This document shows, piece after piece, positions 1 through 64,000 of a stretch of DNA of 64,000 nucleotides (position 1 is the first letter of the stretch; the number at the start of each line of letters is the position of its first letter). The notes under the pieces were generated by a model, which was given only the letters and a program-made list of their open reading frames with translations, was not told the DNA's origin and searched no databases. Made by a program: the position numbers and the translations under genes. Source of the DNA: Plazaster borealis (lineage: Eukaryota; Echinodermata; Asteroidea; Forcipulatida; Labidiasteridae); assembly GCA_021014325.1 (NCBI GenBank), contig CM037473.1, forward strand, positions 24,728,822-24,792,821, written 5' to 3'.

Positions 1-66
1 GGATTCGAACTCATGTCCCCCACCATTCTAGAGTAGAAGTCTTTCCACTAGACCACTTACCTCAGT
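1..66 (-). repeat. tRNA-like SINE head fragment
   Basis: Read on the - strand, this edge fragment carries an A-box-like TGGTCTAGTGG and a B-box GAGTTCGAATCC at tRNA spacing. It is cut by the window edge. A tRNA-derived SINE or tRNA pseudogene is more likely than a working tRNA, because no clean acceptor stem can be seen. Confidence 0.45.
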
Positions 67-627
67 GATGGGGGTCTTTGGTTGGAATCCCAACCAGGTA
101 GTGTAGTTTCCAGTGCTTATCACACATCCTGTAGGGTCAAAAACCAAAAATAATAGACATAAGGTTAACGTATACGTTAATTTGTATTAGTAACTCCTGC
201 ATGTGGTACATGATGATATTGACGTTTTTTTTTCCTCATTGTCTTTGCTTGTTTTTGTTGGGTTACCATGGCAATTGAATGTGTTTGTTTAAAAATGGTT
301 GCTTTTGAGTCCGTGCATGTGATTGTTGTCTCGATGATTATTTATTTAAATTTCCGACCACTGTTGGCACGACTGCATGCACACTGAAGCACTTTCAATA
401 TTTAACAAAAATTGAATAATTTCAATGCATTTATAACGCATTAACAATGATTCTGTTTTTAAATAACTGATATAAAAAACAAGATTGGATTGCTGTGCGA
501 AAGTGAATTAAACAGTTAAAGCTCTTAAGTCAATTGCAAAATAAGTTTTTATAGTAGGCCTAATATATATTTCTGGTAAAAACTTAACAACTTTGACGGA
601 TTTGTTTTGTGCTAACTTGTCCATATG

Positions 628-768
628 CCATGTTTCGACACCCTTATGTTGCAACACCCCAAGTGTGTTTTCCTAGTTCTAACCCCAACCCTTAAATTCT
701 AACCCTAACCCTAATTCTAGCGTGTAAATCACAAGGTTTGTCGGAACATAGGGGTGTCGGAATATAGA
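628..768. repeat. MITE-like inverted repeat with telomere-like core
   Basis: The two ends are imperfect inverted copies (left TTTCGACACCC, right GGGGTGTCGGAA). They enclose a short stretch containing TAACCCTAACCCTAA. The telomere-like words therefore sit inside a small palindromic element and do not mark a chromosome end. Confidence 0.45.
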
Positions 769-1025
769 GCAGTCAATCAACATTTATGAGTTACCCGAGT
801 TTGTTCCAACATGCACAGGCATTTCTATATGACTATAACCATTCAAATAACACCAGTTTGTTTCCCCTTCACTATTAGTATTAGTATTAGCGTAAGCTTT
901 CTAGTTCTCTTCCTTATTAAACTAATTTACGATGCATTGCTCATACTTTCCCCCGCCAAATTGGAAAAAAAAAAAAAATGATTTAAATAGTAAATAGTTA
1001 CCTTCCTGTAGCCCAGCAGCTGATT

Positions 1026-1147
1026 TCACGGAACTTTATGGAACTGCTTAAGCCCACTTGTGCAAGATTTCTTGCTTTAGTGATGCACAACTTACGCAAT
1101 AAATATTGCGCAAGTGGACTTACGCAGTTACGTAAAGTTTCATGACG
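1026..1147. repeat. Short palindromic MITE
   Basis: Left end CACGGAACTTTATGGAACTG and right end read in reverse CATGAAACTTTACGTAACTG are inverted homologues of about 34 bp. The centre is a short AT-rich loop. No coding capacity. Confidence 0.5.
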
Positions 1148-1424
1148 TCGGCGATAGGAAGTTGTAGACTTTCATTTGAGAAACTGAAACAAAAGAGGAG
1201 TTGGCAATTAGATTATCTTTCACATTACCAGCAGCCATACGTAAAAGGAGTATACAAACAGTTTGTACAAGTATTATGGTGTTATGTGTGGCATACAAGA
1301 AAGTAGTTTATGTTTTTGAAACATCATCTCTCAAATTCTTTCGGAAAAAAGTTTTAACTTTTTAAGGCAAAAAAAAACAACCCAGAGCAGGCAATGCAAT
1401 GTCAATTAGCTTTTACTCTTGCAG

Positions 1425-1447
1425 GATCCCATTCTGCACGGACGTAG
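1425..1447 (+). CDS. Possible upstream exon of the RS-protein gene
   Basis: A good 3' splice site (ttttactcttgcag) precedes a 23 nt segment ending at a GTGAAA donor. Read to enter the 3442 exon in frame it gives DPILHGR. An alternative donor four bases earlier (GTAGGT) would give SHSART. Both fit the phase of the downstream exon, so the segment could be a micro-exon, but at this length a chance match is quite possible. Confidence 0.25.
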
Positions 1448-2236
1448 GTGAAACTTGTCCAGCCATTAAAAGTTTATCACCGAACACTAACGGTTTTTGC
1501 TTCATTTCTCTTTTAGAAGTTGACAAAGACAATTAAATAAATGTAGCTTTCTTTAATATCATGTACTAACCACTGATATTCATGCAGCTTCAATTTCTAC
1601 GAGTTGATCTACAAACCTTGCCTACGTTAACCATTTCAGTGTGTGTGTGTTTTGCACTAACTTTTGAATTCATCTAAACTGTGTTTAAAATAACTTGTAG
1701 AATTAACAGTACCTTTATAAATACACTGCTGGCTTAACCATTTCATTGACCATGCTTTTACACACTTATTAAATCATATCGCTTGAGTTTATGAAAGATT
1801 GAAGGAATTTCAATCGCTGCTTTTTAAGGGAAGTTGCAAAGTTTGATGGCATGGAAGTGAAAAATAAGAATAGCTTTGATTGCTTACCAATCAAAATGAC
1901 CTGTGGTATGATTAACAAATGTTGCAATGGCCTCACGTTTTGACCCAGAGTCTTCTGAAGGCTAATTGATTTAGCGATATGTCAATTTGCCTGCAAACTA
2001 CAGCAAGGCAGTTCATTGTAAAACTAATGACATGAAAGATAAAACAATATTTTCTTTTGTATTTTCCAAAACATGATCAATCATTGCGATGAAATTTCCA
2101 CTGCGCAATCTTCAGATAAAATACTACGACACAATTCTGAATTGTAACGTGATATTTTGTAACTTCCCTTTAGCACATTAGGCTCATCAGTCTTAAGGAT
2201 TGGGTTTGTTTTCCCCGGGAATTATATCAAGTTTGC
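1448..2236. other. AT-rich stretch, nothing recognised
   Basis: No long open frame, no convincing exon and no structured repeat were seen. It is probably intronic to the RS-protein gene. Confidence 0.4.
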
Positions 2237-2629
2237 TTAAAGGCATTGTACACGTTTGGTAATTGGAGCCTATTGTTTGTTTTAAACCTATGTAGTTGGA
2301 GATATGTACCATAAAACTAACCTGTGAACATTTCATTTCATAAGGTGGTAGCGTTTTTGAGATATTGCCGAAAATCTGGAGCGGGATGTCCATGCAGGAA
2401 GAATAATCTGCATTTAATACACACTCTCAGAAGCATTAGGCGTAACGCTTCTCAGATTCAAATGTTTCGGGGGATAAAAAGTGATATATTTTTCCATAAC
2501 CGCAGTACTTTTAAACGAAAAGTTTCTCAAAATGCTTTATACTATCCAAAGCTGCTATACTTCTTACCAAGTAAGTTTTTATTGCCATTAATTTTCAGAG
2601 TCATTACCAAACGTGTACGATGCCTTTAA
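2237..2629 (+). mobile_element. TTAA-flanked MITE, interior type I, copy 1
   Basis: TTAA lies at both ends. The inverted termini AGGCATTGTACACG and CGTGTACGATGCCT enclose a roughly 380 bp interior with the words GGTGGTAGCGTTTTTGAGAT and CCGCAGTACTT. There is no transposase. TTAA duplication is typical of piggyBac-type transposition, so it is probably a non-autonomous derivative. Other type I copies lie at 8424, 25415, 30412, 47939 and 53366. Confidence 0.8.
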
Positions 2630-2957
2630 GTTTGAGGTTTGCATCTACAATCTAAAAATCATTTGTGCAAAAATTGTACCTTTGATTTGAGCTAATGACA
2701 AAAGGGCCCCCAACCCATCCACTTGATGATTTTTCTAACAACGCTATGAGCTTGAAATATAATATGGTATGTTTTACATGGCTTCTTACTTTTAAACATT
2801 TAACTGTTTTCACTGTTAAGCCAATCAGATGTGTGTATTTTGTCATATCATTATTCAAATCACATAATAGTCATTCATAACAAATCACTTGTGTCCATAT
2901 ATTGCTCAACACAAGTAAATATCACCGAGATTACTGTCAGATCTTGATAATAATTTT

Positions 2958-3321
2958 AGAAGAAAGTGAATCGAAACTAGGATAAAATGAATCAGAAAAG
3001 TATTTTTAAGTACAAAGATCTTGCCATAATTACACTGCATGCTTAAAAAAGAGCAAAGAACATGAGAACATTACAATATGGCCTTGATAGAGTAAACCTA
3101 CTTATTTTTTTAAGTGGGCAGGATTTTTGTACTTTTTTACCTCTCATGATAAGACTCTAATCTGTAAAGATTCACTCACATTTTTTATATTCAAATTTTT
3201 TATATTCAAATAATGTTCTTTGCTCTTTTTTGAGCATGCAGTGTATTTATGGCAAGATCTTTGTAATTAAAAATACTTTTCTGATTCATTTCATCCTATA
3301 GTTTCGATTCACTTTCTTCAA
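2958..3321. repeat. Foldback inverted repeat, ~108 bp arms
   Basis: The left arm (about 2958-3066) and right arm (about 3214-3321) are near-perfect reverse complements. Both share GAAAGTGAATCGAAACTA, a GATCTTGCCAT-type block and a GCATGC block next to AAAAGAGCAAAGAACAT. The spacer is about 145 bp. It sits roughly 120 bp before the 3' splice site at 3441, so a transcript could form a long hairpin just upstream of that acceptor. Confidence 0.75.
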
Positions 3322-3441
3322 AAAGAAAAGAAAAATCATGCATTTAAGAAATGCCAAAACAGAACTTCTAAACAGCAGTAATCTAACTGATATGTTAACC
3401 ATTTCTATTTTCTAATACTATCTCTTTTTTTATAATAATAG

Positions 3442-3649
3442 CGCACGGAAGCTACCCATACCCTACCATCGCCCCGAGCCTACTAGCCCCTCAACCAGCG
3501 AGAGCTCCTACTTCTCTTATGACAGCCACCACAGCTACAGTCACTCCCCCTCCAGGTCCCCTTCACGCACCCCTAGAGGGTCCAGATCCCGGTCAAGGTC
3601 CCGCAGTCAGAGCCAGAGCTACTACAGTAGAAGTAGTTACGAACGGTGA
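3442..3649 (+). CDS. Terminal coding exon of an arginine/serine-rich (RS) protein
   Basis: The 3' splice site is ttttataataatag, with AG at 3440-3441. The open frame runs from 3443 for 68 codons to TGA at 3647-3649, and the first base completes a split codon. The peptide begins ARKLPIPYHRPEP, passes through a Ser/Tyr/His segment (YFSYDSHHSYSHS) and an RS run (SRSPSRTPRGSRSRSRSR), and ends YYSRSSYER. Such tails occur in nuclear RNA-processing proteins, where serine phosphorylation controls interactions. A longer open frame starting at 3519 is out of phase and is a shadow. The 3' UTR follows at once and contains a MITE. The exact family was not recognised. Confidence 0.7.
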
Positions 3650-3670
3650 CGACTGGCTGGACTCTTGGAA

Positions 3671-4264
3671 CCAATTTCATAGAGTTGCTATAAACGAAAA
3701 TTGTTTTGTTGCTAAGTACAGACATTCTTTGCTTAGCAGAAACACAGGGTATCAGCCAAAATGCCATGTGGTGTACATAACTGCTGTAAGTGGTTTTATG
3801 ACCACCAAGCAAATGAATACAGAGTGGCCTCTACAGTTTTCCCAAGGAGAAGCCATTTTGGCAGTGTATTATGGGGAAGAGGTTGACAACCTTTTGCCCT
3901 CAGGCAGCGCCTTTACAGTTTTTCCCAAGGAGAAGCCATTTTGGCAGTGTATTATGGGGAAAAGATTGACAACCTTTTGCCCTCAGGCAGCACCCACTAC
4001 ACAACCCCAAGTCCGTTTGAGGTTTGCAAAGCAGCAAGGTTGTGGGTTTTTTACGCCTTAAAGGGCATTTTTGAGAGGCTGGTGAATGTTTTTCTTATTC
4101 ATGTTAGCCATTTAAAGGTCCCAAACTGCCCATGCGCCACTGATTGTGGGAGTGTAATTTTGTTGTTGATCTCTTTTGGAAAATAGCCTCTTCGGGGTGA
4201 ACTGTAGAGGGCGCACTGAATCACCCATATTGACAGTTCCTGCCAAGCAGCTCTATGAAATTGG
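3671..4264. mobile_element. MITE in the RS gene 3' UTR, CCAATTTCATAGAG termini
   Basis: It begins CCAATTTCATAGAGTTGCT and ends AGCAGCTCTATGAAATTGG, inverted copies of each other. The interior holds a direct duplication of about 80 bp (3834-3909 and 3915-3990) around CAAGGAGAAGCCATTTTGGC. The same terminal motif is found at 46663-46944 and 50781-50909. It lies 21 bp after the stop codon of the RS exon, so most of the 3' UTR is transposon-derived. Confidence 0.6.
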
Positions 4265-5443
4265 ATCCAGGTTTTTATACCATTGATAAAAGAAGCTTTT
4301 CATAGATTTGTTTGAAATTCTAAGGTTTTCACAAGATTCCTTGTTTTTCACAGCTTTTCTGATTTTGTTCTTTTACATCCATGATAAACTTCTTTTGTTA
4401 GAGGTAGCTCTATTTTCTCACTCTCAATTTTCACAAAAACATGGTTAAATTTATTAAACCACTGCAAGTGAACTTTTTTCAGACCAGAATTTCATAGAGA
4501 AAAGCCCTGATCAAAGGATTGCAACTTAAACTAAGATGCCTCAAATTTAAAAACTAAACTTAAGATTACATTTGCAGCAGCTGGTTTAATAGTCTTGCCC
4601 AATTATTTATTATTATTACATTGGAAAATGAGAGTGGAACTATATTTTCTGTGGCATTTTCCTAAAATCATCCTGGCTTTAAATTGGCAGCTTTATGTAC
4701 AGAGCTCTTCAACAAAAAATGATATGTGCTTTCAATTAAGCGAGTGTTTGCAATTCAGTTTTTCCTCCAAGGAATTAGGTTTATTTTGGATTTTAGGAAA
4801 ATGCCACATTTGACCGGGATCTGTGCAAGAAAAATAAACCTGAAATAATAATTCAGGTTTATGCCAACATGCAGTGTAATATATAATCTTTTCAAAAGTC
4901 TTATTTATTGACCAAAACGGATTTGATGTTTACATTCCTTTTATGAAAAGTTTTTACTGCCAAACGTTTATCTTGACTTCTGAAATGGAAGGCTGTGGGT
5001 AGTCCTCAAGGTGTAGGGAAGGGAAATAGACCAAAATGTTTGTTCTTCCTTGAGAATGATCAAAACTATGATTTTGTGAGCTAAACTGCTCTGTCAAAAC
5101 AAAAATGCAAACATTTGATAATATGTGAAATCCTTTACCTGCAAATTAACAGTGTACTTGAGTTTAAAACACTGTTATTATTTGATTTGTAAGGATATTT
5201 CATTCTCACCATAAGTGAAATAGGGGCAGTGGTTCTAAAATATGCTGTTCATTTTATCACCCAACTCTTAAAGTTGTCAATAAGTCATATTTTAAGGAAT
5301 TTCTTGATTGTCATTACATTTCTTTTTTTCATTCAGTTTGTTTATTATTTTGTTTTAATTATTATTTTTTATTATTAATCTTTTAGTCAGTAGTTTTTAA
5401 AGAAATCATTCCAGAACAGTCTAGTTAGGTTTGCGTTGACACC
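4265..5443 (+). other. 3' flank of RS gene with candidate poly(A) signal
   Basis: No gene was found. AATAAA at 4833-4838 is a plausible poly(A) signal for the RS gene, giving a 3' UTR of about 1.2 kb. The rest is AT-rich with no clear structure. Confidence 0.3.
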
Positions 5444-5796
5444 ATAATAATAATAATAATAGTTAGTTTTTATATAGCGCTTTTCATGCCCGAAGGGCGT
5501 CCCAAAGCGCTTCACATTATTACCCCTGGTCACTGGGCCTTAAATCATTCCTTAAACCATCTCAGCTCCCTGGGGAGTATACAGCCTGTGCAACATTAAT
5601 GCGCTACTCGGCTAAATCAATCACAAGAACCATCTCTGCCCTCACAGGTACCCATTTACCCCTGGGTGGAGAGAAGCTTATGGTTAAGTGTCTGCTCAAG
5701 GACGCAAGTGTCACGACCGGGATTCGAACCCACACTCTGCTGATCAAACACCAGAGCTTGAATCCGGCGCTCTTAACCGCTCGGCCACGACACCCC
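5444..5796 (-). repeat. Full-length SINE, tRNA-Leu(CAA)-like head
   Basis: On the - strand it starts GGTGTCGTGGCCGAGCGG. An anticodon-arm segment GATTCAAGCTCTGG resembles tRNA-Leu(CAA), and the B box is GGGTTCGAATCCC. The body includes GAGGGCAGAGATGGTTCTTG and CAGGGAGCTGAGATGGTTTA. The tail module is AAAGCGCTATATAAAAA followed by (ATT)n. This is the best-preserved copy in the window. Confidence 0.85.
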
Positions 5797-5820
5797 TGGC
5801 CATGTAAATAATCTTGCCAT

Positions 5821-6110
5821 GGGTTATGGTGGTTCTGAAAAGGAACCCAGTGTTTGGCAACTTGATGTTTCGATCAGTATGCTCTGATTGTCTTCAGGAG
5901 AATGCTGGACACTGATGATGTATGCTGGTCCTGTGGATTTGGTGTAGCTTGATGATGCATGAAAGCTTGGAATTGACACAGCTCAGTGAGCACCCCCCCC
6001 TTACTCTCCCCCCTCACAACCCCAACTCCCAGTAGGATTCTGTTCAAGTTCCTGAAAACCTTCTTAGATAATTCTCCCACCATGAAAAGTTTCAAATCCT
6101 ACTCATTCCA
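5821..6110. mobile_element. Penelope-like element end, internally inverted
   Basis: At 5821-5905 the - strand reads CTGAAGACAATCAGAGCATA then CTGATCGAAACATC, the same block as at 11130 and 49145. At 6060-6106 the + strand reads CACCATGAAAAGTTTCAAAT, matching the other end of the 49 kb copy. The opposite orientations suggest an inversion, common in Penelope-like insertions. Assignment rests on the GAAACGTY-type terminal motif. Confidence 0.5.
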
Positions 6111-7034
6111 GAATGGCAAGATACTTATTATGAATTTGTTCCCACAAAAGGGTAGGAATTGAACACTGACTTTTCATGCTTTGTTGTTATTATTCATCCC
6201 ATTATAAATGCCTTTGGCTTGGCTTGGTCCTTTTTCGCACAACCACGACCCTGCAGGCCTTTTAAGACCTTGTCGCCACTCTTTTTTCCCCTTATTGTAA
6301 TTCAAACGACAACGCTTATGCAATGGGGATAAAAAGCCATTATGCATGTATGTTGCTCCAACTTTGTTATAAAATACACCCAATCTCTTTTCAGTGGAAT
6401 GAAGGTATTTAAAACAATATCAAGATATTGTCTCAGCATCACACCCCTCCCCTGACAAAATGCCCTCATTGAAAGGATGTTGAGGTTTTGGGGTTTTGGT
6501 TTTTTTTTTCCACCCGTGGTGTGCCAAATGAAATCAAGACTTCTATCAGTTTTCAGGCAGATACAAGTTTCAGCTGAATGCTTAGTACATTTACAAACAT
6601 TTTTCTTTAAAACATTGATCGTGAAGTTTTCAGCCTTCCAATGAAACTTAAAGCAACAATTAATCTCTTTGGGGGGGGGGGAACAACAGTATGAGAAAGC
6701 TTAAGATATTTTAATATTAACCTACCATGTTTTAATTTGTCCTGAGTAAAATAATACTTGGTACTTATTCAATTGTGCATGTTTTAATGAGCAGTTTTTT
6801 ATACAAAAGTTTGAACAATATTATTTTATTATCAATGTTATCTTGAAGGACAATATCAGTAGCAATTTTTTTCCAAATTTGCCACCATACAAGAAGTTAT
6901 ACTTTATTAAAGAATTTGTAAATGTCTGTTTTTATATTTTCAAAATTTAGCTAGTGGGAAGACTGTTCAGCCTGAACCCAATGTGGGGTTTGATACATGC
7001 CTCTTATAGAAGGAGTCTTTTGCACAGAAGATTG
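6111..7034. other. Gene-free stretch
   Basis: AT-rich, with a poly-G run near 6670. A good-looking acceptor near 6950 is followed by an open frame that runs straight into the SINE at 7035 without a donor, so it was not called as an exon. Confidence 0.3.
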
Positions 7035-7319
7035 CACTTACACTATTACTACCCCTCTTCATTAGGCCTTGGGCATTCCTGAAACCATCTCAGCTCCTTT
7101 GGATAGGTTACTAATAATTCACATCATAGCAACGTACAATCATATCAACAATCTGTACCCTTGCGGGTACCCAATTTACTCGTGGGTGATGACAAGCAAT
7201 TATGGTTCAGTCTTTGCCCCAAAACACAAGTGTTGTGACCGGGATTCGAACCCACACTCTGATGACTTTGTCATCAGAATGTGAGTTTGATGCTCTAGAC
7301 AGCTCAGTCACAACACACT
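7035..7319 (-). repeat. SINE, tRNA-Leu-like head, diverged
   Basis: Same family and orientation as the 5444 copy. The - strand shows a B box GGGTTCGAATCCCGG, the GGGTACCCGCAAGGGTA body and CAGCTCCTTTGG-type sequence. The head is more diverged and the CGCTATATAAA tail is missing. Confidence 0.75.
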
Positions 7320-8171
7320 TAAAGGAAAGAAGATGTACCATTTTCTACAAGGGCACTTCTTGATTGTCCTCCAGATTAGATCAATGGTATCCTTAAACAA
7401 CTTCCATTACAACAGATCCTCAAATCTGTATGGACAACAACAAGATAACAATCTCCTTTTTATAAAAATGTTGATTGAAATCTTACCAAAGGGGACATTT
7501 CTGGAAATGGATAGCATTTGAACAAACTGAAACCAAGTGTGTTTTAAAGTTTTTAAAAAAATTCTTAAAATGTTTGCATCATGACCATTGGTCGTCTATT
7601 TTCCCCATGAAAATTCAATTGGGAAGGAGTTTTCAAGTACATTTTCCGTGTACAACACTTTTTAGCAGTGCTAACTTCGCCTTGCCAAGTATGGTCATAT
7701 TTGGGAGTTGGAGGGGCATTGGCCTCTGTTTGCGGAGGGTGATTGCGAGTGTTTCTGAGGCATGTATACAGGCTGTCATTGTATGACAGAGGAGTGACAA
7801 CCCGATTGCACCATCATTGGTGCAATTGGTTGCTACAGTGTATTAAAGCAATACAAAATGTGTAAATAAAAAGCACACGTACGTAGGAATAGAAACTGTT
7901 ACAGCCAGTTATATCTTTATATAATATGGTTTATTTTATTGTATTAATCCACAAACCAAACCATTGTTTGTATATAATTTTATTTCAAACGATGACTAAT
8001 AGGCCAAATGCTTACACATGGACCTGTATCTCTTAATTCTGTGAAAAACAACTATATACTTTTTTTCAAAACAAGTTTTAAAACGTTTTATTTGTTGACA
8101 CTTCAGTTGAGTATTTTGTTTTAAATCTATTTTAGCAAAACCTGTTATCCTTGCAAAACCTCTCTTTTCAG

Positions 8172-8223
8172 CACATTTATGATGGAAAGCAATGGTGAAT
8201 CAACTAAAGTCTTCATCACAGTC
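8172..8223 (+). CDS. Gene B candidate exon a
   Basis: The acceptor aacctctcttttcag is strong and the donor GTAAGT is near consensus. Only one of three frames is open, giving TFMMESNGESTKVFITV with one leading base. It ends in phase 0, matching the start of the next candidate exon. Confidence 0.4.
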
Positions 8224-11200
8224 GTAAGTGTCCCCTGACACTTCAGAAATAACTATTGTCACAAACAATTAACTTGTTATTCATAATTTGTTGAAAAATG
8301 TATTTTCTTAAGTACTTCTGAAGATAAAATTTGCTGTCCTAGAAATACCTACAATTATGGTTTGTAGGCCCCTAATCATAATTATTTTATTTCAAAAAAA
8401 AATAATGTGATGACTTAGATGGTTTAAAGGGATTGTATACGTTTGGTAATTGGAACCTACTGTTTGTTTCAATCCTATGTAGTTGTAGATTATACCATAA
8501 AACTAAACTGAAACATTGGTAGCCTTTTTGAGATATTGCCGAAAATCTCGAGCGGTTATGTCCACACAGGAAGAATAATCTGCAATACACTATCTGAGAA
8601 ACGTTACTGCAGTAATGCTTCTCAGATTCAAAATTTTGGGGATGAGAAACTGATATCTTTGTCCATAACCGCAGTACTTCGAAGTGAAAAGTTTCTCAAA
8701 ATCGTTTTACTATCCAAGGCTGCTACTTCTTACCAAGTAATTTTTTATTTCCATTATTTTTCAGAGTAATTACCAAATGTATACAGACCCTTTGAGGAGG
8801 CTTTGCTTTAAAGGCTGTGTTTTTATTCACCTATTAAAGTAAATTTGGACTGGAAGAAAATTATTGTAGCATTTCAGATGTCTCCATTTTATTAGCCAAT
8901 TATGATTTTGCTACAAACTTTCACTGGCACTATTTGCATTTTACTTTTTTTTAAATGAGTTGAGTCTTACTTATAGTGATTAATTCATTATGTTGATCAT
9001 TGTTTTTTAATAGTATGATGATCTTTAAGCCAATAATTAAATTAGTGCTTTGATTGTCGAAACCAGGCACTTTGCAAGTCTGTTTTATTGTTATTAAGTG
9101 TTCGATTTGTTCCTCGGTGACACAAATTCATTGTAATTTAATTTTAAAAAAGTCACTGGAATTAATAAATTTAAATTGAAATATGCAACTACTTTGTTAA
9201 AGTTTTGTTTTTTCTGTTTGATTCCTCACTGTAAACAGTTTATTACTAGCCCTTTGTAGCTAAAAGAATGGACAGTTAAGCAATAACAAACAACGGCAGT
9301 TTTCTGTTTAAAATAAAAGTAAAAAACTGCTGTTTTTTGCAAGGATGAAACCCCGCCCTGCTTTATAATTCAGGCATATATTCTGATTTCCGATTTTTTT
9401 TCTTCTTCAGAAAATCAGCAAAATTGTGATTGAAAAAGCCTGAAAAGTCTATTAAAGCCTATACCTATATAATTTACATGTATGCCAAATTGTCCTACCT
9501 TTTTCCAAGGACCAAATATAATTCCTAATTATAACAATCATAACCTCGTCTTGACAGTATTTCAGCAAGAAAAATGTATTTTTAGGAAGCTTGTGAACCA
9601 CACTGGAACTGTTGTTGTTTTCCCGATGTTTACCAATTATGCTCTAAGCTTACTTAACCCTTTAACTTTAATAAAAAATAACAAGACACATGGGAACTGA
9701 TTTGGTATGTGTACAACTCATGTTAGGTAAACAAACAAACAAAATGACAAGAACGGGATTTGAACTTACGACCTCTGGAATTACCTGAAAGCTTTCAGAT
9801 TAAAAGGTGGCATTATAATGTTTGGTTCACCACAATGTTATTTTATTTGAAAAATAAATTCTGAAAAAATATATATTTACACCGATCCCTTACCTTTTCA
9901 AAATTATACTTTTGTAAAATAAAACTTCATATGAAAACCCCCTCAGCTACAAGTCCTTTTTAAGGCTAAATCCAATGAGAAGGACTTGGCTTTGTTATGC
10001 AACTTAGTTCGTGATAGCCCGGCAGTGGCTTGATCATGTGATACACACAGCAAGTTGTGCAGCTTATTTTGAAAGACAACATGGATGGCGTCAAATGTTC
10101 TCTGTGCCTTACTCTCCTACAAATTCTGGTGTTTACCGAGTTCCTCAGACACAACTGCCACTAAAGTGTGTAGGTGAGTTAATAGTTTGATTGTGACCAT
10201 GATGAATTTGTTTTGAAGGATTTATCCCCTTAGAATTTAAGGAAACTTGGGGATATTTTATGCACAAATTGCCAAATACGTACGTCACATCTTTTTTCCT
10301 TCAGTTTTCAGAACAGATTCCTATTGAAAGCCATATATCTTAACCTGGAACTTCGGAACTTCTACTGTCCTTGGCCCTGAACAAAAGACCTCTTCTAAAA
10401 AGGTGTTATTCAGTTTTGTTTTTCTTAAAACACTTATGTCCAAAACCACTGTAGGTTCGATTACAAAAAGTACTACAAATATAGTTGAATCATTCAATCA
10501 AGGGAGGTTTGTGGAGACACATTGTACTGTAATTTCCTGCGTATAAGGAGCTACGTTGAAGTATGAGACCTATTCCTTTATAGCACCATGTAATGGATTA
10601 CGATAAGTGCACTGGGTTCTTTTACGTGCATTACACATGAGTTGTCCCAAAGTTTCCCAATGAATGGGCTGCTAGTTTATCTCGCTTTTTTACATGCTAC
10701 AGTACATAAGATCCAGCGAACGCTAGAGGGCGCTTTCAAAATAATGCTTTCACAATAAGAACATACGGCTTCTGCTGGCGAAATCTAACAGCTAACGCAT
10801 TACACGATAACATAAAAAATTACTTGGTGTGCGCGCTATAGCATTGACGGTACTGTGTACAGCCTTCTTCGGTTAGTTTTGTCAAAGGTTATAAAACTAC
10901 ACAACGTGAACGGTGTAAGTTAGATTTTTAGAAAAATTATAGCAAGTAGGATTACCCTGGCTGAAAGAAAGTAACTATTTTACAGTATAAATGTAAGATT
11001 TCACACAGTGATCATGATCTCAAGTGAGCACTCCATAAGATAAGACACTTTGATTTTTGTGGACCTTTGAATGTCAGATAAGCCGCATCTTGTACGCAGG
11101 AAATTACGGTAATTAACTACCTCTAAGAGCTGTGGTGGTTCGAGAGGAACCGGTGGTTTAGAACGTTACGTTTCGATCACTGTGTGCTCTCCTGATCGTC

Positions 11201-14200
11201 TTCAGGAGAGTGCTGAACTCTATTGCTGCAGGCCTAGTCAGTTTATATTGTAATATAATTGTGTCAGATAAGTTTTCTGAAAAAAGAGAGAAATCCCAGC
11301 TAACAATTTGACGTTCTCACAACGTTGTATTTAAGTCAGACTTTGGTGTAAGTAAAGTTATGAATATAACGTTGTTGACTCTGTTGATTCACCTATACGA
11401 CTTCCAAACGTAATAAGGCAACGTAACAACCACGTTGTTGGTACGTTTAAGACAAGTTTCCAGTGACCTTATGACAACTTATATAAACGTTGCAATAACG
11501 TTCCCAGAGCGTGTTTGTTTGGTTGTTATAACATTATCTAAGTAATGTTGTAGCAACGAATCTTTGTCGACTCCCCTGTACGTCTTTAGAATGTAATGAT
11601 GCAACAAAACGACGATGTTGTTGGCACGTATATACAATGTTGATATGTTGTAAATAATCATTTAAAAAGAATGTTGCAACAACATATCTTTTTCTAGTAC
11701 CCTGAACATTGTCACAATGTCAGCCCAATATTAAGTTATTGTTTGCTATATCAGTTAATTATACAATAGTTTCATGCATATTGTTAATTGATATGTCACA
11801 TGATCAATGAATTACTTATATACAAACTTACCATGGTAGGTCCCTACTTCATGTTGCCGTTACCGGACTTCACTGCACCTGTATACTATACATCATACAG
11901 CATGTACTATATATACAGACCAATTTCCTCACTTTGGCAGTCATGGGTGTATATTGTTTTTAATTGTTTTCTATTTTAATCTGATCCTCTGATAGTTTAG
12001 ACAATTACAAGAAGAAACCAGTACACCTAGTTCATAAATTTGGTAAATTTCGTGAAATAATTTGTAGGTATTGTACAACTTCTAAGCCCAATCTACTAAT
12101 TTGCATATGTGATATTTACGTTGTCATGACGTTGTCATATTAATTTGTAATAGACATGCAGCATTCCGCACGCTGGTTAATGCGGCAAGTTGAACATACC
12201 CAAGCGGAAACGTATAGGTCTTTAATTTGTGCTCGTCACAACATATTTGCTACGTTTTAATGTTACCAAAATACAATGTGTAGACAACGTGATAGCCGCA
12301 ATTTAAATATGACGTTTTGATAAAACCAAAATACAACGTGCATACAACGTGCTTGTCACAACATAATTACTACGTTTTAATGTGACCAAAATACAACGTG
12401 CAGACAATGTTCTCGTCACAACATAATTACTATGTTTTAATGTTACCAAAATACAACGTCAAGACAACGTGACCGCCGTGATTTAAATTTGACGTTTTGA
12501 TAAAACCAAAATACAACGTGCAGACAACGTTCTCGTCACAACACAATTACTACATTTTATTAAGACCAAAATATAACTTATCGACAACGTTGTTGCCTTA
12601 ACTTAAATACTACGTTGTAATAATACCAAAATACAATGTTGTGAACCAGTTACGTATAAAACCTTTCGGTAAGGTTGCATAATTAATTACCAACATGCAA
12701 CCAATGTACAACATTGGTTGAAGATCATGTTAAGATCTGACGTTCTTGCAACGTAGTCAAAACGTTGTCATCCCATCAACCAAGTTGCAACCTTATCACA
12801 CTGTTGTGCAACGTTGTAACAACGTATTGTGTTAGCTGGGAAGTAGTCAGGTAACCTGTTAGTATGATGGAGTTTGTTAAACTGTTATTTAGGGCTTATA
12901 CTTCTCATCAAGAGGTCTAATCACTAACTGTTACTATGATGGTGCCTTGTTTGATGAGCATTGATTGTTTCTGAAATGGAGGAAAACAGCAGATGCACAT
13001 TTTATAAAATGTTTTTTATTTTGTTGTCATGTAGGTTAGTTAAAGACCTGCCTTTGTCGAATGAAATCTACCTGTCCAAGAGAGGATATTAGAGGCATGA
13101 GGACTCTTAGAAAATGCAACCCAGTGTCAACAGTCTCAGATCTTCTTTCAACAGGTAAGTTTGTGACTATGAGTAACTCATTAACTAAATATGCATCAAG
13201 TAGTTTTGGTTAGGTTGCCAGACCTTCAAAAAGATTGTTAAAAGCTTTTTCTGCAGTAGCATGGAGGCAAAACTTTGTTTAGATTTTTTCACCTGCATGA
13301 TCTAATTCAGTGTCAAAGTCTTTTGAACAGACTATTAATGAAGCGAGACTCATGAAGATAAAGTTTGGCTTTAAAAAGTATAGTCTTTGTAAGTTTTAAT
13401 GAATATACTTTGTTGGTCATTATTCATCATGTAAATCTTTTCATCGATTAGGCCTATAACATGATTTTGTTTTCAAAAACTTTCATGAATATTATAGCAT
13501 ATAAAGAAGTTGTACAATTTTGACAAATCATGTTGTCTTCCACCTTTTAAATTTGTCATAAGATAACTTTTCCAAGTAATAAACCACAAGGGAAACTGCC
13601 TGGTTGAAATAATTGACTAGAGCAGGATTTGAACCTGCGACCTCCGTATGTTAATCCGGAGGTCTCAGGTTAAAATCCCACTCTTGTCATTTTTGCTTTT
13701 TGTTTAACCCAAACGTAAGTTAAAAGTTTCCCATAAAGTCCTCCAAAAACAAAGATTAGAAATCGTTTTCAAATACTACACGTACATACCAACAACAATC
13801 ACCTCTCAGTATTTTCTGTAGAAGAGATTAAAATGACAACATAAAAGCCTGTATGCACAAGGGCCATCTTGCAAAATTGAGAACAGTTAACAAATAAATC
13901 AAGCTGCAAAGATGGATGCCATGCTGTAGTTTACATGTAACTATAGGCCTATTTGAGTACCGCCTTGCTTCAAAATCAGCACTAATATTATTGTCGCCAG
14001 TGTCGCTTGGACTCGGATTTCACTCAGAATCCTTTGCGCGCTGATCATGGGTATTGCTACATGCATACGGGCTATTGGTAATTTTTCAAATAAACATTTC
14101 CCATTGACTGAAATATTTTTGTGTGTTTGCATTGTAGAAGGTGTACCATCTTCAAATGTTGAGCTCGCGGAGCAGATCCTGGAGAGTTTCCATCCCCTCA

Positions 14201-14220
14201 TCGTCAATGTAGATGTTTAA
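8172..14220 (+). CDS. Gene B: unrecognised protein, four candidate 3' exons
   Basis: Proposed joined exons are 8172-8223, 10008-10169, 13040-13154 and 14138-14220 (stop TAA 14218-14220). Phases chain without conflict (2/0, 0/0, 0/1, 1/stop) and give about 135 residues. The product includes ARQWLDHVIHTASCAAYFER, SVPYSPTNSGVYRVP, a Cys/Arg-rich part TCLCRMKSTCPREDIRG, and the C-terminus VELAEQILESFHPLIVNVDV. No start codon or upstream exon was found, so the 5' part is missing or lies in unrecognised exons. No domain was identified. The weak point is the junction 10169/13040: the strongest donor (GTGAGT at 10174) would break the frame, and only the weaker GTAGGT donor at 10170 and the second AG at 13039 keep it. 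Confidence 0.45.
8424..8794 (+). mobile_element. TTAA-flanked MITE, interior type I, copy 2
   Basis: TTAA at the left; the right TTAA has decayed to TTGA. The termini AGGGATTGTATACG and GTATACAGACCCT are inverted. The interior matches the 2237 copy at about the same length. Confidence 0.75.
9742..9812 (-). repeat. tRNA-like fragment
   Basis: Read on the - strand, TAAGTTCAAATCCCG is a B-box match beside GTCGTAAG, resembling the half-tRNA palindrome at 13612. It is too short and diverged to be a tRNA gene. Confidence 0.3.
10008..10169 (+). CDS. Gene B candidate exon b
   Basis: The acceptor is ctttgttatgcaacttag. The frame has 54 open codons beginning FVIARQWLDHV and ending QTQLPLKC. The donor is either GTAGGT at 10170 (phase 0) or GTGAGT at 10174 (phase 1). 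An upstream in-frame TAG overlaps the acceptor AG itself, so the frame opens exactly at the splice site. Confidence 0.45.
10174..11129. other. Intronic stretch, nothing recognised
   Basis: Lies between gene B candidate exons. No open frame, SINE or clear inverted repeat was seen. Confidence 0.3.
11130..11222 (-). mobile_element. Penelope-like element end fragment
   Basis: The - strand reads CTCCTGAAGACGATCAGGAG and then TGATCGAAACGTAACG. CGATCA and TGATCG can pair to form a stem between CTGAAGA and AAAC. Related to the blocks at 5821 and 49125. Confidence 0.45.
11295..12840. mobile_element. 1.55 kb TIR element rich in ACGTTG words
   Basis: It begins CCCAGCTAACA and ends TGTTAGCTGGG, a perfect 11 bp inverted terminus. 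Variants of AACGTTGTT in both orientations fill the interior, and a ~60 bp tandem array lies at about 12225-12650. There is no transposase-like frame, so it is non-autonomous. It lies in the intron between gene B candidate exons b and c. No target duplication could be read. Confidence 0.6.
12225..12650 (+). repeat. ~60 bp tandem repeat inside the TIR element
   Basis: About seven units share ACCAAAATACAACGTGCAGA followed by CAACGT and CGTCACAACATAATTACTAC. Alternate units differ by a block with CGCAATTTAAATATGACG, hinting at a higher-order 120 bp unit. Confidence 0.65.
13040..13154 (+). CDS. Gene B candidate exon c
   Basis: A long pyrimidine tract (ttttttattttgttgtcatgtag) ends with two AGs five bases apart. 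Only the second AG (13038-13039) avoids an in-frame TAG. The 38 codons run LKTCLCRMKSTCPREDIRG to VSTVSDLLST. The donor AACAG|GTAAGT is consensus. It ends in phase 1, which joins the next exon as a GAA codon. The alternative reading after the first junction gives KDLPLSNEIYLSKRGY then a stop. Confidence 0.5.
13612..13690. repeat. Palindrome made of two tRNA T-arm halves
   Basis: The left half AGGATTTGAACCTGCGACCT and right half AGGTCTCAGGTTAAAATCCC are inverted homologues around a short loop. Each carries a B-box-like core. Likely a tRNA-derived foldback element. Confidence 0.5.
14138..14220 (+). CDS. Gene B terminal exon
   Basis: The acceptor gtgtgtttgcattgtag is followed by 26 codons (GVPSSNVELAEQ to LIVNVDV) and TAA. 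Two leading bases complete a codon with the single base left by the 13154 donor. The phase match and the acidic amphipathic stretch support it as genuine coding sequence. Confidence 0.5.
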
Positions 14221-15989
14221 AAGTTATAATAGAGGTATATAATCCGTTTGTATTAAGTATTATATTGTTTACACCGTCGGCGTATAGTGGGCTGTTTTTG
14301 CAGCACTGTACCACACCAACATGCCACAACACTCTGGGGACTCCATGCTGGCACCAGCCTAACCCAGATGAGTGGTTGTCCCCTACAGATTGATTACAGT
14401 TTTGAATTAAGAAGTAAATAAGTGTCAATTTGCAAGCAAGCACATTGGCGATTTTTTAACTTGGAGATTTAGGTGACATGACTTGGCTGTAAAGTTGAAA
14501 TTCTGGTGGTGTGTGTAGGTTCGATTGGTGGTGCGGTGGTTCGATTATTTGTACGATGGTTCGATAATCTGTGCGATAGTTTGATCGATGGTGCGGTAGT
14601 TGGATTATTTCGTTGCATTTATTGTTTTTGATTTCAAAGGTATTATGCAAGATTGATATGTATGAATTAATAATTTGTTTAATCTACTTTAAAGTTCTAT
14701 TTTGCAAGAACGTTGCCCATCAGGTCTTACTTTGTTAAACCAAAATCCCAAACTTAAACGTGCACAATTTCTCTGAAAAACCTTGAAAAAACAACTGAAC
14801 TTTTGACTTGTACAAGTTAGGTTTGATGAATATTCATTTGCTGTTTATTTATCAAACCTTTAATTATTTCAGTATGGAATTCTGAATGAGACTGCTAATG
14901 TTTAATGTTGATTAAAAATGTTCTTCTAGAAGGTATACATAGGGGCCTTTAATGTAGGCTAATAATAAAAGAGACGTAGGCCGGCTAAATCGTACCTCTT
15001 AGCATTTTTTTTTTTTATAAATTTGGTACCACAGCCTATAGTCCAGAAACAAATTTAACCCAAAATTGCTACCATGTGCAAATTTTTCTGCAACACTGTT
15101 TTTTCATTTTTATTTGCCAAAATCAAAATAAGCATAATTATAGGCCCCTGAACATGCACAAAAACCCTAAATCATTTAAGGCATGATTCAGGGTCAACTT
15201 CAAAATGTGATCACCTAGTTTATAGCAGAAAAAACGAAACAAAAACAACGGTTGGACAAAATGACATTTCATTTTAAAGCGCTGGACATGTCCATCGACA
15301 GTGCAGACAAATTTACTATTAAAAAGTTCTATTATCTGGACTAACAATAATATTCTGATGCTGATAGGCCTAATGTTAAACAAATATTATTGAAAATATT
15401 GTGTAGTTTTGATTTACTTGAAATGGTTAAATAAAATGATTCTATAAATGAAGCAAGAAATCTGTTTTCTCCTCTTTTTGAGTACATTGGTTACCAGAGT
15501 TAACTGCGACAGAAAGCATATACAAAAATTAAATTGGATAAACTACTTTGCATTATGTCTTGGAACACCTATTTGCAATTGTTATTGTTTTTATTGGTAG
15601 TCATGGCAGATTTTGGTCTTGATCGCTCCACATGTCAAGTGGGGGTTCAATATGATAGGTTGATATTTGGACAAATTATATATATTAACAAAACCCATTT
15701 GGATAAGCGAAACATTAATACGCAAGACATTTCACCAACAGAGGGCAGCAAACACATCTCCATTAGTACGTGTCATAAAACAAATACATATGACAGAATC
15801 TAACATGCAAATAAAAAAGGCTGGTCCCATTCAGTAAACAAGCATGTAATGATATGCAGTGTACAAGATGATCCAACAAAGATGGCCGCCAGAAAAATAC
15901 CTCTATGTCCTCTCATTATGTTTTCTGAAAAGTGAAAAAAAAAGTCTTTAATCTCATAGAAAAATTTCCCCTTTTTATCAATTTGAAAA
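14221..15989. other. 3' flank of gene B, no gene recognised
   Basis: At 14511-14605 there is a short degenerate tandem of GGTTCGAT-type words about 20 bp apart. The rest is AT-rich. An 89-codon open frame at 15534 has no splice support or recognisable domain. Confidence 0.35.
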
Positions 15990-17560
15990 TACCAGACCCC
16001 TTTAATAAAAAAAGTACAATATCTTTAAAAAACATCTTAAACCTAGTAAAACCTTCGATGAAAAAGTACCATACGTACCTTTAAAAACAATTTAAATCTA
16101 GTCAAACCTTCAATAAATAAAATACCATACCTTTAAAAACATTTTAAACCTAGTCAAACTTACAATAAAGTACCATATCTTTAAAACATTTTAAACTGAG
16201 TGAAACCTTCAATGAAAAGTAGCATATGTATACCTTTAAAAACATTTTGAACCTAGTCAAACCTTAAATAAAAAAGTACCATACCTTTAAAACATTTTGA
16301 ACCTAGTCAAACCTTAAATAAAAAAGTACCATACCTTTAAAAACATTTTTAACCTGGTCAAATCCTCAATACAAAAAAGTAACACACCTTTAAAGACATT
16401 TTAAACCTAGTCAAACCTTAAATAAAAAGTACCATACCTTTAAAACATTTTAAACCTAGTGAAACCTTCAATGAAAAGTAGCATATATACCTTTAAAAAC
16501 ATTTTGAACCTAGTCAAACCTTAAATAAAAAAAGTACCATACCTTTAAAACATTTTAAACCTAGTCAAACCTTAAATAAAAAAGTAACACACCTTTAAAA
16601 CATTTTAAACCCAGTGAAACCTTCAATGAAAAGTAGCATATGTACCTTTAAAAACATTTTGAACCTAATCAAACCGTCATTAAAAAAGTACCATACCTTT
16701 AATAAAACATTTTAAACCTAGCGAAACCTTCAATGAAAAGTAGCATACGTACCTTTAAAGACATTTTGAACCTAGTCAAACCGTCATTAAAAAAGTACCA
16801 TACCTTTAAAAACGTTTTAAACCTAGTCAAACCTTCAATAAATGAAATACCATACCTTTAAAAACATTTAAAACCTAGTCAAACTTACAATAAAAAAGTA
16901 CCATATCTTTAAAACATTTTAAACCTAGTGAAACCTGCAATGAAAAGTACCATACGTACGTACCTTTAAAAACATTTTGAACCTTGTCAAACCTTCATCA
17001 AAAAAGTACCATACCTTTGAAAACATTTTAAACCTAGTAAAACTTATAATAAAAAAGTACCATATCTTTAAAACATTTTAAACCTAGTGAAACCTGCAAT
17101 GAAAAGTACCATACGTACGTACCTTTAAAAACATTTTAAACCTAGTCAAACTTATAATGAAAAAAGTACCATACCTTTAACAACATTTTAAACCTGGTCC
17201 CATTCAGTAAACAAGAAATGTTATGATACACAGTGTACACGATGATCTTCTCATTATGTTTTTCAGAAAAGTAAAAAAACAAACTTTATTCTCACAGAAA
17301 AAAAAAATCTCCCCGTTTTAACCATTTGAAAATACCGTAACCCCTTTAATGAAGAAGTACCATTTAAAGGCATTTTAAACTTAGGCAAACCTTCAATGAA
17401 GTAAATACCTAACTTCAAATTTTTTTAAAAACCTAGTCAAACCTTGAAGAAAAAAACCCCTAAGTTTAAATACATTTTAAACCTAGTGAAACCTTCAATA
17501 AAAAAATATCACATCTTTAAAAACATTTTAAACCTAGTCAAACCTTAAAAAAACCCAACC
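15990..17560 (+). repeat. AT-rich minisatellite, ~46-50 bp unit
   Basis: About 30 imperfect units contain AAAGTACCATACCTTTAAAA, ACATTTTAAACCTAGT and CAAACCTTCAAT. Units vary by small indels and grow more diverged toward both ends. It abuts the GC-rich minisatellite that follows. Confidence 0.9.
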
Positions 17561-17564
17561 CAGG

Positions 17565-18840
17565 TCCAGTCCTCCTCTACTTTGCCTGGCCATACCTATT
17601 CTATCCAGCAACCTCCCATCCCCTGGCCCGAGTCCTCTACCCAGTTTAATCATCATGCCCATGTCCAGCCAGCCAAGCCAGCCCACAGCCAACCCAGCCC
17701 CAACCAACCAACCCTCAGCCAAACCAGCCCACAGCCAACCAACCCTCGGCCATCCCAGCCCACAGCCAGCCAACCCTCAGCCAAACAACCCTTAGCCAAC
17801 CCAGCCAGCCATCCCACAGCTAACCAATTAACCCTTGGCCATCCCAGCCCCCAGCCAGCCAACCTTCAGCCAAGTCAGCCCACAGCCAACCAACCCTCAA
17901 CCAAACCAGCCCACAGCCAACCAACCGTCGGCAATCCCAGCCCCCAACCAACCAACCCTAGGCCAAGCCAGCCCACAGCCAACCAACCCTCCGCCAAGCC
18001 AGCCCACAGCCAACCAACCCTCAGCCATCCTAGCCCACAGCCAACCAACCCTTAGCCAACCCAGCCAGCCACCCCACAGCCAACCAACCCTTGGCCATCC
18101 CAGCCCCCAGCCAGCCAACCCTCAGCCAAGTCAGCCCACAGCCAACCAACCCTCAATCAAACCAGCCCACAGCCAACCAACCCTCAGCCATCCCAGCCCC
18201 CAACCAACCCTTAATCAAACCAGCCCACAGCCAGCCAACCCTCAGCCACCCCAGCCCACAGCCAACCAACCCTCAGCCAACCCAGCCAGCCATCCCCACA
18301 GCCAACCAACCATTAGCCATCCCATCCCCCAGCCAGCCAGCCAACCCTGATCCAAGTCAGTCTACAGCCAACCAACCCTCATTCGAGCCAGCCCACAGCC
18401 AAACAACCCTCAGCCATCCCAGCCCACAGCCAACCAACCCTCAGCCATCCCAGCCCACAGCCAACCAACCCTCAGCCAACCAACACTCAGTCAACCAACA
18501 CTCAGCCCTCCCAGCCCACAGCCAAGCCAACCCTCAGCCATCCCAGCCCACAGCCAACCAACCCTCAGCCACCCACCCCACAGCCATTCCAACCCCCAGC
18601 CAGCTAACCCTCAGCCAAGTCAGCCCACAGCCAACCAACCCTCAGCCAAGCCAGCCCACAGCCAACAAACACTCCGCCATCCCAGCCCCCAGCCAGCCAA
18701 CCCAACCCAGCCCTCAGCCAGCCCTCTCCATCCAGCCAGACCCTCACCCTCAGCCAGCCTTCAGACTCCCAAGAGCCCCTCAGCCCTCAGAATTTTATCT
18801 CCCTCAAGCCCAGCCATCAGCCTTCCAAGGCCCTTGGTCA
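17565..18840 (+). repeat. GC-rich 31 bp minisatellite
   Basis: About 40 units of 31 bp contain CCCACAGCCAACCAACCCTC and AGCCA-type segments. The unit lacks stop codons in all three + frames and in some - frames. Because 31 is not a multiple of three, the frames cycle through a 31-residue Pro/Gln/Ser pattern (such as SPQPTNPQPSQPTANQPS). The open frames here are products of composition, not evidence for a gene. Confidence 0.85.
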
Positions 18841-18956
18841 ACCCTCAGATCGGCCAAAAATCCAAGGCTCGAGCCAGGGAAAACTTTTGGTGAAAATTTG
18901 TCAAAGTCAGGCCATTCTAATATTCATCAGGTCAAAAATCGTATGAATTTCATGAA

Positions 18957-19030
18957 AGCTCAGTAGCAGAGCGGTAAGAGATAGAGGCTACAGAGCTAAA
19001 GGTACCAGGTTCAAGCCCTACCCATTTTTA
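18957..19030 (+). repeat. tRNA-like sequence
   Basis: It reads AAAGCTCAGTAGCAGAGCGG (A-box region) and later CAGGTTCAAGCCCTACC (B box). Spacing is tRNA-like, but the acceptor and anticodon stems are poor. SINE head or tRNA pseudogene. Confidence 0.4.
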
Positions 19031-19069
19031 CAAGAATTTAAAAAAAATCTTCTTTTACTGGTAAAAAAG

Positions 19070-19158
19070 GGGCCCCATCAGGATTTGAACCCCCGAGCTC
19101 ACAGCCCCAGAATTCTGGAAGCTGTGAGCTAGCCCGCTGGGCCACATGGCCGCTTGAA
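19070..19158 (-). repeat. tRNA-like sequence with long variable-type arm
   Basis: On - it reads GGCCATGTGGCCCAGCGGG, then GCTCACAG paired with CTGTGAGC, then GGGGGTTCAAATCCTGATGG. A box and B box are clear. The internal 8 bp stem is longer than a normal anticodon arm, so it is tRNA-derived, not functional tRNA. Confidence 0.4.
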
Positions 19159-19589
19159 AAAAATTGCTCGGAACTTATATTTAAACCTTAGTATGGGTGG
19201 GTCAAAAAAAATAATAAAAATAATGAGATGCACCCTTTGACATTTGACCTCGGTTCAAAGCAGGACAAAATAAAAAGACAAAATTGCTTCAAATTGGTTT
19301 ACAAAAACTCTTTATTTTTACATAGGAAAACAGGCATTGGTAAGTACAAAATATAAGTGTGTACACGGCGAGTCACATTTCAAATGTGGTTTTAATTACC
19401 CTGTAATTAAGTTACTTGTAGAGTAAACGCAATTTGGAAAATTCCATTGAAGGTAAATTTACCACTCATATAACAAATAAGCAAAAGTTTACCTTTTGTT
19501 TTATACACAAAAGTACTCCATAATTTTACCTCTTGTATATCCAGGTCAATCAAATCACGGTTCAAATTTCTTTTTCAGTAATCGTTGCT

Positions 19590-19963
19590 TTGAAGGTACG
19601 GTACACGTTTGGTAATTACTCAAAATATATATTAGCATAAAAACTGACTTGGTAACGAGCAACGGAGAGCTGTTGATAGTATAAAACATTGTGAGAAACG
19701 ACTCCCTCTGAAGTAACATAGTTTTTGAGAAACAGGTAATTTCTCACTAAAATAATAAAAACTTCTTGCAAGAAGGTTTTATTCCTATCTGAAAGCACAC
19801 AAATTTGTACAACAAGGGTGTTTTTTCTTTCATCATTTTCTTGCAACTTCGATGACCAATTGAGCCCAAATTTTCACAGGCTTGTTATTTTATGCATATG
19901 TTAGGATATACCAAATGAGAACACTGGTCTTTGACAATTACCAAATGTGTACGATGCCTTTAA
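19590..19963 (-). mobile_element. TTAA-flanked MITE, interior type II, copy 1
   Basis: The termini AGGTACGGTACACG and TGTGTACGATGCCT are inverted, with TTAA at the right and TTGA at the left. The interior carries CTTCTTGCAAGAAG and TTGCAACTTCGATGACCAAT. It shares only the terminal motif with type I. Other type II copies lie at 32676, 43804 and 55054. Confidence 0.75.
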
Positions 19964-20925
19964 GGTAAAGTTATCAATTAAAACAAATTTATACAAGTAT
20001 AAAGATATACAAACAAATTTCTTCCTCACATCTCCCGTAATTTTAGGTGTAAAACAAAAACCTCAGCGGACAATCTAATTTTACTTATTGTTCTCAATCT
20101 ATGGCCCTACATTGAACCTAACACATGTAAATATCATTGTTTTATTAGCAAACTACAGTAGTACAATTTTATAGTGTATAATTTCTTTTGACAGAAGTAA
20201 ATTATGAAAAGAGCATTTTCCATACATTATTGTAAACTTTTACAATTACTTTTTAGTATATGACCCTATACCCCCACCCCCCAGTTTATAGTCCAACCAA
20301 TCAAAACATTTTTCCAAAACTTCCCAAAATGGGGATTTTAATTGAGAATAAATAGTAAAGTGATGCTGCCCTCTTTTGACACATACTTATAGTGACAACA
20401 TTTTCAATTGACCTTGACCGCATGATGGCGCTTTCATCAGGGAATGTCTTGCATTACAATTACAGTTTCATCTTATTTTAATTGCCTGTACATAGTTTTC
20501 TTGCATAATAATAACATAATAACAACTAAAATGAAAAAACCCTGTTTGTTTACTTGTTTTTCATCACATGAAACTGGTCCACATACGCCCTCACGCGGTC
20601 AAAATTTCGGCGAATTGTCTCAATAACTTTTCAATTACACATGTATTATTTTGGTTGATGGTTATAAAATGGCATTATTCTGTTGTCTCAATTTTGAAGC
20701 AGTTTTTATTCTCCAAATTGAGCAGCCGAAACTACTGATGTTGACAACAGCTCTTATGTTGAGCCATTTGGTAAGACATAATTTGTTATGATGATTTTGT
20801 TTATGAAATTACAAAAAGTTACAAGAAGCTGAATTTTTTTACAAATCGAAACATACTGAAGGTAAGCCATTAAAATAACCACGTTTTAAAAATATACTTA
20901 AAATTACACGAACTAGTGCCCAAGT
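19964..20925. other. Gene-free AT-rich stretch
   Basis: No exon, SINE or long inverted repeat was seen. The right edge (20913-20940) holds a single copy of a CATAGAGCTGCTTA terminus, the MITE end also found at 3671 and 46663. Confidence 0.3.
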
Positions 20926-20937
20926 TCATAGAGCTGC

Positions 20938-23900
20938 TTAATCAGAAAAAATTGCTTCAAGTGCAGCCCCGACCGCCCTCGCTATTCGGGTAAAAGCCTT
21001 GGGCAAGATGGAGAGCCTGAATGGGTATCGGGTTCCATTGTTTGGGAACCGACGAAATTTCTGGTGCTCCACTCTGATAGGGACGTGCAAGTATGCGTCC
21101 TTCAGATCCAGGCTGGCCGCCCATGCTGGTGTGATGAATGATTCAAGAATAATAATCCTCAGTGTATGCATATACAGAAATGCCTCGAACACATAAATCT
21201 GTTCAGTGGCAAAGTTTAGGATGGGATGCCATACGCCGGCCTCCTTGTTGGGAACTAAGAAGATCAACATGAACCCCATTTGTGTTTTGCCTGGGGGGAC
21301 CACTCACAACACCCTATTTGAGAGGAAGGTGATCTCCCCCTTGAGGGAGCGGTGCTTTGTTTGGCCGGCCGGCCGGCTGGTATTGGATCAGCTGAACGAG
21401 CATGCTGGGGGGGGGGGGGGCTCGAAAAGTCCAGTGCTTAACCGTGACCGACTGTATCGAGCACCCACCGATTGGGCGCAATCAAAGCCCGGGACCCCCG
21501 AGAAAACTCGAAGGCCGCCTCCCATGGGTCCGATGGCTGGCTGTCGCCTTGAATATCACTGTTGTCCAGGGAATGTCCGAGTCTGCACAGCTCGCACGGT
21601 CAAGGTGTATTGGGGCAGCCACAAAAACTACCGCCGACAGGCTTCAGCGGTTGGTGTTGGGGGATAACAAACATATTGTTCTTGCCCCGTGCATTGGTTG
21701 TGGGGGTTGGAGGCTTTCTGAGGTTGATTTTCTCAGTAACCTTCAACTGCTTTACTCCAACTTGCATGTATTCCTCGAATTTACTGGCACAAAGGTCCGG
21801 GCCCACCAGTGGGAGGTCCTCAAATCTTATGCGGGTGCCCTGCGATGGGAGAAACAGTGCGTCCAGCATGTTTTCCCAGCTGGACGAGGTTGTCAGGGAT
21901 GACACTCTTGTGAATTGGTTGAGCATCAAGTGGAGACATGGTAGCCCCAATGAAAAGATGTGGTTAACAAATCCGCTGGCACTGCCTCATAACCTGATAC
22001 TAGATACTTCGTTTGGAGAAGCAGGTTGACCGCATGCCCTAGCAGGAGGCCGATTCAAGTTTGCTGCAAGATTTGTTGGCAGAAGGCCTCTTAGAAGTCA
22101 TAATTCCCAAATCTGCTGCTAGCTAATGTCTCAGTCGTAGATGGAAGGTGTGGTGAAAAAATTATCAAAATTGGCTGGAGGGAAACGATAATGTGTTTTC
22201 TCGCTTGGAGAATGGTGGCCATTTGTCGCTAGTTTTCATAATAGCACAAATAATGCGATCCACACACACTTGATAAAACGTTGACCTTGCCTGTTGATGA
22301 ACCTGTTCTCTGCTTGAATGACTTTTGTTCAGACTGCGGGGGTTCGTCAGCCATGGTGGGGTAGTTGTAACACTCAAATTATGTCCCGCTGTACAAGTCA
22401 GAGTTCGTTTCTCTAAATGGAAAGTCGTTGCATCTGAGCAACCTCCTCCTTGTCCTCTGAAGAGTCCCCCAAAAGTGAAGATCAATCTGCCCAGCGACCG
22501 AGAGTCGCCTGGTGTATCAGGCAATTCGTTCGGGTCAGTGGCTGTGCAGCTCCCTTGAAGTCGAACATCATGGACAGGTGTAGGCTCAATGTGGGAGTAT
22601 GGCTAACAGTGTGCGGTATGTCCCTGATCATTGAGCTAACCAACCATGGCCAATGACTTATGGCTTTTGGGTGTAGGGGGCTGTGGAGCCTGACTAGACA
22701 CGTCTGCCGGGACCCCCACGATGTGGTAGATAGGGCTGACAACGTTTGATCAAAGGCCAGATGGAGTCAGCCCTGGAAACAGAGTCCTTACCCTGGTGGT
22801 TTTTGCCACAGTGGGATCAGTCTGAGGATTCATCCAACCTTGAAGAAGAACGGTGTGATTGTACGCCCTTACTTTTCTTGCTCTTCTTTTCGGAAGAGCT
22901 GCCCCAGGAAATATCCGATAATAATTCAGATGACACCTGGGGCACTGGGACTCCCGATCAACAGTAAAAATCCGATGACAAGACCGATCCTGCCGAGCGA
23001 AAATGAGCAGAGTCAGCCGGCCTGAGAGTCCCCCAGGCGATCCGTTCTGTGTCACTCAGATCATGTCCGACTGCCAGCACACTAAGCTCTGTGTGGGTGG
23101 TTATTCCCAAGGGATGTGTCCGGACTCCACCATTAAGGATTGTTGCTCAAAGCCACGCCTGGAGGGAGCCACTGCTAGTAAAACAACCACTTTGATCAAG
23201 AGGTGCATTAGACTAGAGGCATTGTTCAATGGTTCAAAAAGCACTTTTGAAAGAGTCAATTGTCTGGAAAAGGTCCCAAGACTAGCTTGCGTTTGGGAGG
23301 GGGTGCGCGGACAATTATCCCCTTAATGAGATGACATAAAGCCTGATTATCTGACACTGAAGAGTCATCCGGGAAATCTATATTATGAATTGCGGAGATG
23401 GCTTAGCAGTAAATATTAACAGTCATCTTTGCCAGGTCACTCACATGTAAATAGAGTAGGAAGTCACCCACCACCCCTACAGAACTTTGTTGGGATGGAG
23501 AGTGCCGTCTACACTATTTAAAGAAATGGTGTAGTCTGCTGTTGTAGATCTTTCTAGTTGAAGATTGTCAGCTGTGTGCCGCAATCACTGCAACTATAAG
23601 TTGCAAACAGGTCTAGGTGGAGACGATCGATCAGAGAGAATATCCCCTGAACCACTGAAGGGAGTCAAGTCGACTCTCTCTGTAGGGAAAATCCGACACC
23701 GAGAGAGGGCGTTGGCAGTGTTGTTGTCCTTGCCCGGAATATGGACTGCAGACAGAACAACAGTGTTGTATGTACCAGTGGAGCAGATCCCATGTGTGCA
23801 CAGTCGGTCTGAGCGTGTGCCCCCTTTTAAACTGTTTTAGAGGCTTCAGGTTGAGTATCAGGCACCATGCGCCTCCTTGGTGGGAACCAGAAAAAAAGTC

Positions 23901-24900
23901 GACATGAATCTCGTTTAGGTTTCCCGGACTGGACCACCGGAATTGCTCATTTCAAGAGGAGGAATCCTCCAAAAGTGAGTGGCGTTTTGTTAAGTCAGAC
24001 GGGATTTGCGTTTGACGTACGACCAAACAAGTCTGATGCATATCCCGGACTGACTGTTTTGAGCACCCACCATTGGGATATAACTTGAGCCCTGGACCCC
24101 CCACAAAGAATTAGAGGCAGCCCCCATGAGCCGCCCCCCTCATTTAGTACACTAGCCCAAATGGTCAGGAGACGCCCCCCCAGGGGCCTGAGGTCAAGTA
24201 AGGTTCGGTTTTCATGGAACCCCACCTGGATGTCCGCTGTATGCCATGGTCAGCGAGGTGGAAATGGAATGAATATATAGCCTAAAAAACTTGACTCTTG
24301 ACAGTCGACAATGGCGACAATGTCTCTTACCCCTGCATAATTTGCCCAAAGAAATCGATCTCCGAACTGGAAGAAGATCAGCAGCCGGGACGTTGACTCG
24401 TCCGATCTTTTTTAAGGGAGCGGCCAAGGGTCGAGTCTGAAGACAATTCAGAAGACACTAATAGCCTAAAGCATATCCGATACTGGGGAAAATCCGACAT
24501 AGATGGTGGTCCACACGAAGCCCAACTCTACCGGCCTGTAAACAGCATTGTGCGCCCGGGAGAGTGAGGGGGTGTGTTACAGCCTGTCTGCCCATACAGG
24601 AGCCTGTCCTGAGCCCCTGTGTGGCAAGTGCCGTTGAGCCAGGAGGGCACGGTTGTTGAGCAGCATTCATGGTGGGTGTTGCCCTGCCTACTCTGCTTTT
24701 TGGAGCTATAGTCCTGGGGCCAGAGGATATTTTGGATTTACCCTTGAACTGGACAGTGTCTCCTTTCTGACCCCAGAGCTGCCAGCACTCTTGGACTCGA
24801 GCAGTGCTGGGCAGGGGGCTGATGATGTGGTGGCAGGATATTGTCAACGGGTACAGTCTCACAAGGAATTGGTTCTTCCCAGTAAGAGGATAATTCCCCA
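20938..24900 (-). mobile_element. Degenerate DIRS-type retrotransposon (gag region and partial RT)
   Basis: At 21303-20938 (-) a reverse-transcriptase segment has FLVPNKEAGVWHPILNF, the domain A motif WAASLDLKDAYLHVPI, HQKFRRF and ARAVGAALEAI. These are typical of DIRS-group RT and close to gypsy RT. It stops before any YADD box, so RT is truncated. Upstream (21950-21600, -) VGPDLCASKFEEYMQ and VKQLKVTEKINLRK match the spacing seen in the 36 kb DIRS copy. The remainder up to about 24.9 kb is broken by stops and frameshifts. No tyrosine recombinase was found. The boundaries are approximate. Confidence 0.65.
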
Positions 24901-25414
24901 GTCACAGACATTCCTCGCTAAACGTTCAGCTGTTAGAATACACTGGACTAAACTCTACAATAATTTTTTATTAAATCTTAACAAGAAGTTGTACGCAAAA
25001 ATGGTGTAAATCACGCAAATGACGAAGCTGTTGGAAAAGCATGTGTACCATGTCCTATGCTTAGAAAAAGGGGAAATGAGTAGATCCGAACAGGCGCTAT
25101 TGTGTGTAAACCTTAGCATTATTGTATCTGCCAGTAGGAAAACATGCATATTTAGTAGTGACACAAGTAGAGTGATGTAGACATAATTTTTTGTATTAAA
25201 CCAATAAACAGAAACAGATGAACACAAGACAAAAACACCTTTAAAAGGTTGGTTTGTGTTCCCACCATTCATTTCTAGTGTTGAATTAGTTACCTTAATA
25301 ATTAAACAATTTAAAAAAGCAAAATAACACAGTTTATTGAATCATCATGGAGGTTGAATTCACACTTTAAACAGTTTACTTACATACATGTACATGTCAT
25401 TTTGAGAAATCATT
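24901..25414. other. Gene-free stretch
   Basis: Between the DIRS relic and a MITE. A 105-codon - frame at 24955-25272 has no motif or splice support. Confidence 0.3.
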
Positions 25415-25810
25415 TTAAAGGCATCGATACATGTTTGGTAATTGGAGCCTATTGTTTGTTTCAATCCTACATAATTGTAGATATATACCATAAAACTAAC
25501 CAGTGAAAATTTCATTTCAAAAGGTGGTAGCGTTTTTGAGATATTGCCTAATATCTGGAGCGGTTATGTCCACGCAGGAAGAATAATCTGCATTGAAATA
25601 AACACTCTGAGAAGCGCTACCATAACGCTTCTCAATATTCAAAATATTTTGGGGATAAAAAGTGATATATTTTTCAATAACTGCAGTCCTTCGAAGTAAA
25701 AAGTCTCTCAAAATGAATTATACTAGCCAAAGCTGCTGTACTTCTTACCAAGTAATTTTTTATTGCCATAAATTTTCAGAGTCATTACCAAACATGTACG
25801 ATGCCTTTAA
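25415..25810 (+). mobile_element. TTAA-flanked MITE, interior type I, copy 3
   Basis: Both TTAA copies are intact. The termini AGGCATCGATACATG and CATGTACGATGCCT are inverted. The interior is type I and full length. Confidence 0.8.
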
Positions 25811-26047
25811 AGCTCATTTTCAAAATACCATAAAAATGTTTAGGACAATTTTATTTAAACGCATTTGTCAAAACACATTTTTTTAAGTATATCATCTTTT
25901 CCACCACACACCATATATTTATACTACATTATACAGAAACCAAAACATTTGTATATCAAATGCATGAACACAACTTCATGACATTATATCAAACGCAATC
26001 AATTATTTGCGGCACCTCAACATAAATAAGCTGTAAATGCACGACAG

Positions 26048-28800
26048 AGGGGAGAGGTTACCAGCACTTCACCCTCAGCCAGTATTCTCAGTATACGGCT
26101 GTGAAATTGAACCAATAAACTTGAGTTTTAAGATCCAATGAAAACATGACCAGAAGTTCTATTTGAACATTTGAGGGGAGAGGTTACCAGCACTTCACCC
26201 TCAGCCAGTATTCTCAGTATACGGCTATGAAATTTAAACCAATAAGCTTAAGTTTTAAGATCCACTGAAAACATGACCAGAACTTCCAATTGAACATTAA
26301 AATTGAGGAGAGAGGTTACCAGCACTTCACCCTCAGCCAGTATTCTCAGTATATGGCTATGAAATTTAAACCAACTTAAGTTTGAAGATCCACTGAAAAC
26401 ATGACCAGAACTTCTAATTGAACATTTGAAGGGAGAGGTTACCAGCACTTCACCCTCAGCCAGTATTCTCAGTATACGGCTAAATAAAATTAAATTGAAA
26501 CATCTTGTTGATAGACGACATTGATATTGTATTTCCTTCTTCCGTGCTGAATTTTTAATATTTTTAACACCTTATGAACGGGTAGAGGTTCCTACATGTA
26601 GAATATTCCTCTCAGCCAGAATAGTTGACTTTTGCATGTACCATTGAAGATAGTTGGCTCATTTTAAGTAGCAAGCATAATTTCCGCGCAACGCAGTGCA
26701 AAAAGTTTTTCTTCCCTATGATGAAGTAGATCACTTAAAAACAATTGAATATCATTGAACGGAGAAATTTCCAGCACATTGTCTTCAACGAGAATTTTCA
26801 ACAGCCTGGTTTGTGTTTGACTCAACAATCGAGAAGTTCCATAGACTCATATTTTCCAAATCTATACTTCAGTACGGTATGTTGATGAGTAGTGTCAATC
26901 CTCAAGTTGTAGTCACAAGCTATCTTACTCCAGGTTCACAGTTTACAATGTGGTAATTCATGTTTACTTTTATGTCCCAATATGCTGCCTTTGTACGCAG
27001 CAACATTACCAATGCCCATTTGAAAGTTCTCCATAGAAACAAAGGTGGTGTGTAGGTCCACTTGCAACATCATTGCATAATTGAAGAAGTAATTGCCCAT
27101 GCATGTGGTTTTGGTGTGCACAGCAACCCAGTTCATATAAATGTTTAACTTCATTTTGGTTTATGAATTACTCAATTATACCCATGGTAGCCGAGCTTGG
27201 GTACTTTTTCCAAAGTTTCACCATTGTTCTAGTTTATAGTTTTAACATCTGGTGGCATTGTACAACAGAGAATGGTTATCTCAAAAAATGTTGGAGTTTT
27301 TTTATAAAATTGGTGGCAGGCAAATTGTTCCATGATGAAAAAGTCCTACAGATGTAGTTGAAAATAAAATCTGGCAGAAATAAAATACTGAGAATTTACA
27401 GATTTCAGATTGTGACCGGTAACTTCTACGACTCTCGAACATGAGTTGCCATGCTTAACTACATCATGACTTATTGTTCAGGAACATCCGAGGTGTGTAA
27501 TGTAAGTATAAGTCTGGCAATTTGAAAGATGGATCACTTCATGTGGGTACGTGGCTTGTCCTTCAATATACATTTAGGGGGTGTTTAACACAAAGATGAA
27601 ACAGTTGAAATAATGGCAGGCTAGATGGAGCAGCAAACCAGAGACAGGTACAACTAGTTTTACTCCGGGATCCTCAACATGGTAGAAGATCAAGAGGGCA
27701 TCATGCAGCATTGTTTGTGTACAGCCTGGAGCGCGACTCTGGCATTAACCGCAGTGACCTACCAGCAATCATGGAACGAGGAGACCAGTGGGGACCGTTG
27801 TCAGCAATGTCCAAATTCGCTCAATTTAATAATGATGAGTTTTCTAGACTTAATGTAGTTTACAATCCTGATAAGATGATTAAAATGAACTGCTGCCATC
27901 ATCTGAAGTAATGTGCCTCGAGTTGAAATCACTGATGATGCTAGAATTACAGAATTGGCCTTTATCATTTGGAAAACATTGACAAATGCCATAAGCAAGT
28001 GTGTATACAAGCTCTCTGAGTGGGGGGTTTCCAGGCAAATCACAATATCAAAATGATGTAGCATCTAGATGTGACAACCATCACCTGATCATTCATTTTG
28101 TGCGTCTAAACCATATCCTTCATACATGTAGGCTCAACAATAAGAGCCTGATGATCTACAGACTTGTCACAATTAATTCTGTAAACAGGTTTTTGGTCCT
28201 TTTATCACACGTTAAAACTTTTTACAAAAGCCCTAAGGTACATTTAATATGGTCATGTTAACGGTTTAACAAAATAATCTCAGTAAAATGCGACTAGGGG
28301 AGAGGTTACCAGCACATCACCCTCAGCCAAGATCCTCAGCATCTGGCTAATGCAGAAAGTGAAAAACGAGGGGGGGGGGAAATATTCACTCTTACTTTTC
28401 AGCTTGTTTCAAGGGGAGAAGTTCTCTCTTTTTCTTTGCACATATTTCACACTGATAATTCTTTACAAATATTTGATACTTGATGAATAAAAAATAAAAC
28501 AAGTGTGCAACATTGTTACCGAATTTAAGGGGAGAGGTTACCAGCACATCACCCACAAGCCAGGATCCTCAGCATCTGGCTATAAATTTCAAAACTCGAT
28601 CTGAATTTCCAAATTTATTTCTAAAGCGTAGTAGAGCAAGAGTTCAATCTTTTCACATTTATTTCTACAACAATGATTCATAAAACATCCATTTATAGCT
28701 TGAACAATCGTTATCGATGGATGATTTCACTGACAAAAGCAAAGCGGCTCCAAAGTCGACATTTAACAGGGGAGACGTTACCAGCACGTCATCCTTTCAT
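26048..28800 (-). repeat. Dispersed array of ~52 bp blocks (mini-exon-like or hairpin-like)
   Basis: Blocks lie at 26048-26100, 26174-26226, 26307-26358, 26430-26481, 28297-28348 and 28529-28581. Diverged members are at 26578-26630, 26759-26812 and 28769-28800. The + strand reads AGAGGTTACCAGCAC then CCCTCAGCC and ends GGCT. On the - strand the six clear blocks have AG at the 5' end after a pyrimidine-rich tract and CTG|GTAACC at the 3' end, bounding 37-38 nt. The - frame gives LRILAEGDVLVTSP-like peptide. The 26759 block keeps it as LLKILVEDNVLEISP despite heavy nucleotide change. The + strand can fold a hairpin AGCC-GTAT/ATAC-GGCT. Outside the blocks, the 28 kb copies share no flanks with the 26 kb copies. 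Function unknown. Confidence 0.5.
27613..27911 (+). CDS. Uncharacterised open frame, possible transposon relic
   Basis: A frame of about 99 codons follows TGA near 27610 and ends TAA at 27909-27911. It includes RQVQLVLLRDPQHGRR, GHHAALFVYSLERDSGINR and DQWGPLSAMSKFAQFNND. It is more GC-rich than its surroundings at 27640-27810, and a second + frame is also open there. No domain was recognised. It could be a transposon fragment or an exon. Confidence 0.25.
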
Positions 28801-28809
28801 GTTGATGTA

Positions 28810-29340
28810 CTGGATGTTACTACATCTTAACATAACAATGATGTTCTGAAGCCAATAAGTAGATAAAGTTGCACAACTTCATTTGGTAACCCTTTGAATT
28901 TGGAGGTTGAATTAGTTACTTGAAAATCACATCACTGATCATAACTCCACTATGTAGCCTTACCGACATCTCTAAACGTTTGTATCACAATGTTTCAATA
29001 CATACAATAATTCTTAGTTTTAACTTCACAGTCAAATCATGGGCATAAATAATTATACCATAATAACTGTTTGTACCGGAAATTCTGTGTACCCCCTTTG
29101 TGAAGGAAGATAAATCCTTCAAAATACACGTTTTTCACAATGTGCCCAAGTGATGTAAAAAGATTAATACAAATTGCACACTTTGTATCAGACACAAAAC
29201 TGCGGTTTGTCAAAAAAATTGAGGAAAGTGCAAGGTGTAGCAAGACTTTGAACTGTGATTTTCAAGTATCATTTGCACATCTGAGAAATCTACAACGGAG
29301 AAACCAGGTGATCAGCTGAAAAGTTGCATGCCTGTTGTAT
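28810..29340. other. Gene-free stretch
   Basis: AT-rich and unstructured. The 29037 open frame on - has no support. Confidence 0.3.
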
Positions 29341-29345
29341 GCAGA

Positions 29346-29812
29346 AATTAAAAGCGATTGGGAATCACTGTTCCTCAGCATAACAGTTCTTTACTTGAGG
29401 TTCTTGTTTCATCTTCTCTTGAGATGCTTCTGTTGGGAAGGCTTTTAAATTCTGTTCTGTGTTCTCAGTCTTAAGTTCTTCACTGCTTCACTGTATACAG
29501 AAATTGAAAGCGATTGGGGATCACTGTTCCTCAGCATAACAGTTCTTTACTTGAGGTTCTTGTTTCATCTTCTCTTGAGATGCTTCTGTTGGGAAGGCTT
29601 TTTAATTCTGTTTTGTGTTCTCAGTCTTAAGTTCTTCACTGCTTCACTGTATACAGAAATTGAAAGCGATTGGGGATCACTGTTCCTCAGCATAACAGTT
29701 CTTTACTTGAGGTTCTTGTTTCATCTTCTCTTGAGATGCTTCTGTTGGGAAGGTTCTTTAATTCTGTTCTGTGTTCTCAGTCTTAAGTTCTTCACTGCTT
29801 CACTCATTCAAG
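29346..29812 (-). repeat. Three-unit 156 bp tandem repeat
   Basis: Three copies with an exact 156 bp period each carry CTCAGCATAACAGTTCTTTA and GAGATGCTTCTGTTGGGAAG (+). On the - strand the unit nearest 29346 is open as a Glu/Lys-rich peptide (EELKTENTEQ, MKQEPQVKNCYAEEQ). The other two have an in-frame TAA. A pyrimidine-rich tract ending in TATACAG recurs before two of the units. It may be duplicated exons that decayed, or a simple tandem repeat. Confidence 0.7.
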
Positions 29813-30238
29813 AAATACCGGTTTGTTTTTACAAGAGTCTGTAATTTTACAAGGTGTTGCTTTTTTGTGGCAATGGCTGTGCTGTACTGAGATGTTACTG
29901 TTGTCGATCCGAGGTGTTTCACTCCACTGAAATTTTGTATAGCATAGTTGATGGACACACTCCAAAAACAATTGGGTACTCTGTTCCATCTGTTAGGTTT
30001 CTGGAAACAATCACAGAAAAAGTCATCATTTATTTCATTGAACACATTACATTTTAGTAAATCAATTTCTTTTTCTTTCCCTTCCACTCAAATCAATTTA
30101 TTTCTGAGACTTGACAAGTAGGTAAGCCAACCTGGGGCAAATACAACTATGACCAAGGCATTAAACTTGCATCGGGGATAAAGAATACAATTGTTGTTCT
30201 ACCCATACATCAATGTGTGTTAAGCACTGTGTAGTGTA

Positions 30239-30389
30239 AACTCAGTACTTTCCTGAGTCCTGTGAAAAAAACTACAGGCATTGCTCTAGACATCTGCTCT
30301 AGAATGGTAAAGGTTGTGGGTTTGAATCCCATACGAGTAATTATGCCTGAGGATTTTATTCACAAGATTCAGGAAAGTACTAAGTAGGC
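30239..30389. mobile_element. Small MITE enclosing a tRNA-like B box
   Basis: The ends ACTCAGTACTTTCCTGAGTC and GATTCAGGAAAGTACTAAGT are inverted. The interior holds GTGGGTTTGAATCCCA, a B-box match. A palindromic element built around a tRNA-derived core. Confidence 0.55.
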
Positions 30390-30411
30390 CCTATACAGTG
30401 CTTAAAGGGAT

Positions 30412-30798
30412 TGTATACGCTTGGTCATTAGAACCCACTATTTGTTTCAATCTTATATAGTTGTAGATATATACCATAAAAATAACCTGTGAAAATTTAA
30501 TTTCAAAAGGTGGTAGTGTTTTTTAGATATTTCCAAAAATCTGGAGCGGTTATGTCCACGCAGGAAGAATAATCTGCAATTGGAATACGCAATCTGAGAA
30601 ACGTTACTGTCAGGAACCCTTCTCAAATTCAAATTTTTTGGGATAAAAAGTGGTATCTTTTTCCATAACCGCAGTACTTTTAAGTGAAAAGTTTCTCGAA
30701 ATGCATTAAACTATCCAAAGCTGCTGTACTTCTTACCAAGTAAGTTTTTATTGCCATTAGTTTTCAGAGTCATTACCAACTGTATACAGACCCTTTAA
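30412..30798 (+). mobile_element. TTAA-flanked MITE, interior type I, copy 4
   Basis: Both TTAA copies are present. The termini AGGGATTGTATACG and GTATACAGACCCT are inverted. The interior is type I. Confidence 0.8.
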
Positions 30799-31801
30799 AA
30801 CATATCGATGTAGGGTAAAACACACACACATAATTATGGCAATACAAAAAATACATAATAGCAATCGAGTTTAGCTATTCAAGAAACCACAAACAACAGT
30901 TTCATAATTTGTAACAAAGCCCAAAGTGCACATTAATTAAAACAACCCGCCATAACTGTAACTCAACCAACAAATATTCTGAATCATTAACTCTATGAAA
31001 GTGTGATTGCAAACTAGTTAAAAGAACTATACAAAGCCAAGTAAAAAAGGTGAAACCATAAATATTTACCTTTTATCTCAAGCTTACTCCATCATCTAAT
31101 CCAACAAAGCAAGAAATGGAGTCATCAAGGGTATCCTCAGGCCAATTTGCTACAGAAACTCTCTGACAAAAGAGTGACATGTAAAAGTACAAGTGTAAGT
31201 TTTCTTTATAACTTGAACAAATGCATTACAATAGTTGATTTTTCATAGATTTGAAGTAGGGCTTGATGTTTATATACAATGGGTTGAGTCTATTGACATG
31301 ATGAGTAAAAAGGACCAGTAAATTCACAACAAATTTGTCCAGCAGTTTGGTGTTTTGTCCCAAACATGCAGTTATACCAACACGTACACAAATGTACATT
31401 TTATGCACAGTTTTTAAGTTCTGAAGTCATTAAGAAGTCAACTTTTAAGTGAAACAACAAACAGTCCACCTCTTACAAAGAACACTGTATAGTCCAGTGA
31501 AAGTACTGGTTACAAGTACTATGGTCTTGCAGATATTTAATTGAAATTACAGCCATGCCTCAACTCGTTAGCAGTAAACTGAAATGAAAAATGTGTAGTT
31601 CGAGTGGAACACTGAACCTGTGTTGCTTATTTTTTTCACAATGTGGTAGTAATAAATTTTTACAATGATCCAATTTTTCCGAAACCTAAAGCAACAAAAA
31701 ACAGTATCAAAGCAACTGGAAAAAGCCTTGACTTGATTAGAATCTGATTATTCTCAACGTCCACTACAGAAGAAACAGGTTTACTGGACTCACCATCAAT
31801 T
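30799..31801 (-). other. 3' flank / UTR of gene D
   Basis: Downstream of the gene D stop on -. ATTAAA (- strand) near 31541 and AATAAA near 30355 are candidate poly(A) signals. No other gene was recognised. Confidence 0.3.
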
Positions 31802-31935
31802 CTAAATTCTGTAATGTCCACACACCGCCCTAGATCCCTCCCAGTATATGTTTGACAAGTTCATATTCTGCGCTCCATGTAAGAAAAAATGAAAGTGGAC
31901 AGCATCTTCTTTGACATCATCCTGGATCAAACATT
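31802..31935 (-). CDS. Gene D terminal exon
   Basis: A nearly pure pyrimidine tract (tttctttttctttttctttt then AG) precedes 43 sense codons and TAG. Two leading bases join the single base from the 34274 donor to make a GAA codon. This frame is open across the whole exon while another frame carries early stops. Confidence 0.6.
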
Positions 31936-34900
31936 CTAAAAGAAAAAGAAAAAGAAAAGTAAAAATATTGTTGTAGTTTATTACAATTTTCTCAATTATG
32001 TGCACACAATAAGCATGTACATGTAGAATGCATCTTTACATTACCAGGTTTATCCACAAGTTACTATACACAAAACTAAAACCTGGTTTAAAACATGTAT
32101 AAGCAGAATGAAGATTTGCATAAAATTTAAATAATACAAGGTGAATTTTAGGAATCGAGAACAATTTGGGCCCTAATTAAAAAGAATTCCGAGGACCATA
32201 AAAACTTTGACAAGTAAATCTTTCTGTCTGTAATAATTTCTTAGATGGTCAAATACATTGAAAAAAGATGCAATGTCTAACCTACAATGACAGCAACTGC
32301 ATGTGGGAAAACTGAAAGAGTTGAAGTTGAAAGTACAGTAGAGGGCTACTTCACAAACTGATCAAATCACTACACAGTCCACGGTAGTCTATACACAGGA
32401 AATGATCGAGAACTGGGTTTTAATATAAAACTTAGGGAGGTAAGGCATGTCGCGGCCAAGCGGTTAAGAGCACCAGACTCAAGCTTTGGTGTTTCTGATC
32501 AGCAGAGTGTGGGTTCGAGTCCCAGTCATGACACTTGTGTCCTTGAGCAAGGCACTTTATCATAATTGCTTCTCTCCACCCAGGAGTTCGTCCAAATGGG
32601 TACCAGCGAAAGCTGGGGAGTAACCTGCGATGGACTGGCATCCTGTCCAGGCGGAATAGAAATATTCTCAGTCGTTTAAGGCACTGAACACAATTGGAAA
32701 TTGTCAAAGACCAGTGTTCTCACTTGGTGTATCCCAACATATGCATAAAATAACTAGCCTGTGAAAATTTGGGCTCAATTGGTCATCGAAGTTGCAAGAA
32801 AATGATGAAAGAAAAAACACCCTTGTTGTACAAATTTGTGTGCTTTCAGATTAGGAATAAAAACTTCTTGCAAGAAGTTTTTATGCTAATATTTGTTTTG
32901 AGTCATTACCAAACGTGTACGGTACCTTTAATGCCAAGGAAACCAGGTATAAACACCGACCTGATGAGCCATATTGGCTCGGGACAGACTTTACTTAGGG
33001 AGGTAAGTAAGACAACTCATTTCCTTTCAATAAATAAACCCAGTTAACTCCTCTGTGATGCAATCCAGAACATAAATCATGTACAAATGGATGTAAATGC
33101 ACAAACCTGTACATACCTTCATCAAGTAGAAAGCAGGAACACTATAAGTAGTTCACGTCAAGGAAAGCCTTTTGGTAAAAACTTGAAAGTAGAGATTATG
33201 TTGCCATCTGAAGAGCACTGATCCTGTCGGGCGTCTTCAATTGCAGGAGTTCTTTTCTACGTCAGAATACTGTAAATAATATCTGCAAGTAGTCCAAAAC
33301 GTGCACTTCTCTGTTCGCTAGAAAGAACAATATGAGAGGGACTCTGTCAAGGTGATCAAAGGAACGAAATGATGCTGTTGAAGAAGCCCAAAGATTAACA
33401 TTTTGTTGCCTAAACGTTGGTGACTCAAAACCCTGCTTTTGACCAAGTTTCTCTGTCAGATGTTATGTAAAATGGCAAGTTGAGGTTTTGGAATTGAGCC
33501 AAGGTGTCCACCTCCCTTTCATTTACCTTATTCGAGCACGCCCACTGACAAGAGATAATTGTGAATCCAGTAATTGCAGGTACTACAAACATTTACAATA
33601 ATTCATTACAAACAGCATTACCAAAGTGAACTCATGTGAACTCAATTTTTCCACAAATTAAGTATTTGGTCCAAACATCCATTTCCATCCACTTGGAAAG
33701 AAGCTTTTCCTGTAACAATGAAAGTGGGTGGAAATGGATGTTCGGACCAAATCCTCAGTTTTATGGAAAAATTGAGTTCACATGAGTTCACTTTGGTAGT
33801 ATTTGCTGTTTACCAAAAACATTTTTTATTGTAAAATCAGTTTCATCTACCTAGTGTATCCTTATGCATGAAACCATGGAGGAGGGTTACAAATGATGGT
33901 ATGCTTAGGATTTTCTGTGTCACCCTCCATTATAAAGCGCATAGAGACTTCTCTGTGAATGTGATATGCGCTATCACGCATGATATTTGATGGAAAAAAG
34001 TAAGAAAATTTTATTGAGTACAAGCCCTGACCTACGTGTACAAATGGTACAGGCTCTAATAGACTTTTCAGGCTATTTAATCACAACTTTCCTGATTTTT
34101 CCCAAGGGCTAACAAATCAGAAATCAGACTAAAGTATGAAGAATATCATGCCTGGCTTTACAAGAATGGTTCATTATTATTTTAATATTTATAAATCATC
34201 TGGATGTTTTGTTTTGTTGTTGTATTTTTTGTTTTGTTTAAGTCAGATTATTTGTTTGTGCACCTACATGTACCTGTTTCCTCTTGTAGAAAGAATTCGT
34301 CTTGGATGCCATCATCAATAGTGTTGAAAGTGTTGTGGAGTAGTCGCCCAGCTCTCTCAGCCCCCAACATAGGTGGGTGGAATATTCTCTGAAGTCTGTC
34401 TGTAAACATGGTGTCTGACTGAGAAACATTGCAAACGTAAGTTAATTGTACTAGAATGTTTCTGAATGCAGTCTCGCTGTAGTGTAATTCAGATAAGGTG
34501 TTAATTTTAGGTAAAATATTCAACCTTTCATAACTAAATTATTACCAATGCTTTAAAAATAATCAATTATGTTTTTGTTATGCCACATTAATTGATGAAC
34601 TATTAACCTATGACAGCACTGAAAAAAAAAGTAAATTAATTAATGAGTGAATCATTGAATGAACAAATATGTGGTAAAATAAGCTTTGTGAATTCAATCT
34701 GTAAATTTAGAGTTATTCGCTTTCACAAATTGCAATCATGTGGATAGTTTACTTTAACTAGACAGAAAAAGTCCTCCACCTGCCAACATTTTTTATATAA
34801 ATATAAATGACATTTTTAAAGGCTTTTAAACCTTCTCAAGTAAAAACAATTGCTGTTCTAATCTTGAAAGGAATTATTCAAGATGCTTAATAAATAATTA

Positions 34901-34999
34901 GGTATGATGAATAATCAAATAAAACAAACCTGTGTGCAAGTCATAAAAATGCAAGTCAGTTCCATAAAGGGTACTTGCACTGATGGCAATCTATCACCT
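31802..34999 (-). CDS. Gene D: unrecognised conserved-looking protein, last three exons
   Basis: Joined exons are 34930-34999, 34274-34418 and 31802-31935 (stop TAG at 31802-31804). Phases agree throughout. The product, about 116 residues before the stop, runs GDRLPSVQVPFMELTC, SDTMFTDRLQRIFHPPMLG, AERAGRLLHNTFNTIDDG, IQDEFFLQEETECLIQDD, VHFHFFLHGAQNMNLS and ends VYWEG-type sequence as IYWEGSRAVCGHYRI. No transmembrane segment or catalytic motif is evident. The gene continues upstream, probably past the DIRS/LINE block. A possible further exon ends at the GTAAGT donor near 35276 with a compatible phase and an in-frame ATG (MHLSNSSCQAM), but it abuts retroelement DNA. The composition looks like a real, constrained protein, but the family was not recognised. 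Confidence 0.6.
32445..32675 (+). repeat. SINE, tRNA-Leu(CAA)-like head, alternative tail
   Basis: The head is CATGTCGCGGCCAAGCGG with the anticodon-like GACTCAAGC and B box GGGTTCGAGTCCC. After CTCTCCACCCAGG the body switches to CTGCGATGGACTGGCATCCT, a module common to other vertebrate and invertebrate retroposons, not the CGCTATATAAA tail. Confidence 0.8.
32676..32931 (+). mobile_element. TTAA-flanked MITE, interior type II, deleted copy
   Basis: Both TTAA copies are present. The right end ACGTGTACGGTACC matches the family; the left is diverged. The interior lacks the central block between the CTTGCAAGAAG palindrome and the right-end TGCTAATAT segment. Confidence 0.75.
33609..33811. repeat. 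Foldback inverted repeat, ~88 bp arms
   Basis: The left arm includes GTGAACTCATGTGAACTCAA and CATCCATTTCCA. The right arm is its near-perfect reverse complement, with a spacer of about 25 bp. It lies in the intron between gene D exons 34274 and 31935 and would form a long hairpin in the pre-mRNA. Confidence 0.75.
34274..34418 (-). CDS. Gene D internal exon
   Basis: The acceptor gtttgcaatgtttctcag is strong. It has 48 codons, from SDTMFTDRLQRIFHPPMLG to EFFLQEET, plus one base. The donor is GTACAT. The phase is 0 in and 1 out. Confidence 0.65.
34930..34999 (-). CDS. Gene D internal exon
   Basis: The acceptor tacagtatttatcttcaag precedes one base plus 23 codons, GDRLPSVQVPFMELTC to FMTCTQ. 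The donor is CAG|GTTTGT. It ends in phase 0, matching the 34418 start. A second AG two bases on gives the same frame. Confidence 0.5.
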
Positions 35000-35272
35000 C
35001 TTGAAGATAAATACTGTATTAAACTGAACAATCATTGTTAAAATAAAAACATAACATATTTAAGTGTTACCATGTTTAGCAATGGACTTTATGACACAAA
35101 ATCCTACAAATGCCCTCAACTTTTCTTTTCGTTATTGCAAATGTCCATAGGTTGCAAAGTTTCAAGTTTATCAAATCTTATTTGGAATCTTCTTGAAGTT
35201 TTATAAGTCATTCCCACAAAACAATTCCAGCACACAATGTGGTTCCAGTATGATGAGTGATGACTGTTTACT

Positions 35273-36316
35273 TACAGCATTGCCTGACAACTGCTATTTG
35301 ACAAATGCATTTACTATGCCCATGTGCAAGCGGTGAAGGGAACACTTTGTGGGAACTGCTGGACCCTGTGTGAGCGCATCCGCAACGAAGTTCTTTCCCA
35401 GACAGGTAGTTTGGTTGTAGTGAGATCTGGTGGGATTACACCAATTGAGAAGTTTCCATGTTTGCCACTCGTTGTATTTCTTAAAAGCCAGGAAAAAGAT
35501 TGAGATGATAGAACCCTGGTCCAGTTTTTTTGTGAGGAAGAAGGATTTAGGTTTTATTTTCTATCAAGAATGAAATATCTTTTTCCAAAGCACTCCCACG
35601 AGCCGGGTCTTTGGGGACAGGTAGGTCAGGTGGCAAACCTGAGTTTGAGGAAGAGGGCTTGTAAACTCCAGTTGTTTACCTGACGATAAGGTCTGATGAA
35701 GGACCCAATTGAATATATTGTGATTGAACCCCATTTTTGAGAGAAGTCTAGCAACCGACGACCAACAAAGCTGGTGGAACATGAAGTACATGGCATAGTA
35801 TGTGTGTAGTCATCGTCTCCTCGGTCCTTTAGGCCACGGAGTTTTGAAGGAGTTGGTTGAACTCAAGGATGTTGTGTTGGCAGAGGAGGGTTGAGGTATG
35901 AGTAACTTGGTTTGATGAAAGAGTAGGAGCAACGAAAAGATCTTTGGTTGCTTCTCCTGCTCTTGTTGGTAGTGCAAGAGGACAATAATGAAGAGTTATA
36001 TAAGGGTCGACGATGTAAATTAGTCTTCTCCTTAATCTTCAGATGCTTTGCTTCTTGAAGCATAACTTTGTCAATTTTGTTGTCGAAAAGGTTGCTCCCG
36101 GGGAAGGGGTACATTGTTCTTCCATTCGTTCTCTGGAACCCTGTGAGCACCAATAAAGCTAATCGACAATAAGAGACCGACGCATAAATGATGTTACAGC
36201 AGAACTGGTGGCAAAGGTCCGAAGAGCCTAGACAGTTGTCAAGAAATATGAACATGACTGGTAGGTAAGGCGAGTTCAAGGTCCAATGTGGAGGAATCAT
36301 CTGTAGTCTGAACATA
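35273..36316 (-). mobile_element. DIRS-type element, 3' fragment (gag C-part and RNase-H-like part)
   Basis: On -, GSNLFDNKIDKVMLQEAKHL and KIKEKTNL align in spacing with GPDLCASKFEEYMQ and KVTEKINL of the 21 kb DIRS copy. Further on, LLSKMGFNHNIFNWV, QLEF and LSPKTRLVG resemble the RT to RNase H linker (lGF..N..KS..P...eFLG...LP..K). The RT core between them is missing. It is probably the other half of the element at 39263-40049. Confidence 0.5.
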
Positions 36317-39262
36317 CCTTGAACATACCTTGAAGCGCCACATCTCCATCTTCACTGATGAGAGTGTAGCAGGGTTAGGGGGCTTTGTAGCCCATTATAA
36401 ACCCATGTGTGACAGTTCGGTTTTGAAGCTTAGGAGTGTTGGGGCAGAGACCGCACTTTGTGGTAGCTGGTTCCATGGGTTTACCACTCTCTGGCTACAG
36501 AAATTTTTCCGGATGTCTTGGTTGGGTTTTGATTTGGCGAGCTTACAAGTGTGACCTCTGGTTCCCTGATACTCTGCTTTTTTAAACATTGTGTTTGGGT
36601 TGATCTTATCCATTTGTGTCATGATGCGGTATGTTTCTATGAGATCTCTCCCTCTTCCTTCTGTCTTTGAGTGTTGTGAGGTTTCGCTGGGTCAGTCTGG
36701 TCTGGTATGGTTGGTCCTTTAGACATGGTATGAGTTTGGTGGCACGGGCTTGTACCTTTTTGAGAATTTTCTTGTCTTTGGTTAGATGGGGGCTCCAGAC
36801 CTGCATACAGTAATCTAGGTGTGGACTAACAAGCGACTTGTATAATTGGAGGATGATGCTTCTGCTGCGAAAAACAAAATTTCTCTTGATCATCCCCAGG
36901 GCTCTGTTTGCTTTCTTTGCTGCAGCTGCACATTGAGTTGAAACTTTTAGAGATTTGTGTATCCAAACCCAGATATCTTTTTCTTCAGAGGTTTCCTTCA
37001 GTTCAGTTCCCTCCCCCATGTTGAAGATATGATTTTGGTTGTGAAACCCAAAATGCATAATTGCACATTTTTCAACATTGAATTGCATTTGCCACTTCTC
37101 TGCCCATGATTGGAGCTGGTTGATGGCGCTTTGCATGGTGTCAACTTCATGTTGAGTTTGCACCGTATGACAACATTTGTTGTCGTCTGCAAATTTACTG
37201 ACTCTTGAGCTTTTGCTGATCCCTTCTTCTGAGTCATTCATGTAAATTAGGAAACATAGGGGTCCTAAGACAGAGCCTTGTACTACCGAGCTTGTGACTT
37301 CCTTCCATCCTGATTCTGTTCCCTGGGTTAATACTTTTTGCTTCCTGTCTGCTAACCATTCCAGTCGATGCCGTGGGTCTGATTTTTGCTGCTAGTCGCC
37401 AGTGTGGAACCTTATCAAAGGCTTTAGCTAGGTCCAGGTACACAACATCAACAGGAGTCCCGTCATCAACAAGCTTGGTAAGGAATTCAAGGTGTTCCAG
37501 TAAATTTGCAGTGTATGATTTTCCTTTTCTAAAACCATGCTGGGTATCGCCTATCAGGTTGTGCTTATTAAGGTGGTCTGTATTAACTTGGTCTCCAGTA
37601 ATACTCTCTGAGACTTTCCCTATGATGTTAAACTTATCGGCCTGTAATTCCCTGGCTGTGGTCTTGAGCCCTTTTTGAAGATAGGTATAATATGTGCAGT
37701 TCGCCAGTCTTCTGGTATATTATTTTCGGCTATTGACTGCTTAAATAATGAAGTGAGTGGCGCACATAACTCGTTGGAAAGCTCTTTCAGTATGCTGGGT
37801 GGGATACCATCTGGAACTGATGCTTTCTATGGGTCAAGTTTGTCTTGTTTACTCTCAACATTTTCTTGGGTAATCACTATGTCTTGTAGTTTGTTGTCAG
37901 CTGGTCCTTTGAACATTTCTTTTGGCATCGTCATACCCGGTACTTCCTCTGTAAATACTGATGCAAAAAAATTGTTGAGGGTGTCAGCGGTCTTGTTGCC
38001 TGGTGAGATTAATTCACCTGATTTTGTCTTCAGCGGTTCTACTCGAGTCCTTGACCCTCTGCTTTGACCGTACATACGGGTAAAAGCTCTTTAGGTCTTC
38101 TTTGACGTTTTTAGCGAGTTTCTTTTCGAAGTCTTGTTTGGCTATTCTTCTTTCTCTTTTTGCTTCACTATTACATTCGTCATAGTGTTATTTGGTCTTG
38201 TTTGATTTCCTCTCTTGGTATTTCCTCCATGCTCTCTTCTTATACCTTACAGCTTTAAGTGCCCTTTTTAAAGAGCCAGATTGCTTTCTTTTTTCTCTGC
38301 TGCTCGACAGGTACATGTAGTTTGATCATATCTTGTAGTGTAGCTTTAGTCTTTATATCCCATGCCTGTTCTGTTGAGCAGTTTTGGAGTCTTACCTCCC
38401 AATTTATCTCATTCAGTTCCGTTCTTATTTTGTTATAGTTGGCTTTTTTGAAGTCAGGTTTTAGTGTTGCTGTGTCTGAGTCAATATGGAAGTTCTTTGT
38501 CCATTTCAACATACAGTGGTCACTGGTTGCAAGGTGTGCCTGTACTTCCACTTCGTCGACCATTTCTGGGGTTGATGTTATCTCTAGGTCCAGCTGTGAC
38601 TCCTTGTCGGCTGGGTTACATGTTGTGTCCATAAATTGTCTTGGATGACATATAGAAATGCTTCTGATTTACTTGATTCCGCTTGTATGGTCTCCCATTT
38701 CACATCTCTATAATTGAAATTTCCCATTGTTATGATATCTTTGCGTTCGTCGTTTAGGTTTACGGAGTAAATTATTGAGCTTATCATTCATTTCGGTAGT
38801 GCTACTAGGGCTACGCTATACAATCCCGAGTAATATGTCTAGTTCAGTGCCTGGACTTGTGCTCTAGCTTTTCTGTCTAGTCTTGTAAGTTGGTAGCCGG
38901 GGACCTGCATCTCCGCATCACAGATGTCACTGTTTAGCCAGGTTTCAACAATTTTGATTATGTCTGGTTTTTCATTGTAAATATAGGCTTGTAGATCATC
39001 TCTCTTATTGATTAGACTTCGTGCATTTGCAAAGGTACACGTTAAGAATTTCCTTACACTTGTAGATCCATTCGATTTCTTTGATCCATTACTTTTTCAC
39101 CAGTTCCTCTTATTGACTAGTCCTAAACTAGCGTCAATACTGGCGGGGGTCTACTTTCCACTCCAGTTTCTTGACAAGTGGTTTTCATCATGCTTTTCTG
39201 TGCCTGTGTGCACCTTCGCAGGGGTGACTTTTCCCCTGTGCTTCTGTGTCCAAGGCTAGAGT
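36317..39262 (-). mobile_element. CR1/L2-like LINE, endonuclease and reverse transcriptase, decayed
   Basis: Read 5' to 3' on -: endonuclease motifs NARSLINKRDDLQAYIYN and IVETWLNSDICDAE (about 39030-38900), GNFNYRDVKWE (38.7 kb) and LATSDHCMLKW (38.5 kb). Reverse transcriptase follows with VYLDLAKAFDKVPHW-like sequence (37.4 kb) and the catalytic FADDNK (about 37.19 kb), then KSLVSPHLDYCMQVWSPHL and QARATKLI in the thumb. Frameshifts break it into several frames. The 3' end carries a short tandem of AAGGTATGTTC, the kind of microsatellite tail used by CR1/L2 elements. It is inserted in a DIRS element. Confidence 0.8.
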
Positions 39263-40049
39263 ATCATTGTAACTATTCCACTTCTAGGTTCATCGCTTTT
39301 TATTTTGAAGAGAGACAATTTACGAGAACGAATTCCGAGTTATTTTCTTTCTTTTGAAAAATTGTAAAAGCCTCATCAGTGTTCTCAGAGCAAAAGCTAA
39401 AGGAATGGTAAACTTTGGTGTCGGCGTAGATTTTGCAGGATGCCTCTTTAGGCAACTCAGGAGGAAACTGTAAAATTTCGCTCACTTCTGGAATGACCAC
39501 TTTCCCTCTATGGACCATAGATATGTTCTCTGGCTTGACAAAATTATAATTTTATTCAACAGAGTTCCGTGGAGAGAAGGATCCAGATTGGCACAACTGA
39601 CCAAAAAAGGTTGTTAGGCAACCCCTAGCAATGTCTGATCGGCAAGCTGGAAGGCATGAGTGTGGAATTTCATTTTGGTAGTGGTAATTCTCGGAGTGAT
39701 CCCAGTTTTTTTAAGCATTGCTGTTAACAATCGTCACATTTACTTCAAGTGGAGGACCAGATGGTATCGTTGTTTGCTATGAAGTAGTGGTTGAATCCAG
39801 AAGATTCTTGGTTGAATCCTGAAGATTCTTATTCTTTATGCACAGGTATCTTGCATGCCAGACTATCTTGCCATGCCATAAAAGGCTTTCCATTCCACAC
39901 TGAACAAGTGGAGCTGACTCCGCATGGATTTTACTGTGAGGACAGACGACATCTCTGGTGGGCATGTAGAATGAATGTCGAAGTCTACAGAGGTCCATGT
40001 TTCGCTTTCCCATAGGATTTTTCCTAGCTGTGGTTGATTCTGACATCAT
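39263..40049 (-). mobile_element. DIRS-type element, 5' gag fragment
   Basis: On -, KRNMDLCRLRHSFYMP, DVVCPHSKIHAESAP and CGMESLLWHGKIVWHARYL look like the Cys/His-containing N-terminal part of a DIRS gag. FPPELPKEASCKIYAD and SENTDEAFTIFQKKENN follow. Separated from the 36 kb fragment by the LINE. Confidence 0.4.
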
Positions 40050-40989
40050 TTTGTAGAGGTGTCCGGAATCTGGACTTAATGGCTTGCACTATAGTGCATC
40101 ACTACCTTGTTTTCGAACTAGAGAAAGTGTGACTTGACCATATGGTGCAATGTTTAAAAAAAAGTACATATTTTGCATATAAACTTGAAACGTGCAGTAC
40201 ACTAGGGATGAAGCTTTGTTTTTTTCAGCGGACTTTTTTGGTATCAACATGCATATTGATTTGCCGGCAGTAAATTGATGATATACAAACTGTTACGCCA
40301 TTAATTGCTGGGGGTCCTTTAATTCTCATACGGACGACCAAGTTTTGTGATTGCTGCATTACTATTGGTCAAATGCTCAAGCAGTGCTTCATTCTTGCAT
40401 GGGGTCTAGTGGCTAAATTTGGTGGTTGGGTTCCATGGGATCAAACAGTCATGGTGCTCACTGTTGAGGTCATAGGGCTCATATGGATGTGCAGAGTGGC
40501 TGGCTGCATCACTGTGGATTAACCATCAGGCAGTGTCTCAATTTGGTGACATTCTCTTCTGTTTGCTGCATTTCTATTTTAGTGGATTAAATGGCCTTGC
40601 TGTTTTTTATCCATGAAGCTAATTGTGGTACATCATGCTTGTCTAATTGTGTTGACTCAAGTGACTTAGTGTGCGCTGTCTTCGGTTAGCTGGGTCTCTG
40701 TGTATCAGTCGTGCTATGCTTTAGATTCTTAAGGGCCACTCATGAATGCACAGTGCCAAGGCTGGCTGTATCACTCTCAGGTTTCCTGGGCTATGTTTAC
40801 GGGCAATCTGGACTCATGTGCCAACAACTTGGATTGGCCAGGTTTCTGCAGACAAAACAGTCATGTTGTCTCATATGGAGCTGTCAGAATAGCTAGGCTT
40901 CTGTGCATCAATTTAATGCTTTTTGTCATTTGAATATGTGCAAGTGTCTTGATGAGAAAAAAACGATGGACTGTATGATCTGGTAGTCG
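40050..40989. other. Gene-free stretch between retroelements
   Basis: No coding signature. Words such as CTGTGCATCACTGTGGATTA and TTGGTGACATTC give no recognisable domain. Confidence 0.3.
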
Positions 40990-43470
40990 GGTAATTTCTC
41001 AGATAAATCTGCAGCATCTTTTGTATTTATAGGCCGTCTGTCGATAAGCGATAATGATTATGTAATGCAAATAAAAGAAAACAACAATTATTCAAGTGAT
41101 CCGATGGACCAAAAGGAAGTAGATAATTCATCAAATAGAGTGAGTTCTGCAACAGGCCCTCTCATGAGAGATAAGACAAATTCTGGCAGTAGTTTTATGT
41201 CCACAGAAGTGAAATGAGAATGGCCATGGCCCCGTCGTGGTATTAGAGACAGCACATCATTAATGTTGATGTTCTCGGGCAGCTTCCACAACATAACGAT
41301 GCGTCTTCTCCACAATATTTGTGTCATTGATCACTGCGTTCCGCCATTTGGTGCGATCTCTTGCAAGTCTCCAAATTAAGTGATTGATGGTTTTAAGAGG
41401 ATTTCCGTTGATCATGATGGTGGGCGAAGAGTAGGCAAGACCAGGCGCTGGCTGTTACATGACCTCAATTTGCTTGATGTTGACAAGAAGACCAAAGGCA
41501 GTGGAAGCAGCTTCAAATTGGTCTAGCATCAGTTGCAGTGCCGTTTCTAAGTATGGACTAATCCTGTGTCGTCCGAGTACATCATGTCTCCCACCCAAAT
41601 CTTGTGCACTTTCATCCTCACCTTCAGCCTCCCAACATTGAAGAGACAGTCAATTCGAGATGTTACCATAATAACGTCTTCAGTACCAGGTTGGCAATGA
41701 ACATCACAGCAGAAAGAATTAATGTGAACAGGGCTGGAGTGAAAACGCAATCATGCCTCACCTTGTGCTAATCGTTCCACAAACTAAGACACTGGCCTTC
41801 ATGCTGTTATGAAAGCTCTGCAAGAAGTTGATGATTTTGTCCGGACAGCTATTATTTGGAGAGCAAAGACCCACATAAAAGGATGGCTGACTGTGTCCAA
41901 TTCCTTTGAAAACTTTACAAATGCAACACAGGGGCTCGTTTTGTTGAGCACATTTCTCCTGAAGCTGTCGCTGGGTGAAGATCATGTTGATGGTACCTCG
42001 TGCAGCTCTGAAGCCACACTGCGGCTCTGCAATTGATTGTAGACATTTCAGGAGGATTTTTCAGAGGATTTACCTAACAATTGACAGAAGCGAGATACAT
42101 CAATAACTCCTGCACTCTTGCCTACTACCTTTGCAATTAAAGATGGTGACAATCAATTCAACCTTATAAAGGCTTGAGGCAGTTTACCACACTCCCAGAA
42201 TTCCTTCAACATCATCCATACAATCACAAGGAGCGATTTGCCACCATGCTTGTAGACTTTCACTGGAATGCCATTCAATCCTGCGGCTTTGTTGTTGGGC
42301 ATGTCTTTGATGGCATTTTCCACCTCATTATGTGAAGGTAGCTGATCATCTAGCTCATGTCGAATAATACACTGGGGTATGACATCCAGAATAGAGTGAT
42401 CTTGTGTTTTTTTTGGTGTATATTTCTTTGGTATAGCAGCTGCGAAAAGTGCTCCTTCCAGCGAACCACAATTTTGGATTTAGATGAAAGTAGAGTGTTG
42501 CCGTAATGCCGTCCAATGCAAGGACTGGGCTAACTAAATATTGATGGGAACCATACATCATCTTCAGGCCTCATGAGTTGCCATCAACAAGAGTCTGGAT
42601 TCCAGTGGTTTTCTGTTCCCCCAGGTATCTTCCATATGCCTGAGTCTACTATGTATACGGTTGCTTTAGCAATGGTATCACTTTTACAGTGCAGTGGTCG
42701 GATTGCTAAAGCGCACAGCATGTGCTATAGGCATTGCCCTGACAACAGTTGATTAATTTCTGTGTCATTTTCGTTGAACTAGTCACTTTGTTTGCAGCTT
42801 GCTTTACCGAGTAACATCTGAGCATCATCTTAGACTGCTGAGCTGAAAGATGACAAGATTGATTTTATCACTGTTGGCTGTGTTTTTTTGCCACTCTTCA
42901 CTGCAATTGAATCCAGGGCATTGCTAATGGCTGGTCACCGCTAATGTTTCCCTTTGAGGGTGCAAAGACCAGAAACATTGAGATTTCTACTTGGTTTCCA
43001 TGCAATGCAATGTCCGGAGACATGCAGTCAAATGGCAAGTTTGGAGTGGATCATTCAATGGTTGCCTCAGCAGTCAGCACCTCTTATTGCACAAGTGATG
43101 CAGACATCTTGCAGATCTTTACGTCGAAGGACATAGTCAAGCAGATGGGAATGCCTTGATCGGGGTTGTGTCCATGAGTGGCACCATTTTGGGAACGTTC
43201 AAAATAGTGTTGTGATGGCAAGGTCGAATTAGGTGCACAGGGAGAGTAGAATATCTCTGTAATTGTCGTTCAGGTTACCCTGGCCAAATAATCCTAGGGC
43301 AGGAGACCAGGTTTGATGATACTTTCCGACTCGTGCATTGAAATCTCTAAGCAAAATAATTGTGTTGGTACTGGGTAGGCCTACTTATCTCTGGACAATC
43401 GCTCGTAAAAGGTGTCCTTCACCTCACCAGATGATTGTAATGTTGGTGCATAAACACTTAAATACTTTTA
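40990..43470 (-). mobile_element. Second LINE relic (endonuclease, RT, C-terminal zinc-knuckle)
   Basis: On - from the 5' side: an endonuclease end with DFNARVGKYHQTWSP-like sequence (43.3 kb) and a degraded HPRSRHSHLLDYVLRR-like stretch near 43.16 kb. RT follows with IFTQRQLQEKCAQQNEPL (41.98 kb), a short FHNSMKASVLVCG block, and the catalytic box MMYSDDTGLVHT (41.6 kb), where the usual YADD is YSDD. The end near 41.2 kb keeps an H-x-C/LISHERAC pattern typical of a terminal zinc finger. Multiple frameshifts. A different clade from the 36 kb LINE. Confidence 0.65.
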
Positions 43471-43803
43471 AACAATTTATTCAGCGCCGGTATCAATAAG
43501 ACATATGCTCAAAGGCACTTTGACCATAGAGCAAGGAAGTACACATATCAATTACATAAGGTACACAGAAAATGCCTTAGAGAAGAACAAATGAATTTTG
43601 AGACTCTTCTTTTAAATGTTCATTCAATAACAGTAACACCGATGCCAATTTTGAAAATGCACGGCAGCCGTATGAATTTAAGGTTTCCATTTACAAATTT
43701 TTTAAGTTTTGAGTAGATGACTGAAGTGGTATGATGAGATCGTTGATGTATTGTGGAGCAAGGCCATTGATGGCTTTGTATAGGAGAAGTTTGAAATGAA
43801 TGC

Positions 43804-44169
43804 TTAAAGACATCGTACACGTTTGGAAATTGTCAAAGACCAGTGTTCTCACTTGGTGTATCCCAACATATGCATAAAATAACAAGCCTGTGAAAATTTG
43901 GGCTCAATTGGTCATCGAAGTTGCAAGAAAATGATGAAAGAAAGCAGTACAAATTTGTGTGCTTTCAGATATAATAATAAAAACTTCTTGCAAGAAGTTT
44001 TTATTATTTTAGTGAGAAATTACCTCTTTCTCAAAAACTAGGTTACTTCAGAGGGAGTCGTTTCTCACAATGTTTTATACTATCAACAGCTCTCTGTTGC
44101 TCGTTACCAAGTCAGTTTTTATGCTAATATATATTTTGAGTAATTACCAAACGTGTACGATGCATTTAA
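43804..44169 (+). mobile_element. TTAA-flanked MITE, interior type II, copy 3
   Basis: TTAA at both ends. The left terminus CATCGTACACGTTTGGAAAT and the right ACGTGTACGATGC are inverted. Full-length type II interior with the CTTCTTGCAAGAAG palindrome. Confidence 0.8.
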
Positions 44170-44239
44170 ATGCTTATATTTCTTCCTTGTAAATAGTAAT
44201 ACATTTTTAAATTGTGTTTATTTATTTATGAGTATGTGA

Positions 44240-44316
44240 AAGTAACTTCATTTGACCATTAATTTGGTTGTGATCGTAGCGATCACAACCAGTTTAATGG
44301 TCAAATGATATTACTT
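44240..44316. repeat. 77 bp near-perfect palindrome
   Basis: The arms AAGTAACTTCATTTGACCAT and GGTTGTGATCG meet their reverse complements around a TAG centre. A compact foldback with almost no loop. Confidence 0.7.
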
Positions 44317-45017
44317 CAGGCATTTTGGCGACCCCAACCAGAAACATGTATGAGCTTTGGTCATCGGTTAAGTGTTTTCCTGTAACCGACTTGATGGCTC
44401 GGTTAGGCTTGGTTTTAAGATGGCGAATTCTTAAAAACTATCGGAAAATAGTGGAGAATTCTTTTAAAAATGAAAAACCTTGAATCATAACAATTAAATA
44501 ATGTTGATAAAATTACAAAGACTAAGTTCCATTGATAAATTAACACAATTTAAAAATGTATTACTATTTACATTTTACATAATTCATCAGAGAGATACAT
44601 TTATGAAAATACATGTTTAAAATATGGTAAAACAGTTTATAATAAAGCCTGCTGGTGGGCTACTTTATAAAAAGCTTAAAGCACAAGACCTGTGAAAACA
44701 CCTTTTAAAGCACAAATCATCTGATAATTGTTTGGCATTTATGTGAATTGCCATTCGATTTATAATTTAAAAATCTGAGACTGAGAGAAGAAAATTCAAA
44801 ATAATGTACTCACTCCATCAAAGCAAAGGTTATAGAAGAAAACAAACAATATTTACTTTACCTTTACTCTCTATGGTATCTTTCTCAGCAACGACGATCA
44901 AGAAGAACGTTGAGGTGGTTTAGTCGTACATGTATGTGTTGTCACTAATCTGTCATCACCTCATAAAAAAAACCTCCAATAAAATAGTGCAGTTCAACAA
45001 AATCCTCTAGTAGTAGT
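44317..45017. other. Gene-free stretch
   Basis: A possible - exon end (GAGAGTAAAG|GTAAAG near 44860) was noted but not linked to any model. Confidence 0.3.
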
Positions 45018-45142
45018 CTACAGTAGTGCACATATTATATTGGTTGACATTTCCTCTAGACCTGTCAAAACATTCACAGCCCCTTGCCCCAACTTAGTTT
45101 TCCTGCCCCCTCTCCTTCGCCCTCCTGCACTCTCCCAGTCAC
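45018..45142 (-). CDS. Possible terminal exon, unrecognised
   Basis: A long pyrimidine tract (ttcttttttttctttttgtag) precedes an open frame of 40 codons and TAG. The peptide is DWESAGGRRRGGRKTKLG, then VNVLTGLEEMSTNIICALL. A GCG|GTAAGT donor on - near 45977 could belong to an upstream exon, but no coding frame joins them. It could be non-coding. Confidence 0.2.
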
Positions 45143-46662
45143 CTACAAAAAGAAAAAAAAGAACAAAGGAAAAAAAGGTATCTGAGAAACTGTCCAACCA
45201 CAACTTTTTTTGAAATTTTAACTAAAAACATAATCTTTTTTGGCAGGATTGAGAAAGGTACATTTTGGTCATCAAAACAGACCTCAGTGACTTATGAGTC
45301 ACATTTAATTGAGTGAAAAAGACATGGGATGGGCATCTTTTCCCTTAAATAAAAAATTCAGGCAAAAATGCCGTATCCAACTGCCACTTTATCTCCCAGG
45401 TGAGGCGCAAATCTTTCTATGCGAAGTGATTTACGTGATGCAAACAATAATATACGCGCTGTTTTCCAATTGTGACGCAGGGAAATTCGCTTTTTTTTAA
45501 ACACTTCTCGTGTCTTTTTCTTGAAAATGAAATGATATGAACTAGCTGGGCTTTTATTAGTTAGACATGTTAGAAAATGGCAGTACTTGAATGAAAATTG
45601 TTCCAAAATGTTATTTTAAAAAAATAGGCCTACCATAACTCGAAATGAGGGAAGGAAATGTGGTTGTCGGTTCAAAATTCTCTTTTTATGCATGTTATAT
45701 AGGCTGAGCTTCTGATACAATACATTGCCGCCCGTTCGCTCGCTCAAGTTTCATTCAATTGAATGCACTTTATTTATACCTCGTGGGAAAAATGTGTGGA
45801 TGGAAATGTCCTTTAGTCTTCTTTTCCCCAAGGCTAAGGTTATTTACGCAGCGCTATAATAGGCAACAAATTACCCCTAAATTTATAATTGTTTGTAAAA
45901 TATTGAAAACACATTAGAAAAACGTTATAAAAAGACTTTTTTTCGATAGACCAAAATGTTTCAACTTACCGCCACATCTGCACCACGATCAGAAGGACTA
46001 GTTCCGAAGTGTTACAAGTCGTAAATGTGCATATCTAAGACACAGGGACCAGACTAATTTCGTTTGGGCGCACACCATTAGACATGTTAGACTTGATATT
46101 AGTCGCTGGTCCAAATATTTGCATCCCATAGGCCTAGACCCCCCCCCCCCAAAAAAAAACAAAAAACAAAAAAAAAACCAAAACCCCACCCCAAAACCCC
46201 CACAAAACTTGGTCCTTCAGTTATCATTTTGAATTTCATTTTTAATCCATAAAATGTTATTAGCTTTGCATAAATCAAATAACCAAAACAAATCTTATTA
46301 AACAAATTCAAACACAATCGAGTAAGTTTAAATAAAAATAATTTTATTTTATTCAAAACATATCCATTCACTCAGTAAAAATCCATTGTATAATAAATTT
46401 TTTAAAAACTATCTAATTTGACATACAATATTACTTGATCAAGTCGAACTGTTACAAATAATATTTCATCAACTAAACTGTTTGGTAATTTAATTATCCT
46501 TTTTCTCAACTTTTTTCTCAAGGCATTAAAAACACGTTTCATAAACAATAGAGTGTGCAGATTGAAAATATAAATGATAACAGATTTCCAAATAACTTAA
46601 GGTATAGACCATGTAACCTTTGTTAAAAAAGAGTGACCTTATGCCTCCCAGAGCCTAATTCT
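45143..46662. other. Gene-free stretch with C/A homopolymer runs
   Basis: 46138-46200 is a run of C then A tracts that generates a spurious Gly/Phe-rich open frame on -. Nothing else was recognised. Confidence 0.35.
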
Positions 46663-46944
46663 GGGCCCGATTTCATACCGCTGCTTAACGGTAAGCAAAT
46701 TTTTGTGCTAACTGTAGAAGACAAATTTGCTTGAGCGTAATCGTATTTCACAGGTTAGCAAGAAAATACGGCGGCCATCTTGCACGTTCACAATGGTTTT
46801 GCATTGTTTCGTCATTCATTTTCATGCAGTAAGCACCGGAAGGTTAGCATGCCTTTTCGTGTGCTTACAGTTAGCAGCGCTATGAAATGGAAACTCGCTC
46901 AGTAAGCACAAAACGTGTGCTTAGCAGCTCTATGAAATTGGGCC
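46663..46944. mobile_element. MITE, GGGCCCAATTTCATAG-type termini
   Basis: It begins GGGCCCGATTTCATACCGCT and ends AGCTCTATGAAATTGGGCC, inverted copies. The interior repeats words such as GGTAAGCAAA and TTAGCA in both orientations. Same terminal family as 3671-4264. Confidence 0.65.
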
Positions 46945-47173
46945 GCTGGTAGGCAAGTTACTACACTGGTCATATGCGAAATTTTACATTTTGTATAATA
47001 ATTTCCACATAAATTCAAGAGTTATAAAAAATATCAGCTGTACTAGTTTTGAAATGTGCCCCCTTTCTTCACAATGGAAGTTTATGAAAAGCGTACAATG
47101 CTCTCCATAAAATAAAAACATTTTATGTTGTTATCCATTGTGCTGCATACAAATCATGCCCACAGGATGTCCA

Positions 47174-47314
47174 GGGGCCGATTTCACAAAACTCTTCCTA
47201 ACTTAGGACTAGTCCTTGGCAATGCTAAAAGATAGGACTAGTCTTAAGTTAAGAGCAGTTACTGGTCCTAACTCCAGATAAGACTAGTCTTATGTCTTTG
47301 TGAAATCCGCCCCG
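47174..47314. mobile_element. MITE, GGGGCNGATTTCACAAA termini
   Basis: The left is GGGGCCGATTTCACAAA and the right in reverse GGGGCGGATTTCACAAA. The interior has repeated AGGACTAGTC words. About 140 bp. Confidence 0.65.
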
Positions 47315-47345
47315 GGCTCTGTGGCTTTTTTTGTAAACATGTGCT

Positions 47346-47612
47346 GTCACAGGTTACATGGTCTATATGTAGTCAATGTGGAAAACTTCCCTTGAAACGT
47401 ATTTGCTTGAAAAGCTATAGTTGCTGAGAAATGAGTAAAACAATTAGTTTTGATCTTGCAAGTCCAAAACCTGATGATTGAAAAACAGAAAAAAGAAAGA
47501 GGGTTTAAACTACCAATTCGGCTGAAACTTTCACAGGGCTGTTATTTCTTGTTTATGTTGGGTCACACCAAGTGCCGATACTGGTCTTTGACAATTACCA
47601 GTGTCCTTTATT
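47346..47612 (+). mobile_element. MITE relic, interior type III
   Basis: Shares GTGGAAAACTTCCCTTGAAA, ATGAGTAAAACAA and CTGGTCTTTGACAATTACCA with the 51861 copy. The TTAA termini have been lost. Confidence 0.5.
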
Positions 47613-47938
47613 TAGTTATGGGACTCCCTACAGCAGAGACAAGTAGAGTGTTCAAAAGTCTTGATAAGATACTGTGCCATGGAAATATCTCTGATTAGTA
47701 CTTTTCACCAACTTCACACCCAAGTCACTACTCATCACTTCAGCAATTTAGTCTCAATGACATCTTAAAATGTTCTCACTTATAAATATCATGTTGAAAG
47801 CCTAAATATTCATTTAATCAGATCACCCTGAAAAGGTTTATTTGCATTAAAATTGTTAAAAATAATAAAATGATTCCTTTTTTTCTGTAATCAATAAATT
47901 ATTTTATGTAATGCACATCGTAATCAACTGTGTAAAGA

Positions 47939-48288
47939 TTAAAGGCCTCGTACACGTTGATGACTCTGATAATTAGTGGCAACAAAAACTTACTTGGTAA
48001 GAAGTACAGCAGCTTTGGATAGTATTAATATTGCACTTCGAGAAACTTTTCACTTCGAAGTACTGCGGTTATGGAAAAAAAATCACTTTTTTCCCCAAAA
48101 ACATTTGAATCTGAGAAGCGGTCCGCGTTACGCTTCTCAGAGCGTGTATTCCAATGCAGATTATTCTTCCTGCGTGGACATAACCGCTCCAGATTTTCGG
48201 CAATATCTCAAAAACGCTACCACCTTTTGAAATGAAAGTTTCACAGGTTAGTTTTATGGCTCCAATTCCCAAACGTGTACAAAGCCAT
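47939..48288 (-). mobile_element. TTAA-flanked MITE, interior type I, copy 5 (reverse)
   Basis: The left TTAA and AGGCCTCGTACACG are present; the right terminus is diverged. The type I interior is in reverse orientation. Confidence 0.7.
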
Positions 48289-48754
48289 ATCTGCCTGACT
48301 TTTCCCATAGAGCAAACAATGGTATCACTCCTACCTTTGGGAAAACCCATAGATGAACAATAAGTTAGTGTCTTTCTTTATACTCTCTATACAAGTGGTA
48401 TCAGATGAAAAACTTGGCAAAATATGTATCACATTTAAAATAATTATGTGCAATTCAAAAGGAAATACACTTTGTTTTGATTTGTTTATTTGCAAGGCAG
48501 TAAATAATGAATGTTTATTGTAACGCAGTCTTACTCAATGGACCACAAACCAGCAATTTATAACAATCAGAACTGACTTACAAAAAGAAGAAAAGGAAGA
48601 TTTCATCTCAAAACAAGTATTGTAAATTGACCCAATGTACATCCCCATACAATTTGAAGAGATGGGTGTGGTGAGGTTTTTTTTCGGAGGTGACATTTTA
48701 AAATAATATAATCAAATTTTCAATACTAATTTCCATCAATAAGAGCAGCTGTTG

Positions 48755-49062
48755 AGTTTATTTATTTATTTTATTACACATCCAACAACACTATTATTGC
48801 CAATAACAGGATGAATAGGAAACAAAAAGAAATGTTCAGTTTTAGATGTGGGAGGAAAACCCCAATGGGAAAAACCCATGCAATCAGGTAGGGACTGAAA
48901 ACCCAATCCACATGCAAGGCTACGGTCTGAGGTGAAAGGCAGGGAAAGAAACCACTTTCCCAACCTGATCCCCATTGAGTTGCCATAATACACACTCCCT
49001 GCCCACTCCCTGTGGGTTTCAGTTTAGGTTTAGTCCCACTCAAGCCTACATGCTTCACCGAA
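48755..49062 (-). mobile_element. LINE 3'-end fragment with (TAAA)n tail
   Basis: On - it ends GGATGTGTAATAAAATAAAT followed by more AAATAAA, a LINE-like tail. The body has CCCACATCTAAAACTGAAC and CCTTTCACCTCAGACCGTAG. It lies in the 3' flank of PXMP2, and its AATAAA units could supply the poly(A) signal of that gene. Confidence 0.5.
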
Positions 49063-49124
49063 CTAAGCCCAGCTTATCCAGTTCCTGCCTTCGCGCAACA
49101 CCAAGCTCAAGTACTTAAGCAGCA

Positions 49125-49305
49125 TCCAGCAACAGAGTCCAGCATTCTCCTGAAGACGATCAGAGCATACTCTTGAAACGTTGAGTTGTTAACCAACGGT
49201 TCTTTTCAGAACCAACACTCTTAGAGAGTTATTCACATGGTGTTACCGCAAATCTCTCTTAGTTATACCTCCACCATGCAAAGTTTCAAATCCTACTTGC
49301 CATAT
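49125..49305 (+). mobile_element. Penelope-like element end fragment
   Basis: CTCCTGAAGACGATCAGAGC followed by TTGAAACGTTGAG, then GGTTCTTTTCAGAACC, and a terminal segment CACCATGCAAAGTTTCAAAT. The most complete of three copies. In the PXMP2 3' UTR/flank. Confidence 0.5.
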
Positions 49306-49444
49306 GCAATTAATTTCGCTAAATCACCACTGTCAGACCATCAATTTATGACAAACATAAGGTACTGACAGACTAACAGTTGTATTATTAGAATAATTTC
49401 TTCAGAAACTGATACAACAAACTTAACTGGTTAACACAGTACAG

Positions 49445-49516
49445 TTATCTGCTCCGCATTATGGCCAGGTATATTGTCCAGAGGAATGCAACGGCACTGG
49501 CGAACAGCACTCGGTA
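49445..49516 (-). CDS. PXMP2: PXMP2 exon 5 (terminal)
   Basis: The acceptor tttttttcttctctgcag is strong. Encodes YRVLFASAVAFLWTIYLA then IMRSR and TAA (49445-49447). This is the last transmembrane helix and a basic C-terminus. Confidence 0.92.
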   Translation of the reverse strand, partial: YRVLFASAVAFLWTIYLAIMRSR

Positions 49517-52500
49517 CTGCAGAGAAGAAAAAAACAAGCAACTTTTAAATTTCTTTTAAGATATTACAAAACCTTATTCGTGGACTGAATTTCTGTGCAA
49601 GACTATATTAAATTAGAACATTCTGTAGCCGAGCAGGTTTAGAGCATCGGACTCAAATTCTGGTGGCTGAGTCTTCAGGGTATGGGTTCGAATCCCTGTC
49701 ATGACACCTGTGTCTTTGAGCAAGACACTTATAATTGCTTCTCTTCACCCAGGAGTAAATAGGTGCCTGCGAGGGCAGAGATGGTTGTTGTGATTGATTT
49801 AGCCTGGTGCGCTACATTACTTGGCAGCACAGGCTGTATACTCCCAAGGAAGCTGAGATGATTTAAGGAAATAAATAAATGGCCCTGTGACAAGAAAATC
49901 AAGCATGTGTAGTCTTTTTATTTTGCGGAGCAACCGTTTTTGAAGGACATTTCAATGTTTTTCAAATTATTAAATTATTTCTTTACTACCTTTTTATTTA
50001 CATTTCAACACAGTTACAGTCCAAATGTTCTTAAGTTGGAGCATATTTTCCTGCTTAGTAAGTTTGTTTTTTTAGCCTATGTACCTTCTTTCCAATCACC
50101 AAATATTTTATTTAGCACAGGTACCTACATACACAATGAAAGAACCATGGCCAACTATCCGAATTAGCTTAATTACCCTCCCCCTACTGACTATCATTTG
50201 CCAATGAGTTGACTAACCATTTGAAACCATTCAACTTGGCTGTTTGTGTATGGTGGAACTATTGTGCAAAGAACTAGCAGTGGCGTAACTAGACATTTTC
50301 ATTTGGGGGGGCAAGTGGGGGCAAAGATTAAATTTGGGGGGGGGGGCCAAAGAAGTGCAAGATTATCTTTAAATATGTTAACTGATAGTTGATACACACC
50401 AGCTGATACACACCAATACAGTTCTAAAACAGTCTACATAGTTTGCAGGTAACAAAAGATCATGGATTGCAAAAACAACCAAATCTTAGAGAACTTGTCA
50501 TTTTTATAAGATTTTATAACAGATACATCTTCTTCGAAATTCTCCTCGGCGGAAGTCTCGGATGCAGAGTCCATGCAATATTCTTACCACATAAGAATCA
50601 GAATCTTCTGTATTTTCCCGTCTCTGCCTCTTAGGTGTTGGAGCACGAGGCAAAGACGGGCATTTTGATATGGAGAAGAAAATGGTCTAAGCTACCTTTT
50701 TCGCTGGCGATTTTGCTGTTTAAATCTCCCTGTTGTGCATCTGAGTACAATGTGTTTACGGAGCTATTGGTCTGCGTTCAGGGCCCAATTTCATGGCTCT
50801 GCTTACCGTGGAATTCTGCGCTTACGCCCAGCTGCGTCCCAGAAATACACACTTTACAATGCGCGTCAGCGCAGAATTATTTGGTAAGCAGTGCCATGAA
50901 ATTGGGCCCAGACCACCACGTATTAAACTGAACTTTGTGACTTCCTGCACTCTCTGTAACCGCAAAACCACAACATACATTTACCTCCAATACGATCGCG
51001 CGCACGTTTCCATGCATTTTTCGGCATGACTGCGTTATAGTCCACATACTGATATGAATAAAAGTTTTACTTTTTACGGCAGCATTTTATGCAGCCTCAA
51101 ACGATTTATATATTATAAGAATACACTTTTCTGTGATTTCATATGGGGGGGCAAGGGTTCTGAGCGGGGGGGCGCAGGCCCCCCCAGCCCCCCCTCTGGT
51201 GACGCCACTGGCTGTGTACAGTGTGTATGTATGCACCCACCACAAAATTGCAGGCTGGTATAGTGTATCTATCATTCAAAATATGGCGTGTCATGGTGTG
51301 TCGTGGCCGAGCAGTCTAGTGCACCGGACTCAAGTTTTTGTGGTTAAATCCCGGTCATGACAGTTGTGTCCTTGAGCAAGACACTTAGACTAACTATAAC
51401 CATTTCACTTCAACCAGGGGTGAATGGGTACCAGTGAGGGCAGAGATGGTTCTTGAGGTTGATTTAGCTTGGTGTGCTACATATTTGGCAGCACAGAAGG
51501 CATACTCCCAAGGGAGCTGAGATGGTAAGGAATGAAATAAATGGCCCAGTGACCAGGGTGATAATGTTGTACTGCCATGAGCGTCACTAAGTGACAGATT
51601 TGAGCGCTATATTGAGCCACTATTATTATTATTTGAATTAAAACAATGTGGATGATATTGAATGGTCTAATAGATTGAGGCTCAATACTCAAGCTTCACA
51701 TACCTGAATTGGGATGTAGTTTATGTTGATATACTGGAGAATGGTCCAGACTTTCCAGTTCATCTTAAGAGCTATCCAGTAAGATTGTTTTATAATGTCC
51801 ACTGATGCTTTATGACCTTTGCCCTAATAAAAGATGAACAAAATATGAAAAAGGTACATGTTAAAGGGTGTGTACGACATTGGTAAGGTTGACAATTTAA
51901 ATGTTCACAGATTTGCACATAACTTACATGGTATAAAGATGGTCATGGTAGAAAACTTCCCTTGAAATAGTTTTGTTGAAATGCTATAGTTTTAAGAAAA
52001 TGAGTAAAACAACTGGTCTTTATTACTGGTGATAAAATCCGATGTTTCTAAAACAGTGAAAATAAATAATGGGTTTTTCACTGTTTTCTCATGACTCCGA
52101 AGACCGATTTAGCTTAAGCTTTCACAGGTTTGTTACTTCATGTATATGTTGAGTCACATCCAGTGTGGAAACTGGTCTTTGGCAATTACCAATGTTGTAC
52201 ACTTGCTTTAACTTTGTGGAATAACTTCATGTAAATTGTTATGCTTACCGGCACTATGTTGTTTTTAAAGCAGTGTTATAATGAACAAGGGAAAAAGCTA
52301 CCTTTGCCAATCCTGTTCTTTGATTAAAAAAACCCAAACTTGCTTGTTGATGAGCGGTGAGCTGCTTAATGACAGGAAACACAATACATTTTTTCCCAAT
52401 GACTGTAACTTTTTTTTAAGGGTCATAATTCGGTAATGACCTCGAAAAGAAATCATGTAAATTTTATCCGAAAGCCAACTCGTTATAAAGATTGTAATGG

Positions 52501-55500
52501 TAGTAAGCATCATGCAAAATTATTTTGTCTGAAGTGCCACTGTTGATTAGAAATCGATAAAAGTATGTCCAAAAATTTGAATCTCCAAAGATCGCAACTT
52601 TTGGAAGGTGCCCGGTGTGACCTCGCTAAACATGGATAAATTCAGAAGTCTTGATGAAAATACCTAGACAGTTTCTTGCTGTTTTCTCAATACAGGTACT
52701 GTATTCAACTAAAACTTTCACAGGTGACTTTCATTGTATCTTTCTTGATAATTTTGCCTATAAATAAGCATTACGTTGACAACAATCAAATGATGACCCA
52801 ATGCATACTGAAAATAATTTGAGTTGATTCATTTGATGTTTAAAACATAATATTGAAATCACCCTCAATTTCCTTACCAACTCATATTATTTTCAGCGTT
52901 TTTTAATATGCATGCCTGTCCACTTACATGTTGAAACACTTTCTGTGAGTTTTCATGTACTTGAAAAAACTGCTGTCTTGCATAATGTCAATCTAATAAA
53001 TTCTACACTTTTCTCTTACCTCAAACATTGCAACAAAATAGAAGTAACCAAGCAGAAATGGTGGGGCGACGATAAATCTGTCTACGATCACTTTCATGAT
53101 CTTAGAGGCTTCATCTTTGCCTGGTACCGTTCGCTCAAGCCATCGGTAGAAACAATGTGTTACCGGACCTGTGTAGAAGACACTACATGGGAAAGCCAAT
53201 AGAGGGGAAATGATGGAGAGTTCAATACTTTTTTGAAATGTACTTTTAAAACAAATTGTATATTATTATTTTAAAGGTAGGGTCATACTTTGGTAATAAC
53301 CTCGAAATTATGATGGTACATGTATGCTTGATCACATGTTAAGCAATTACTAGTGCAGCCCTCAGTTAAAGGGTCTGTATACGTTTGGTAATGACTCTGA
53401 AAATTAATGGCAATAAAAACTTCCTTGGTAAGAAGTACAGCAGCTTTGGATAGTATAATGCATTTTGAGAAACTTTTCACTTTGAAGTACTGCGGTTATG
53501 GAAAAAGGTATCACTTTTTATCCCAACAAATTTGAATCTGAGAAGCGTTACCGCAGTAACGCTTCTCAGATAGTGTATTCCAATTGTAGATTATTCTTCC
53601 AATCCTGCGTGGACATAACCGCTCCAGATTTTCGGCAATATCTCAAAAACGCTACCACCTTTTGAAATGAAATTTACACAGGTTAGTTTTATGGTATATA
53701 TCTACAACTATAGGCCCTATAGGATTGAAACAAACAATTGGTTCCAATTACCAAACGTATACAATCCCTTTAAAGAGAATCTTATAAAACATGCAGGGTA
53801 TTAATGGGTTGAGGTGGTTAGGGTTTCAACCCAATACATACCAGAGCAGAACAAAACTGTGGTAGTTTGCCCAGCTGAATTAATTTTGGATGTAAACAAC
53901 AATAAATGATAACCCTTCTGATGTTAGAATGTTTTTTTATGATATCTGCTGATTAAAAGATTGTCAGAAGAATAAATAATCATCTACATGTATGTCCATT
54001 AGATCAGCTATCTTGCAGCAAGATTAAACAGGTCACAAAAACTTGAAGGACAATTGGTTTTATAGTTGTTTTGTGAACCTTCTTACTATGTACATCATTA
54101 TTCAAGCTAAAACTGTAATAACTTTGAAATATACACATGGACATGTAACACCAGATTTTTCTTAAAGGTATTACAAGTACACTTTTGGTAACAGCTCAAA
54201 ATCAGTGTCCACATTTTGTGTGATTCAACATATATGCATGAACAAACAAACCTGTGAAAGTTTGAGCTTAATTGGTCATCGAGGTCACGAGAAAATAGTG
54301 AAAAGAGACCTTATGTGTTTTCTGTTTTTTCAAATTACCACGCGTGATAAAAACTATTGTTTTACTCATTTCTCAAAAAAGATAGCACTTTAGGCAGAAA
54401 TATTTTCAGGAACCCTTTCTACCATTTTTTACTTACTTTAAATCATGTAAGTTATGTGTGAATCTGTGAACATTGTGTTTTTCGATCTTACCAATAGTGT
54501 ACAGGGCCTTTAAGGTCTAGGGCCAATTTCACAAGGAGCTAACATTGATCTTAACTGTGTATCAATCTTAATTGCTTAGCACTAAGGGTGATACCACAAT
54601 ACAAATCACTATGGAAATATTGATGAATCTTAGCATTTCGTGAAATTGAGCCCAGATTAAAAAGGGATGAAATGACAGTTTTAAAACCTACCTCGAGAGC
54701 AAAATGTGCGCCAGCCCTCTTTTTTTCCCCTTTCTATTTGGGGGAAGGCAACGTCGGGCTAATTTTATCTACAGGTACCACTTCAGTTACAACAATGTAA
54801 ATAAAATCAAATCTCAAAGGGCCAATCTTAATTGCCTTACCCAGTGGCAGCAAATGCACCTATTGTTCTCCATGCTATCGGTGCGTCCCAACCACCCATC
54901 AACTTCTGTGCTAGGATGTTGGCACATGATGATACTGTTCCACTGTATGTAATAGTAAACAATGATTTAAGGTCTACTGGTACTGGCGATGAATACACAA
55001 AAGGCATTTAATGTCCTCAAATAACCATTGCTTTTCTAATGTAACCATCGATATTAAAGGCATCATACACGTTTGGTAATTGTCAAAGACCAGTGTTTTC
55101 ATTCAGTGTATCCCAACATATGCATAAAATAACAAGCCTGTGAAAATTTGGGCTCAATTGGTCATCGAAGTTGCAAGAAAATGATGAAAGAAAAAACACC
55201 CTTGTTTTACAAATTTGTGTGCTTTCAGATGTAGGAATTAAAAACTTCTTGCAAGAAGTTTTTATTATTTTAGTGAGAAATTACCTCTTTCTCAAAAACT
55301 ACATTACTTCAGAGGGAGTCGTTTCTCACAATGTTTTATACTATCAACAGCTCTCTGTAATACCAAGTAAGTTTTTATGCTAATAAATATTTTGAGTAAT
55401 TACCAAACGTGTACAGTGGCTTTAAAGGGTAGGCCTATAAAAAAAGTAATGCAAAATCCCAGAAAAAAAGTATTATGTTTTGGGATCGACTTGAGGGTCA

Positions 55501-58041
55501 TACTTTGGTAATGACCTCTCCCCCACCCCCCAAAAAATAAAGCCTACTTGTTGAAAAGAGAAATTATACAAAATTATTTCGTCTGAAATGCCCCAGTTGA
55601 TTAGAAGTCAATAAAAGTACGTTGAAAATTTGAATCTGCAAAAATCACCTAAATGCGACTTCTGGAGATTCAAATTTCTGTGGGTCCCTTTGTGAAATGT
55701 GAATGCTGTAGACTTCTTCTTCTTCTTCTTCTTCTTCCTTTTGAGTGCAGCCTTCAAATGATTGAAGATAAATGCACTGCCAGACACACCGGGGCAAACC
55801 CCTTCTCTTAGCGACAAGTGTGTATTGGGGTCTTTTACGTGCATGGATGGTACACACGGGGCCTACGGCTTAACGTCCCATCCGAATGACGGAGCAATGG
55901 TTAAGTGTCTTGCTTAAGGACACAAGTGCCACGACCGGGTCTCGAACCCACACTCTGCTGAACAGAAGCAACAGAGCTTGAGTTGGGTGCTCTTAACCGC
56001 TCAGCCACGACTTGTTGATGTGGATGTTTGTCACATTAACGTCTCTTATGCGATTTGTATGCTCTCGCAATTAATTGCTTGCTCTCGACTACTGGCTGCC
56101 CCATGGCCTTTTAACGATCTGTACAACCTGAATGTTGAACATATCCATTCATTCACATGTGTACGTATTACATTATTACGGTTGCCGGAGGCAGCCATTG
56201 AGACTGCCTGGACGAGTCCATTTTATCTGAGCATGGTAATATTTTCAAATATACACAAGAGAGCATTGCAAATGAGTTTTTGTGTTGTTAATCGTTCAGG
56301 CGCTAAAACAAATATTCCTATTTTTGGGGGATGAAAAAACAAATTTGAAAAAGACACCATGACTAAATCGCGCAACTTGCATGTGAAGGGCAATACTGTG
56401 TACCACTTGGCTATGAATAAACAAAGACGTGTTGGAAATTTTGGTAATTTAATACCTTATTTAAACACATATATAATATCGGCTAATCATTTGTGCATCA
56501 AATTCAAAAAGGGCGCTATACAACTAACTGGTGAATTATTGTTTTGCATCATTTACCGTGGCGTAGTGCCTTTTTTATTAATAATACTAATACTAGTTTA
56601 AGCCAAGCCCAAGGTCATGATGCCGGTATATCATCATAAAATTAGCCCCATAAATTGGGCCAATCACTTCGTATCCTAAGTGATTGGCCCAATTTATGGG
56701 GCTGCATAAAATTGTTATGGTGTTATTATTAATGTAATTGTAATTTAAACATGATGGAACTTGGATTTGGAAGTCTTGCTAACTAGTAAAAACTACCAGA
56801 GTACCAGGAATGGGGGCTGGTCATCTCGTCCCCTAGCAAGCTCGCCCCCAACAAAGTCGCCCCCTGCAAAGTCGCCCCCTAGCCGGCTCGCCCCGGGTTG
56901 TTACAGAGTCGCCCCCAGGCAATGTCGCCCCCAAACAATGTCGCCCCTAACAAAGTCGCCCCCTGACAATGTCGCCCCCAGCCAATGTCGCCCCCTCGCA
57001 AAGTCGCCCCCAGATGTTATTTAGTTTGGAAAAATAATGCTCCTTATGTAATATAATGGCTTAATTATTGTATTGAAAGGAATATTGAGTATTAAAGCCT
57101 ACTTATAGTCTGTATGTTTAGTTTGTGCTTGGGTAAAAAACGTCATCAAATAATAAACTCCATGCTCCAAATTTCTTAAGTTTGTCAATGATTTTATTAC
57201 TTAGCCTACCTCTTATTACACTTCATAGACATTTAAATAAATCGTTAGCCTACTTCTTACAGACATTTTTTTACAAAATATAATACATGGCATTTACTGA
57301 ACTACAGATGGAACATTTAAAAAAATTGTTTGCCTACTGGTCACCACTTATAAACATTTTTTTTTCAAATTATTATAATACATGGCAATTACTGAACTAA
57401 AGATGGAACATTAAAAAAAATTGTTTGCCTACTGGTCACCTAACTAAAATAACATCTGGGGGCGACTTTGCGAGGGGGCGACATTGGCTGGGGGCGACAT
57501 TGTCAGGGGGCGACTTTGTTAGGGGGCGACATTGTTTGGGGGCGACATTGCCAGGGGGCGACTCTGTAACAACCCGGGGCGAGCCGGCTAGGGGGCGACT
57601 TTGCAGGGGGCGACTTTGTTGGAGGCGAGCTTGCTAGGGGGCGAGATGACCAGCATTCCCAGGAATGACTGGTGAATTAAGCACGGAGTAAATATCAAGT
57701 AAATACGCCCCTTTGCACTATGAATGACAATTATGACACGCATCATAGCGCAGTACAGGTGCAATCTTTCTGACCGAGGGGAGGGCCGGCCAGCGCCAGC
57801 ACCGAAGCCAGTGCATGCAGTACCACCAGAGCAGTACCAGTAGACCACCGGCCGGCGGCCGAAGGTTCTTCTCCTTGATCCATTCATGGAGGTATGCACT
57901 ATCAAATCATAGCCGATTCATAGACAGAAAAACTCACCTCGTAAGTGACTTTGTAACTATCGGATAGGTTCTTAAAAGTCTCAGATATTGTATTAACAAT
58001 TTCTTGTGTATTGGTTGGTCTTCTTCTGGTGGTTGAGCCAT
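49445..58041 (-). CDS. PXMP2: PXMP2, peroxisomal membrane protein 2 (five exons, complete)
   Basis: Joined exons, 5' to 3' on -: 58041-57938, 54942-54841, 53182-53020, 51823-51704, 49516-49445. All junctions have GT/AG and phases 2, 2, 0, 0, giving 186 codons against 195 in human. The Mpv17/PMP22 signature is clear: KLLIQYLRLLRTYPIVTKS at the N-terminus, SGTVSSCANILAQ, FYTGPVTHCFYRWLE, DRFIVAPPFLLGYF, and the hallmark KMNWKVWTILQYININYIP then YRVLFASAVAFLWTIYLA. The family forms four-helix proteins of inner organelle membranes; PXMP2 is known as a pore-forming protein of the peroxisomal membrane. The C-terminal NW.VWT.LQ.ININY block favours PXMP2 over MPV17 or MPV17L. Introns hold MITEs, SINEs and a TU-like foldback. 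The start ATG is the first in the exon. Divergently paired with the lectin gene. Confidence 0.93.
49622..49890 (+). repeat. SINE, tRNA-Leu-like head
   Basis: Head CTGTAGCCGAGCAGGTTTAG, B box GGGTTCGAATCCC, body CGAGGGCAGAGATGGTTGTT and AAGGAAGCTGAGATGATTTA. Lies in PXMP2 intron 4. Confidence 0.8.
50278..51212. mobile_element. TIR element with G-rich ends
   Basis: It begins GCAGTGGCGTAACTAG and ends CTGGTGACGCCACTGGC, inverted. Long G and C runs sit inside each end. About 930 bp, with no transposase frame. A second MITE is nested at 50781-50909. Confidence 0.6.
50781..50909. mobile_element. Nested MITE, GGGCCCAATTTCATGG termini
   Basis: Left GGGCCCAATTTCATGGCTCT, right AGTGCCATGAAATTGGGCCC. 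The interior repeats TTCTGCGCTTACG-type words inverted. Inserted in the 50278 element. Confidence 0.7.
51296..51635 (+). repeat. SINE, tRNA-Leu(CAA)-like head, full length
   Basis: Head GTGTCGTGGCCGAGCAG, anticodon-like GACTCAAGTTTTTG, body GAGGGCAGAGATGGTTCTTG and GGAGCTGAGATGG, tail GAGCGCTATATTGAG then (ATT)n. Directly downstream of PXMP2 exon 4 in intron 4. Confidence 0.8.
51704..51823 (-). CDS. PXMP2: PXMP2 exon 4
   Basis: The acceptor is catcttttattag and the donor CAG|GTATGT. Forty codons from GKGHKASVDIIKQSYW to the signature MNWKVWTILQYININYIPIQ. Phase 0 on both sides. Confidence 0.93.
51861..52211 (+). mobile_element. TTAA-flanked MITE, interior type III
   Basis: TTAA at both ends. 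Left AGGGTGTGTACGAC, right TTGTACACTTGCT. The interior (GAAAACTTCCCTTGAAAT, ATGAGTAAAACAAC) differs from types I and II. In PXMP2 intron 3. Confidence 0.7.
52420..52620 (+). mobile_element. MITE relic, interior type IV
   Basis: Begins TTAAGGGTCATAATTCGGTA and continues with ATGACCTCGAAAAG, CAAAATTATTTTGTCTGAAG and CGATAAAAGTATGTCC. The same sequence recurs in part at 53273-53310 and 55491-55665. The right end is not clear. Confidence 0.45.
53020..53182 (-). CDS. PXMP2: PXMP2 exon 3
   Basis: The acceptor cctctattggctttcccatgtag and donor GAG|GTAAGA are strong. One base completes a Gly codon. Encodes VFYTGPVTHCFYRWLER, then KIMKVIVDRFIVAPPFLL and FVAMFE. Confidence 0.93.
53366..53773 (-). mobile_element. 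TTAA-flanked MITE, interior type I, copy 6 (reverse)
   Basis: Both TTAA copies are present. AGGGTCTGTATACG and CGTATACAATCCCT are inverted. Type I interior reversed. PXMP2 intron 2. Confidence 0.8.
54162..54513 (+). mobile_element. TTAA-flanked MITE, diverged interior (type III-like)
   Basis: Both TTAA copies are present. The left contains GTACACTTTTGGTAAC and the right CCAATAGTGTACAGGGCCT. The interior combines a type II-like word (AATTGGTCATCGAGG) with type III-like ATCATGTAAGTTATGTGTGA. Confidence 0.65.
54530..54653. mobile_element. Short MITE, GGGCCAATTTCAC termini
   Basis: Left GGGCCAATTTCACAAGGAGC, right GCATTTCGTGAAATTGAGCCC, inverted. About 124 bp. Confidence 0.55.
54841..54942 (-). 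CDS. PXMP2: PXMP2 exon 2
   Basis: The acceptor attacatacag and donor CTGG|GTAAGG. Starts with one base completing Ser, then GTVSSCANILAQKLMGGW, APIAWRTIGAFAAT and two bases. Aligns with the SG.LSALGN.LAQ region of vertebrate PXMP2. Confidence 0.9.
55054..55425 (+). mobile_element. TTAA-flanked MITE, interior type II, copy 4
   Basis: TTAA at both ends, left AGGCATCATACACG and right CGTGTACAGTGGCT inverted. Full-length type II. Confidence 0.8.
55716..56010 (-). repeat. SINE, tRNA-Leu-like head with different tail
   Basis: On - the head reads GTCGTGGCTGAGCGGTTAAG with AACTCAAGCTCTG and B box GGGTTCGAGACCC. After the ACACTTAACCATTGCTCC body the tail module is CGGATGGGACGTTAAGCCG, CACGTAAAAGACCCC and TTTGAAGGCTGCACTC, ending in (GAA)n. 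This differs from the CGCTATATAAA tail of the 5444 copy. Confidence 0.8.
56011..56643. other. PXMP2 intron 1, nothing recognised
   Basis: Two + open frames (55978-56334, 56359-56601) have no motif or splice support. Confidence 0.3.
56644..56703. repeat. Perfect 26 bp inverted repeat hairpin
   Basis: Arms 56644-56669 and 56678-56703 (beginning AGCCCCATAAATTGGGCC) are perfectly complementary, with an 8 nt loop. CATAAAATT lies immediately before and one base after, so this looks like a tiny mobile palindrome with a 9 bp target duplication. Confidence 0.7.
56813..57658. mobile_element. Foldback transposon with tandem subrepeats, TU-like
   Basis: The arms (about 56817-57023 and 57447-57652) are inverted copies built from 15-16 bp tandem units such as AAAGTCGCCCCCTGA and AATGTCGCCCCCAGCC. 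Tips CTGGTCATCTCG and CGAGATGACCAG. CCAGGAATG flanks both sides (56804-56812, 57659-57667), a 9 bp (or 8 bp CAGGAATG) target duplication. The centre has a second ~80 bp direct duplication (GAACTACAGATGGAACATTT). Organisation matches the sea-urchin TU foldback family. Located in PXMP2 intron 1. No coding capacity. Confidence 0.8.
57938..58041 (-). CDS. PXMP2: PXMP2 exon 1 (start)
   Basis: ATG at 58041-58039. Encodes MAQPPEEDQPIHKK, LLIQYLRLLRTYPIVTKSLT and two bases. Donor GAG|GTGAGT. The Leu-rich helix with YP..TK is the family N-terminal signature. Confidence 0.9.
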
Positions 58042-58674
58042 GATGGATCTCGCCGTGTGCGGTGGGTGGTAAAGTTATCGTGTTTATTTAGACTAGTACA
58101 GCGTTGTGACACATGACACAAGTTAGCCACTCATAACTTGTTCTGACGGCAGACGAGGTCATGTCTTGTCCCAGACGCCTTTATGCACTCGTCAATAGTT
58201 AATGTATAATAATTTTAGTAACCTGTCTATTTTATCGGCGGCTTCTTCATTCAAGGCCCTTCCATTTTTAGTCTTGGGGGGGTTTGAAATTTTATCTTTC
58301 TTCACTGCTTGATTGTAAAATTATTTGAAAAAAAAAATCCATGAATTTCTATAAAAACCCCAAAAAAGATTTTATTTTTAGCTGTGTTATTTAAATAAAT
58401 GCTTTTTTTTTTATTGATGTTTAGAAAAGACAAAAACCAACCAAAAAGTTTCAACTTGCTATACATTACCTACTACGTGAGTGCATTGTTCCAATCGATT
58501 AACATAATATCTGAGCGATTTGATGATGCGGCCATGTTTGATCAACGTAATTTTGTTCACGTTCTTGAAAGTTCGGAAGTAAACGATTCGCACCTGAATT
58601 GTACACAATTTGTGTACATTCAGTCATGTAAATGTTATTAGTTTTACATTTGAATTAAGGGGGAGTCTCTCGTC
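58042..58674. promoter_or_regulatory. Probable divergent promoter region, PXMP2 / lectin gene
   Basis: 633 bp separates the two start codons, which point away from each other. No TATA box was clearly placed for either gene. Assignment is by position only. Confidence 0.35.
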
Positions 58675-58720
58675 ATGGATAGTTTGGTGCACCGGTTCCT
58701 CGTATGCTTCATTTTACAAG
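58675..58720 (+). CDS. Lectin gene exon 1 (start)
   Basis: ATG at 58675, 15 codons (MDSLVHRFLVCFILQ) plus one base. Donor CAAG|GTAAAA. On joining it continues a hydrophobic core, which supports the splice. Confidence 0.7.
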
Positions 58721-61700
58721 GTAAAAACTGCGATTGACGCACGTAACACAAGTCAAGTTTTTAACAATAACAGAACAGTCACTGTAACACTGTCGTGTCG
58801 ATGACTGTATACAAACACTAACTAGGCCTAGGCCTACTAACAGTAACACTAACACAGTGACTTTTTTAACAGTGAACATATCATCACACAAACATAATAA
58901 CAATAACATAATACAACACAAAAAAGCAAGCGAGGGAAGGAGTGTGAAGAATGACATAATTTTGGGCTGTGCCTGTGGCGAATGGTTATTTCATCGTAAA
59001 AACACTATAAACCAAGCTGTTAAGAAGAGCACCGAACTCGACCTCTGGCATGTCTGGTGTATCTGGAAATTCTGAATCTGATCATCAGCAGACTGCAGTG
59101 CAGAGTGTGGGTTCGAGACCCAGTCTTGACTAGAGAGCTTGCTCTTTTTGGTGTAATTTATGAAGAAATCGGCGGCGCTGCTGACTGCTTTTTGCCCGGC
59201 ATTCATCGATTTTTTTGCTGCTGCGCGCTTGTCTTGGTGCAGTTTCTGATTACCCCCACGCATGACAGCGCGGACGCCGACCCACGCCCCATTCGCCAAG
59301 CGCTCGCGGGGCGGTGTGGGGGCTTAAAGTCAGGTCGTGCGTGCGCGCGCGTGATTAGCGGAATGAGAAGGCCGCTGGTCGCGAAAGGCGGTGAAGGTAA
59401 GTGAAAGCTTGCATAGCAAAATCATGGATGCCGGGCAGTCAAAACGCTAGTAACCCGCGCCCATTTTCTTCATAATACAGAAAAAAAAAGCTCTTCTTTT
59501 TCGAAATAAATGTCTACAAATGAATGACACTACAATAAGTGACAACTGGGGAAAAAAGAACATAAAACGTGTTTCGAAAAACAAATGTCACCTCCTGACT
59601 CCTGGGGGTGGCGCGTAGGAAGGTCCAGCTAGTCTTGACATGCTTGACACTTGTTTTGTGTCTCAAGCAAGACACTTTTAACCATTATTGCCACGTCCTT
59701 CGGATGGGACGTAAAGCTGTAGGCCTATGTCCTGTGTGTTGTTATACAAAACTATCAATGCACGTAAAAGACCCTAGTCAGCCAGTACGCACTTATCGCT
59801 AGAGAAGAAGGGGTTTGCCCCGGGTGTCTGGCAGATGATTTGAAGGCTGCACTCAAAAAGGAAGAAGAACATATTTGCAGAAAAAATATAACAAAAAATT
59901 TGCCAAAAGAGTAGGGGCCTACTGACCAAGTGAAGTTGTCCATGATTCGTGGCGTTTGGGCTTAAAGTTAAACTTTTCAGTTTAAACATTGGAGATGCGA
60001 GATCTGTGTGTTGTGTACTTCTAGAAACTATAAGGCTCCCCCGTGAGCCTTATAGGGGTCTAATATTTTGGCCCACCTTAACGCTATATGTTTTTGAAAT
60101 CATCGTTGATAGGTGAAAGTTTTACGATCGTTCGCCATCAATAACTGAAGTTTCCTTTGTACTCTCCACCAAAAACTTTCCCCACACACTTAATATACAT
60201 TCATAATGCTTGTATAACCTTTTTTTTAAGTTAATACGTTCAAAAATTTCTTCAAAAAAGGCAATTTTCTACTCGGTACTCATGGTTGTTTTGCTCTTCA
60301 TCGCGGCACTCACGCGGCATTCACGCATTGCGCAAAAATTAAGACTGCGCGGTGTGCGCAGAGCCTAAAGACTGTGCGGTGTGCGCCAGGCAGAAGGCTC
60401 CACGAACACCGCGCTGTCTTAATTTTTGCGCAATGCGTGAATGCCGCGTGAGTGCCGCGATGAAGAGCAAAACAACCGTGAGTACCGAGTAGAAAATTGC
60501 CTTTTTTGAAGAAATTTTTGAACGTAACTTAAAAAAAAGGTTATACATGTACAAGCATTATGAATGTATATTAAGTGTGTGGGGAAAGTTTTTGGTGGAG
60601 AGTACAAAGGAAACTTCAGTTATTGATGGCGAACGATCGTAAAACTTTCACCTATCAACGATGATTTCAAAAACGTATAGTGTTAAGGAGACCCAAAATA
60701 TTAGACCCCTATAAGGCTCACGGGGGAGCCTTATAGTTTCTAGAAGTATGTGTTGTGTGCATGCAGGCTGTACTGTACCAAATGTGCAGATTGCGCTGCT
60801 CATTTCGTGGATTTTTTTTCTTGAAACTTTGACATCATTGGTCGTACAAGCGCCCCAGATTACGGTCGTATTTTCCCCGAGGGATCTTCAATTTAGACGT
60901 GCCTTGCCTCAAGTGTGAAAACAGGGCGGTTGAGGCAGGACACCCGTCTAAAATTGGACAGGTGTCCTGCCTCAACTGCGCTGTTATCACGGTTGAGGCA
61001 AGGCACTCGTCTAATCGACGGGTGCTCAACCTCAAACCACGTAGTTGTCATGGTTGAGGCAGAGCACCCGTCTAAGCTCCAACCGAGAATTGGATGCGAA
61101 GATCCCTCGGGGAAAATACGACCGTTATCTGGGGCGCAAGTACGACCGATAATGTAAACATTATGAAAAAGGAGTACAGCGCCCTAGTTACTGGGTCTAC
61201 ATACGTCAATGTAAAACAAAATGTGATTTTGATTTTGACAAAACGAGTACAAAAAAGTGGTGGCCGGATTTGAAATAATTTTCCTTTTTTAAATCCCATA
61301 AATATGCAAATGAAAGTGTTTTATGAACTATTTTTGTCACTGTCAGGTTTGAAAAAGGACATTATTTTGAGCTAACCCCATCCTTGTAATAAATAAATAA
61401 AGTGAGTTTTATACCTGTTTGTATTTTTACAGTTGTTCTGCTTCTAAGAATAAATGCCGTGCCAGGACGGTCAAACAACTCAACACACATCCATCATGAA
61501 CCAAACAGTTGGGATGTGCCCCATTCAAGTAAGTAAAGAGCAGAGAGAAATGTTCTTGCTCAATCGATGGTAACAACAATAATATCTAGTTTAACCCTAA
61601 CCCCCATTACAGGGCTTGAATTTTACACTGGACCACCAGCCCGAGGCCAGTGATTTCAGTGTCGGGCCAGTAAACTCAAGACAGATCAAGTCCGGTGGTC

Positions 61701-63252
61701 TTGGTTTCTTTTTTAAATTCAACATCTTTGTCTCAATAGATTGATATTCAAATGTTGAGTTTGAGTCTCACAAATATCTTTCAATCCTGCCGAGTATCAC
61801 CAATAAAACAGAAGAGATAAATCTTCTCTTAGTGTTTGTTCAAATAAAACAGTTTAGATGATAAAACTGTGTTCTCATTTTGATTCTAGTCTCTTCTCAT
61901 TTTGATTCTGGTCTTGTAATTAAAATCCCGGTCCAGTAAAGATTCTGAGCTACAAGTCCTGTGGTCTTGTGGAGTTTTCCCCCAAATTTGAGCCCTGCAT
62001 TCGGGTCCCTCTACATACCCTGCCAAGTACAACAGAATGCAACACAGTTGAAATGAGAACCATGCCAAATGCAACAAAATGCAACAAAATGCAACAAGGG
62101 ATTTTGTTGCATTGTGCAGGCAGTAGGCAAGTGTAGTGGTGACTTGGCTAATATGTGGGACCATAAACTCTGCCAAATGCAACAAAATGCAATACCAATA
62201 TGAAGTCACTTGACTGCTAAATGCAACAAATTCAGTCAAAGAATGACATTTGAGTTGACTGGCAAATGCAACAGATAACAGATTACAACAACTATTACCA
62301 TTTGGTGCATATTGTTGCATTTAGCATGGTTAGGGTTAATGGGCCAGCCAAAGTTTTCCACATTTGCAAGGTTGCACAGCGAGTACAACTTTTCAAGAAA
62401 ACCTGTACAGTGTAGATGAACAATATGTTGGTGCCTCTCTTTATAAACGGTAGGCCTATCCAGGCCCGATGCTTCACAGAGGCAACAGGTGCAATTGCCT
62501 CTGGTCATTGCCTTGGAGCCCCATGAAATGTTCCAGTACAAATTTACATTTCCCTCATTACAACATGTAGGTGCCCTTTACTCCTAGAGCTATGAGGTTC
62601 GTTCTGCTATCGTCTCCATTACCCTCATAGAGTGACATGTACAAAATCATATTCAAAACTTTTTGCCCTTCACGTTTACATGCATACAATTCTTTTTTTT
62701 AAACAGATCTTGCCAAAATTGGGCTCTAAGTGTTCTTTGTACTCTCATTGAGCGTTGCGTGGGTCCTTATTTATTTTCATTCAAACGAACCACAAAGTTC
62801 AAGTTCTTTATGTTTTTACTTTTTTACAGGTGCAGTTTGTAAAGAAGGCTGGCACATGTACCAGCTGACTTACGCTTGTTTCAAAAGTTTTGAATCAGTC
62901 TTTGTACAGCAGAGTGCGTTAGACTTCTGCACTACGGCAGAAAGCCAACTGGCTACCGTCTCGGAGCCCGAGCTGGACTACCTCGCTGCATTGTCCTGGG
63001 TGGGTCAGGAGTCGTCTCAGACATGGTGGATGGGTTATGAGATGCGTCAGGTCGGGGAAAACACCACGGAGTGGCAGTTGGTGGACCTGTCTGATGAGGG
63101 TGGTGACGTGGGTTGGATCGGCCTGAAACCGCCGACTGCCGAAACAGACGAGATAAAACTGTGTGTTGTACTAGCCCTTGAAGCAGACAATAAAAAGTCA
63201 GCTTGGCATTTACAGCCATGCACAGATAAGTCAACTTTCTTGTGCAAACAAG
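58675..63252 (+). CDS. Secreted C-type lectin domain protein, first three exons
   Basis: Joined exons 58675-58720, 61433-61528 and 62830-63252; all introns are phase 1 and the gene continues beyond 64000. Exons 1-2 make a signal peptide (MDSLVHRFLVCFILQ then VVLLLRINAVPG) and a short Asn/His linker. Exon 3 is a C-type lectin domain: CKEGWHMYQLTYACFKSF, the Cys of DFCTTAESQLATVSEPELDYL-type helix 2 region, WWMGYE, and the closing LCVVLALE, WHLQPC and FLCKQ. No EPN/QPD or WND calcium-ligand motif is visible, so calcium-dependent sugar binding is doubtful. Phase 1-1 exons are typical of shuffled extracellular modules, so more domains may follow. Many such proteins serve in invertebrate immunity or adhesion; the role here is not known. 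Confidence 0.8.
59008..59130 (+). repeat. SINE head, 5' half of a split copy
   Basis: AAGCTGTTAAGAAGAGCACC then the B box GGGTTCGAGACCC ends at AGTCTTGAC. The rest of the SINE resumes at 59631. Confidence 0.65.
59131..59630. mobile_element. 500 bp insertion splitting a SINE
   Basis: AGTCTTGAC (59122-59130) is repeated at 59631-59639, a 9 bp (or 8 bp) target duplication. The insert begins TAGAGAGC and ends CCAGCT(A). An 8 bp duplication and TAG..CTA tips suggest a hAT-like non-autonomous element. It is much more GC-rich than its surroundings (GCGCTCGCGGGGCGGTGTGG). Confidence 0.5.
59631..59880 (+). repeat. SINE tail, 3' half of the split copy
   Basis: CTCAAGCAAGACACTTTTAA, CGGATGGGACGTAAAGCTG, CACGTAAAAGACCC and TTTGAAGGCTGCACTC match the tail of the 55716 copy. 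Confidence 0.7.
60017..60748. repeat. Large inverted repeat, ~340 bp arms
   Basis: Arms about 60017-60355 and 60406-60748 are near-perfect reverse complements separated by about 50 bp. The tips are TACTTCTAGAAACTATAAGG and its complement. Close to the centre are GCGCAAAAATTAAGACTGCG-type sequences and GGTGTGCGC repeats. Small differences (a TAT/CAT change, one indel in the A/T run) suggest it is fairly young. Lies in lectin intron 1. No long open frame. Confidence 0.85.
60837..61152. mobile_element. TIR element with inverted GTTGAGGCA modules
   Basis: The ~55 bp inverted termini contain GGTCGTAC, GCGCCCCAGAT, CGGTCGTATTTTCCCCGAGG and GATCTTC. The interior has at least six copies, in both orientations, of GGTTGAGGCAGGACACCCGT, joined by short spacers. 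About 316 bp. Confidence 0.75.
61433..61528 (+). CDS. Lectin gene exon 2
   Basis: The acceptor cctgtttgtatttttacag and donor CAA|GTAAGT are strong. Two bases, 31 codons (VLLLRINAVPGRSNNSTH to WDVPHS) and one base. A likely signal cleavage lies near NAVPG; NNST is a possible N-glycosylation site. Confidence 0.75.
61610..61997. mobile_element. TIR element, CAGGGCTYRAATTT termini
   Basis: Begins CAGGGCTTGAATTTTACACT and ends CAAATTTGAGCCCTG. The interior repeats CCAGTAAA and GGTGGTCTTG/GTGGTCTTG words. Termini of this kind are typical of hAT non-autonomous elements. No clear target duplication. Confidence 0.55.
62035..62330. repeat. Cluster of AAATGCAACA words
   Basis: At least ten copies of AAATGCAACA or its complement TGTTGCATTT occur in 300 bp, some in tandem (AAAATGCAACAAAATGCAAC). 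Degenerate tandem/inverted repeat in lectin intron 2. Confidence 0.6.
62331..62829. other. Lectin intron 2, nothing recognised
   Basis: Ordinary AT-rich sequence ending in the acceptor tatgtttttacttttttacag. Confidence 0.35.
62830..63252 (+). CDS. Lectin gene exon 3 (C-type lectin domain)
   Basis: The acceptor tatgtttttacttttttacag and donor CAAG|GTAGGT are consensus. 423 nt: two bases, 140 codons and one base, so phase 1-1. It is more GC-rich than its flanks. Contains the full domain from CKEGWHMY to FLCKQ. Confidence 0.88.
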
Positions 63253-63794
63253 GTAGGTTGACCATTGAACAACATTGTCCGCATATTTTCCCACATTTTA
63301 GTGGAATAAGGATTTTGTTTGTATCCACTGAGGGAAATAATTTTAAAATGTAAAGCCGAAGTACTTAAAATGCATTGATTTATGTGTGCGTGCGGATTGT
63401 TAAACTTTGCAAAGTGAAACAATATTGCTGTTAATTGTTCTGTTTGTTTGTAGTAACCTTTATCGTTAACTGTTTTCAAAACTGCTTACTTTGAGGTAAT
63501 TTTCACAAGTCAGTTTATGAAAGTAGCAAGTCTAATAGCCTTTCTTTCTCTTTAACCTTCTAATTGTCTGACCATTCTATATTTATCCACATGGTTTTGA
63601 CTCAAACATGTACATGGTGTAACTATGCAAAATGCCATCCTGCAAAATGATTGAATGTGGTGAATGGAAATAACATACACATCATTCTGTGCACAGGTTT
63701 TCCACCATACTATACAACCCATGCAGTTTAATGGTTTTGTCTAGTTGGTCAACTCACCTTGCTACGTCTTTCTGCAAACTTGTAACTTGTTACC
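63253..63794. other. Lectin intron 3, nothing recognised
   Basis: AT-rich; no exon found before the window end. Confidence 0.35.
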
Positions 63795-64000
63795 CTGGGT
63801 GGTCCAGAGCATTAGACTAAAGTTCTGATGGCTGAGTCATCAGAGGTTTGACTCCCCTTCGTAACACTTATGTCCTCGTGCAAGACATTTAACTATAATA
63901 GCTTCTAATCAGGAGTAAAAGGGTACCTGCGAGGGTAGAGATTGTTGATGTGAATGATTAGCAACCTGTGCAATCGTCTGGCTGCCGGTGCTTCATACTC
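63795..64000 (+). repeat. SINE, cut by window end
   Basis: A diverged head (TGGGTGGTCCAGAGCATTAG), body ACTTATGTCCTCGTGCAAGA and GGGTACCTGCGAGGGTAGAG, GCAACCTGTGCA. Same family as the 49622 copy. Confidence 0.7.

Follow-up and report, generated by a model that had tools for sequence, protein, structure and literature searches.

What are the short blocks that recur within 2.8 kb of this stretch of the Plazaster borealis genome? The first-pass annotation of the window (the whole 64,000-nucleotide stretch analysed, C19:24,728,822-24,792,821) counted nine related blocks and held two readings of them side by side: tandem mini-exons or duplicated exons on the minus strand, or a repeated RNA hairpin on the plus strand. 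We compared the blocks with one another and searched for relatives across the genome (560.6 Mb, 717 contigs).

The window blocks and their genome-wide family

Between 26,048 and 28,795 on the plus strand, the window contains six full block copies of 54 nt and one core-only copy, all in direct orientation. Sequence comparison placed A-type blocks, made of a 28-nt core and a second hairpin, at 26048–26101, 26174–26227, 26306–26359 and 26429–26482. B-type blocks lie at 28296–28349 and, carrying a 1-nt insertion, at 28528–28582; the copy at 28768–28795 has the core without the second hairpin. Scoring with the A and B block sequences as references gave 93–106 for the six full copies and 44 for the partial copy. 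The best-scoring place outside this region scored 34, and a possible decayed block at 26758–26811 (plus strand, 61% identity), which had been described as a diverged copy at 26759, scored 32 (at 26761) and is therefore indistinguishable from noise. Of the nine claimed, the six full blocks and the partial one were thus recovered, two had no support from block scoring, and no additional block inside the region stood out among the 19 best-scoring places listed. Other details of the first-pass annotation proved correct: the groups at 26 kb and 28 kb have the block in common and unrelated flanks, the 1-nt insertion is present in the 28528 block, and block alignment contains the two compensatory pairs that separate the A form from the B form. 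A dispersed repeat that is found on many chromosomes lies in the same region, separate from the blocks (window 27626–27838), and a 156-bp tandem repeat follows at 29336–29804, with three copies at 97% that are open in one plus-strand frame.

A genome search with a 20-mer core, allowing up to 2 mismatches, yielded 512 matches versus 12 for the reversed-pattern control, an abundance far above chance. The 100 places listed were all perfect and all on C18 or C19 (up to C19:17.89 Mb); because the listing runs in contig-number order, we infer that C1–C17 are without a perfect 20-mer core of the array type. A stricter form of the core gave 40 matches, 40 of 40 on C18 and C19, and none in the control. 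Copies within one array share a strand, and their spacing is array-specific, mostly 110–200 bp. The element measures ~52–54 nt and its 28-nt core reads AGGGGAGAGGTTACCAGCAC-N-TCACCCT. In the C19 arrays that were read, the core is joined to a 24-nt second hairpin to give a 52-nt element, and in C18 arrays mostly only the 28-nt core is common, with unrelated flanks and a second hairpin that is mostly missing. The blocks of the window are one array of this genome-wide 52-nt element family, and the family occurs in two settings: in arrays downstream of a tRNA-like segment, and in LINE 3′ UTRs on the opposite strand.

No Rfam family matched the 64-kb window at the gathering score, permissive Rfam searches of the tRNA-like segment and of one array returned matches only far below that score, and the viral contigs searched contained no match to the element. 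The literature searched on the core letters, starfish repeats, noncoding RNA and LINE 3′ stem-loops yielded no description of it. Passages of a paper on a sea-star sex region (PMC11757944) and of one on echinoderm chromatin (PMC13317027) offered no link to the element.

The element in LINE 3′ UTRs

Cores with a variable middle of 3–6 nt gave 121 matches compared with 1 in the control. The 100 listed were found on 18 of the contigs C1–C19, with some in C19 arrays and most of the rest single; 33 belong to an array at C12:5426196-5440134, which has a LINE-type core with a mostly TTG middle. Twenty dispersed loci were fetched, and several of these align with each other beyond the block. In a motif scan of 25 loci on the minus strand, the end motif of a reverse transcriptase (RT) frame (up to 4 substitutions, no control run) preceded the block in 12 and a LINE tail motif followed it in 6. 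By eye, the LINE context was clearest at L057, L075, L083 and L091, and no long RT frame was found in the DNA beside the dispersed loci L094 and L095. Across seven chosen loci, two of which (L086 and L093) had neither RT end nor tail in the motif scan, the block is 84% identical, compared with 65% and 58% for its 80-nt sides and 61% for shuffled sequence.

An intact 1,012-aa frame with RVT_1 and Exo_endo_phos domains lies in a related LINE copy at C9:10,294,825-10,297,863, and a protein search with this frame found 623 homologues, 120 of which were listed. Eleven LINE copies, mostly with long open frames, were chosen by us from 150 matches listed. All four fetched copies of one L2-like family carry the block in the 3′ UTR on the opposite strand, where it begins 64–65 nt past the stop codon of the ORF; the start of a tail hairpin lies 127–128 nt beyond the block, and TTATT repeats come 48 nt further. 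We take these block-bearing LINEs to be L2-like from their features and from general knowledge of the class, not from a tree. None of the seven fetched copies of other L2-like families (two of them from one family) has the block within ~500 nt, and the tail is present in six of the seven. Judged by remnants, the block also occurs in the 3′ UTR of several further LINE families. The middle of most array cores departs from that of LINE cores by 1–2 nt, so these array cores are not perfect antisense partners of the LINE cores.

Two further observations concern LINEs. At the loci L098–L102, L105 and L106, other L2-like families are represented by copies whose open frames span 355–1,133 aa, and the window itself includes non-LTR retrotransposon remains with RVT_1 at 36395–37719 on the minus strand, some 7.5 kb away from the array.

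Arrays downstream of a tRNA-like segment

Alignments and a 27-mer search delineated a conserved tRNA-like segment of ~400 bp upstream of the window array, at 18850–19290 on the plus strand. Neither this segment nor the link to LINEs had been noticed in the first-pass annotation, and both are additions of the present analysis. The segment carries motifs on both strands that we take to resemble A and B boxes, with a T run after each; ARAGORN called no tRNA in it. Forty of 117 candidate places were scored, with 87–100% identity (34 on C19, 5 on C18 and 1 on C10), and a 27-mer from the segment was found at 77 places (37 on C19 and 26 on C18) and at none in the control. The C12 array has no tRNA-like segment among these 27-mer places.

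Every one of the 25 tabulated array clusters on C18 and C19 has the segment on its 5′ side in the same orientation, at a distance of 1.3–12.8 kb (median, 5.7 kb), and random placement gave a maximum of 4 in 2,000 trials. The 25 clusters were drawn from listed places, with seven lone matches of the variable-middle core search on C18 and C19 set aside as dispersed copies; three further clusters (C19 23.42, 25.93 and 26.62 Mb), compared by eye, have the 27-mer segment too. The converse fails. Where the perfect-core listing is complete, and counting perfect-core arrays only, 16 of 47 segments have a listed array (5 of 26 on C18 and 11 of 21 on C19 below 17.89 Mb), so most segments are without one.

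Piecewise alignment of the 24.93-Mb and 17.89-Mb units extends beyond 18 kb with 70–96% identity, which marks them as large segmental duplicates. In this alignment the 100-bp bins of the segment reach 96–98%, and one other stretch, a tRNA-like repeat, reaches 96%. All units are paralogues, so the orientation common to them may go back to a single event that they inherited. Two minisatellites identified with TRF precede the segment in the window: a 51-bp AT-rich one at 15999–17553, found by blastn to L045 also upstream of the 17.89-Mb array, and a 31-bp CAGCCAACC-type one at 17670–18703, found by blastn to L043 and L049 upstream of other arrays.

Two further ideas about the units were considered and rejected. 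Among the matches listed, a comparison of uninterrupted ORFs between units recovered the collinear 24.93/17.89-Mb pair, the segment, the minisatellites, dispersed repeats and the arrays, and not a protein-coding unit; one C18 core is followed by a 48-codon ORF that only close paralogues have in common. A Pol III terminator after each block was also discarded: T runs follow many copies of the 8.96-Mb array, not the window copies.

Other tRNA-like sequences were also seen. Minus-strand tRNA-like repeats extending from L043 9280–9901 into L050, with matches in L051, L049 and L052, lie about 3–5 kb beyond the arrays in three units; the Asn anticodon assigned to these L043-type repeats comes from our own reading, not from a tRNA search. 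ARAGORN reported tRNA-Leu-like copies at window positions 5708–5793 (minus) and 32444–32534 (plus), possibly dispersed tRNA-derived repeats. Towards the far end of the window, a C-type lectin domain exon lies at 62730–63353 (plus strand; Pfam Lectin_C, 7.7e-8).

Constraint on the core and the possible role of the element

The 28-nt core is strongly constrained. Paralogous C18 copies (28 copies, 33 pairs, one copy with a 1-nt core deletion lying outside the count) showed 0 differences in 924 core positions versus 238 in 4,324 flank positions. For the C19 A-type copies (105 pairs), the counts were 15 of 2,940 in the core, 124 of 2,624 in the second hairpin and 2,550 of 12,000 in the flanks, a difference rate of 0.5% in the core versus 21% in the flanks. 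The compared pairs are not independent, and the search through the core pattern, which tolerated up to 4 mismatches, tends to pick copies with intact cores; the contrast between core and flanks greatly exceeds what we would expect these pair and search biases to produce. Such constraint suggests a putative bound partner.

For the pairing, 121 distinct copies were aligned, and 93 ungapped ones (57 distinct over 54 nt) were kept for their likeness in core, loop and arms. Pairing in these 93 copies amounts to 92.6% for one stem and 94.3% for the other, although selection for block likeness favours paired stems. By our count over all 121 rows, one of which is a false match, double changes restore the pairing of stem 1 in 8 and at least one position of that stem is unpaired in 36. 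At pair 4 of stem 1, G-C is replaced by A-T in two arrays (8.96 Mb and 24.31 Mb) and by T-A in the first of these, and at pair 1 three arrays have A-T in place of G-C. We counted the two compensatory pairs that separate A from B, together with linked sites, as a single event. Most covariation is this single A/B split, beyond which Fisher tests gave two pairs at p = 0.035 and 0.031, uncorrected. Folding z-scores of the block forms ranged from −3.3 to +0.8, the B form and two of the three LINE forms folding no better than shuffles; two hairpins are predicted for the L096 LINE form. Two hairpins in the block are plausible. The repeated hairpin proposed earlier is partly supported by its well-paired stems and the few restored pairs, and weakened by the broken ones and by the strongest constraint, which falls on the core sequence and not on pairing. 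Its assignment to the plus strand gains nothing from wobble pairs: with G-U pairs (21) and A-C mismatches (19) equally frequent in the ungapped block-like copies, no RNA strand is favoured.

We tentatively favour, as a possibility a little short of even, an account in which a hairpin element of the LINE-3′UTR type has been reused as arrays of putative binding sites in some of the loci headed by the tRNA-like segment. The element would be a recognition module, its stems presenting the core loop to a putative protein or small RNA; it probably originated in LINE 3′ UTRs, and its use in arrays would have come later. If transcription of these loci leads away from the tRNA-like segment, the array RNA would be antisense to the LINE element and could, speculatively, act on LINEs or compete with them.

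The strongest competitor, somewhat unlikely in our judgement, places recognition in the DNA: the core would be a long site for a DNA-binding protein of the zinc-finger type, the segment a promoter or boundary, and the LINEs carriers of a copy of the site. Both the constraint test and the per-position counts, in which sequence and not pairing is most constrained, agree with such a site, as do wobble pairs without strand preference, but the spacer length inside the core varies among subfamilies, and a linear site has no need of the few double changes that restore the stem. Less probable again is a functionless origin, in which satellite arrays arose from LINE 3′UTR fragments in a segmentally duplicated locus and were kept alike by unequal exchange. 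This would suit the array-specific periods, the two units that are large segmental duplicates and the many segments without a listed array; yet exchange would homogenise the spacers too, against the 0.5% and 21% found for core and flanks, and C18 copies with unrelated flanks keep an identical core. We also consider it improbable that the family of tRNA-like-headed loci, concentrated on two chromosomes, would transcribe arrays antisense to the conserved 3′ UTR hairpin of L2-like LINEs and control those LINEs by way of an element that they are not free to alter. The mini-exons, mutually exclusive or duplicated, are very improbable: the blocks have an AG before them and CTG|GTAACC inside them and the A and B consensus sequences read LRILAEGEVLVTSP in the minus frame, but in the ungapped block-like copies distinct substitutions fall evenly on the three codon positions of that frame (25/23/27) and synonymous changes number 21 versus 23.5 expected, indels of 1–2 nt shift the frame in a number of copies, the most constrained stretch crosses the supposed donor uninterrupted, the 8.96-Mb array has no pyrimidine tract before the AG (by eye), and in LINEs the block sits past the stop codon.

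The favoured account, a LINE-type element reused in arrays, can be set beside known systems. In stringent-type LINEs the recognition stem-loop sits at the 3′ tail beside terminal short repeats, a position that the block does not occupy. The reverse transcriptase of these LINEs (zebrafish LINEs and UnaL2) is reported to recognise a 3′UTR stem-loop (PMC4176376, PMC5135761), which, like the block, is a structured element in a LINE 3′ UTR. The block differs from that stem-loop in three ways: about 127 nt lie between its end and a separate tail hairpin downstream, other L2-like families have a tail and no block, and arrays of the block exist outside LINEs. Xist is a long noncoding RNA whose A-repeat consists of a short hairpin unit in tandem with AT-rich spacers. 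A short hairpin unit repeated with AT-rich spacers is common to both, whereas here there are many paralogous loci, known from DNA alone, and the constraint is mostly on the core sequence. Clusters that produce piRNAs hold arrays antisense to mobile elements, and natural RNA sponges hold repeated target sites with a variable middle. The present arrays have these features in common with them, but the middle of the core is mostly different between arrays and LINEs, and one conserved element is present where piRNA clusters have a mixture of mobile elements. In SINE families, a conserved central domain of ~50 bp is common to elements that otherwise do not align, a feature found here too, but the carriers in this genome are LINE 3′ UTRs and arrays, and no SINE body was seen.

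The analysis joins a short element under strong constraint, a family of loci with a conserved tRNA-like segment, and the 3′ UTRs of LINEs with intact frames in a single system that lends itself to testing. Should the element prove to be a protein-binding site common to them, a 28-nt bait could fish out the protein. If the arrays act on LINEs, they would represent an unusual check, in an animal genome, on a constrained site of a mobile element.
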